Assembly (NCBI RefSeq): GCF_022763525.1
Contig: NZ_JALEGG010000204.1
Location: forward strand, 1 to 38,898
Length of the DNA: 38,898 nucleotides
Reading direction: 5' to 3'
DNA from: Acidovorax sp.
GTDB taxonomy: Bacteria > Pseudomonadota > Gammaproteobacteria > Burkholderiales > Burkholderiaceae_C
Part shown: piece after piece, positions 1-38,898 of the stretch
How positions within the stretch are numbered: the stretch's first letter is position 1
Layout: each line of letters starts with the position of its first letter
Notes under the pieces: generated by a model
Told to the model about the DNA's origin: nothing
Seen by the model: the letters and a program-made list of their open reading frames with translations, nothing else
Databases searched by the model: none
Translations under genes and position numbers: made by a program

Positions 1-523
1 CCCCCGCCCGGGGGCTGTGGGGGGCGGCCCCGCCCCTGAGCAGCTGGGTCGGCGCCCGCACCGCGGCCGGGTGGGGCGCCCGGGCCCCGCCCGCGCGCGC
101 GAACCCCGCGGGTCCGGGGGGGTTCGCGCGGAGGAAGTCAGGGCGCCAGTCGTGGGGGCGCAGGTCGTCGATGGGCACACCACCGGAGGTGGCCACGAGC
201 ACCAGGTGCGTGAGGCGTTCGGGCCGCTGCAGGGCGGCCAGCGCGGCCACGACGCCGCCCATGGATTGGGCAATCAGCGCGCAAGGCTGGTCCATGTACG
301 GCGTGACCGCATCGACCAGATCCTGCATGCGGTCGGCAGTGTTCGGCGGCATGTCCGCTGCCGATGCCCTGCCGAACCAGGGCCAGCCCGGCAGCACCCG
401 CTCGGCCGGGTGCGTGATCGCTGCGGAGACCGGCTGCCAGAACGCCGGGTTGCCGCCCACACCGGGCAGGAAGATCAGGCGCGTGGGTCCTGCCGCTGCC
501 GCGAACGCGCCGGGTTCAACCAT
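1..523 (-). CDS. Alpha/beta-fold hydrolase, C-terminus cut by window edge
   Basis: The minus-strand frame from ATG 523 is open to the window edge (about 174 codons). It starts MVEPGAFAAAAGPTRLIFLP and contains GVGGNPAFWQP (oxyanion-hole region), a nucleophile elbow AQSMGG near residue 92, and LTHLVLVATSGG, all typical of small alpha/beta hydrolases. The ATG overlaps the end of the upstream ProQ-like gene by eight bases (ATGGTTGA), so the two are probably translationally coupled. Over the last 40 codons homology to the family is still recognisable (AVRAPTQLLRGGAAPHSP, where relatives usually have something like APTLLLWGDADPISP), but the acid Asp is missing and the DNA is about 90 percent G+C. 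I suspect base-call errors at a contig end rather than real decay. The substrate is unknown. Confidence 0.75.
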   Translation of the reverse strand, partial: MVEPGAFAAAAGPTRLIFLPGVGGNPAFWQPVSAAITHPAERVLPGWPWFGRASAADMPPNTADRMQDLVDAVTPYMDQPCALIAQSMGGVVAALAALQRPERLTHLVLVATSGGVPIDDLRPHDWRPDFLRANPPGPAGFARAGGARAPHPAAVRAPTQLLRGGAAPHSPRAG

Positions 524-1475
524 GGGGCGCCGAGGCTGCTGGCGGCTGCGCCGCTACCGTGTCCCCAACATCCGCCGATGCAGCAGGCGCGGCAGCGGCA
601 TCTGCAGCCTGCTGTGCACGCGCTGCCGCCAGCCGGCGTGCGCGCTCCAGTTGCTGCCCCACGGTGCGGGGTACCAGGCCATACATGTCGGCAAACGCTT
701 CCAGCGTCTGGCCGCTGGCTTCGAAGGCACGCAGCAGTGCCTCGTCCCTGGCGTTGCGCGCGGCCCATTCGGCAAAGGCTTCTTCAAGGATGGCGTTGGC
801 GGCTTCGTCACGGCCCAACACCAGCGCGGTGTATGCCTCACGCGTGAGGCCCGAGGCTTCGAACGCCGCGATCATGCGGTGACGCAGCTTGGGCAGCAGG
901 TCTTCGGTGGGGCGGCCCTTGCTGTTCTTGCGGCGGCGGTACACCTCCAGCAGCGCGTGGTGCACATGCTCAGGGGCCATGGCCTCCACAGGCTGGCCCG
1001 CCAGATCGTGGCGTTTTTCACCTGCCGCCACACACTGCAAATAGCGCGTGGACCGCGTATGCAGGCCCAAGGCCACCTTGAGCGCTTCGCGCTCGAACAC
1101 GTCGGGGTGAGCGGCCAGGATGTCCTGAAAGATGCCGCGCTTGAGCGGACGGAACACCGCGCCGAACAGGTGCGGGTACAGCGCCGCCAACTGCTCCAGC
1201 GCCGGGTGCACGCGCTGGGGTGCACGTGGGCCCGCGCCGGGCGTGGGGGCGGCCTGGGGAGTGTTGTCGGCGGCCCCTTCCGGCGCGGGGCGCCCGTCGG
1301 GTTTGCGGCGGTTGCGGCCGCCACGGCGGGAGCCGCCTTTGCGCTGCGGCTCGGACGCACCGTCCTCAGCGGGTGGTGCGGCGGGCACAGCGGCAGCCTC
1401 GGCCGCCACCGGCGTGGCCGCGGGGGCGGCAGGAACTGCGTGGGGTTGTTCTTGGGCGGACGCGGACTCGGTCAT
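516..1475 (-). CDS. ProQ/FinO-family RNA chaperone
   Basis: The 319-residue protein has an Ala/Pro-rich low-complexity N-terminus (residues 1-75) ending in a basic Arg/Lys/Gly patch (KGGSRRGGRNRRK). The ProQ/FinO fold follows at about 90-190 (LFGAVFRPLKRGIFQDIL, then LGLHTRSTRYLQC). The C-terminal half contains a predicted helical HTH-like stretch (TLEAFADMYGLVPRTVGQQLERA) and another Ala-rich tail. ProQ-family proteins bind structured sRNAs and mRNA 3' ends. The disordered basic N-terminus probably adds RNA affinity. I chose ATG 1475 (MTESASA). An in-frame TTG lies 36 bases upstream but has no better ribosome site. The gene lies 129 bp after glcF and overlaps the downstream hydrolase start. 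Confidence 0.85.
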   Translation of the reverse strand: MTESASAQEQPHAVPAAPAATPVAAEAAAVPAAPPAEDGASEPQRKGGSRRGGRNRRKPDGRPAPEGAADNTPQAAPTPGAGPRAPQRVHPALEQLAALYPHLFGAVFRPLKRGIFQDILAAHPDVFEREALKVALGLHTRSTRYLQCVAAGEKRHDLAGQPVEAMAPEHVHHALLEVYRRRKNSKGRPTEDLLPKLRHRMIAAFEASGLTREAYTALVLGRDEAANAILEEAFAEWAARNARDEALLRAFEASGQTLEAFADMYGLVPRTVGQQLERARRLAAARAQQAADAAAAPAASADVGDTVAAQPPAASAPHG

Positions 1476-1604
1476 GGCAATGCGGTTCGGGGGCAAATGG
1501 GAAGGCAACAAAACCCGCGATCATGCCAGTGTTGCAAGGCCCTGCCGCCAGCGCAACGGATCGGGGATAGCGGGCGGGGCGGGCCACGGCCGGCCCGGCG
1601 TGCG

Positions 1605-2867
1605 TCAGGGCGTCTCCAGCGCCTCGTCCAGCACTTCCACCCAATGCCGCACCGGCGTGCCCGTGCCGCTCTGCAAATGGGTGATGCAGCCGATGTTGGC
1701 CGACAGGATCACATCGGGCGGCTGCTCGCCAAAGGACTCGGACAGCACGACGAGCTTGCGGTCGCGCAGCTGGTAGGACAGCTCGGGGTTCAGCACCGAG
1801 TACGTCCCGGCCGAGCCGCAGCACAGGTGGGCGTCGCTCTGCGCCGTGCGCAACCGGAAGCCGAGCTGGTTCAGATGCGTCTCGACCCCGCCACGCAGCT
1901 TCTGGCCGTGCTGCAGCGTGCAGGGGGGGTGGTAGGCATAGAGCGTGCCCGGCTGGTTCACGCGGCCCTGCAGCTTGGCGGCCAGCTCGGGCAGCATGGC
2001 GGGCAGCAGCTCCGACAGGTCGCGTGTGAGGGCGCTGATGCGCGCGGCCTTGTCCGCGTACTGCGGATCGTGCTGGAGGATGTGGCCGTATTCCTTGACG
2101 GTGACGCCGCAGCCCGAGGCGTTCATGACGATGGCCTCCACCCCGCCCGCCCCGTCCGGGTCCACCAGCGGCCACCACGCGTCGATGTTGGCGCGCATCT
2201 CGGCCATGCCGCCCGCCTGGTCGTTAAGGTGGAACTTCACGGCCCCGCAGCAGCCGGCCTGGGGCGCGATCACGGTCTGGATGCCCACCGCATCGAGCAC
2301 GCGGGCCGTGGCGGTGTTGATGTTCGGCATCATGGCCGGCTGCACGCAGCCGGCCAGCATGAGCACCTTGCGCGCATGTTCGCGCACGGGCCACGCCCCG
2401 GCCTCTTGCGGCGCGGGCACCTTGGCCTTGAGCGACGCGGGCAGCAGGCCGCGCACCATTTGCCCGGCCTTCATCGCCGGGGCGAACAGGGGCGATGGGA
2501 GGCCCTCCTTGAGCGCCCAGCGCAGGGCCTTCTCGCCCACGGGGCGGGGCACCTTTTCATCGACGATCTTGCGGCCGATGTCCACCAGGTGGCCGTACTG
2601 CACGCCGCTTGGGCAAGTGCTTTCGCAGTTGCGGCAGGTGAGGCACCGGTCCAGGTGCAGCTGCGTGGCGCGCGTGGGCGTCGCGCCCTCGAGCACCTGC
2701 TTGATGAGGTAGATGCGCCCGCGCGGGCCGTCGAGCTCGTCGCCCAGCAGCTGGTAGGTGGGGCAGGTCGCAGTGCAGAAGCCGCAATGCACGCACTTGC
2801 GCACGATGGCTTCGGCTTCCAGGCCGTCGGCGCGCGCGGCGTATTCGGGGGCGAGTTGGGTTTGCAT
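1605..2867 (-). CDS. glcF: Glycolate oxidase iron-sulfur subunit
   Basis: This 420-residue protein carries two CxxCxxCxxxCP ferredoxin motifs (Cys 25/28/31/35 and 75/78/81/85) that bind two [4Fe-4S] clusters. Two cysteine-rich CCG-type domains follow: QAGCCGAVKFH with ASGCGVTVKEY, and HPPCTLQHGQ with HLCCGSAGTY. This is the complete GlcF layout and length. In the GlcDEF complex it passes electrons from glycolate oxidation (glycolate to glyoxylate) to the quinone pool at the inner membrane. It is transcribed downstream of glcE, with a DUF1275 gene between them. The ATG at 2867 begins MQTQLAPEYA, the usual N-terminus for the family. Confidence 0.95.
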   Translation of the reverse strand: MQTQLAPEYAARADGLEAEAIVRKCVHCGFCTATCPTYQLLGDELDGPRGRIYLIKQVLEGATPTRATQLHLDRCLTCRNCESTCPSGVQYGHLVDIGRKIVDEKVPRPVGEKALRWALKEGLPSPLFAPAMKAGQMVRGLLPASLKAKVPAPQEAGAWPVREHARKVLMLAGCVQPAMMPNINTATARVLDAVGIQTVIAPQAGCCGAVKFHLNDQAGGMAEMRANIDAWWPLVDPDGAGGVEAIVMNASGCGVTVKEYGHILQHDPQYADKAARISALTRDLSELLPAMLPELAAKLQGRVNQPGTLYAYHPPCTLQHGQKLRGGVETHLNQLGFRLRTAQSDAHLCCGSAGTYSVLNPELSYQLRDRKLVVLSESFGEQPPDVILSANIGCITHLQSGTGTPVRHWVEVLDEALETP

Positions 2868-2924
2868 GGCGTCAGCGTGGGGGGTCTCGAAGGGGTAGCG
2901 GCAGGGTAGCGGACGGGCAGGCCC

Positions 2925-3725
2925 TCAATGCGGCGCACCGGGGCCAGGATCGGGGGCGGGCGCACCGCGCCACTGCGCCAGCAGCTGCCGCAGGCGTGCG
3001 CGGTCGGCCCACAGCGGCGGCAGCGACAGCGTGAGCAGCACGAGCGCCAGCGGCACCACGAAGATGAACCCCACATGCTTGAACCCCGCCGCGCCCACCA
3101 GGCCGCCGCCAAGGAACACGCACACCAGCCCGGCAAACAGGCGCAGCCGCTCGCGGTTGGCCCGCACCTGCTGCTCGGGCGCGGTGCCCTGGCGGTTCCA
3201 GTAGAGCATCTTGCCCATCTCGATGCCGAGGTCGGTCACCACCCCGGTCATGTGCGTGGTGCGGATCTGCGCAGAGGACATCTTGGTGACCACCGCGTTC
3301 TGCAGGCCCATGAGGTAGGCCAGCAGCAGCACCGTGAGCGGCACGGCGAACGGCGTGCGCCAGCCCAGGGTGATTGCGCCCATCAACCCGAACAGCAGCA
3401 TCAGCACGGCCTCGATGAGCAGCGGCAGCGCATAGGTGCTGCGCAGGTGATGGTGGCGCGCCCAGTTGACGAGGATCGCCGTGCTGCCCGCGCCCGACAT
3501 GAACGCCCAAAGCGCCCCCACCGCCCCCAGCACCAGCTTCATGTTGCCCAGCACCAGGTTGTCGGCCAGGGACGAGAGAAACCCGGTCATGTGCGAGGTG
3601 TACATGTGCACCACCAGGAAGCCCCCGGCGTTGACAGCTCCGGCGTTGAACGCCAGCAGCAGGCCCAGTACCCGGTTGCTGGTCACCGTGCGGTGGTGGC
3701 CCGTGAGATGGCGCAGTCGTCGCAT
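2925..3725 (-). CDS. DUF1275 (YoaK-type) membrane protein
   Basis: The predicted 266-residue integral membrane protein has about six hydrophobic segments and the features of the YoaK/DUF1275 family: an N-terminal half with LAFNAGAVNAGGFLVVHMYTSHMTGFLSS and a repeat-like second half with LMGLQNAVVTKMSSAQIRTTHMTGV. The two copies of the HMTG motif mark the internal duplication. Transport has been proposed for the family but no substrate is established. I chose ATG 3725 (MRRLRHLTGH); the frame stays open further upstream but would overlap glcE. It sits 37 bp after glcE and 57 bp before glcF, an unusual insertion in the glc operon. Whether it is functionally linked to glycolate is unknown. Confidence 0.85.
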   Translation of the reverse strand: MRRLRHLTGHHRTVTSNRVLGLLLAFNAGAVNAGGFLVVHMYTSHMTGFLSSLADNLVLGNMKLVLGAVGALWAFMSGAGSTAILVNWARHHHLRSTYALPLLIEAVLMLLFGLMGAITLGWRTPFAVPLTVLLLAYLMGLQNAVVTKMSSAQIRTTHMTGVVTDLGIEMGKMLYWNRQGTAPEQQVRANRERLRLFAGLVCVFLGGGLVGAAGFKHVGFIFVVPLALVLLTLSLPPLWADRARLRQLLAQWRGAPAPDPGPGAPH

Positions 3726-3762
3726 GCTGGCAATACGCAAGAAATGGGCGCGAACAGCCCGG

Positions 3763-4890
3763 CTACCAGCCCCGCGCCACGCGGCCCGGGTTGAATATCC
3801 CGGCGGGATCGAAGCTGTGCTTGAGCCGCGCATGGATGGCCTCAAGCGCCTTGGAGTTCAAATCAAAATGGCCTCCCGCGCTTGCAGGACCTGCGCTGGA
3901 AGCTACAAAAACAGAAGCACTACCACCCACCGCGCTGGCCGCTGCACGCAGCGCTTCGGCATCCGATTCAGGCGCCTGGACCCAGCGCAGCGCGCCATGC
4001 CACTCCACCAGGGGCGTGGCGCCGCCGGGCAGGCTCAGCACGGGCGCCGTGGCCGGCACGGAAAGGCGCCAGAGCGCGTGGTCGGGGCGCCTGGCGCGGT
4101 CGGCGAACCACGGCAGCGTCTGCTCGCGGCAGGCCACCCAGTCGGCGGCCACCGCGGCGTTGTCCATGCGCGTGCCGCCCATCGACTTGCACGCCGCCTC
4201 CACCGCAGCCACGGCGCCGCGCAGGCGCACATACAGCGTCCCGCTGTCCCCGTCCTGCACCCAGCAGCTCGCATTGAGCGGCAGCGGCTGTCCGCCCCAG
4301 GCGTGCAGCTGGCGCAAGGCATCGGCCTGCGGGATGTGATCGAACCGAAGTGTGGCCTCGGCAGGCGACACGGGCAGCACCTTCAGGCTCACCTCCGTCA
4401 GCAGGCCCAGCGTGCCCCAGGCACCAGCCATGAGGCGCGAAACGTCGTAGCCCGCGACGTTCTTCATGACCTGGCCGCCGAACGTGAGCAGCTCGGCCCG
4501 GCCATTGATCAGGGTCACGCCCAGCAGGTAGTCGCGCACGGCGCCCACACTGGCACGGGCGGGGCCCGACAGGCCGGCGGCGACCATGCCACCCACCGTG
4601 GCGGCATCCGAGGGCGTTTTGGCAAAGTGCGGGGGCTCGAAAGGCAGGCACTGGCCTTGTTCGGCCAGCGCGGCTTCCAGCTCGGCCAGCGGAGTGCCGG
4701 CCCGCACCGTGACCACCAGCTCGCTCGGCTCGTAGCTCAGGATGCCGCGCAGTGCGCGCGTGTCCAGCACTTCGCCATGCAGCGCCAGTCCGTGAAAGTC
4801 CTTGGTGCCTCCGCCACGGATGCGCAAAGGGGTCTGGTCAGCGGCAGCGGCGCGCACGCGGTCGGCGATCTGGGCAAGGGCGAAGTCCAT
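3763..4890 (-). CDS. glcE: Glycolate oxidase FAD-binding subunit
   Basis: This FAD_binding_4 (PCMH-type) protein has PLRIRGGGTKDFHG near the N-terminus, a flavin-binding stretch (TVGGMVAAGLSGPARASVGAVRDYLLGV) and KNVAGYDVSRLMAGAWGTLGLLTEV, which is diagnostic for GlcE. It ends in FDPAGIFNPGRVARGW. ATG 4890 (MDFALAQ) gives 375 residues; ATG 4899 and 4914 are in frame and possible. GlcE works with GlcD and GlcF in glycolate oxidation, but glcD is not in this window; the upstream neighbour is amtB behind a terminator. Residues 325-345 are encoded by a copy of a dispersed hairpin repeat (3857-3917), replacing a stretch that is normally part of the flavoprotein C-domain. The reading frame is intact across it. 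Confidence 0.93.
   Translation of the reverse strand: MDFALAQIADRVRAAAADQTPLRIRGGGTKDFHGLALHGEVLDTRALRGILSYEPSELVVTVRAGTPLAELEAALAEQGQCLPFEPPHFAKTPSDAATVGGMVAAGLSGPARASVGAVRDYLLGVTLINGRAELLTFGGQVMKNVAGYDVSRLMAGAWGTLGLLTEVSLKVLPVSPAEATLRFDHIPQADALRQLHAWGGQPLPLNASCWVQDGDSGTLYVRLRGAVAAVEAACKSMGGTRMDNAAVAADWVACREQTLPWFADRARRPDHALWRLSVPATAPVLSLPGGATPLVEWHGALRWVQAPESDAEALRAAASAVGGSASVFVASSAGPASAGGHFDLNSKALEAIHARLKHSFDPAGIFNPGRVARGW
3857..3917 (-). repeat. REP-like hairpin element, copy E (inside glcE)
   Basis: On the minus strand it reads TTTTTGTAGCTTCCAGCGC, then TCCTGCAAGCGC, then GGAGGCCATTTTGATTTGAA. The layout is the same as in copies at 12011, 19624, 21410 and 34183: a TAGCT box, two facing GCGC arms and a tail of AGG/AGCC-xxTTT-x-TTCAA type. 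Unlike the other four it lies wholly inside a coding frame (glcE) and is translated. Confidence 0.75.
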
Positions 4891-5051
4891 GCCTTGCATC
4901 GTAGCGGCAGCCATGTCCGGCGCCGCAGGCCTAGCCCGTGAATTTTTTGAACAGCGCGCGTGCAAAGGACTCGGACCCGCGCGGAAAGTTGTCTGGTGGA
5001 GCCGGCTCGGGCATCCCTGCCAAAGCAGACAGCGAGCCCTCCCACGGTACG

Positions 5052-5076
5052 AAAAAAACCCGCCGTTGCCGGCGGG
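5052..5076 (-). terminator. Rho-independent terminator after amtB
   Basis: A perfect 7-bp stem (CCCGCCG/CGGCGGG, 4-nt loop) is followed on the minus strand by seven T. It separates the ammonium operon from glcE. Confidence 0.9.
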
Positions 5077-5162
5077 CTCAACTACCTAGAGGAGTGACTC
5101 GCTTGTTCTTTTTGCGACGCTGCGGTGCCACCAGACACCGCAGCGCGTGGGGCGCAGGCGGA

Positions 5163-6710
5163 TCAGCGGTTGTACGCAGTTTCGCCGTGCGAAGTGATGT
5201 CCAGGCCTTCGCGTTCGTCTTCTTCGGAGACACGCAGGCCCACCGTCAGGTCGACGACCTTGTAGGCGACGAAGGAAACCACGCCCGACCACACGATGGT
5301 CAGCAGCACGGCCTTGGCCTGCGTCCACACCTGTGCGGCGATGGAGTAGTCGGCCGCAGTCACCATGGAAGCAGTCACCCAGTCGGCCACGTAGCCAGGG
5401 CCACCCAGGCCGGGGGCGTTGAACACGCCGGTCAGCAGGGCGCCGACGATGCCGCCGATGCCGTGCACGCCGAACACGTCGAGCGAGTCGTCCGCGCCCA
5501 GCAGCTTCTTGAGGCCGTTGACACCCCACAGGCAGGCAAAACCACCCACCAGGCCGATCACCAGCGCGCCGCCGATGCCCACGTTGCCGGCAGCCGGCGT
5601 GATGGCCACCAGGCCGGCCACGGCACCCGATGCGGCACCCAGCATCGACGCCTTGCCGCGCATCAGCGCTTCACCGATGCACCATGCCAGCACGGCAGCG
5701 GCGGTAGCCACCAGCGTGTTGATGAAGGCCAGGGCGGCGAAGCCGTTGGCTTCCAGGGCAGAGCCAGCGTTGAAGCCGAACCAGCCCACCCACAGCAGCG
5801 AGGCGCCCACCATCGTCAGCGTCAGGCTGTGAGGCGCCATGGCTTCCTTGCCGTAGCCGATGCGCTTGCCCACCATGAACGCGCCCACCAGGCCCGCCAC
5901 AGCGGCGTTGATGTGTACCACGGTGCCGCCAGCAAAGTCCAGAGCACCCCACTGCCAGATCTGGCCGGCCTTGCCGGTCATGGCGTCGGCCACTTCCTTG
6001 GAGGCGTAGGCGTCCGGGCCCATCCAGAACCACACCATGTGGGCGATGGGCAGGTAGCTGAAGGTGAACCACAGCACCATGAACAGCATGACGGCGCTGA
6101 ACTTGATGCGTTCTGCGAACGCACCGACGATCAGGGCGCAGGTGATGCCGGCGAACGTGGCCTGGAAGGCGGCGAACACCACTTCCGGAATCACGACACC
6201 CTTGCTGAACGTGGCCGCGTTGGCAAACGTGCCTGCGGCGTTGTCCCAGATGCCCTTCATGAACAGCCGGTCGAAACCACCGATGTACGCACCGCCTTCG
6301 GTGAAGGCCAGGCTGTAGCCGTAGATGAACCACAGCACCACGATCATCGAGAACGTGACCATCACCTGCATGAGCACGGACAGCATGTTCTTGCTGCGCA
6401 CCAGGCCACCGTAGAACAGCGCCAGGCCGGGCAGGACCATCAGGATCACGAGGATGGTGGAGGTCATCATCCAGGCGGTGTCACCCTTGTTGGGGACGGG
6501 AGCGGGTGCCTCGGCGGCAGAAGCCGGAGCAGCGGCCGCTGCCGCTGCGGGGGCAGCCGCAGCCGCGGGCGCCGGGGCTTCTGCGGCTGGAGCGGCCGCA
6601 GCGGGCGCGGCGGCGGCCGGCTCGGTGGCGGCGGGCGCCTGTGCCAGGGACAGGTTGCCCATGGTCAGCAGACCCAGCCCCAGGATGAAGGAAGCAAGCA
6701 GTTTTTTCAT
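5163..6710 (-). CDS. amtB: Ammonium transporter
   Basis: This 515-residue Amt/Rh protein begins with a cleavable signal peptide (MKKLLASFILGLGLLTMGNL..., cleavage near LAQA) and an Ala/Pro-rich linker to about residue 72. The usual 11-TM Amt core follows. Recognisable features are GLALFYGGLVRSKN in TM1, the twin pore histidines in GTVVHINAAVAG and DVFGVHGIGGIVGAL, and the Amt signature in between. It imports ammonium across the inner membrane and is gated by GlnK. It is the last gene of the porin-glnK-amtB unit, 36 bp after glnK, and ends at a strong terminator. The long Ala-rich linker is longer than in enteric AmtB and probably flexible on the periplasmic side. Confidence 0.97.
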   Translation of the reverse strand: MKKLLASFILGLGLLTMGNLSLAQAPAATEPAAAAPAAAAPAAEAPAPAAAAAPAAAAAAAPASAAEAPAPVPNKGDTAWMMTSTILVILMVLPGLALFYGGLVRSKNMLSVLMQVMVTFSMIVVLWFIYGYSLAFTEGGAYIGGFDRLFMKGIWDNAAGTFANAATFSKGVVIPEVVFAAFQATFAGITCALIVGAFAERIKFSAVMLFMVLWFTFSYLPIAHMVWFWMGPDAYASKEVADAMTGKAGQIWQWGALDFAGGTVVHINAAVAGLVGAFMVGKRIGYGKEAMAPHSLTLTMVGASLLWVGWFGFNAGSALEANGFAALAFINTLVATAAAVLAWCIGEALMRGKASMLGAASGAVAGLVAITPAAGNVGIGGALVIGLVGGFACLWGVNGLKKLLGADDSLDVFGVHGIGGIVGALLTGVFNAPGLGGPGYVADWVTASMVTAADYSIAAQVWTQAKAVLLTIVWSGVVSFVAYKVVDLTVGLRVSEEDEREGLDITSHGETAYNR

Positions 6711-6746
6711 GGCGTCTCTCTTATGGGATGGTTTGCGGCCCCGCCC

Positions 6747-7860
<1,114 letters not shown>

Positions 7861-7899
7861 GTTTCCTCCGGGTGGGACAAAGTAGGGACAGCGGCTTTA

Positions 7900-7915
7900 A
7901 GCATGGACCGTGCCA
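7900..7915 (-). promoter_or_regulatory. Sigma-54 (-24/-12) promoter of porin-glnK-amtB
   Basis: The minus strand reads TGGCACGGTCCATGCT. Against consensus TGGCACG-N4-TTGCW only one base of the -12 box differs, and the invariant GG and GC are correctly spaced. It would start transcription near 7889, giving a leader of about 29 nt with GGAGG before the ATG at 7860. Confidence 0.85.
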
Positions 7916-7997
7916 CGGACCGGTGCCATGCCCACCGGCCGGTTGCGTCGCGTTACAACGTTCCCCGGTACAGTCACACGGCGTGCACAGCGGCCAA

Positions 7998-8014
7998 TGC
8001 ACCTTCTTGGTGCA
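7998..8014. promoter_or_regulatory. NtrC-type enhancer dyad
   Basis: TGCACC-TTCTT-GGTGCA is a perfect 6+5+6 inverted repeat that matches the NtrC consensus (TGCACC-N5-GGTGCA). It lies about 85 bp upstream of the -24 element, a normal distance for an enhancer-binding protein. Extra TGCAC half sites occur at 7984 and 8029. Confidence 0.85.
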
Positions 8015-8075
8015 GATTCGACCTTCACTGCACGCGATAACAAAAAATCGCACCCAACTGGGGAGGAACTGGTTC

Positions 8076-9629
8076 ATGAGTCTTGCTTTGGTGCAAAGCC
8101 GCGCCCTTCTGGGGCTGCAGGCCCCCGCCGTCACCGTGGAAGTGCATCTGACCAACGGCTTGCCCAGCTTCACACTGGTCGGCCTGGCAGAGGTCGAAGT
8201 GAAGGAAGCGCGGGAGCGCGTGCGTTCGGCGCTGCAGAACGCGGGGCTGGAGTTTCCGCACAACAAGCGCATCACCGTCAACCTTGCGCCCGCGGACCTG
8301 CCCAAGGATTCCGGGCGCTTCGACCTGCCCATTGCGCTGGGCATCCTCGCGGCCAGCGGCCAGGTGGATGGCAGCAAGCTGCAGGGCTACGAGTTCGCGG
8401 GCGAGCTGTCGCTGTCGGGCGAGCTGCGCCCGGTGCGCGGCGCACTGGCCACGAGCCTCGCGCTGCAGGCGCAGCAGATCGACGTGCAACTGGTGCTGCC
8501 GCCCGGCAGCGCCGAAGAGGCCGCGCTGGTGCCCGACGCCCGGGTGGTGCGGGCCCGCCACCTGCTCGACGTGGTGCGCGCCTTTCTGCCGCCCGGCAGC
8601 GTGGCGGGCCGCGACGCCGAGGTGGGCGACAACGGGGACGATGGCTGGAGCCGGCTTGCGCCCCGGCCGCCGGTCCCCAGCACCGAGGGCCCCGACATGG
8701 CCGACGTGAAAGGCCAGGCCTCTGCCAAGCGGGCGCTGGAGATTGCTGCAGCGGGCGGGCACAGCGTGCTCATGGCGGGGCCGCCGGGCTCGGGCAAATC
8801 CATGCTGGCCCTGCGCTTTGCGGGCCTGTTGCCGGCCATGACGGTGCAGGAGGCGCTGGAGAGCGCCGCCATCGCCAGCCTGGCCGGGCGCTTTGCACCC
8901 GAGCGCTGGGGCCAGCGGCCCACAGGCAGCCCCCACCACACGGCCAGCGCGGTGGCGCTGGTCGGTGGCGGGTCGCCGCCCAAGCCCGGCGAGATCTCCC
9001 TGGCACACCACGGCGTGCTCTTCCTGGACGAACTGCCTGAGTTCCCGCGCGCCGCGCTCGAAGCCCTGCGCGAGCCGCTGGAGACGGGGCACATCACCAT
9101 CTCGCGCGCCGCGCAGCGCGCGGACTTTCCGGCGCGCTTCCAGATGATTGCGGCGATGAACCCCTGCCCCTGCGGTTTCCTGGGCTCCACGCAGCGCGCC
9201 TGCCGCTGCACGCCGGACCAGGTCCACCGCTACCAGGCCAAGCTCAGCGGCCCCCTGCTCGACCGCATCGACCTGCACGTGGAGGTGCCCGCCCTGCCCG
9301 CCGACCAGCTGGTGCAGGCTCCCGCCGGTGAAGCGACCGCTGCCATTCGCGCGCGGGTGGAGCGCGCCCGCACGCTGGCCGTGGCGCGCCAGGGCCAGCC
9401 CAACCAGGCGCTGCAGGGCCAGGAAATCGACACGCACGTGCAGCTGCAGGACACCGCCGCCAAGTTCCTCCACACAGCCGCCGCGCGCCTGGGCTGGTCG
9501 GCCCGCAGCACGCACCGCGCGCTGAAGGTGGCGCGCACCATCGCCGACCTGGCCGGCTCCCCGGCCACCGAGGTCGCCCATGTAGCCGAGGCGGTGCAGT
9601 ACCGGCGCGTGCTGCGCAGCCCGGCCTGA
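8076..9629 (+). CDS. comM: YifB/ComM-family AAA+ ATPase (natural transformation helicase)
   Basis: This 517-residue protein has an N-terminal Lon-like ChlI fold (MSLALVQSRALLGLQAPAV, then LTNGLPSFTLVGLAEVEVKEARERV). The Mg-chelatase/AAA+ core follows, with Walker A GPPGSGKS at 235-242, Walker B LFLDE at 315-319 and sensor region MNPCPCGF. It ends in a C-terminal Mg_chelatase_C domain. The paired cysteines in NPCPCGFLG...RACRC resemble the zinc-like cluster of ComM. ComM is a hexameric branch-migration helicase that extends integration of imported DNA. The start is ATG 8076 with GGAGG nine bases upstream; the frame is open further upstream but translates into the regulatory region. It is divergent from the nitrogen operon. 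Confidence 0.95.
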   Translation: MSLALVQSRALLGLQAPAVTVEVHLTNGLPSFTLVGLAEVEVKEARERVRSALQNAGLEFPHNKRITVNLAPADLPKDSGRFDLPIALGILAASGQVDGSKLQGYEFAGELSLSGELRPVRGALATSLALQAQQIDVQLVLPPGSAEEAALVPDARVVRARHLLDVVRAFLPPGSVAGRDAEVGDNGDDGWSRLAPRPPVPSTEGPDMADVKGQASAKRALEIAAAGGHSVLMAGPPGSGKSMLALRFAGLLPAMTVQEALESAAIASLAGRFAPERWGQRPTGSPHHTASAVALVGGGSPPKPGEISLAHHGVLFLDELPEFPRAALEALREPLETGHITISRAAQRADFPARFQMIAAMNPCPCGFLGSTQRACRCTPDQVHRYQAKLSGPLLDRIDLHVEVPALPADQLVQAPAGEATAAIRARVERARTLAVARQGQPNQALQGQEIDTHVQLQDTAAKFLHTAAARLGWSARSTHRALKVARTIADLAGSPATEVAHVAEAVQYRRVLRSPA

Positions 9630-9720
9630 CGAAAATAGTCGGCAGATGAAGATGAAGATGAAGAGGACGAGGAGGAACCGTGCACCCCACAGAACATGCA
9701 TCGAGCATCCGCACGAATAT

Positions 9721-9737
9721 GCTATGGTTTGCATAGC
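9721..9737. promoter_or_regulatory. Dyad upstream of marR gene (possible operator)
   Basis: GCTATG-GTTTG-CATAGC is a perfect 6+5+6 inverted repeat 98 bp before the MarR gene. It overlaps TTGCAT at 9729, which with TATACG at 9751 (16-bp spacer) makes a weak sigma-70-like promoter. The position suits autorepression; the promoter call is weak. Confidence 0.5.
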
Positions 9738-9834
9738 TGCCCGCGCACGTTATACGAGCGACAGCGGCTGATTTGGCTCAAAACTCCGCACAATACCTGA
9801 GCCCCATTCTTCCGAGCCCCGCCACAATCGCCCA

Positions 9835-10341
9835 ATGCCCAGCGCTCGCTCCCCCCGCAAAACCCCCGCCTCCAAAGCCCCTGCCGCGCCCGCCCCCACC
9901 GCCGAAGGCGTGGACACCAGCTTCCTGCGCACCCTTGTGGGCTACAACACGCGCCGCGCGTCGCTGGCCATCATCGAGGTCTTCATGGAACGCATGGCCG
10001 TGTACGACCTGAAGGTGGTGGACTTTTCGGTGCTGTCGCTGGTGGCGCACAACCCGGGCGTCACCTCGCGCCAGCTGTGCGCCACGCTGGGCGTGCTGCC
10101 CCCCAACCTGGTGGGCCTGATCGCCGGGCTGGAAAAGCGCGGCCTGATCGAGCGCCGCCCCCACCCCAGCGATGGGCGTGCGATGGGCGTGCACCTGACA
10201 CCCGCGGGCGTGGACCTCACGGCCCAGGCCGAGCACACGGCCGCGCAGCTGGAGGTGGATGCCACGGCGCGGCTGACGGGTGCGGAGCGCAAGACGCTGA
10301 TCCGGCTGCTGCAGAAGATTTATCTGCCCACCGCCGCGTAA
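9835..10341 (+). CDS. MarR-family transcriptional regulator
   Basis: The 168-residue protein has an N-terminal basic Pro/Ala tail, then a MarR winged helix. The core includes DLKVVDFSVLSLVAHNPGVTSRQLCATLGVLPPNLVGLIAGLEKRGLIERRPHPSDGR (read as consecutive helices 2-4 and wing; the PxDGR turn is the family signature) and a C-terminal dimerisation helix. MarR proteins are usually repressors released by aromatic or acyl-CoA ligands. It is convergent with the CoA-transferase gene of the adjacent catabolic cluster. HcaR, a MarR repressor of hydroxycinnamate catabolism in Acinetobacter, is a precedent for such a role, but nothing in the sequence proves that it controls this cluster. Confidence 0.9.
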   Translation: MPSARSPRKTPASKAPAAPAPTAEGVDTSFLRTLVGYNTRRASLAIIEVFMERMAVYDLKVVDFSVLSLVAHNPGVTSRQLCATLGVLPPNLVGLIAGLEKRGLIERRPHPSDGRAMGVHLTPAGVDLTAQAEHTAAQLEVDATARLTGAERKTLIRLLQKIYLPTAA

Positions 10342-10363
10342 AAAGTCAGGAAGAGAAAAAGAA

Positions 10364-10388
10364 AAAGGGGCGCCCGTCGCGCCCCTTT
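10364..10388. terminator. Bidirectional terminator between marR and CoA-transferase genes
   Basis: AAAGGGGCGC-CCGTC-GCGCCCCTTT is a perfect 10-bp stem with A and T runs on both sides. It can serve both convergent genes. Confidence 0.85.
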
Positions 10389-10407
10389 GCCGTTCTTGCC
10401 GTGTCTC

Positions 10408-11985
10408 TCAGGCGGGGTGGGCCGCAGCCTTGGCCGCCAACGCCGCCGCCAGGCCGCCCCACTGCTCCTGGAACAAGCCCGGGTCCATGGTCTTCACATC
10501 GCGCAGGATGGGCTTGAAGCCCATGTGCGCGAGCACATCGCGCTCCAGGTCGATGCCGGGTGCGATCTCGATCAGCTCCAGCCCTTCGGTGGTCAGGTGG
10601 AACACCGCGCGCTCGGTAACGAACAGCACGTTCTGCTCGCGCTGGGCGGCATCCAGGCCGTTGAAGGTGATCTGCTCGACCTTTTCGATGAACTTGCGCG
10701 AGCGGCCTTCCTTGACGATGGTGAGCTTGCCTTCGCCCACCTTCACCTCCAGCCCGCCGGCGGTGAAGGTGCCGCAGAACACCAGGTTCTTGGTGGAGCG
10801 CGTGATGTTCACGAAACCGCCGCAACCCACGGGCCGGCCGTTGAACTTGCTCACGTTCACGTTGCCGTGGTTGTCCGCCTGCGCCAGGCCCAGGAAGCTC
10901 GCGTCCAGCCCGCCGCCATCGTAGAAGTCGAACTGCAGCGACTGCTCGATGATCGCGTCGGCGTTGTAGGCCGTGCCGAAGTCGCCCAGCTGCGCGGGGA
11001 TGCCGCCGGTGATGCCGCTTTCCACGCTCAGCGTGAACTGGTCGGACACACCCTCTTCCGCCGCCACCGAGGGCACGCCGGCCGGGATGCCGATGCCGAG
11101 GTTGGTGATGGCGCCCCGTTTCAGCTCCATGGCCGTGCGGCGGGCAATCACCTTGCGCTCATCCAGCGGCATCGGCGCGAGCGAGTTCACCGGCACGCGC
11201 ACGTCGCCACACAGCGCCGGGTTGAACTGCGTGCTGATGGTCTGCATGTGGTTCTCGGGCTGGCTGACCACCACATAGTCCACCGACACGCCGGGCACCT
11301 TGACCGACTTGGGGTGCAGGCTGCCCGCCTTGACGATGCGCTCCACCTGCGCGATCACGATGCCGCCGCAGGCCTTGGCCGCGTGGGCGATGTTGATCTG
11401 CTCCAGCAGCACGCCTTCCTTGTCCAGCGTGAGGTTGCCGTTCTCGTCGGCCAGCGTGCCGCGGATGATGGCCACGTCGATCTTGGGCGAGGGGTAAAAC
11501 AGCCACTCCTCGCCGTTGAATTCGACCAGCTTCACGAGGTCTTCGGTGGACTTGCTGTTGAGCTTGCCGCCTTCGATGCGCGGGTCCACGAACGTACCCA
11601 GACCCACCTTGGTCAGCAGCCCCGGGCTGCGGCTGGCGATGTGGCGCGTGAGGTGCGACAGGCTGCCCTGCGGGAAGTTGTAGGCCTCGACCTCACCGTC
11701 GAACACCATCTTCATCATCTCGGCGCCGGTCTGGCCGAAGTGGCCCGCCACGGTGCGCTTGATCATGCCGGGGTGGGCAAAGTGGACCATGCCCGCGTCC
11801 TTGCTGTTGCCGATGGCGCCGCAGGCCCAGGTGGTCACGTTCTTCGGACTGCCGTGTTCGAGGAAATTTTTCTCGATGCCCTTGAGCACTTCCTCGGGCA
11901 GGCTGGAGACGGCGAGGCCGCCCAGGAAGATGGTGGCGTTGTCAGGGATCAGGGCCCCGGCTTCGGCGGCGGTGATGATTTTCAT
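10408..11985 (-). CDS. Fused alpha/beta family I CoA-transferase
   Basis: The 525-residue protein combines both subunits of a family I CoA-transferase. The first half has the GGLAVSSLPEEVLKGI motif. The second half has GIGIPAGVPSVAAEEGV and the catalytic glutamate Glu322 in SVESGITGG, which forms the glutamyl-CoA thioester. Length and layout match the YdiF/acetate CoA-transferase and propionate CoA-transferase group. It exchanges CoA between an acyl-CoA and a free acid; the physiological pair is not deducible. It is downstream of two thiolase genes on the same strand, after a 139-bp gap with a hairpin repeat, so it may recycle CoA released in the same pathway. Confidence 0.9.
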   Translation of the reverse strand: MKIITAAEAGALIPDNATIFLGGLAVSSLPEEVLKGIEKNFLEHGSPKNVTTWACGAIGNSKDAGMVHFAHPGMIKRTVAGHFGQTGAEMMKMVFDGEVEAYNFPQGSLSHLTRHIASRSPGLLTKVGLGTFVDPRIEGGKLNSKSTEDLVKLVEFNGEEWLFYPSPKIDVAIIRGTLADENGNLTLDKEGVLLEQINIAHAAKACGGIVIAQVERIVKAGSLHPKSVKVPGVSVDYVVVSQPENHMQTISTQFNPALCGDVRVPVNSLAPMPLDERKVIARRTAMELKRGAITNLGIGIPAGVPSVAAEEGVSDQFTLSVESGITGGIPAQLGDFGTAYNADAIIEQSLQFDFYDGGGLDASFLGLAQADNHGNVNVSKFNGRPVGCGGFVNITRSTKNLVFCGTFTAGGLEVKVGEGKLTIVKEGRSRKFIEKVEQITFNGLDAAQREQNVLFVTERAVFHLTTEGLELIEIAPGIDLERDVLAHMGFKPILRDVKTMDPGLFQEQWGGLAAALAAKAAAHPA

Positions 11986-12010
11986 GGTGACCTTTGGGTG
12001 AATACTATTA

Positions 12011-12065
12011 TTTCGATAGCTGCTGGCGCTTACTGGATAAGCGCCAGAGCCCTATTTCATTCAAG
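12011..12065 (+). repeat. REP-like hairpin element, copy A
   Basis: It contains TTTCGATAGCTG followed by a perfect 10-bp stem (CTGGCGCTTA at 12023, TAAGCGCCAG at 12038, 5-nt loop) and the tail AGCCCTATTTCATTCAAG. It lies in the gap between the thiolase and CoA-transferase genes. It may also attenuate or protect transcript ends, but there is no T run. Confidence 0.8.
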
Positions 12066-12124
12066 TTTCAAGCGCAGGGGGCGTGCATGGGGCGGGCGTG
12101 TCCGAGCGGGCACGGCGGACTCGT

Positions 12125-13378
12125 TCACGCCTTCTCGGTGTTTTCAATGAGCAGCGCAATGCCCTGCCCGCCGCCCACGCAGGCGCTGGAGATGCCGTAG
12201 CGCAGGCCGCGCCGACGCAGCTCGCGCGCCAGCGTCACCGTCAGGCGCACGCCCGTAGCGGCGAGCGGGTGGCCTAGGGCAATCGCACCGCCGTTCACGT
12301 TGAGCTTGTTCAAGTCCAGCCCCAGCTCGCGGCCCACGGCCAGGGTCTGTGCGCCCTGGGCTTCGTTGATTTCAAAGAGGCCGATGTCGTCCAGCGTGAG
12401 CCCCGTGCGCGCCAGCAGCGCGCGGATGGCCGGGGCCGGGCCGATACCCATGTATTCGGGCGCCACGCCCACCGCCGCCACGCCACGCAGGCGCGCCAGG
12501 GGCTTGAGGCCACGCTGCTGCACATAGGCATCGCTGGCCACCACGGCGCCCACGGCGCCGTCCACCAGGGCCGAGCTGTTGCCAGCGGTCTGCACGCCGC
12601 CGGGGTAGACCGTGCGCAGCGCGGCCAAAGCTTCCACCGGCGAGGGGCGCGGGTGCGTGTCGCGGTCCAGCTGCGCCACCTTGCGGGGCAGCGTGATGCC
12701 GCGCGTGGCGTAGCCTTCCAGTTCAAACTTCTCGCTGGTCACGGGCACGATCTCGCCCGCCAGAAAGCCGTCTTCCTGCGCCTTCAGCGCGCGGGCGAAG
12801 GACTGCGAGGCATAGGCATCCACCTCCTCGCGCGTGATGCCGTATTTCTTGGCCAGGTTCTCGGCCGTTTCGATCATGGTGACGGGGCCGGCCGTGTCGA
12901 TCAACGCCTCCATCAGGAAGTCCTTGAACTCCACGGGCGCGCCCAGCTTGAAGCCAGTGCGATGCGTGTAGGCCGCGATCGGGTTGCGCGTCATGGACTC
13001 GGTGCCCACCACCAGCGCCACATCGGTGTAGCCCAGCGCGATCTGGTCCGCCGCCTGGCGGAAGAGCTCAAAGCCCGTGCCGCAGATGCGCTGCACCAGG
13101 ATGGAGGGCACCTCTAAGGGAACGCCCGCATACAGGCCGATGTGGCGCGGCAGCACATAGGCGTCAAAGTCCGCCTGCGCCATGGAGCCGGTGATGACGG
13201 AGCCCACATCGGCAGCGGGCACGCCGCTCTTCTCCAGCACGGCGCGCGCCACCTTGATGCCCATGTCGGTGGGCGACACATGGCCCAGTGCGCCGCAGTA
13301 GTCCACCAGCGGCGTGCGCACGCCGTCCACGAGCCAGGCGTTCAGAGGGGCAGAGAAGGAGTGGGTTGCTGCGGTCAT
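12125..13378 (-). CDS. Acetyl-CoA C-acyltransferase (beta-ketothiolase)
   Basis: The 417-residue thiolase has the acylated cysteine Cys99 (VQRICGTGFEL), the catalytic His370 (ALGHPLAATGVR) and the second-site Cys400 (SSACVGGGQGIA). The usual NEAFA loop reads NEAQGAQT, a notable variation near the CoA site. It would cleave a 3-oxoacyl-CoA to acetyl-CoA and a shortened acyl-CoA. Its ATG is two bases after the stop of the thiolase-like gene upstream, so the two are co-translated. With the crotonase and SDR of the divergent arm it can complete a beta-oxidation cycle. Confidence 0.9.
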   Translation of the reverse strand: MTAATHSFSAPLNAWLVDGVRTPLVDYCGALGHVSPTDMGIKVARAVLEKSGVPAADVGSVITGSMAQADFDAYVLPRHIGLYAGVPLEVPSILVQRICGTGFELFRQAADQIALGYTDVALVVGTESMTRNPIAAYTHRTGFKLGAPVEFKDFLMEALIDTAGPVTMIETAENLAKKYGITREEVDAYASQSFARALKAQEDGFLAGEIVPVTSEKFELEGYATRGITLPRKVAQLDRDTHPRPSPVEALAALRTVYPGGVQTAGNSSALVDGAVGAVVASDAYVQQRGLKPLARLRGVAAVGVAPEYMGIGPAPAIRALLARTGLTLDDIGLFEINEAQGAQTLAVGRELGLDLNKLNVNGGAIALGHPLAATGVRLTVTLARELRRRGLRYGISSACVGGGQGIALLIENTEKA

Positions 13379-13380
13379 GT

Positions 13381-14595
13381 TCAGGCCTTGGAGGTGGTTT
13401 TGCTGTCGGTCACGCGGATCACCGTGGCATAGCCCGTGTCGCCCGCCGCGCAGCCGGTGAATAAGCCCACGCCGCCGCCGCGCAGCACCAGCTCTTCAAT
13501 CAGTTCGATGATCGCGCGCATGCCGGTGGGTGCCTGGGGGTGGCCCCAGATGATGGAACTGCCGTAGTTGTTCATGCGCTCCCAGGCAAAGCCGGTGTCG
13601 CGCGCCAGGGCGATGTCGTTCACGGCAAAGGGGTTGTGCGTCTTGATGGCGTGCACATCGGCAATGGACAGACCCGCGTTCTTGAGCGCGTTGAAGGCTG
13701 CAGGCGACGGCGCCATGGGCATGTAGCCCGCCTCCACGCGCGCCATGCCAAAGCCCAGGATCTCGATCTCGATGCCGGGGTCAGTGGCCACGGCGCGCGC
13801 GCGTTCGCGGGTGGTGACGATGGCGCCCGCGTTGCCGTCGGCGGGGTGCGTCTGGCCGCCAAAGGTCACCGTGCCGCCTTCCTTCACGGGCTTGAGCTTG
13901 GCGAGACCCTCGGCGGTGGTGGGGAAGATGCCTTCGTCGGTGCTCAACGTGCCGGTCTGCTTGCGGAACTTGGAGTCGGTGACGGGCACATCGGCCATGT
14001 AGCGCTTTTGGAAGGCGCGGTCGTTGGCCAGCGCCTCCTGGTACTGGTGGTAGCGGTGCAGCTTGAGGGCGTGCTGCTCTTCGGTGCTGATGCCATAGCG
14101 CGCGGCCACGTTCTCGCCGGTCTGCAGCATGGGGTTCTTGGCGTAGGGGTCGTGGCCCATGTTGTCGGGCACCCAGTGCTCGGTGATGCCGTAGCCGCCG
14201 GTGCCGCTCGAATCCGGGTAGTACACCACCGGGCCGTTGGACTGGCGGTCGGCCATCACTAGGAGCGCGCTGGTGGCCGTGCCGCAGGCCACCTCTTGCG
14301 CGGCCATCTGCAGCGCGCGCACGCTGGTGGCGCAGGCCTGCTGCACCGTGGGGCCCGCCACGCGGTCAATGCCCATCAGGCCCGTGACCCAGGGCAGGCC
14401 GTAGAAGCTGCCCTTTTGCGGGTTGGTGATGCCGAGGATGGCCAGGTCCACCGCAGACAGGTCGTAGCCCCGCGCAGCGAGCGCCTGCTTGCCCACGGCA
14501 GCCGCCAGCGGCAGCGCGTTGAGGTTGGCCAGCGTGCCCTGCCACTTGGCAAACGGAGAAGACCAATAGATACCGTAGGGGATGAAGGCGTTCAT
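13381..14595 (-). CDS. Thiolase-superfamily protein (SCP-x/FadI-like, divergent)
   Basis: The 404-residue thiolase fold has Cys88 (VQQACATSVRAL), a His352 block (IIWGHPQAPTGMR) and Cys382 (FTGCAAGDTGYA). In place of NEAFA it has KTHNPFAVND, more like SCP-x-type enzymes. All three catalytic positions are present, so it may be active on a different acyl chain from its neighbour, or the two may form a mixed enzyme. It begins MNAFIPYGIYWSSPFAKWQG. It is the first gene of the minus arm; its start is 36 bp from an operator-like dyad. Confidence 0.85.
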   Translation of the reverse strand: MNAFIPYGIYWSSPFAKWQGTLANLNALPLAAAVGKQALAARGYDLSAVDLAILGITNPQKGSFYGLPWVTGLMGIDRVAGPTVQQACATSVRALQMAAQEVACGTATSALLVMADRQSNGPVVYYPDSSGTGGYGITEHWVPDNMGHDPYAKNPMLQTGENVAARYGISTEEQHALKLHRYHQYQEALANDRAFQKRYMADVPVTDSKFRKQTGTLSTDEGIFPTTAEGLAKLKPVKEGGTVTFGGQTHPADGNAGAIVTTRERARAVATDPGIEIEILGFGMARVEAGYMPMAPSPAAFNALKNAGLSIADVHAIKTHNPFAVNDIALARDTGFAWERMNNYGSSIIWGHPQAPTGMRAIIELIEELVLRGGGVGLFTGCAAGDTGYATVIRVTDSKTTSKA

Positions 14596-14630
14596 GGCGT
14601 GTCCTTGGTGGCAGTCGCTGCCGCATTTTA

Positions 14631-14648
14631 GTTATTTATCATAACCAT
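14631..14648. promoter_or_regulatory. Operator-like site 1 of divergent catabolic region
   Basis: GTTATTTATCATAACCAT contains the dyad GTTAT-TTATC-ATAAC. It matches site 2 in 15 of 18 bases and lies 36 bp upstream of the thiolase-like gene start. Confidence 0.7.
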
Positions 14649-14709
14649 GTGTGCGCCCTGAAAAGCTAGGGAAACCACCTACCAAACAGTGCCTCCGCGG
14701 TCTTGTTTT

Positions 14710-14728
14710 GGTTATTTTTAATAACCAT
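14710..14728. promoter_or_regulatory. Operator-like site 2 of divergent catabolic region
   Basis: GGTTATT-TTT-AATAACC is a perfect 7+3+7 dyad, 28 bp before the crotonase gene. The 18-mer from 14711 is exactly 80 bp from site 1. The repeated sequence between divergent promoters strongly suggests one regulator controlling both arms. Confidence 0.75.
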
Positions 14729-14755
14729 AATTTGCTCAACATCAAAGCCATCACC

Positions 14756-15544
14756 ATGACGCAATCCACCGACATCTCCCTGGAAATCCGCGGCGAACGC
14801 GAGGAAATCGCGGTCATCCGCCTCACCCGCCCCGCCAAGCGCAACGCGCTGAACGACGGCCTGATCCTTGCGCTGCGCGACGTGATGGACAACCTGCCCG
14901 CCAGCGTGGGCGCGGCGGTGATCGACGGCGAGGGCGAGCACTTCTGCTCGGGCCTGGACCTGTCGGAGCTCAAGGAGCGCGATGCCGGCCAAGGCCTGCA
15001 CCACTCCCGCATGTGGCATGCGGCGCTGGACCGCGTGCAGTTTGGCCCCGTGCCCGTGGTGGCCGCGCTGCATGGCGCCGTGGTGGGCGGCGGGCTGGAG
15101 CTGGCCAGCGCCTGCCACATCCGTGTGGCGGACGAGACCACCTTCTATGCGCTGCCCGAAGGCTCGCGCGGCATCTTTGTGGGCGGCGGCGGCGCGGTGC
15201 GCATTCCGCGCCTGATCGGCACGGCCCGCATGACCGACATGATGATGACCGGCCGTGTCTACAACGCGGTGGACGGCGAGAAGGTGGGCTTTGCGCAATA
15301 CCTCGTACCCACCGGTACGGCGTTCGACAAGGCCTTCGAGCTGGCGCAGCGCATTGCCCAGAACGCGCCGCTGACCAACTACGCGCTGATGCATGCCCTG
15401 CCCCGCATTGCCGAGCAGCCCGCCGACCAGGGCCTGATGGCCGAGGCCATGATGGCCGCCATTGCCCAGAGCGCCCCCGAGGCCAAGGCCCGCGTGCGCG
15501 CCTTCCTGGATGGCAAGGCCAACAAGGTCAAGAAACAAGACTGA
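14756..15544 (+). CDS. Enoyl-CoA hydratase/isomerase (crotonase family)
   Basis: The 262-residue crotonase has the CoA-binding/oxyanion block VVAALHGAVVGGGLELASACHI and both candidate glutamates, one in GGGLELA and one in ALPEGSRGIFVGGGGAVRIPR. It hydrates a 2-enoyl-CoA to a 3-hydroxyacyl-CoA, or performs a related reaction. It does not look like the hydroxycinnamoyl-CoA hydratase-lyase that makes vanillin (the SEINWGIPPG segment of that family is absent). This favours a beta-oxidation route with the neighbouring SDR and thiolases. ATG 14756 (MTQSTDISLEIRG) is the natural start; the frame runs further upstream but crosses the operator. It is first in a five- or six-gene plus-strand unit. Confidence 0.9.
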   Translation: MTQSTDISLEIRGEREEIAVIRLTRPAKRNALNDGLILALRDVMDNLPASVGAAVIDGEGEHFCSGLDLSELKERDAGQGLHHSRMWHAALDRVQFGPVPVVAALHGAVVGGGLELASACHIRVADETTFYALPEGSRGIFVGGGGAVRIPRLIGTARMTDMMMTGRVYNAVDGEKVGFAQYLVPTGTAFDKAFELAQRIAQNAPLTNYALMHALPRIAEQPADQGLMAEAMMAAIAQSAPEAKARVRAFLDGKANKVKKQD

Positions 15545-15598
15545 GCCGCCGAACTCCTTCATCGTTCACGCGCCAGCACCAGCCCCGAGACAAGCTCC

Positions 15599-17467
15599 AT
15601 GACGGCAACCCTCCCAACCCCTCGCTACCGGCCGCTGCGCTTTGGCGTGACCCAGGTCACCACCCGCCCGGGCGACAACGGCACGCTTTACGTGCGCGCC
15701 ACGCAAGACCTGGAGCCCCATCCCGTGCGGCTGACCGACCGCCTCGCGCACTGGGCTGAGGCCACGCCCGACCGCACCTGGATGGCCCAGCGCGTGAAGA
15801 ACGCCGACGGCAGCCTGGGCGACTGGCGCCACATCAGCTACCGCGAGGCCTGGGACAGCGCGCGCCGCATCGCCCAGGCGCTGCTGGACCGCAACCTGAG
15901 CCCCGACCGCCCCGTGGTCATGCTCAGCGAGAACGACCTGGAGCACGCCCTGCTGTCGCTGGGCTGCCTGGTGGCCGGCGTGCCGCAATGCACCGTGTCG
16001 GCTGCCTACTCCACCGTGAGCAAGGACTACGACAAGCTGCGCCACGCCATCAACACCCTCACGCCCGGCCTGGTGTTTGCCAGCAGCGGCGCGCGCTATG
16101 CCGCCGCCATCAACGCCACGGTGGGCGCCGACGTGGAGGTGGCGCTGATCGAGGGCACGCTGCCCGGCCGCACCGCCACCCCATTCAGCGCGCTGCTGGC
16201 CACCGAGGCCACACAAGCCGTGGATGCAGCGCACGCGGCCATCACGCGCGAGACCATTGCCAAGTTCATGTTCACCTCGGGCTCCACCAAGGCGCCCAAG
16301 GCCGTGATCATCACGCACGGCATGTGGACGGCCAACCTGCAGCAGATGAACCAGTCCATGCCCGTGCTGGCCGAGGGCCACCTGGTGCTGGTGGACTGGC
16401 TTCCGTGGAACCACACCTTCGGCGGCAACCACAACTTCGGCATCATCATCTACAACGGCGGCACGCTCTACATCGACGAGGGCCGCCCCACGCCCGCCGG
16501 CATGGCCGAGACCATCCGCAACCTGCGCGAGATCGCACCCACGGTGTACTTCAACGTGCCCACGGGTTTCGAGGTGATCGCGCACACCATGAAGACCGAC
16601 GAGCAGCTGCGCAAGAACCTGCTCAGCCGCGTGAAGATGTTCTTCTTTGCCGCCGCCGCGCTGTCGCAGCCCATCTGGGATGCGCTGTTCGAAGTGGCCG
16701 AGCAGGAGGTGGGCGAGCGCATCGTGATGAACACCGGCCTGGGCATGACCGAAGGCTGCCCCTTCTGCATCGCCGTGAACAGCCCCGACGTGCAGGCCGG
16801 CGACATCGGCGTGCCCACGCCGGGGCTGGAGCTGAAGCTGGTGCCCGTGGACGGCAAGGTCGAAGTGCGCTACCGGGGCCCCAACATCACCCAAGGCTAC
16901 TGGCGCAATGCCGAGGCCACGCGCGAGGCTTTCGATGAAGAAGGCTTCTACTGCTCGGGCGACGCGGTGAAGTGGATCGACGAGAACGACCTGAACCGGG
17001 GCCTGAAGTTCGACGGCCGCATTGCCGAGGACTTCAAGCTCTCCACCGGCACCTTCGTGAGCGTGGGTCCCATGCGCGCCAAGATCATCGCGGCCTGCGC
17101 GCCGTATGTTCAGGACGCGGTCATCACCGGCATCAACCTCAAGGAAGTGGGCGCCCTGCTGATCCCCACGCCGCACGTGCGCACACTGGCGGGCCTGCCC
17201 GCCGACGCGAGCCTGCAGCAGGTGCTGGAGAGCGCCCCGGTGCAGCAGCATTTTCAGAAAGTGCTCAACCAGCTGGCCGCCCAGGCCACCGGCAGCGCCA
17301 CGCGCGTGGCCCGCATGCACCTGATGGCCGAGCCGCCCTCGCTGGACAAGGGCGAGATCACCGACAAGGGCTCCATCAACCAGCGCGCCGTGCTCAAGCA
17401 CCGTGCCAACCTGGTGGAAGCCATGCACGAGGGCAAGCTGCCATTCACCCTCGTGCCCCAGCAATGA
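15599..17467 (+). CDS. Feruloyl-CoA synthase-like acyl-CoA ligase
   Basis: The 622-residue ANL-superfamily ligase has the P-loop FMFTSGSTKAPKAV near residue 223, MNTGLGMTEGCPF (adenylate contact), GPNITQGYWRNAEAT, YCSGDAVKWID with KFDGRIAEDFKL (A7/A8 hinge) and a C-terminal catalytic lysine region DKGEITDKGSINQRAV. The N-terminal style (VRLTDRLAHWAEATPDRTWMAQR, SENDLEHALLSLGCLVAGVPQCTVSAAYS) closely follows feruloyl-CoA synthases. It would activate an arylpropenoic or other aromatic acid with ATP and CoA. The substrate is inferred from family and from the esterase at the end of the cluster; a different aryl acid is possible. Confidence 0.88.
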   Translation: MTATLPTPRYRPLRFGVTQVTTRPGDNGTLYVRATQDLEPHPVRLTDRLAHWAEATPDRTWMAQRVKNADGSLGDWRHISYREAWDSARRIAQALLDRNLSPDRPVVMLSENDLEHALLSLGCLVAGVPQCTVSAAYSTVSKDYDKLRHAINTLTPGLVFASSGARYAAAINATVGADVEVALIEGTLPGRTATPFSALLATEATQAVDAAHAAITRETIAKFMFTSGSTKAPKAVIITHGMWTANLQQMNQSMPVLAEGHLVLVDWLPWNHTFGGNHNFGIIIYNGGTLYIDEGRPTPAGMAETIRNLREIAPTVYFNVPTGFEVIAHTMKTDEQLRKNLLSRVKMFFFAAAALSQPIWDALFEVAEQEVGERIVMNTGLGMTEGCPFCIAVNSPDVQAGDIGVPTPGLELKLVPVDGKVEVRYRGPNITQGYWRNAEATREAFDEEGFYCSGDAVKWIDENDLNRGLKFDGRIAEDFKLSTGTFVSVGPMRAKIIAACAPYVQDAVITGINLKEVGALLIPTPHVRTLAGLPADASLQQVLESAPVQQHFQKVLNQLAAQATGSATRVARMHLMAEPPSLDKGEITDKGSINQRAVLKHRANLVEAMHEGKLPFTLVPQQ

Positions 17468-17505
17468 ACTGACCTGAACCGAACGACTACCCAAGGACAA
17501 GCACC

Positions 17506-18270
17506 ATGCAGATTCAAGGACAAGCCGCCCTCGTGACCGGCGGCGCATCGGGCCTCGGTGAAGCCACCGCGCGCGCACTGGCCGCCCAGGGTGCCAAGGT
17601 GGCGGTGCTGGACCGCAACGCCGAGCTGGCCGACAAGGTCGCTGCCGACATCAACGGCATCGCCTGCCCCTGCGACATCACCGACCCCGCCAGCGTGCAG
17701 GCCGCCATCGACAAGGCCGCCGCCGCCCACGGCCCCGCGCGCATCCTGATGAACGTGGCCGGCATCGGCAGCGCCAAGCGGGTGGTGCAGCGCGACGGCA
17801 GCGCCGCGCCACTGGAAGACTTCGTGCGCGTGGTCAACATCAACCTGATCGGCACCTACAACGTGAGCCGCCTGTTTGCCGCCGCCTGCAGCAAGCTCGA
17901 CGTGCTGGACAACGGCGAGCGCGGCGTGATGATGTTCACCGCCTCGGTCGCCGCCTTCGACGGTCAGGTGGGCCAGCAGGCCTACAGCGCCTCCAAGGCG
18001 GGCCTGGCCGGCATGACGCTGCCCATGGCGCGCGACCTGGCGCAGCACGCCATCCGTGTGTGCACCGTCGCGCCCGGCCTGTTCGCCACCCCGCTGATGA
18101 AGGAACTGCCCGAGGCAGTGCAGCAGTCGCTGGCCGCCAGCATTCCCTTCCCCCCGCGCCTGGGCAAGCCCGAGGAATTCGCCGAGCTGGCCTGCCACAT
18201 CGTGACCAACGGACACCTGAACGGCGAAGTCATTCGCCTGGACGGCGCCCTGCGCATGGCGCCGCGCTGA
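17506..18270 (+). CDS. SDR-family 3-hydroxyacyl-CoA dehydrogenase-like enzyme
   Basis: The 254-residue short-chain dehydrogenase has the NAD-binding TGGASGLG (11-18), Asp at the end of beta 2 (VLDRN, NAD preference), NVAGIG, and the catalytic triad Ser147 (TASVAAFDG), Tyr160 and Lys164 (YSASK). The sequence around FDGQVGQQAYSASK and FATPLMKELPE resembles type II 3-hydroxyacyl-CoA dehydrogenases (HSD17B10-like). It fits between the crotonase and the thiolases as the NAD-dependent oxidation step of beta-oxidation. It is 38 bp after the ligase gene. Confidence 0.9.
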   Translation: MQIQGQAALVTGGASGLGEATARALAAQGAKVAVLDRNAELADKVAADINGIACPCDITDPASVQAAIDKAAAAHGPARILMNVAGIGSAKRVVQRDGSAAPLEDFVRVVNINLIGTYNVSRLFAAACSKLDVLDNGERGVMMFTASVAAFDGQVGQQAYSASKAGLAGMTLPMARDLAQHAIRVCTVAPGLFATPLMKELPEAVQQSLAASIPFPPRLGKPEEFAELACHIVTNGHLNGEVIRLDGALRMAPR

Positions 18271-18324
18271 ACCGCGTTTTTTTCCCGCCCCCGTCATCGA
18301 ACCACTAAACCTCAGGAGACAACC

Positions 18325-19317
18325 ATGACGACCACTCGACGCCACTTTGTACAAGCCCTCGGCTCGGCCGCCGCGCTCGGGGCCCTTCACCCACTGTCTG
18401 CGTTCGCGCAGGCGCTGGACCAGGTCAAGATCATGTACGGCTTTCCCGCCGGCAGCGCAGGCGACAGCGTGGCCCGCCGCGTGGCCGAGAAGCTGGGCGG
18501 CACGGCCTACAGCAAGAACCCCGGCTTTGTGGAAAACAAGCCCGGCGCAGGCGGCCGCATTGCGGTGGAGACGCTCAAGAGCGCGCCCGCCGATGGCTCG
18601 GTGCTGACGCTGGCGCCCGTATCGGCCCTGGCCGTGTACCCGCACATCTACCCCAAGCTCAGCTACAAGCCCGATGACGTGCAGCCCGTCTCCATCGGCG
18701 CGATCATGCACCACGGCCTGGCTGTCGGGCCCTCCGTGCCCGCCGAGGTGAAGACGCTGGCGGACTTCCTGAAGTGGGCCAAGGCCAATCCGGACAAGGC
18801 CATGTACGGCACGCCCGGCGCGGGTTCCATGCCTCACCTGCTGGGTGCGCTGCTGGGCATCCGCAGCGGCGTGGAGCTCAAGCAAGTGCCCTACCGCGGC
18901 ACCGTGCCCAGCATTACGGACCTGGTGGGCGGGCAGATTGCGTCCGCCGTCAACCCCAGCGGCGACTACCTGCAGTACATGAAGACGGGCCGCGTGCGCG
19001 TGCTGGCCACCTCGGGCAAGAAGCGCTCGCCCTACCTGCCGGACGTGCCTACCTTCACCGAGCTGGGCTTCCCCGATGTGACGTCGGAGGAATGGTTCGG
19101 CTTTTACGCCCCGGCCAAGATTCCGGCCGCCACGCTGGCCAGCGCCAACGCGGCCATCACCGCGGCGCTCAAGGACAAGACGGTCATTGACGCCCTGGGC
19201 GTCGTCGGCTTGGTCGCCCACGGCAGCACACCGCAGGAAATGCTGGCCGACCAGAAAGCCGAATTCGAGCGCTGGGGTCCGCTGGTCAAGCAGATCGGGT
19301 TCACCGCAGAGTCCTAG
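18325..19317 (+). CDS. Bug-family (tripartite tricarboxylate) periplasmic binding protein
   Basis: The 330-residue protein has an N-terminal signal with a twin-arginine-like start (MTTTRRHFVQALGSAAALGA), cleaved near AFA-QA. A Bug/TctC fold follows (IMYGFPAGSAGDSVARRVAEKL, VENKPGAGGRIAVETLK, YGTPGAGSMPHL, VPYRGTVPSITDLVGGQI). These proteins bind carboxylates in the periplasm. No TctA/TctB membrane partners are in the window, as is common for the many orphan Bug proteins of Burkholderiales. It sits in the middle of the catabolic unit and probably binds its aromatic or acyl substrate. Confidence 0.93.
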   Translation: MTTTRRHFVQALGSAAALGALHPLSAFAQALDQVKIMYGFPAGSAGDSVARRVAEKLGGTAYSKNPGFVENKPGAGGRIAVETLKSAPADGSVLTLAPVSALAVYPHIYPKLSYKPDDVQPVSIGAIMHHGLAVGPSVPAEVKTLADFLKWAKANPDKAMYGTPGAGSMPHLLGALLGIRSGVELKQVPYRGTVPSITDLVGGQIASAVNPSGDYLQYMKTGRVRVLATSGKKRSPYLPDVPTFTELGFPDVTSEEWFGFYAPAKIPAATLASANAAITAALKDKTVIDALGVVGLVAHGSTPQEMLADQKAEFERWGPLVKQIGFTAES

Positions 19318-19319
19318 AG

Positions 19320-19440
19320 AGCACCCCCCTGAGGCGCTGCGCGCCTTCCCCCCGCTCTCGCATCGCTGCGCGATGCGGGCAGGGGGACGCAGCCAGCGCG
19401 GCGGGGCGGCCCTTGCGCGGCTGCCCTGGCCTTGGGGCGC
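19320..19440 (+). repeat. GC-rich dispersed intergenic element, copy 1
   Basis: The block begins CCCCCTGAGGCGCTGCGCGCC, includes CTCTCGCATCGCTGCGCGATG and GCCAGCGCGGCGGGGCGGCC. The same order of blocks is found inverted at 38535-38655. It ends GCCCTTGCGCGGCTGCC. It contains several overlapping hairpins (GGCGCTGCGCGCC; GCATCGCTGCGCGATGC). Confidence 0.8.
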
Positions 19441-19484
19441 GCCGGTTTCGACGGGTGGGGGCATTGCGAAGCGCCGCGCGTCCC

Positions 19485-19562
19485 AGTCCGTTCGGGCTGC
19501 GCTTGTCGAAGCCGGGGCACACCACCCCCACCCGATCGGGCTGAGCCTGTCGAAGCCAGGGC
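19485..19562 (+). repeat. Two tandem GGGCTG-x-GC-x-TGTCGAAGCC units
   Basis: TTCGGGCTGCGCTTGTCGAAG and ATCGGGCTGAGCCTGTCGAAG occur about 55 bp apart, each followed by CC-GGGCAC. They belong to a short repeat motif frequent in intergenic DNA of related bacteria (recalled, not checked). Confidence 0.6.
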
Positions 19563-19623
19563 ACGCGCCAGCGCACTCCTTCCCGACCAGCCCAAGTCGA
19601 ACGGCCTAGGTCAATAAGTTCAA

Positions 19624-19674
19624 GCCAAAACAGCCTCCAGCGCTTATCCATCAAGCGCCACCAGCTACCAAAAC
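19624..19674 (-). repeat. REP-like hairpin element, copy C
   Basis: The minus strand reads TTTTGGTAGCTGGTGGCGCTT, then GATGGAT, then AAGCGCTGGAGGCTGTTTTGG. Its last bases are 15 bp before the acyl-CoA dehydrogenase start. It is the same family as copies A, B, D and E. Confidence 0.8.
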
Positions 19675-19688
19675 AAGAGCGTCAAACC

Positions 19689-21419
19689 ATGCCAGCACGC
19701 CAGTCTCTCGCCGACATCCAGTTTCTGCTGAACGACGTGCTCCACGCCCCCGCGCAGTGGCAGGCGCTGGCGCCATTGGCGGACACCGATGCCGACCTGG
19801 CCACGCAGGTGCTGGACGAAGCCGCCAAGTTTGTGGACACCGCCGTGGCCCCGCTGCAGCGCACGGGCGATGAGGTGGGCTGCCGTTTTGACGCAGGCCA
19901 GGTACACACGCCTCCCGGCTTTCGCGAGGCCTACCAAGCCTTCTGGCAAGGCGGCTGGCCCGCGCTGGCTTGCGCGCCCGAGGACGGCGGCCAGGGCCTG
20001 CCGGCCGTTTTGGAATGCGTGCTGTACGAATGGCTGGCCGGCGCCAACCACGGCTGGACCATGGCGCCCGGCCTGCTGCACGGCGCGTACGAATGCATCA
20101 AGCACCACGCCAGCGACGCCCTGAAAGCGCAATACCTGGAGAAGGTCGCCACCGGCGAATGGCTCGCCACCATGTGCCTGACCGAAGCCCACGCGGGCAG
20201 CGACCTGGGCCTGGTGCGCACGCGCGGTGTGCCGCAGCCCGACGGAAGCGCGCGCGTGAATGGCAGCAAGATTTTTATCTCCGGCGGCGAGCACGACCTG
20301 ACGGACAACATCGTGCACCTGGTGCTGGCGCGCTTGCCGGAGGCACCGGCCGGGCCCAAGGGCCTGTCGCTCTTCCTCGTGCCCAAGATGCTTCAGGACG
20401 GCACCCGCAATGCGGTCGTTTGCGAACGCATCGAGGAAAAGATGGGCCTGCACGGCAGCCCCACCTGCGTGATGCGCTTTGACGACGCCACTGGCTGGCT
20501 GGTGGGCGAGCCGAACAAGGGCCTCGCCGCCATGTTCGTGATGATGAACGCCGCGCGCCTGCATGTGGGCCTGCAAGGCATCGGCCTGCTGGAGGCCGCG
20601 TGGCAAAAGGCCAGCGCCTACGCGGCCGAGCGCCGCCAGATGCGCGCCCCCGGCGCCACCGAGCCCGTGAGCCTCATCCACGACCACCCCGCCATCCGCC
20701 GCATCCTGCACACGCAGCGCGCGTGGATCGACGGCGGGCGCGTGCTGGCGTACCACACCGCGCTGCAACTGGACATCGCCAAGCACAGCACCCACGCGGG
20801 CGAGCGCGCCGCCGCGCAGCGCTGGTGCGCGCTGGTCACGCCCGTGCTCAAGGCCGCGCTCACCGACCAGGGCTTTCACGGCGCCAGCGCCTGCCTGCAG
20901 GTGTTGGGCGGCCACGGCTACGTGAGCGAATGGGGCATCGAGCAGATCGTGCGCGACGCGCGCGTGGCCATGATTTATGAGGGCACCAATGAAATCCAGG
21001 CCATCGACCTGCTGGTGCGCAAGGTGCTGGCCGATGGCGGGCAGGGCCTGGCGACGCTGCTGACCACGCTGCCCGGCGCGGCGCCCAGCCCCGCCGCCAG
21101 CGCACGCCGCCATGCGCTGGTGGAGATCACGCAGACCCTGGCCATTGCCGCACAGACTGACTCCGAACTGCCCTACTGGGTGGCCGACGACTACCTGCGC
21201 GCCGTGGCGCTGGTGCTGCTGGAGTGGGCCTGGGGCCAGATTGGCGCCGCCCGCCAACACCACGCTGCCGAGCCCACCGCCGCGCCCGACCGCTGGACCG
21301 CGCCTGCCCAGGCCTTTGCACAGTGGGTGCTGCCCGAATTCGACCTGCGCGCCGGCATCTTGCGCCAGCGCATCGCCCAGGCCTTCGAGGTGCGCCCCAA
21401 AGAGGCCGCCAGCGCTTGA
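19689..21419 (+). CDS. Acyl-CoA dehydrogenase (DmdC/AidB-like, long form)
   Basis: The 576-residue flavoprotein is of the longer acyl-CoA dehydrogenase type. It has an extra N-terminal helical stretch, MCLTEAHAGSDLGLVRTRG (FAD/acyl contact), KIFISGGEHDLTDNIVHLVLAR, QVLGGHGYVSEWGIEQIVRDAR, and the catalytic base Glu431 in MIYEGTNEIQ. A C-terminal helical tail follows, as in DmdC-type enzymes. It introduces a 2,3-double bond in an acyl-CoA, for example a saturated phenylpropanoyl-CoA, feeding the crotonase. The final codons and the stop (GCCAGCGCTTGA) come from a dispersed hairpin repeat (copy D), so the C-terminus may have been reset by repeat insertion. Confidence 0.92.
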   Translation: MPARQSLADIQFLLNDVLHAPAQWQALAPLADTDADLATQVLDEAAKFVDTAVAPLQRTGDEVGCRFDAGQVHTPPGFREAYQAFWQGGWPALACAPEDGGQGLPAVLECVLYEWLAGANHGWTMAPGLLHGAYECIKHHASDALKAQYLEKVATGEWLATMCLTEAHAGSDLGLVRTRGVPQPDGSARVNGSKIFISGGEHDLTDNIVHLVLARLPEAPAGPKGLSLFLVPKMLQDGTRNAVVCERIEEKMGLHGSPTCVMRFDDATGWLVGEPNKGLAAMFVMMNAARLHVGLQGIGLLEAAWQKASAYAAERRQMRAPGATEPVSLIHDHPAIRRILHTQRAWIDGGRVLAYHTALQLDIAKHSTHAGERAAAQRWCALVTPVLKAALTDQGFHGASACLQVLGGHGYVSEWGIEQIVRDARVAMIYEGTNEIQAIDLLVRKVLADGGQGLATLLTTLPGAAPSPAASARRHALVEITQTLAIAAQTDSELPYWVADDYLRAVALVLLEWAWGQIGAARQHHAAEPTAAPDRWTAPAQAFAQWVLPEFDLRAGILRQRIAQAFEVRPKEAASA

Positions 21420-21462
21420 TAGACAAGCGCCAGCAGCTCCTGATTCAGTAGCAAATTCACTT
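21410..21462 (-). repeat. REP-like hairpin element, copy D (supplies a stop codon)
   Basis: The hairpin GCGCTTG-ATAGA-CAAGCGC (21412-21430) is followed by CAGCAGCTCCTGATTCAGTAG. The TGA within its left arm and loop is the stop codon of the acyl-CoA dehydrogenase gene. Confidence 0.75.
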
Positions 21463-21543
21463 TCCGCCGTTCTCCCACCCACAGCGTGTTGAGGCCGCGC
21501 TGAGGGCTTTCCTGCGCCTCGAAACACCACAGGAGACAACACC

Positions 21544-23289
21544 ATGCGCTTGAAGATGAGAAAAAACCAGATGCGTGCTACCCCGCCCCTGGCACTCTCG
21601 GCTGCAGCCGCTGCCCTGCTCATGGGCTGCGGCGGCTCGTCCGATGCCGCGCTGCCCCAGCTCTCCGCCGCCACCCCGGCCACCCTGCAGTCGTGCGCCA
21701 CGCTGGCAAGCGGCCTGGCACTGCCCGACACGCGCATCACCTCGGCCGAGCAGGTGCCCGCAGGCCCCATCACCGTGCAAAACGTGACCACCCAGGTGCC
21801 CGCGCACTGCCTCGTCAAAGGCAAGATGAAGGAGCGCACCGGCCCCGTGGACGGCGCCAGCTACGCCATCGGCTTTGAGATGCGCCTGCCCGTCGAGTGG
21901 AACGGCCGCTTCCTGCACCAGGCCAACGGCGGAGTGGACGGCAGCGTGGTGACCGCGCTGGGCTCGGTCAGTGGCGCCGCACCCCTGGCGCCCGGCCTGG
22001 TGCAAGGCTTTGCGGTGCTCAGCTCCGACGCAGGCCACGGCGCCCCTACGCCCTTCTTCGGGCTGGACCCGCAGGCCCGCCTCGACTACGGCTACCAGGC
22101 CGTGGGCACGCTCACGCCCATGGCCAAAAACCTCATCAAGGGCGCCTATGGCAAGGCACCCGACCGCTCTTACCTGGCAGGCTGCTCCAACGGCGGCCGC
22201 CACGCCATGGTGGGCGCATCGCGCTATGCCGACCAGTACGACGGCATCCTGGCGGGCAACCCCGGCTTTCACCTGCCCAAGGCCGCCACCACCCAGCTGT
22301 GGAAGGCCCAGCAATACGCCAAGATCAGCACCACCACCGACAGCGCGGGCCTGCCCGACCTGACCTCGGCCGTGACCCCTGCCGAGTTCAAGCTCATCGG
22401 AAACGCCATCACCGCCAAATGCGACGCGCTGGACGGCGCAGCAGACGGCCAGGTGAACGACGTGGCAGCCTGCCAGGCCACGTTCAACCTGCAGACCGAT
22501 GTACCCACCTGCACCGGCGCGCGCGACGGCAGCTGCATCAGCAGCGCACAAAAGAACGTGCTGGCCAGCATCTTTGCCGGCCCCAAGAACAGCAAGGGCG
22601 AAGCGCTGTACACCGGCACATGGTTCGACCCAGGCGTGGCCGGTGCCAACTTTGCGATGTGGCACTTCACCATGCCCGCCACGCGCGATGCAGGCGCGGT
22701 GGCTTTCCTCTTCAGCTCGCCGCCGCCCGCCAGCGTGGGGGCCTTCACCGCCACGCCGGGCATGCAGTACGCACTGAACTTCAGCATGGAGACGGACTAC
22801 CCCAAGATGTTCGCCACCAACGCCACGTACACCGAGTCCCCCTGGTCGTACATGACCCCGCCCAACGAGACCGACCTGAGCGCGCTGAAGAACCGCGGCG
22901 CCAAGATGATCGTCTTCCACGGCGTGGCCGACGGCGTGTTCTCGCCCATGGACACCGCCCACTGGATGGACCGCCTGCAGGCCAATCACAACGGCCGGGC
23001 CAACGACTTTGCCCGCCTGTTCCTGGTGCCCGGCATGAACCACTGCTCCGGCGGCCCCGCCACCGACCAGTTCGACATGCTGGCCCCGCTGGTCGCCTGG
23101 GTGGAACAAGGCAAGGCCCCCGACAGCGTGACGGCCAAGGCACGCGGTGCAGGCGCCAATGTGGTGAATGCCGAGCTGCCCGCCAGCTGGTCTGCCAACC
23201 GCACTCGGCCGCTGTGTGTGTACCCCAAGGTGGCGCGCTACAACGGCACGGGGGATGTGGAGAGCGCAAGCAGTTTCAGCTGCAAGTGA
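21544..23289 (+). CDS. Tannase/feruloyl esterase-family lipoprotein
   Basis: The 581-residue protein has a lipoprotein signal (AALLMGCGG, lipidated Cys29), then the tannase/feruloyl-esterase alpha/beta hydrolase fold. The CS-D-HC arrangement is complete: Cys214-Ser215 in GCSNGGR, Asp463 in GVADGVFSP and His500-Cys501 in PGMNHCSGG. The two cysteines form the disulfide that joins Ser and His. A calcium-loop-like CDALDGAADGQVNDVAAC lies in the lid (293-310). It should hydrolyse aromatic esters (feruloyl, chlorogenate, gallate or terephthalate type) at the cell surface or in the periplasm, releasing acids for the ligase. Either of two N-terminal Met (1 or 5) is possible. A terminator follows 18 bp after the stop. 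Confidence 0.93.
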   Translation: MRLKMRKNQMRATPPLALSAAAAALLMGCGGSSDAALPQLSAATPATLQSCATLASGLALPDTRITSAEQVPAGPITVQNVTTQVPAHCLVKGKMKERTGPVDGASYAIGFEMRLPVEWNGRFLHQANGGVDGSVVTALGSVSGAAPLAPGLVQGFAVLSSDAGHGAPTPFFGLDPQARLDYGYQAVGTLTPMAKNLIKGAYGKAPDRSYLAGCSNGGRHAMVGASRYADQYDGILAGNPGFHLPKAATTQLWKAQQYAKISTTTDSAGLPDLTSAVTPAEFKLIGNAITAKCDALDGAADGQVNDVAACQATFNLQTDVPTCTGARDGSCISSAQKNVLASIFAGPKNSKGEALYTGTWFDPGVAGANFAMWHFTMPATRDAGAVAFLFSSPPPASVGAFTATPGMQYALNFSMETDYPKMFATNATYTESPWSYMTPPNETDLSALKNRGAKMIVFHGVADGVFSPMDTAHWMDRLQANHNGRANDFARLFLVPGMNHCSGGPATDQFDMLAPLVAWVEQGKAPDSVTAKARGAGANVVNAELPASWSANRTRPLCVYPKVARYNGTGDVESASSFSCK

Positions 23290-23306
23290 TGGGCGCTTGA
23301 AAAGCG

Positions 23307-23332
23307 GGAAGCCCAGCGCAAGCGGGGCTTCC
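23307..23332 (+). terminator. Terminator after the esterase gene
   Basis: GGAAGCCC-AGCGCAAGCG-GGGCTTCC is an 8-bp stem followed by a T-rich run. It also lies just beyond the end of the convergent AhpD-like gene. Confidence 0.8.
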
Positions 23333-23347
23333 TCTTTTCTTTTCCTT

Positions 23348-23797
23348 TTACGCCTTGGCGCGAGGCTTCATGCGAAAGCTGACGCCCATGCGGTTGATGG
23401 CATTCATGGTGGCAATCGTGAGCGTCAGGTCCACCAGGTCCTTCTCGCCAAACACGGCCAGTGCGGCCGCATAGGCCTCATCAGAGGCATGGGTCTCGCT
23501 CACGCGGGTCACTTCCTCGGCCCAGGCCAGCGCAGCGCGCTCCTGCTCAGAGAACAAATACGCCGCCTCATGCCACACAGGAACCAGCACCACCTTCTCC
23601 ACAGACATGCCTTCGGCCAGCAGGTCGCGCGTGTGGATGTCAATGCAGTGCGCGCACCCGTTGATCTGCGACACGCGCAGAAAGACCAGGTGCGTCAGCA
23701 AGCTAGGCAGGCCTGTGTCCTGGGTGACAAAGTGATGCAGCGTCCCGATGGCCTTGGCCCCCTCGGGCGATACGTTGAACCAGACAGCGCGATTCAT
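23348..23797 (-). CDS. AhpD-like carboxymuconolactone decarboxylase-family protein
   Basis: The 149-residue all-helical protein has the AhpD signature Cys48-x2-Cys51-x3-His55 (NGCAHCIDIHTRDLL). It starts MNRAVWFNVSPEGAKA and has the usual LFSEQERAALAWAEEVTRVSE segment. Such proteins are small peroxidatic or thiol-disulfide enzymes of the alkylhydroperoxidase family. A role in coping with oxidative stress is a family-level guess. It is convergent with the esterase gene and shares the terminator area. ATG 23797 has a weak ribosome site. Confidence 0.9.
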   Translation of the reverse strand: MNRAVWFNVSPEGAKAIGTLHHFVTQDTGLPSLLTHLVFLRVSQINGCAHCIDIHTRDLLAEGMSVEKVVLVPVWHEAAYLFSEQERAALAWAEEVTRVSETHASDEAYAAALAVFGEKDLVDLTLTIATMNAINRMGVSFRMKPRAKA

Positions 23798-23904
23798 ACA
23801 GCAGTTCCTTCACGTTGAATGTTGGGCGGAGGGCGATATCGACCTCCTGCTAACAAGACGTGTGATGTGAGGGGGCTGTGACAGATGGTGGAGAAATGGG
23901 TGAG

Positions 23905-24115
23905 GACGTCGCTAAGGCCGCCTGGGAAGAAAGAAGGTGAAGTGCTCGGCAGCATGACGGCGAAGGCATGCGGCGCAGGAGCCCATGGGGTCAACACCGT
24001 GTTGCCTGGGAGCTGCTCTGCCAACCGCACCCGGCCGCTGTGTTTGTACCCCAAAGGGGGCGCGCTACAACGGCACGGGGGATGTGAAGAGTGAAGCAGT
24101 TTTAGCTGCAAGTGA
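23905..24115 (+). pseudogene. Degenerate 3' fragment of a second esterase gene
   Basis: The last 70 or so codons of the tannase-family gene recur here in decayed form. SMTAKACGAGAHGVNTVLPGS corresponds to SVTAKARGAGANVVNAELPAS, and SANRTRPLCLYPK to SANRTRPLCVYPK. An extra base in the CCCCAAAGGGGGCGCG run then shifts the frame (RYNGTGDV continues in the next frame), and one base is lost before the shared AAG-TGA end. The similarity covers the stop codon and the terminator. It is a partial, non-functional copy, diverged enough that it probably came from a relative rather than from a recent duplication. Confidence 0.85.
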
Positions 24116-24133
24116 TGGAGGATTGAAAGTGCG

Positions 24134-24155
24134 AAGCCCGACGTGTGCCGGGCTT
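24134..24155 (+). terminator. Terminator retained after the esterase fragment
   Basis: AAGCCCG-ACGTGTGC-CGGGCTT is followed by TTCCTT. It corresponds in position to the terminator of the intact esterase gene, showing that the duplicated segment included it. Confidence 0.75.
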
Positions 24156-24337
24156 TTCCTTATAAGGAGATAGCTCTTGGAACCTCTTTATTGAGTTCGC
24201 AGGCGCGCCCCGGGGTTATTCACCAGCGAAGCCGTCCCCCTCGGCCGTGGCCTTGGCCGTCATGCACAGCCTGAACACCAACGTCGTGCGCAACTAGCTT
24301 TCGTATCGTGGCCTCCACCCTTTCGGTGAACGTCACT

Positions 24338-25129
24338 TCATGGCTCAATCTGTCGCTTGAGCTTTCTCTGCAGCAGCAAAATCCACGCCTCAAAATCTTC
24401 GTACTCATCGGCTGTAATTTTGGCTGGCCAACTCAGCACAAAGGCACGCCCGTCTGGCAGCTTGTAGACATCATTGACGATGTCTCCCATTTGGGATTGG
24501 GGCACCACTACCACCGAAGGCGCAGCGGGGGCAGCAGCCGCTTGCATTACCGTACGGGGAGGAGCATTGCTCATGTCCGGCCCCTCTTCCTCCTCCTCTT
24601 CTTCCTCTTCCTCAAAAGCTACGCGTGGCCCCTGACCCTGAGCAGCCTCGCCAAGCACGCGCTGGGCTACCTCTACTAGTTCCATAGTTTCACGATACGT
24701 GCGAATGGGCGTATCGACAACGCTCTGAACGAACCCTCTCTTAAGCAGGAAAGCGCGTAAAAAGTCATCGGACTTGGGAGGCTTATCGCCATATTCCGCG
24801 CGAAGTTCCGCAAAAAGCGATGGACGGAACGCTGCCCGCAGGATGGCAGTAGCGCGTTCGGTTGAGCTCTTGGGGTCAACGACGATAGTCAGACCATCCT
24901 TGCTGACCTTGAACTCACTATCGCCAACGCCTTCGATCAGCCCGTACTTCTTAAGAGCCGAAATCACCCCCTGCGATGCGCCGTTAAGCCCAGTGTATCC
25001 AAGCGCACTGGCCACAACTGCGGAGCTCGCCTTGTGTGTGTGCGCCTTGTCGTAAAGCTTCGCGGTCAGATCGATAGCTCTGACCAAACTGATTTGCGGG
25101 TAGTTCGGGCTTCGCGCCTTGGTTGCCAT
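24338..25129 (-). CDS. Uncharacterised accessory protein, winged-helix-like N-terminus and polyglutamate linker
   Basis: The 263-residue protein (from ATG 25129, with AGGAG seven bases upstream) does not belong to a family I can name. The N-terminus (SPNYPQISLVRAIDLTAKLY, then ASSAVVASALGYTGLNGASQGVISALKKYGLIEG) looks like a helical winged-helix or DUF-type DNA-binding module. A helical middle follows (FLRAFLLKRGFVQSVVDTPIRTYRETMELVEVAQRVLG). Then come a run of ten glutamates, an Ala/Pro linker, and a C-terminal cap with LPDGRAFVLSWPAKITADEYEDFEAWILLLQRKLKR. GC content is clearly lower than in the neighbours. It is divergent from the 48-codon ORF and bracketed by gene fragments, so it is probably horizontally acquired. 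A regulatory role for the divergent pair is inference. Confidence 0.8.
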   Translation of the reverse strand: MATKARSPNYPQISLVRAIDLTAKLYDKAHTHKASSAVVASALGYTGLNGASQGVISALKKYGLIEGVGDSEFKVSKDGLTIVVDPKSSTERATAILRAAFRPSLFAELRAEYGDKPPKSDDFLRAFLLKRGFVQSVVDTPIRTYRETMELVEVAQRVLGEAAQGQGPRVAFEEEEEEEEEEGPDMSNAPPRTVMQAAAAPAAPSVVVVPQSQMGDIVNDVYKLPDGRAFVLSWPAKITADEYEDFEAWILLLQRKLKRQIEP

Positions 25130-25180
25130 ATCGCGCTCCTTTTCAGTTGTTTGGCGATATTTTCCATTTAACGCACGATA

Positions 25181-25233
25181 AGTCAACTTTTATCTAAATT
25201 GTCGTTGCATCAAGCAACTTGGGGCGCTATGAT
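25181..25233. promoter_or_regulatory. Divergent promoter region of the accessory pair
   Basis: On the plus strand TTGCAT (25205) and TATGAT (25228) with a 17-bp spacer form a good sigma-70 promoter, giving a start near 25240. On the minus strand TTGACT (25181-25186) is a candidate -35 for the larger gene, with an AT-rich, poorly defined -10. Confidence 0.6.
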
Positions 25234-25240
25234 CTCGCCA

Positions 25241-25372
25241 CCCCTCAAAGGTTTTAGAGGGGAAAAGAAAAGGCCCTCGTTGCGAATCGTTCTTGGCGGA
25301 AAGACGCTACGAGGGCCTTAGCAGGTGGGCGAGCAGCCCGATCCTATTCAACCTAACCGCCGTCGAGACGGC
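25241..25372 (+). ncRNA. Structured leader RNA of the small ORF
   Basis: Four hairpins occur in about 130 nt right after the predicted start: CCCCTC/GAGGGG (25243-25262); a perfect 11-bp stem AAGGCCCTCGT/ACGAGGGCCTT (25270-25280 with 25309-25319, 28-nt loop); GGGC-GAGCA-GCCC (25327-25339); and GCCGTC-GA-GACGGC (25359-25372), which ends three bases before the ribosome site. It matches no riboswitch class that I recognise. It may be a cis-regulatory leader or a separate structured RNA. Confidence 0.55.
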
Positions 25373-25391
25373 AGAAAGGAGGTGAGTATGA

Positions 25392-25538
25392 ATGACGCAA
25401 CTGAAGCTGCAACTGCCGATCCCTGAGGGATATCAACTGGTTTTCCGTCCGTGGATCACCCTCAAGAACGGCACTAAGCTCTATGCGCGCCAGATCGGCA
25501 AGCGGGCCTTCCCGCTTATCGTTCCGGTAAGCAAGTAA
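25392..25538 (+). CDS. Small ORF, 48 residues, basic
   Basis: It reads MTQLKLQLPIPEGYQLVFRP, then WITLKNGTKLYARQIGKRAF, then PLIVPVSK. It is preceded by AAGGAGGTGA (25376-25385), a ten-base match to the 16S anti-Shine-Dalgarno region, nine bases after GGAGG. A terminator follows about 60 bp downstream, so the whole transcript would be only about 395 nt. An alternative ATG at 25388 in another frame gives a 12-codon peptide; the longer frame has protein-like composition (amphipathic beta-type segments, Tyr/Trp/Phe and Lys/Arg rich). The function is unknown. It is too small to appear in standard gene calls that use a 60-codon cut-off. Confidence 0.65.
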   Translation: MTQLKLQLPIPEGYQLVFRPWITLKNGTKLYARQIGKRAFPLIVPVSK

Positions 25539-25571
25539 GCTCCGTACAGTCGGCTGCTCATCCAACTCTTC

Positions 25572-25634
25572 TCTCCATGGGGATGGAGACCTAGAGTTTA
25601 GCCCCTGGTCGCCTTTGGCGCCAGGGGCTTTTTT
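25572..25634 (+). terminator. Hairpin plus strong rho-independent terminator after small ORF
   Basis: TCTCCAT-GGGG-ATGGAGA (25572-25589) is followed by GCCCCTGG...CCAGGGGC (25601-25628), which has an inner CGCC-TTT-GGCG extension and then six T. The second hairpin is a textbook terminator. Confidence 0.9.
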
Positions 25635-25714
25635 ACCTGCATAAGCACCCAGAGGATGGCGATCCGGCGTCCAGTCAAACTGCCTGCAGGTGCCGTTTTC
25701 TCTCGTCCCGCTGA

Positions 25715-25962
25715 TCAAAACGGCAACCCCGCATAGTTCTCCGCCAACGACCGCAGCGCGTTCTTCGAGGAGAACAAATACGCTAGGTCAGCGTCCTGCA
25801 GCTTCTGGTCGTGAGCAAGCGAATAGGGGACACTGCGCAGCACGGTCGCCATACCTCCACGAGAAGCGCGGGCCCCCACACGCGGTTCAGAGCCTTTTCG
25901 GAGTATTTGTCGAGCCCCGCACGATCGCCGTTTTGGTAGCGCACCACCACGGTGTGGTGCAG
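25715..25962 (-). pseudogene. Degenerate 3' fragment of a second pobA
   Basis: The minus strand decodes to the last 80 or so residues of 4-hydroxybenzoate 3-monooxygenase: SLAENYAGLPF at the end (pobA here ends [11 protein letters not shown]), before it [16 protein letters not shown], and upstream [22 protein letters not shown] one-base insertion near TCGTGGAGGTATG breaks the frame, and similarity stops at about 25962. It is a decayed, 5'-truncated copy, the right-hand counterpart of the esterase fragment at 23905-24115. Confidence 0.88.
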
Positions 25963-26010
25963 TCAGTTAGAAGTCTGATGCACCGCCGACCATCGCAGGG
26001 CGTCAGTCGT

Positions 26011-26172
26011 CTACTCCGCCGTGCCCGGCGTGCGTTCAGCCGGTGTCTGCAATCTGCTGGCTTCTTCTTTCGCCTTCTTCCCTTGATCGTGATGCCACTT
26101 GATGGCGTAGAACATGCAGGTGCCAAACACGAGCACCTTGAAGGTGATGAAGACTATCGGGACCCAATCCAT
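26011..26172 (-). CDS. Small single-span membrane protein
   Basis: The 53-residue protein has one hydrophobic segment (WVPIVFITFKVLVFGTCMFYAI) followed by a charged tail (KWHHDQGKKAKEEASRLQ). ATG 26172 is preceded at a distance by AGGAAAG; the frame is open further upstream but looks non-coding there. I do not recognise a function. It lies between the pobA fragment and intact pobA on the same strand and may be an old neighbour of pobA. It could also be a spurious frame, but the composition is protein-like. Confidence 0.6.
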   Translation of the reverse strand: MDWVPIVFITFKVLVFGTCMFYAIKWHHDQGKKAKEEASRLQTPAERTPGTAE

Positions 26173-26582
26173 TTGTGATGGCTTTCCTGGTTGCTGATGG
26201 GCGCCCACTACCGTCCAGTGCAGCGCCTCAAAACGCTGCGTCAGCAGCTTCATCGTGTTCAAGTCATCGTCGATTTGCACATCGACAGCACGGGGCCAAT
26301 GATCTGAAAACTTGGGGCGATGCTATCGGGCCTGCTGTGCGGGCGTAAGCATCAGTTCTGCCTAAATTTTCCGTAGCAGATGGCAATTGCCGTGCAGGGC
26401 GGCTGAATGAAAAGTGGCATTGTCATGAGGGCTGCATGGAGCCGCAGTGCGCAGGCCGTAGGGCGCGCCGCGTGAGCAGACGGAGCGCCACTTGCACACA
26501 ACGCCGACCGCACACACAAAAGGCCTGCATGAGAGAACCCCATGCAGGGCTTGGATGGGGTGGCAGTGCTAATGCCGGGCGC
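26173..26582. other. 410-bp gap between small membrane gene and pobA
   Basis: No convincing coding frame was found. It holds the pobA terminator hairpin near its right end. The rest is unremarkable and less GC-rich than the genes; I see nothing else in it. Confidence 0.5.
26517..26548 (-). terminator. Probable pobA terminator
   Basis: CCTGCATG-AGAGAACCC-CATGCAGG is an 8-bp stem followed on the minus strand by CCTTTTGTG. It lies 35 bp after the pobA stop codon. The T run is short. Confidence 0.6.
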
Positions 26583-28752
<2,170 letters not shown>

Positions 28753-29032
28753 ACAGCATCCGGCCACGGCAGCGGCACCAGGTCTCGGCGGCGGAGGCTT
28801 AAGGCAGCGCGGCCGGCCCCAACGCCGGCTCCTGGAAGCGTTCGGCCAGCGGCGGCCCTGGGCCTATCTCATGGACGGGTCTTCAGGGCCACTGCGGCTC
28901 CAGCGCAAGGAATGAGGGTGAGATCCAGGCCCGCCATCGATATAAGTTGCAGGCATATTACTTAGTACGCTCATCCTATTGCCGAATTTTCTGGGGGGTT
29001 TGACACTGCGCGTGTCTGAATCAGGCCCCGCC

Positions 29033-30658
29033 ATGACCCTCTCCTCTTCGTCCAACACCAGCCCCGCCCCAACCCCTCGCCCTACCGTGCGTGAAGCCGT
29101 GCTGCGCTTGCTGCGCCACCTGCACATCGACACGGTGTTCGGCAACCCCGGCTCTACCGAGCTGCCCATGTTCCGCGACTTCCCGAGCGACTTCCGTTAC
29201 GTGCTGGGTTTGCAGGAGTCGGTGGTGGTGGGCATGGCCGACGGCTATGCGCAGGCCACGGGCAACGCCGCGCTGGTGAACCTGCACTCCGCAGCGGGGG
29301 TGGGCCACGCCATGGGCAACATCTTCACGGCGTTCAAGAACCAAACGCCGCTCATCGTCACCGCCGGCCAGCAGGCGCGCTCCATCCTGCCGTTTGACCC
29401 GTTCCTCTCGGCCATGCAGGCCACCGACCTGCCCAAGCCCTATGTGAAGTGGGCGTGCGAACCCGCACGGGCCGAAGACGTGCCCCGGGCCCTGGCGCGG
29501 GCCTATCACGTGGCGATGCAGGCGCCCCGCGGGCCGGTGTTCGTGTCCATCCCTGCAGACGACTGGGATCAACCCGCAGACCATGTGGAGCCGCGCCAGG
29601 TCAGCCGCAGCATGGCACCCGACCCCGCCGTGCTGTGCCAGGTGGCCGATGCGCTCAACAGCGCACGCCGCCCGGCCATCGTGGCGGGCACGGGGGTGGA
29701 CCGTGACGGCGCGATGGACTTGCTGGTGCAGCTGGCCGAGCGCCACCGAGCGCCGGTGTACACCGCACCCATGAGCGCGCGCTGCGCGTTTCCGGAAACC
29801 CACCGCTTCTTTGGCGGCTTCCTGCCCGCCATGCGCGAGCGCATTGTCGAGAAACTCGCGGGGCATGACTTGGTGCTGGTGCTGGGGGCGCCCGCGTTTC
29901 TGTACCACGTCGAAGGGCAGGGGCCGCACCTTCCCCAAGGCGCCGCGCTCTGGCAGATCGTGGACGACCCGCAGATGGCGGCCTGGACGCCCTTCGGCAA
30001 CAGCCTGGTGGCGAGCCTGCACCTGGCAGTGGGTGCATTGCTGCAGGCATGCAACCCACCGCAGCGCCCGCTGCCCGCGGCGGCTGCGCGGCCGGAGCCC
30101 GCAGCCGCCAGCAGCCCCATGGAGGTCGCCTATGCCCTCCAGGTGCTCAACGTGGTACGCCGCGAAGAGGACGTGGTGGTGGAAGAGGCCCCGGGCTCGC
30201 GCGGCGTGATGCAGGCGCGGCTGCCCATGGCGGGGCCAGGCAGCTTCTACACCATGGCCAGCGGCGGCCTGGGCTACGGCATGCCGGCGGCGGTGGGCCT
30301 GGCGCTGGGCCGCCAGCGCATGGGCTTGAAGGGGCGCACCATCGCGCTCATCGGCGACGGCTCCAGCATGTACTCCATCCAGGCGCTGTACACCGCCGCG
30401 CAGCTGGCCCTGCCCATCACCTTCGTGATCCTCAATAACCGACGCTATGCGGCCTTGCAGGACTTCGCGCCGGTGTTTGGCTTCGCCCCGGGCGAGAAGC
30501 CCGCCGGCACGGACCTGCCCGAGCTCGACTTTGTATCGCTGGCGCGCGGCCAGGGCATGGAAGCCACGCGGGCCGACGACCCTTCGCGGCTGGCAGAAGA
30601 CCTCCGCGCCGCCCTCAACGCCCCAGGCCCCTGCCTGATCGAGCTGGTGGTTGCCTGA
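29033..30658 (+). CDS. mdlC: Benzoylformate decarboxylase (ThDP enzyme)
   Basis: The 541-residue ThDP-dependent decarboxylase carries the active-site set of benzoylformate decarboxylase: Ser41 in FGNPGSTELP, Glu62 in GLQESVVVGMADG, His85 in NLHSAAG, and a later His in CAFPETHRFFGG. The ThDP site is GDGSSMYSIQAL ending in ILNN. It decarboxylates aryl glyoxylates (benzoylformate or a ring-substituted analogue) to the aldehyde, which the next gene can oxidise. I chose ATG 29033 (MTLSSSSNTS). GTG 29012 is in frame and closer to the G-rich stretch at 28991, so the start is uncertain by seven codons. Confidence 0.9.
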   Translation: MTLSSSSNTSPAPTPRPTVREAVLRLLRHLHIDTVFGNPGSTELPMFRDFPSDFRYVLGLQESVVVGMADGYAQATGNAALVNLHSAAGVGHAMGNIFTAFKNQTPLIVTAGQQARSILPFDPFLSAMQATDLPKPYVKWACEPARAEDVPRALARAYHVAMQAPRGPVFVSIPADDWDQPADHVEPRQVSRSMAPDPAVLCQVADALNSARRPAIVAGTGVDRDGAMDLLVQLAERHRAPVYTAPMSARCAFPETHRFFGGFLPAMRERIVEKLAGHDLVLVLGAPAFLYHVEGQGPHLPQGAALWQIVDDPQMAAWTPFGNSLVASLHLAVGALLQACNPPQRPLPAAAARPEPAAASSPMEVAYALQVLNVVRREEDVVVEEAPGSRGVMQARLPMAGPGSFYTMASGGLGYGMPAAVGLALGRQRMGLKGRTIALIGDGSSMYSIQALYTAAQLALPITFVILNNRRYAALQDFAPVFGFAPGEKPAGTDLPELDFVSLARGQGMEATRADDPSRLAEDLRAALNAPGPCLIELVVA

Positions 30659-30708
30659 CCCCGGCGCCGGGCTTTTGAACACCCAACACATCAACCAGGA
30701 GACATGAC

Positions 30709-32166
30709 ATGAGCAACAACACCATCACCATGCTGATCAATGGCCAGGCCCGTGCCGCCAGCAACGGCGTCACCTTCACGCGCACCAACCCGCTGGATGG
30801 GGAGGTCGCCACCACGGCCCCTGCCGCCACGCCGCAGGACGCAGTAGCGGCCGTGGAGGCCGCCGCTGCAGCTTTTCCGGCCTGGTCGCAGACAGCGCCC
30901 GGGGAGCGCCGCGCGCTGCTGCTCAAGGCCGCACAGTCCCTCGAAGCCAAGGCCGCGGATTTCACTGCCGCCATGGCTTCGGAGATCGGCGCTTCCGGCA
31001 TCTGGGCCGGCTTCAACGTGCACCTGGCCGCGGACATGCTGGTGGAGGCGGCCGCGCTGACCACCCAGATCAGCGGCGAGGTCATCCCATCGAACGTGCC
31101 CGGCAGCTTGGCAATGGGCACGCGGCAGGCCGCTGGCGTGGTACTGGGCATGGCGCCGTGGAACGCGCCGGTGATCCTGGGCGTGCGCGCCGTGGCTGTG
31201 CCGCTGGCTTGCGGCAACACCGTGGTGCTCAAGGGCAGCGAGCTGTGCCCCGCCACGCACGGGCTCATCATCCAGGCCCTGCAAGAGGCGGGGCTGCCGC
31301 CCGGCGTGGTCAACTTTGTGACCAACGCGCCCGAGGACGCCGCCGAGGTGGTGGAAGCCATGGTCTCGCACCCGGCTGTCAAGCGCGTGAACTTCACGGG
31401 CTCGACCCACGTGGGGCGCATCATCGCCGCGCGCTGCGCGTTTCACCTCAAGCCGTCGGTGCTGGAGCTGGGGGGCAAGGCCCCGCTGCTGGTGCTGGAC
31501 GATGCCGACCTGGATGCGGCCGTCAACGGCGCAGCATTTGGCGCCTTTGCCAATTCCGGGCAGATCTGCATGTCCACCGAGCGCATCGTGGTGGACCAGA
31601 AGATCGCCGATGCCTTCGTATCCAGGCTGGCCGCCAAGGCCCAGGCCCTGCCGCTGGGCGACCCGCGCAAGGGGCCGGTGGTGCTGGGCTCGGTGGTGGA
31701 CATGCGCACGGTGCGCCGCGTCAACGAGCTCATCGACGATGCCCTGGCCAAGGGCGCCAAGCTGGTGTGCGGCGGCAAGGCCGACAATACGCTCATGCCC
31801 GCCACCCTGCTGGACAACGTGACCGCGGCCATGCGCATCTACAGCGAGGAAACCTTTGCGCCCGTGAAGGCCATCGTGCGGGTGGACGGCGAGGAAGCCG
31901 CCATCGCCTGCGCCAATGACAACGCCTTCGGCCTGTCGGCCGCCGTATTCACTGCCGACACCGCGCGCGGCTGGCGCGTGGCGCAGCGCATCGAATCCGG
32001 CATCTGCCACATCAACGGCCCCACCGTGCACGACGAAGCCCAGATGCCGTTTGGCGGCGTCAAGGCCAGTGGCTGGGGCCGCTTTGGCGGGCGCGCCGGC
32101 ATCGAAGCCTTCACCGATCTGCGCTGGATCACGGTGCAGACCACGGCCCGGCACTACCCGTTCTGA
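30709..32166 (+). CDS. Aromatic aldehyde dehydrogenase (vanillin/benzaldehyde type)
   Basis: The 485-residue NAD(P)-dependent aldehyde dehydrogenase has Asn152 (APWNAPV), the general base Glu253 (LELGGKAPL) and the catalytic Cys287 (NSGQICMSTE), with a C-terminal FGGVKASGWGRFGG. Segments such as STERIVVDQKIADAFV and GICHINGPTVHDEAQMPFGGVKASG are typical of vanillin, salicylaldehyde and benzaldehyde dehydrogenases. It lies 50 bp after mdlC, with AGGAG before the ATG. It probably oxidises the aldehyde made by MdlC, giving benzoate or 4-hydroxybenzoate. Only the latter would be a PobA substrate. Confidence 0.92.
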   Translation: MSNNTITMLINGQARAASNGVTFTRTNPLDGEVATTAPAATPQDAVAAVEAAAAAFPAWSQTAPGERRALLLKAAQSLEAKAADFTAAMASEIGASGIWAGFNVHLAADMLVEAAALTTQISGEVIPSNVPGSLAMGTRQAAGVVLGMAPWNAPVILGVRAVAVPLACGNTVVLKGSELCPATHGLIIQALQEAGLPPGVVNFVTNAPEDAAEVVEAMVSHPAVKRVNFTGSTHVGRIIAARCAFHLKPSVLELGGKAPLLVLDDADLDAAVNGAAFGAFANSGQICMSTERIVVDQKIADAFVSRLAAKAQALPLGDPRKGPVVLGSVVDMRTVRRVNELIDDALAKGAKLVCGGKADNTLMPATLLDNVTAAMRIYSEETFAPVKAIVRVDGEEAAIACANDNAFGLSAAVFTADTARGWRVAQRIESGICHINGPTVHDEAQMPFGGVKASGWGRFGGRAGIEAFTDLRWITVQTTARHYPF

Positions 32167-32491
32167 CGTGCTGGCGGCCGGATGCGTTGAGCTGGACTTG
32201 CGTGATCCCGGCCCTTCCTCTCGGCTCTGGCGCTGTCGCCCTTTCACGGTGTCTGGCCAGCGTGTTGGCCCGGGGGCATCGCGTGATCCCGAGGCGCCAA
32301 TGAAGCGGCTGCTTCTGCCGCTCTTTCAGGAGCGGATGGCGTGCCGCCCCGGGAGCGGTGGCCGGAGGTTCTCGCGTCCAAATACCGGCATGGGACGTTG
32401 ATGCCTCCTGCTGACACGCCGCTGTCAGCAGCCCCCAATCACCATCACGGCTTCTTTCTTTCCATCACTCGTTGAACGACAGGAGCCTTTC
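32167..32491. other. 325-bp gap with two dyads, before VOC gene
   Basis: No gene is seen. It contains CCGCTC-TTTCAG-GAGCGG (32318-32335), possibly an end signal for the aldehyde dehydrogenase transcript but without a T run. It also contains CTGCTGACA-CGCCGC-TGTCAGCAG (32408-32431), a perfect 9-bp stem or operator 61 bp before the next start. Confidence 0.6.
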
Positions 32492-32869
32492 ATGAAGAAC
32501 GCCATCGCCTGGTTTGAAATCCCCACCACCCAGCTGGACCGCGCCCAAGCCTTTTACGAAGCCGTGCTGGGCCAGCCCATGCGGCGCGAGGCCATGGGGC
32601 CCAGCGAAGGCGCCGTGTTTGCCTATGACCCCGAAGCTGATGGCGCGGGCGGCGCGCTGATGATGGGCCCAACGGCGCCGCGGGTATCGGACAGCGGCAC
32701 ACTGGTCTACCTGGACGCCTCGCCCTCGCTCGACGCGGCGCTGGAACGCGCGGTGGCCCAGGGCGGCCGCGTGGCCCTGCCGCGCCAAGCGCTGCCGCCG
32801 GGCATGGGCTTCTTTGCCCACATCCAGGACCTGGACGGCAACCGCGTCGGGTTGCATGCGCCCAACTGA
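32492..32869 (+). CDS. VOC-family (glyoxalase-fold) protein 1
   Basis: The 125-residue protein shows the VOC beta-alpha-beta-beta-beta layout: IAWFEIPTTQLDRAQAFYEAVLGQPM at the N-terminus and GMGFFAHIQDLDGNRVGLHAPN at the C-terminus. The family includes glyoxalases, dioxygenases and resistance proteins. I cannot assign a reaction. AGGAG precedes the ATG by eight bases. It is 24 bp before a second VOC gene, so the two are probably co-expressed. Confidence 0.85.
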   Translation: MKNAIAWFEIPTTQLDRAQAFYEAVLGQPMRREAMGPSEGAVFAYDPEADGAGGALMMGPTAPRVSDSGTLVYLDASPSLDAALERAVAQGGRVALPRQALPPGMGFFAHIQDLDGNRVGLHAPN

Positions 32870-32893
32870 TCTCGACACCCGAAAGGAGATTCC

Positions 32894-33322
32894 ATGGAAA
32901 CACAGGAACTGCACCGTGGCCGGCTCATCGACCACATCCAGCTGGTCGTGCGCGATCTGGCCGCGAGCCGCACGTTTTACGCGGCCGTATTCGAAGCCCT
33001 GAATGTGCCAATGGGTGGCACCGCCGAGGACTACTTCTGGGCGGATGAGCTGTTCATCTCCACCGCCGACAGCGTGGCCGCGCAAGGGCACCTCACCGGG
33101 CGGCACCACCTGGCCTTCCAGGCACAGGACCGGGCGATGGTGGAGGCGTTCTACAAAGCCGCCCTGGCCCATGGCGGCAAGGACAACGGTGCGCCGGGCG
33201 AGCGGCCCTACCACCCCGGCTACTACGCCGCGTTTGTGCTGGACCCGGACGGCAACAACATCGAAGCGGTGTTCCACGGCGAGGCGCAGCGCAGCGCGCC
33301 CTCGGTCAAGGTGACGTTCTGA
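32894..33322 (+). CDS. VOC-family protein 2
   Basis: The 142-residue VOC protein has an N-terminal metal-site His ([27 protein letters not shown]), a central His pair ([19 protein letters not shown]) and a C-terminal Glu ([12 protein letters not shown]). These fit a metal-dependent glyoxalase-fold enzyme. A strong AGGAG lies before the ATG. The sequence resembles the VOC group often annotated as glyoxalase-like; no substrate can be given. Confidence 0.87.
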
Positions 33323-33330
33323 CCGGCTCC

Positions 33331-33870
33331 ATGCAACAGCAGGCCCTGTGGCAGGACGCGGGCGCCGTTGCTCCCATCGCGCGCACGAGCGCCATGGCGG
33401 CCCCGTCCGCGCCCCACCCGCTGCGGCGCAACTGGATCGCCGTGGCCAGCGCCCAGCACGCCCGCCGGGGCTGCGCCACGCCAGGGACCGGCTTCATGCA
33501 GGTGTGCCACGGCAAGGCAGCGCCGCTGCGGCGCGTGCAGGCTGGGGACCGCGTGGCCTACTACGCGCCCACGGTCACGATGGGCGGCAAGGACCGATTG
33601 CAGGCGTTTGTGTCGATCGGCATCGCACAGCCCGGCGAGCCGTACGCGTTTGACATGGGCGGCGGGTTCGTGCCCTTCCGCAAGGACGTGGCTTATGTGC
33701 CCGCGCAGGACGCGCCGATTGCGCCGCTGCTGGACAGCCTGGAGTTTGTGGAAGACCGCACGCGGTGGGGCGCCAAGTTCCGCTTCGGGCTGTTCGCCGT
33801 CAGCGACCACGACATGCGGCTGATTGCACGGGCGATGCAGGCCGACACGCGGGCGCTGGATCTTGCGTAG
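33331..33870 (+). CDS. EVE-domain protein
   Basis: The 179-residue frame contains an EVE (PUA-like) domain from about residue 33: [52 protein letters not shown] and a C-terminal [27 protein letters not shown] domains bind modified bases in DNA or RNA; stand-alone ones are uncharacterised. ATG 33331 is eight bases after the VOC gene, and ATG 33394 (MAAPSAPH) is equally good, giving 158 residues. It is probably read as part of the VOC transcript. Confidence 0.85.
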
Positions 33871-34234
33871 AGCCTGGGCCGCCCGCGCTGCGGGGTCCCT
33901 CAGCACACGGCCATCAACGCTTCGACGGTGCGGCGCTGGGCCGCGGTCAGGGCGGCATAGCCCTCGCGCAGCCATCGCTGCACGATCCGATGGATTTCCA
34001 ATTCGACAGCGGTCATGGTGTCCTCCAGCATGAACTGTGGTGAGGCAGGGAGCCGGTCGCCCGGCGCGTGCCACTGTGCCAGCTCAGCGCTGCGGGCAGC
34101 GGGGCAATGAGGCGGGGCGATGGCCGCCTTTTTGCGGTACCAGGAACCGCGCCGACGGAGTGCTTGGCGCGGAAATGCTTCTCTTTTGATAGCTGGTTGC
34201 GCTTATTCTGCAAGCGCTAGAGCCTCAAAATGCT
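33871..34234. other. 364-bp gap between EVE gene and molybdenum hydroxylase genes
   Basis: It holds a possible 38-codon ORF on the minus strand (33900-34016) and the REP-like copy B near the nicB-like stop. No other gene or clear promoter was seen. Confidence 0.5.
33900..34016 (-). CDS. Possible small ORF, 38 residues
   Basis: It reads MTAVELEIHRIVQRWLREGY, then AALTAAQRRTVEALMAVC, with GGAGG five bases before the ATG. It is mainly helical and amphipathic. The ribosome site and composition support it, but with this length chance cannot be excluded. It is convergent with the EVE gene. Confidence 0.4.
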   Translation of the reverse strand: MTAVELEIHRIVQRWLREGYAALTAAQRRTVEALMAVC

Positions 34235-34238
34235 TCAA
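34183..34238 (+). repeat. REP-like hairpin element, copy B
   Basis: It reads CTTTTGATAGCTGGTTGCGC, then TTATTCTG, then CAAGCGCTAGAGCCTCAAAA and TGCTTCAAG. The right end reaches the stop codon of the large molybdenum hydroxylase gene. It is the same family as A, C, D and E. Confidence 0.8.
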
Positions 34239-37200
34239 GGATGCGCGGGGCCGACCCGCACACGCGCCAGCGCCTCGGGCACATCGCTCCACGCCGGCCG
34301 ACCCGGCGCGTAGCGCTGGCGCAGGTAGTGCGCCAGTTCGGTGATCTGCGCATCGCTGAGCGCAGGGCCGAACGCGGGCATGAAGCCGATGTCGCGCGCG
34401 GCCGGCTCGCGGATGCCGTGCACGATGACCTGCAGCAGGTTGTCGGGCCGGTCGCTGTGCAGGTTGGTGTTGAGCGCGAGCGGGATGTTCACGCCCAGCA
34501 GCTGGGGCCCGTCACCGTCGTGGTGGCAGGCGGCGCAAGCGCCGTTGAACAGGCGCTGGGCCGCGCCGGGCTGCGGCGCGAGTGCGGCGGCCTGGGCCAC
34601 GATGGTGGTGGCGCGCGCCTGCAGGACATTCTTCGCTGCCGGTTCCGCCTGGAAGGACACCAGGTAACTCGCCATGGCCCGGATGTCGTCGTCCGGCAGC
34701 TGGGCCAGCTCGCGCACCACGGGCGCCATGGGGCCCGAGGCACTGCCGTGCTCGGGGCTGTGGCCGTGGCGCAGGTAGCGGTAGAGCGACTCGGTGCTCC
34801 ACGGCACGGGCGCTTTCGACAGTGCCGTGAGCGCGGGTGCCTCCCATCCGTCGATGAGTGCGCCCGAGAGGAACGCCGCCCCGCCCTGCTCCGCGCCCAG
34901 CGCGTTGCGCGGCGTGTGGCAGGCGCCGCAGTGGCCCACGCCCTGCACCAGGTAGGCACCGCGGTTCCACTCGGGCGGGCGATTCGGGTCGGGCTTGAAC
35001 GGGGTGGCGTCGTGGAACAGCGCGTTCCAGCCGGCCATGAGCGGGCGCACGCTGAAGGGGAAGGCGAGCTCGGTCTTGGGCACGTCGGCGCGCACCGCCG
35101 GCTGGGCCATGAGGTAGGCGTACAGGGCGGTGAGGTCGTCGTCGCTCATCTTGGCGAACGACGTGTACGGAAACGCTGGGTACAGGTGGCGGCCGTCGCG
35201 CGAGATGCCCTCGCGCATCGCACGCTGGAAGGCGCTGAAGGACCACTGGCCGATGCCTGTTTCAGCGTCGGGCGTGAGGTTGGTGGTGTAGACCTTGCCA
35301 AAGGGCGTGTCCATGGCGCGCCCGCCCGTGTTGGGCGTGCCGCCGGGGGCGGTGTGGCACACGGCGCAGTCGCCCGCGGCGGCCAGGATGCGGCCGCGCT
35401 CGATGGTGGCGGCGTTGTAAACCGAAGCTCCCGCCGTCTGCACCACGGGGGCGATGGCGGGGCGCCAGCCCAGCAGCGCGGCGCCCACGGCGAAGATACC
35501 GGCCGCCAGCGCGCCAGCCCGCGCCCACACGCTGCGGCGGCGCGGCCAGGGGGCATTGGGGGGCAGCGTGGGGGCGGGCAGCTCCAGTGTGGAGAGCACA
35601 TCGGCAGGCGGCATGGGCGTTGCGGCGGTGCCTTCTGCACCGGCCCCGGCCGCGGCGGCCTCGGCAGCGGCGGTGAGCGGGTTCAGCCCGGCGCGCACCA
35701 CCTCGGGCGTGAAGGGCGGCGCGCGAAAGCGCACGCCCGTGGCGTCGAAGATCGCGTTGGCAATGGCCGCCGTGCCAGGCACGGAAGACGATTCGCCCGC
35801 GCCCAGCGGGGCTTCGTCCTGCCGGGGCATGTGCATGACCTCGATGACCGGCACCTCGCGAAAGCTCAGGATGGGGTAGCTGCCCCATTCGCGGGTGTCC
35901 ACGGCCTGCTTGACGGGCTCGAAGCTCACCTGTTCCTTGAGTGCCCGGCTCGTAGTCTGCAGCACATTGCCGTGTACCTGCTGCTCCACGCCCGCGGGGT
36001 TCACCATGAGGCCCGCGTCATGCCCCACCACCACGCGGCGCACGTGGACCTCGCCGGTGCGCTGGTTCACGTCCACATCGGCCACCCACGCGGCCCAGGC
36101 CGCGCCAAAGCCGGGCCACTTGCTGTGGATGTAGCGCGCGTAAGCAAAGCCCTGGCCCTGCACCCAGTCGCCGCCCGCGTCCACCTGGCGCGGGCCGGTG
36201 CGCGGCTGCCAGCCAGCCTTGGCGGCGGTGGCGCGCACCAGCTCGGCGGCGCGCGGGTCGTTCAGCAGCTGCAGGCGGAACTGCACCGGGTCCACACCCG
36301 CAGCGGTGGCCAGCTCGTCCACATACGACTCGTGCGCGAAGGAGTTGGGCAGGGCCGACACGCCGCGCAGCCAGGATGCGCGCACGATGGGCGGCATGTC
36401 GTTGACGGCCACACGCAGGTGGTCGTACTGGTACGGCGGGCGGGCCGTGCGGTCGCCCATTTCATACGCCTGGGCCGTGGGCTCGATGGTGCGCGTGAGC
36501 AGCAGCGCCAGCGTGGGCGCGCCGTTGGAGGGATACGACGTTTCAAAGTCATACGCCGCCACCGAGCCATCGGCATTGAGCCCGCCGCGCACCTGCATGA
36601 GCTGCGCCGTGCCCTTGGGCTCCCACAGATGTTCCTGCTCGCGCGTGAGCTGCACGCGCACAGGGGCGCCCACGGCGCGCGAGAGCAGCGCGGCGTCGGC
36701 GGCCACATCGTCGGCACCATTGCGGCCATAGCAGCCCGCGGCCTCCATGCGGATCAGGTCGATGTCCACATCGGCCATGCCCATCAGGCGGGCCAGGTCG
36801 GCGCGCAGCACGTGGGGGTTTTGCGTGCCGGCCCAAACGGTCATGCGCGGGCGGCAAGCGCCATCATCCTGCGCCCGCCATTCGGCCACGGCGCACGAGG
36901 GGCCGATGGAGCCGTGCAGCTGGTAGGGCCACACGTAGGTGCGCGGCATGGGCTGGTCGGCAGCAGCCAGGGCCGCGTCCACGTCGCCTTCGTCCACCAG
37001 GCGGCGCTGCGTGGCGGGGTTCGCGCGGATGGCCTGGGCAATGGCCTCGGGGCTGTCCTGGCGCGGGAAGCCCGGCCAGTCCTTCCAGCGCACCTTCAAG
37101 TCACGCAGGGCTTGCTCGGCCTGCTCCTCGCGCTCGGCCACGATGCCGACAAAGTCGCGAATCACGACCACGGCGCGGATGCCGGGGATGTGGGCGATGG

Positions 37201-37975
37201 AGTTTTGGTCCACCGATTCGAGCGTGTTGCCGATGAAGTCGCCATGGTCGGCGCCGGCATACGGCGGGCGCACCACGCGGCCGTGCAGCATGCCGGGCAC
37301 ACGCATGTCGTGCACGAAGACCAGTTCGCCGCTGACCTTGGCGGGGATGTCCACGCGCGGCACGGACTGGCCGACAACGGTGTACTCCGAGGCGGGCTTG
37401 GTGGGGGTGGCGTCGGCCAGCTCCAGCGTGGTGCGCTGGCCTGCCAGAAGGTCCGCATAGCGCACGCGCACGTTGGGGTCGTCGGCACATTGCACCAGGC
37501 CGTGGTGAACGCGCAGGGCCTCGGCGGGCAGGCCCAAACGCTCTGCGGCGCGGGCCAGCAGCCAGTGGCGCGCCTGGGCTGCCGCCGCGCGCAGGGGTTT
37601 GGCGTGGATCTGGATGGAAGCGCTGGCAATGGTGGCGCCCTGGTTGGGCGCGCGGGTGGTGTCGCCCAGCACCATGTGCACGCAGGGCAGGGGCACGTCC
37701 AGCTCTTCGGCCACGATTTGCGTTAGCGCGGTGCGGATGCCGGTGCCCAGGTCCACATGGCCGTTGAGCGCCGTGACGCTGCCGTCGTCCCACACGGCGA
37801 TGAGTATCTCCACACCCTCGGCCGGGTTGCCGGCCACCAGCGCGGGCTGGCCCTTGACGGGGGGCGGCGCGGGTGGCGGGTTGCGCACGACCAGCAGCAC
37901 GCCGTCGGCAGCATGGAAGTCGGCGCGGTTGCGCGGCACCTGGGCGCGCGGCGGCGTGGGAGAAGACGCGCTCAT
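34235..37975 (-). CDS. Molybdopterin-binding hydroxylase large subunit fused to triheme cytochrome c (NicB-like)
   Basis: The 1246-residue protein starts MSASSPTPPR, with its ATG overlapping the stop of the [2Fe-2S] subunit gene (ATGA). Residues up to about 780 are an aldehyde oxidase/xanthine dehydrogenase-type molybdopterin domain (GHVDLGTGIRTALTQIVAEEL, SWLRGVSALPNSFAHESYVDELA, PLGAGESSSVPGTAAIANA). A single membrane segment lies near 820-840 (AGALAAGIFAVGAALLGW). Three CxxCH heme sites follow at about 870 (CAVCH), 1016 (CGACH) and 1147 (CAACH). This order and length match nicotinate dehydrogenase subunit B (NicB) rather than isoquinoline oxidoreductase, which lacks the cytochrome. The substrate is probably an N-heteroaromatic or aromatic carboxylate; electrons would leave via the cytochrome to the respiratory chain. 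Confidence 0.9.
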   Translation of the reverse strand: MSASSPTPPRAQVPRNRADFHAADGVLLVVRNPPPAPPPVKGQPALVAGNPAEGVEILIAVWDDGSVTALNGHVDLGTGIRTALTQIVAEELDVPLPCVHMVLGDTTRAPNQGATIASASIQIHAKPLRAAAAQARHWLLARAAERLGLPAEALRVHHGLVQCADDPNVRVRYADLLAGQRTTLELADATPTKPASEYTVVGQSVPRVDIPAKVSGELVFVHDMRVPGMLHGRVVRPPYAGADHGDFIGNTLESVDQNSIAHIPGIRAVVVIRDFVGIVAEREEQAEQALRDLKVRWKDWPGFPRQDSPEAIAQAIRANPATQRRLVDEGDVDAALAAADQPMPRTYVWPYQLHGSIGPSCAVAEWRAQDDGACRPRMTVWAGTQNPHVLRADLARLMGMADVDIDLIRMEAAGCYGRNGADDVAADAALLSRAVGAPVRVQLTREQEHLWEPKGTAQLMQVRGGLNADGSVAAYDFETSYPSNGAPTLALLLTRTIEPTAQAYEMGDRTARPPYQYDHLRVAVNDMPPIVRASWLRGVSALPNSFAHESYVDELATAAGVDPVQFRLQLLNDPRAAELVRATAAKAGWQPRTGPRQVDAGGDWVQGQGFAYARYIHSKWPGFGAAWAAWVADVDVNQRTGEVHVRRVVVGHDAGLMVNPAGVEQQVHGNVLQTTSRALKEQVSFEPVKQAVDTREWGSYPILSFREVPVIEVMHMPRQDEAPLGAGESSSVPGTAAIANAIFDATGVRFRAPPFTPEVVRAGLNPLTAAAEAAAAGAGAEGTAATPMPPADVLSTLELPAPTLPPNAPWPRRRSVWARAGALAAGIFAVGAALLGWRPAIAPVVQTAGASVYNAATIERGRILAAAGDCAVCHTAPGGTPNTGGRAMDTPFGKVYTTNLTPDAETGIGQWSFSAFQRAMREGISRDGRHLYPAFPYTSFAKMSDDDLTALYAYLMAQPAVRADVPKTELAFPFSVRPLMAGWNALFHDATPFKPDPNRPPEWNRGAYLVQGVGHCGACHTPRNALGAEQGGAAFLSGALIDGWEAPALTALSKAPVPWSTESLYRYLRHGHSPEHGSASGPMAPVVRELAQLPDDDIRAMASYLVSFQAEPAAKNVLQARATTIVAQAAALAPQPGAAQRLFNGACAACHHDGDGPQLLGVNIPLALNTNLHSDRPDNLLQVIVHGIREPAARDIGFMPAFGPALSDAQITELAHYLRQRYAPGRPAWSDVPEALARVRVGPAHP

Positions 37976-38463
37976 GCCTTGGCCTCGCGCATCAACAGGG
38001 CGGCGCGCAACACGGCGCGGATGATCTCGATGTGCGTGCCGCAGCGGCACAGGTTGGACGACAGCTCGCGGCGGATGGCGGCCTCGTCGGGGTCGGGGTT
38101 GCGCTCCAGCAGGGCCACGGCCATCATCACCATGCCGTTCAGGCAGTAGCCGCACTGGGCGGCTTGTTCTTCCACAAACGCCTGCTGCACCGGATGCAAA
38201 GCGTCGACATGGCCGCAGCGCGCAGGCAGGCCCTCCAGCGTGGTCACCTCGCGCCCCGCCACGCCCTGCGCCGGAATCACGCAGGCCCGCGCGGCGACGC
38301 CATCCACCAGCACCGTGCACGCGCCGCACTGCCCCAGGCCGCAGCCGTATTTGGGACCGTTGAGCGCAAGGTCGTTGCGCAGCACGTGCAGTAGCGTGGC
38401 GCTGGCGCCCGCGGGGGTGGGCAAGGCGCAGGGCTGGCCGTTGACGAAAGTGACTGGTTGCAT
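37972..38463 (-). CDS. [2Fe-2S] subunit of molybdenum hydroxylase (NicA/IorA-like)
   Basis: The 163-residue iron-sulfur protein from ATG 38463 (MQPVTFVNGQ) has a plant-ferredoxin-type cluster (Cys41, 46, 49 and 61 in YGCGLGQCGACTVLVDGVAARAC). A C-terminal four-helix cluster domain follows (Cys104, 107, 139, 141; CGYCLNG and CRCG). It carries electrons from the molybdenum centre to the cytochrome domain of the partner encoded next (four-base overlap). No FAD subunit is present, as in NicAB and IorAB systems. Confidence 0.93.
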   Translation of the reverse strand: MQPVTFVNGQPCALPTPAGASATLLHVLRNDLALNGPKYGCGLGQCGACTVLVDGVAARACVIPAQGVAGREVTTLEGLPARCGHVDALHPVQQAFVEEQAAQCGYCLNGMVMMAVALLERNPDPDEAAIRRELSSNLCRCGTHIEIIRAVLRAALLMREAKA

Positions 38464-38534
38464 GCCTCGGATGGCCCTACGCTTGGGCGGCAGATGGCGT
38501 AGTAGCGCCGGCAGCATATGAAGAGCGCGCTGCC

Positions 38535-38655
38535 CAGACCAGTGGCCGCCGCGCCAGGGCCGCCCCGCCGCGCTGGCGGCGTCCCCCTTCCCGCATTGCG
38601 CCGCAATGCGAGAGAAGGGGGAAGGCGCGAAGCGCCACAGGGGGTAGCACCATGT
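38535..38655 (-). repeat. GC-rich dispersed intergenic element, copy 2 (inverted)
   Basis: The minus strand contains CCCCCTGTGGCGCTTCGCGCC, CTCTCGCATTGCGGCGCAATG and GCCAGCGCGGCGGGGCGGCC, the same block order as the element at 19320-19440. It lies between the [2Fe-2S] subunit gene and the end of the ABC binding-protein gene. Confidence 0.8.
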
Positions 38656-38657
38656 CC

Positions 38658-38898
38658 CTATCTTTTGAGACTACCGCTGCGCGTGTACATCTCCAGGTCC
38701 ACAAAGTTCGATCCGTTGTGGTTGTTCGGTCCGTACTGCAGCGGGAAGTCGCCGATCTTGGTGGTGCCCATGTCTTCCATGGCCTTGATGAAGCCTTCGC
38801 GCGTGAGGTTGCGGCCCGCGCGCTTGAGCCCCTCCACAAACACGCGCGCGGCGATGTAGCCCTCGAGCATGGTGTAGCTGTCGATCTTTTCACCGGCA
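38658..38898 (-). CDS. ABC transporter substrate-binding protein, C-terminus only
   Basis: The minus-strand frame enters from the window edge (AGEKIDSYTMLEGYIAARVF) and ends YTRSGSLKR at 38658. GLKRAGRNLTREGFIKAMEDM and FPLQYGPNNHNGSNFVDL are typical of the C-terminus of branched-chain-amino-acid-type (Peripla_BP_6) binding proteins, which in this group often bind aromatic acids. It is upstream of the molybdenum hydroxylase genes on the same strand, separated by a repeat. The 5' part is outside the window. Confidence 0.85.
   Translation of the reverse strand, partial: AGEKIDSYTMLEGYIAARVFVEGLKRAGRNLTREGFIKAMEDMGTTKIGDFPLQYGPNNHNGSNFVDLEMYTRSGSLKR

Follow-up and report, generated by a model that had tools for sequence, protein, structure and literature searches.

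The esterase-pobA interval of Acidovorax is a cargo-turnover hotspot edged by gene relics and holding a cassette with a structured leader RNA

Introduction

Riboswitches and attenuators are familiar cases in which a structured 5′ leader governs the ORF downstream of it, and type III toxin-antitoxin loci place a repeat-array RNA antitoxin ahead of a ToxN/CptN/TenpN-type nuclease; ToxIN is said to be such a type III RNA-protein system. RNA-controlled abortive infection is described for AbiF-RCd22 in the available part of the source (PMC12373285). On the scale of genome organization, cDHS1 and cDHS2 of Pseudomonas aeruginosa are presented, in the available text, as fixed core genes around variable, defence-rich cargo (PMC10250203). 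Among the literature matches listed, no treatment of Acidovorax defence islands or of an RNA of the design presented here was found.

We analysed a 38,898 nt stretch of DNA, called the window in its whole length (Acidovorax sp. GCF_022763525.1, contig NZ_JALEGG010000204.1, positions 1-38,898, forward strand). Its interval between an esterase gene and pobA resembles cDHS1/cDHS2, as far as the available text describes them, in flanking genes that appear fixed, defence-rich cargo and the lack of a single mobilising element. It departs from that description in an extent of only ~2-7 kb, in its occurrence across species of one genus, in its position between catabolic genes, in a window where no tRNA or tmRNA was found, and in inner edges made up of degenerate 3′ remnants of the genes on either side. 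Compared with known rapid-turnover regions with common flanks, these relic borders are an addition.

On the same partial descriptions, the cassette inside the interval is, like AbiF-RCd22 and type III ToxIN, a small locus related to phages in which a protein gene has a structured RNA next to it. It differs in that its RNA is the leader of a small ORF and matches nothing in Rfam. Its two proteins, ACC and SML, have no significant Pfam match and therefore none to the Abi_2 or ToxN-type families. Like riboswitches and attenuators, the folded RNA ends in a Shine-Dalgarno sequence immediately before a start codon; unlike them, it belongs to no Rfam family, and several of its copies carry a putative tRNA-like domain.

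Results

Relics of the flanking genes

The borders of the interval and the sequences next to them are as follows.

21544..23289, + strand: intact tannase/feruloyl esterase gene, left border (Pfam Tannase, 453 bits)
23348..23797, - strand: intact gene of the carboxymuconolactone-decarboxylase (CMD) family, AhpD-like (Pfam CMD, E 7.5e-17)
23916..24160, + strand: 3′ relic and terminator of an additional esterase copy, 80% identical to 23091-23330
25715..25981, - strand: disrupted pobA 3′ relic, ~last 90 codons, 80% identical to 26583-26849, with a breakpoint common to relatives
26011..26280, - strand: small membrane-protein-like ORF, conserved in its last ~55 residues
26583..27755, - strand: intact pobA, right border (Pfam FAD_binding_3, E 1.7e-90)

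When the window was compared with itself (E ≤ 1e-3), the two relics were the top two repeats by score. The esterase relic (23916-24155) aligns with the intact gene (23091-23330) at 80% over 242 columns with 4 gap positions (E 7e-57). The alignment of the pobA relic with 26583-26849, also at 80%, covers 269 columns with 4 gap positions (E 9e-62) and begins exactly at the stop codon. Indels disrupt both relics, and each still points the same way as its intact copy. These alignments confirm the degenerate esterase (+) and pobA (-) fragments noticed in an earlier sequence-only reading of this DNA, and the accessory pair between them is of low GC, as had been claimed (cassette at 24240-25700, 55.4%; window, 67.7%). 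The argument of that reading against a recent tandem duplication is likewise upheld, with the pobA relic equidistant from intact pobA genes (79.1% identity to its own, 79.3% on average to those of the genus).

The CMD gene, placed between the intact esterase and the esterase relic, occupies an equivalent position in L034, L036, L038, L040, L041, L051 and L052. The small membrane-protein-like ORF lies between the pobA relic and intact pobA, and was detected by tblastn in 23 of the 28 Acidovorax stretches that were fetched; 68 of 399 family genomes have it.

Cargo turnover between esterase and pobA

Relatives were searched for in 46 genomes, and 27 other Acidovorax genomes were fetched and examined. 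The window and 20 of the 27 fetched relatives, i.e. 20 of the 46 searched, have pobA and an esterase copy, intact or relic, on the same stretch; the rest are drafts, unmatched or weakly matched. This interval is an Acidovorax hotspot for cargo turnover, with variable and defence-rich contents. Larger cargo ORFs were scanned in 14 relatives, and strong defence matches (PADLOC ≥ 100 bits) were found in six. Two of these are complete systems, Lamassu in L042 (LmuA 538, LmuB 780, LmuC 219 bits) and Thoeris in L047 (ThsA 508, ThsB 254 bits). The others are matches to a dCTP deaminase (L036, 528 bits), PDC-S60 (L034, 291 bits), MTase_III (L039, 354 bits) and a KAP/PifA-like protein (L045, 115 bits). 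Weaker matches were observed in two more loci, OLD/NsnB-like in L041 (98 bits) and SIR2 from Pfam in L048, and no convincing defence match in 6 of the 14. Metabolic, IS and regulatory genes are also part of the cargo. As a small control, PADLOC was run on neighbouring genes of the window, and matched 0 of 7.

The window's interval has few mobile-element genes, turnover is rapid, and the common flanks permit double crossover. Homologous recombination in these flanks would be the simplest way for relatives to exchange cargo. Site-specific integration into gene 3′ ends was considered and rejected: no integrase match exists among the proteins of the window's interval, and cargo begins at varying points of the spacer past the esterase terminator, so that left ends differ between genomes.

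Age of the relics

Of the 27 other Acidovorax genomes examined, 12 have a pobA relic, and the accessory pair is missing from 11 of these. A. facilis DSM 649 (G009; L055/L074) has relic and pair side by side. Among the 12 pobA relics that were aligned, 11, the window's included, have one breakpoint followed by the same non-pobA sequence; the relic of L060 is cut further in, and that of L056, outside this alignment, retains a further piece. Because of the common breakpoint and flanking sequence, the pobA relics appear to have a single origin. Common derived substitutions were discarded as proof of it, their number being not significant (54 columns vs 59.3 expected, sd 4.0). Placement of the relics on trees was also abandoned, with 200-270 nt being too short, support of about 0.7-0.87 at key nodes, and long branches.

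The esterase relic and its terminator have an intact counterpart among the esterase genes of A. facilis, matching in position and downstream sequence, and six relatives have two near-full-length esterases in tandem. Since relics occur without the pair in relatives, share a breakpoint and have their esterase counterpart intact in A. facilis, they look older than the cargo. In this reading both edges are old: one is the surviving 3′ end of an eroded esterase copy, the other an ancient, incomplete copy of the pobA 3′ end, and lineages would retain or lose them independently of the intervening cargo.

The sequence-only reading had instead proposed that a relative's segment, esterase end - accessory pair - pobA end, was inserted and left the fragments as its ends. 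Both fragments do abut the pair in retained orientation, and the order esterase - accessory pair - pobA was indeed found in a relative, A. facilis, although not free of fragments as envisaged, since a pobA relic is present there too. The lateral-looking character of the pair also fits that proposal, and this much of it stands. Its explanation of the fragments does not, as 11 of the 12 relic-bearing relatives are without the pair and the relics are far less identical to A. facilis than the cassette is. Contradicted on these points, insertion of a donor segment with its ends is very improbable.

The cassette and its similarity to A. facilis

Between the relics, the following elements were delimited.

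24195..25706, no strand assigned: accessory cassette, its similarity to A. facilis far exceeding that of the flanking relics
24338..25129, - strand: ACC, 263 residues, winged-helix-like, with a distinct beta-beta-alpha domain at the C-terminus and no significant family
25392..25538, + strand: SML, conserved basic protein of 48 residues, second gene of the accessory pair
25600..25634, + strand: terminator-like hairpin (25611-25628) and T run past SML

Compared with A. facilis over 24262-25661, 13 of 14 100-column windows are 95-99% identical and one is 88%, whereas windows in the relics are 66-85% identical. This difference suggests that the cassette probably moved laterally. Values of dS in the same comparison are 0.139 for ACC and 0.088 for SML, against 0.213 for pobA, 0.413 for the small membrane ORF and 0.466 for pobR. 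Set against pobA alone, these values are only modestly lower, and a long shared inheritance has to be weighed: the pair would be old vertical cargo of the window and A. facilis, lost elsewhere, with selection responsible for the high identity. Like position and order in the two genomes, an ACC dS not far under that of pobA, and the 88% window, which falls between the genes, agree with such a history. It is nevertheless rather improbable, given that other non-coding cassette parts remain at 95-98% next to relics of 66-85%, and that ACC occurs in only one of the 27 other genomes examined.

ACC and SML

No significant family was found for ACC in Pfam, NCBIfam, PHROG or PADLOC, and its fold had no match in PDB at E ≤ 0.001; its predicted architecture makes a DNA-binding regulator probable. 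Neither ACC nor SML matches a PADLOC family at E ≤ 0.01 or a toxin family in Pfam, PADLOC and further profile searches, and no reverse transcriptase match, as in a retron, was obtained for either.

A search with SML gave 44 proteins at E ≤ 0.001, phage proteins included; phage records with SML number 3 and viral loci 7, and a PHROG search matched 0 of 8 of its relatives. With dN/dS of about 0.23 at dS 0.7-0.9, SML is under purifying selection across genera, and comparative evidence establishes it as truly coding. A scan for terminator-like hairpins found the one past SML, vs 1.8 expected in shuffles.

The structured leader RNA

SML is preceded by a folded RNA on the same strand.

25238..25391, + strand: structured RNA, SML leader, with covariation
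25241-25262, + strand: helix P1
25272-25317, + strand: helix P2
25357-25374, + strand: hairpin P4
25376-25385, + strand: Shine-Dalgarno sequence, just ahead of the SML start

The RNA covaries, with both sides changed in 20 of 28 pairs. The covariation score, for a structure taken from one row and with P2 pairs partly biased by several rows found using a model containing P2, is 0.409, vs 0.174 (sd 0.019) in shuffled alignments; 0 of 500 shuffles reach it, and slid versions stay at ≤ 0.147. The model score of the window's RNA, a training sequence of that model, is 145.9 bits.

The RNA is associated with distant homologues of ACC. The model has five non-training matches at E ≤ 0.007, and each of them has an ACC homologue at a distance of 164-256 nt and is itself on the divergent strand. 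A descriptor including the pseudoknot, written after the sequences had been inspected and used at a cut of 70 picked once the table was known, recognizes 17 of 44 ACC loci (duplicates L063 and L074 excluded), 0 of 220 shuffles and 0 of 44 opposite strands. Corresponding counts are 20/44, 1/220 and 1/44 at cut 65, and 21/44, 8/220 and 5/44 at cut 60. A stricter first descriptor, likewise written after inspection, gave 11/44 loci and 0/132 shuffles; the RNA of A. facilis (L074), although of the window's type, failed it. L109, one of the 17 loci, is located in an apparent coding sequence and may be false.

A three-codon minigene (Met-Arg-Arg) opens the RNA in at least nine relatives; the window's copy has neither this minigene nor the P1-loop pseudoknot found in many relatives. 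The RNA was also detected in viral contigs and several bacterial phyla. A putative tRNA-like domain was called in 8 RNA loci, and in 6 when the input was only 600 nt. In Rfam 15, only tRNA genes/domains reached gathering scores, leaving the RNA without a family; ARAGORN found no tmRNA in 52 sources, and a consensus promoter scan ahead of the RNA reported none.

The exact leader motif has 3 matches in viral contigs and is followed by SML in only one (L160, on the contig of L155). Downstream of the RNA, a second small-ORF motif is located in five further loci. This second motif also resides on plasmids, and of 8 plasmid records examined, 3 have it next to PADLOC systems; the RNA model matched 0 of the 8 plasmid loci.

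The compact divergent layout of two genes with a folded RNA would also suit an RNA-controlled toxin-antitoxin pair, and defence-linked RNA antitoxins are known from the available part of one source (PMC12373285). The leader sequence, however, contains no repeat array of the kind that marks type III systems, the RNA is the 5′ leader of SML, and ACC and SML have no Pfam, PADLOC or toxin family match, which makes such a pair unlikely.

Proposed function of the module

The cargo here is a compact module of ACC and, divergently transcribed, the leader RNA with SML. Most likely, ACC would control the divergent promoters, the folded RNA would gate SML translation, and SML would have a role in defence or superinfection exclusion when phages infect the cell. 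The module is probably phage-derived or phage-defence. We moderately favour the joint reading of a hotspot with old relic edges, exchanged cargo and an RNA-gated SML defence module.

Another possibility, tentative but of some weight, is that RNA, SML and ACC are a leftover of a phage or insertion element, with no defence role and with the RNA leading mobile-element genes. Phages carry SML, at L097 and L078 the ORFs that follow on the strand of the RNA encode DDE transposases, and ORFs near several other ACC loci presumably resemble transposases. Purifying selection on SML across genera and location of the cassette where defence systems swap speak against a mere leftover.

It is more doubtful whether the module represents a widespread, undescribed translation-sensing anti-phage switch, composed of a winged-helix protein, a transcript with minigene, a pseudoknot in which the loop of one hairpin pairs beyond a second hairpin, and sometimes a tRNA-like domain, and a tiny basic protein. 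The module would be common to chromosomal cassettes and phages, with plasmids sharing one of its small proteins. Infection that disturbs tRNAs or translation would refold the leader, releasing the small protein. Should such an infection-responsive RNA switch exist, RNA would have a new kind of part in the conflict between phage and host.

The hotspot offers a fixed address for finding defence and novel cargo across Acidovorax, and its borders let relics and cargo be dated separately. Through the cassette, a conserved, covarying and pseudoknotted RNA was reached, tied to short protein motifs missing from the searched family libraries.

Gene fragments bordering the accessory genes

The accessory pair of the window, encoding the proteins ACC and SML, belongs to a low-GC cassette enclosed by two relics, the decayed 3' ends of an esterase gene and of pobA. 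The features referred to below are as follows.

23916-24155, + strand, esterase 3' fragment
24338..25129, - strand, ACC, a winged-helix-like protein of 263 residues
25238..25391, + strand, structured leader RNA ahead of SML
25392..25538, + strand, SML, a basic protein of 48 residues
25715-25981, - strand, pobA 3' fragment
26011..26280, - strand, small membrane-protein-like ORF (small ORF)

Both fragments described in the sequence-only reading are real: each is 80% identical to the end of its intact gene, contains indels and keeps the orientation of the intact copy. An intact CMD-family gene sits between the esterase fragment and the intact esterase, and the small ORF separates pobA from its fragment. 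The small-ORF family (26011-26178) is present in 68 of 399 family genomes; outside the genus, it does not adjoin pobA in 24 loci of about 3 kb each. The window corresponds to contig C76 of a draft assembly with 307 contigs, and carries an inverted repeat of about 120 bases (19325-19442 and 38525-38644, 86.7% identical).

Distribution and origin of the relics

A search with 23800-26600 through 47 genomes of the genus (own included) gave matches in 38. Of the 37 other genomes with a match, 27 supplied the 28 stretches onto which proteins and gene ends were mapped; the remaining ten had weaker or partial matches. The pobA relic was found in 12 of the 27 relatives (L034, L035, L036, L039, L040, L046, L048, L049, L050, L055, L056, L060) and the esterase relic in seven (L034, L036, L040, L041, L049, L050, L051). 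Six relatives carry two near-full-length esterases in tandem (L035, L042, L047, L053, L054, L061), the first being a distant paralogue (55-57%) in L042, L047 and L061. In L039 (G042), pobA (9036-10169) was recovered as several tblastn segments, as if frameshifted.

Of the 27 relatives, only A. facilis DSM 649 (L055, G009) shares the accessory pair, and it also has the pobA relic. The fragments had been interpreted as donor ends that arrived together with the pair; this is contradicted by the absence of the pair from 11 of the 12 relic-bearing relatives, and by the pobA relic in A. facilis itself. In our reading both relics predate the cargo: the observation was real and its history misread, the fragments representing an old common border and the cargo a swapped cassette.

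The pobA relic shares 79.1% identity with the intact pobA of the window, compared with a mean of 79.3% and a best value of 81.3% among intact pobA genes of the genus. These values indicate that it is neither a recent internal copy, as the sequence-only reading had also held, nor linked to any single donor. With a few exceptions (e.g. L040-L055), pobA relics resemble intact genes at least as closely as they resemble one another, and they share no more derived bases than independence would predict (54 vs 59.3, sd 4.0). Eleven of the 12 aligned pobA relics, including that of the window, break off at a common point in pobA, where the same non-pobA stretch takes over ahead of the small ORF. This common junction argues for a single origin. 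The L060 relic is cut further in than the common breakpoint, the L056 relic, outside the junction alignment, retains a further piece, and in other genomes the border is of a second type, with no pobA relic that can be recognised. On the opposite side, A. facilis has an intact esterase next to the pair, to which the esterase relic with its terminator corresponds both in position and in the sequence further downstream.

Comparison of the cassette with A. facilis

Along 24262-25661, identity to A. facilis is 95-99% in 13 of 14 windows of 100 columns and 88% in the remaining one. It is 81-85% in esterase relic windows and 66-85% in those of the pobA relic and small ORF. Two gapped windows at the cassette edges show 76 and 82%, and the first window, at the edge of the A. 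facilis alignment, 44% with 29 gap columns. The dS values are lowest for SML (0.088) and ACC (0.139), followed by pobA (0.213), the small ORF (0.413) and pobR (0.466). These comparisons make lateral exchange of the cassette likely, with a modest dS margin over pobA. At the left edge of the cassette, 75 bases (24241-24315) show 79% similarity to an orfA of IS66 type carried by two Variovorax plasmids.

Turnover of cargo between esterase and pobA

The cargo between esterase and pobA differs in nearly every genome. In a PADLOC/Pfam scan limited to larger cargo ORFs at 14 loci, PADLOC matches of at least 100 bits were obtained at six.

Cargo with matches in the PADLOC/Pfam scan
L034: PDC-S60; at least 100 bits
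L036: dCTP deaminase; at least 100 bits
L039: methyltransferases, and a weak PLD-like protein below cut-off; at least 100 bits for the locus
L042: complete Lamassu; at least 100 bits
L045: KAP/PifA-like; at least 100 bits
L047: complete Thoeris; at least 100 bits
L041: OLD/NsnB-like ATPase; weaker, 98 bits
L048: SIR2 and nucleoside deoxyribosyltransferase (Pfam); weaker, PADLOC only 31 bits
L049: HipA; weak PDC-M03A match, 24 bits

No defence match of weight was detected in the ORFs scanned at L035, L037, L038, L053 and L056, and PADLOC matched none of seven neighbouring window genes. L049, L050 and L055 also have HipA-like genes in the gap from the small ORF to pobA (Pfam on L049). In L056 (G031), two ORFs between esterase and the pobA relic (3124-4175) may represent a broken integron integrase. 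The point at which cargo starts within the spacer past the esterase terminator varies among loci, which argues against a single attachment site. The interval fits the frameworks of hotspots exchanged through flanking homology (PMC5635113) and of core defence hotspots (PMC10250203). Among the paper titles listed, none dealt with this locus.

ACC and SML proteins

No significant family match to ACC was found in Pfam, NCBIfam, PHROG or PADLOC. Its predicted model (pLDDT 80.8) combines a helical winged-helix-like N-terminal part with a separate beta-beta-alpha C-terminal part, and has no significant match in PDB. Homologues comprise 123 proteins at E<=0.001; they occur in 9 of the 399 genomes of the family (the window's own among them), at 35 loci on species-representative contigs and at three viral loci. 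SML has 44 homologues, is coding according to dN/dS, and is predicted to form a small beta fold (pLDDT 88). It is also present in three phage records and seven viral loci. On viral contigs L158 and L159, an upstream ORF (common peptide PCRGPT) and a long hairpin precede SML relatives, upstream of ~3998 (by eye). A weak Rfam match to anti-hemB RNA (25561-25636; 25 bits, gathering score 49.5) overlaps the terminator after SML.

Structure and distribution of the leader RNA

The most unusual part is the module of RNA, SML and ACC, whose existence and structure are well supported and for which any function is only putative. Alignment of the ACC-SML intergenic region with other SML loci reveals a folded leader in which the P1 hairpin, an A-rich linker, the long P2 hairpin, the P4 hairpin, a Shine-Dalgarno and the SML start follow in this order, with compensatory change in 9 of 21 pairs (RNAalifold, 7 sequences). 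Rfam returned nothing at gathering score except tRNAs.

A search model built on P2 and P4, without P1 and the pseudoknot, was run on 753 kb; besides training sequences and a duplicate, it detected ACC loci in five cases at E<=0.007: one each in Burkholderia, a further proteobacterium and Pyrinomonadaceae, and two in Bradyrhizobium. All five hits are on the divergent strand, 164-256 nt from the ACC start. The model also matched in 8 of 299 family genomes, five of them new. Among RNA-bearing family genomes, hhalign comparison with ACC covers G252, where the upstream protein is ACC-related (96.9%), and G048, where the comparison was not significant.

With 12 sequences, both-side changes occur in 20 of 28 pairs, the P2 counts leaning towards structure because P2 was in the search model. 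The covariation score is 0.409 vs 0.174 in shuffles (0 of 500 reach it), and slid versions do not exceed 0.147; further pair types show only a slight increase, which 28 of 500 shuffles also reach. The pseudoknot helix is the weakest, with 68% of cells paired. A descriptor of P1, A-rich linker, P2 and pseudoknot, composed after the sequences had been read, matched at score 70 in 17 of 44 ACC loci and in none of 220 shuffles or 44 opposite strands.

At least nine RNA copies (L068, L069, L076, L078, L166-L170) open with a minigene in which a start codon (ATG/GTG) is followed by two codons, mostly for Arg, and then a stop. The window copy has neither this minigene nor the P1-loop pseudoknot, and is therefore a reduced form. 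The tRNA-like genes called by ARAGORN coincide with the RNA, on the same strand, in eight ACC loci and L167; six of the eight remain once the sequence is trimmed, and Rfam concurs for L167 (53.7 bits). A UUA stop-reading anticodon is present in tRNA-like domains within the RNA region of L093 (9644-9729) and L167 (1611-1695).

Other small ORFs linked to the RNA

A second small-protein motif, VFVRAYxRFRFGKxExVCQHWRS, follows the RNA in L076, L166, L168, L169 and L170, while DDE transposase ORFs come next on the RNA strand at L097 and L078. The motif recurs in 26 plasmid records, among them 9 from Escherichia, and in one phage record. The RNA model gave no match on eight motif-bearing plasmid loci examined. 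Nothing obvious is next to the motif in two of these eight records; three have annotated possible-defence genes nearby (reverse transcriptase, ATP-binding protein, DNA methyltransferase). In the other three it adjoins PADLOC systems, PDC-M12 in E. coli and A. lwoffii and PD-Lambda-2 in Limnohabitans; loci by PDC-M12, PD-Lambda-2 or the reverse-transcriptase gene are L171, L172, L173 and L178.
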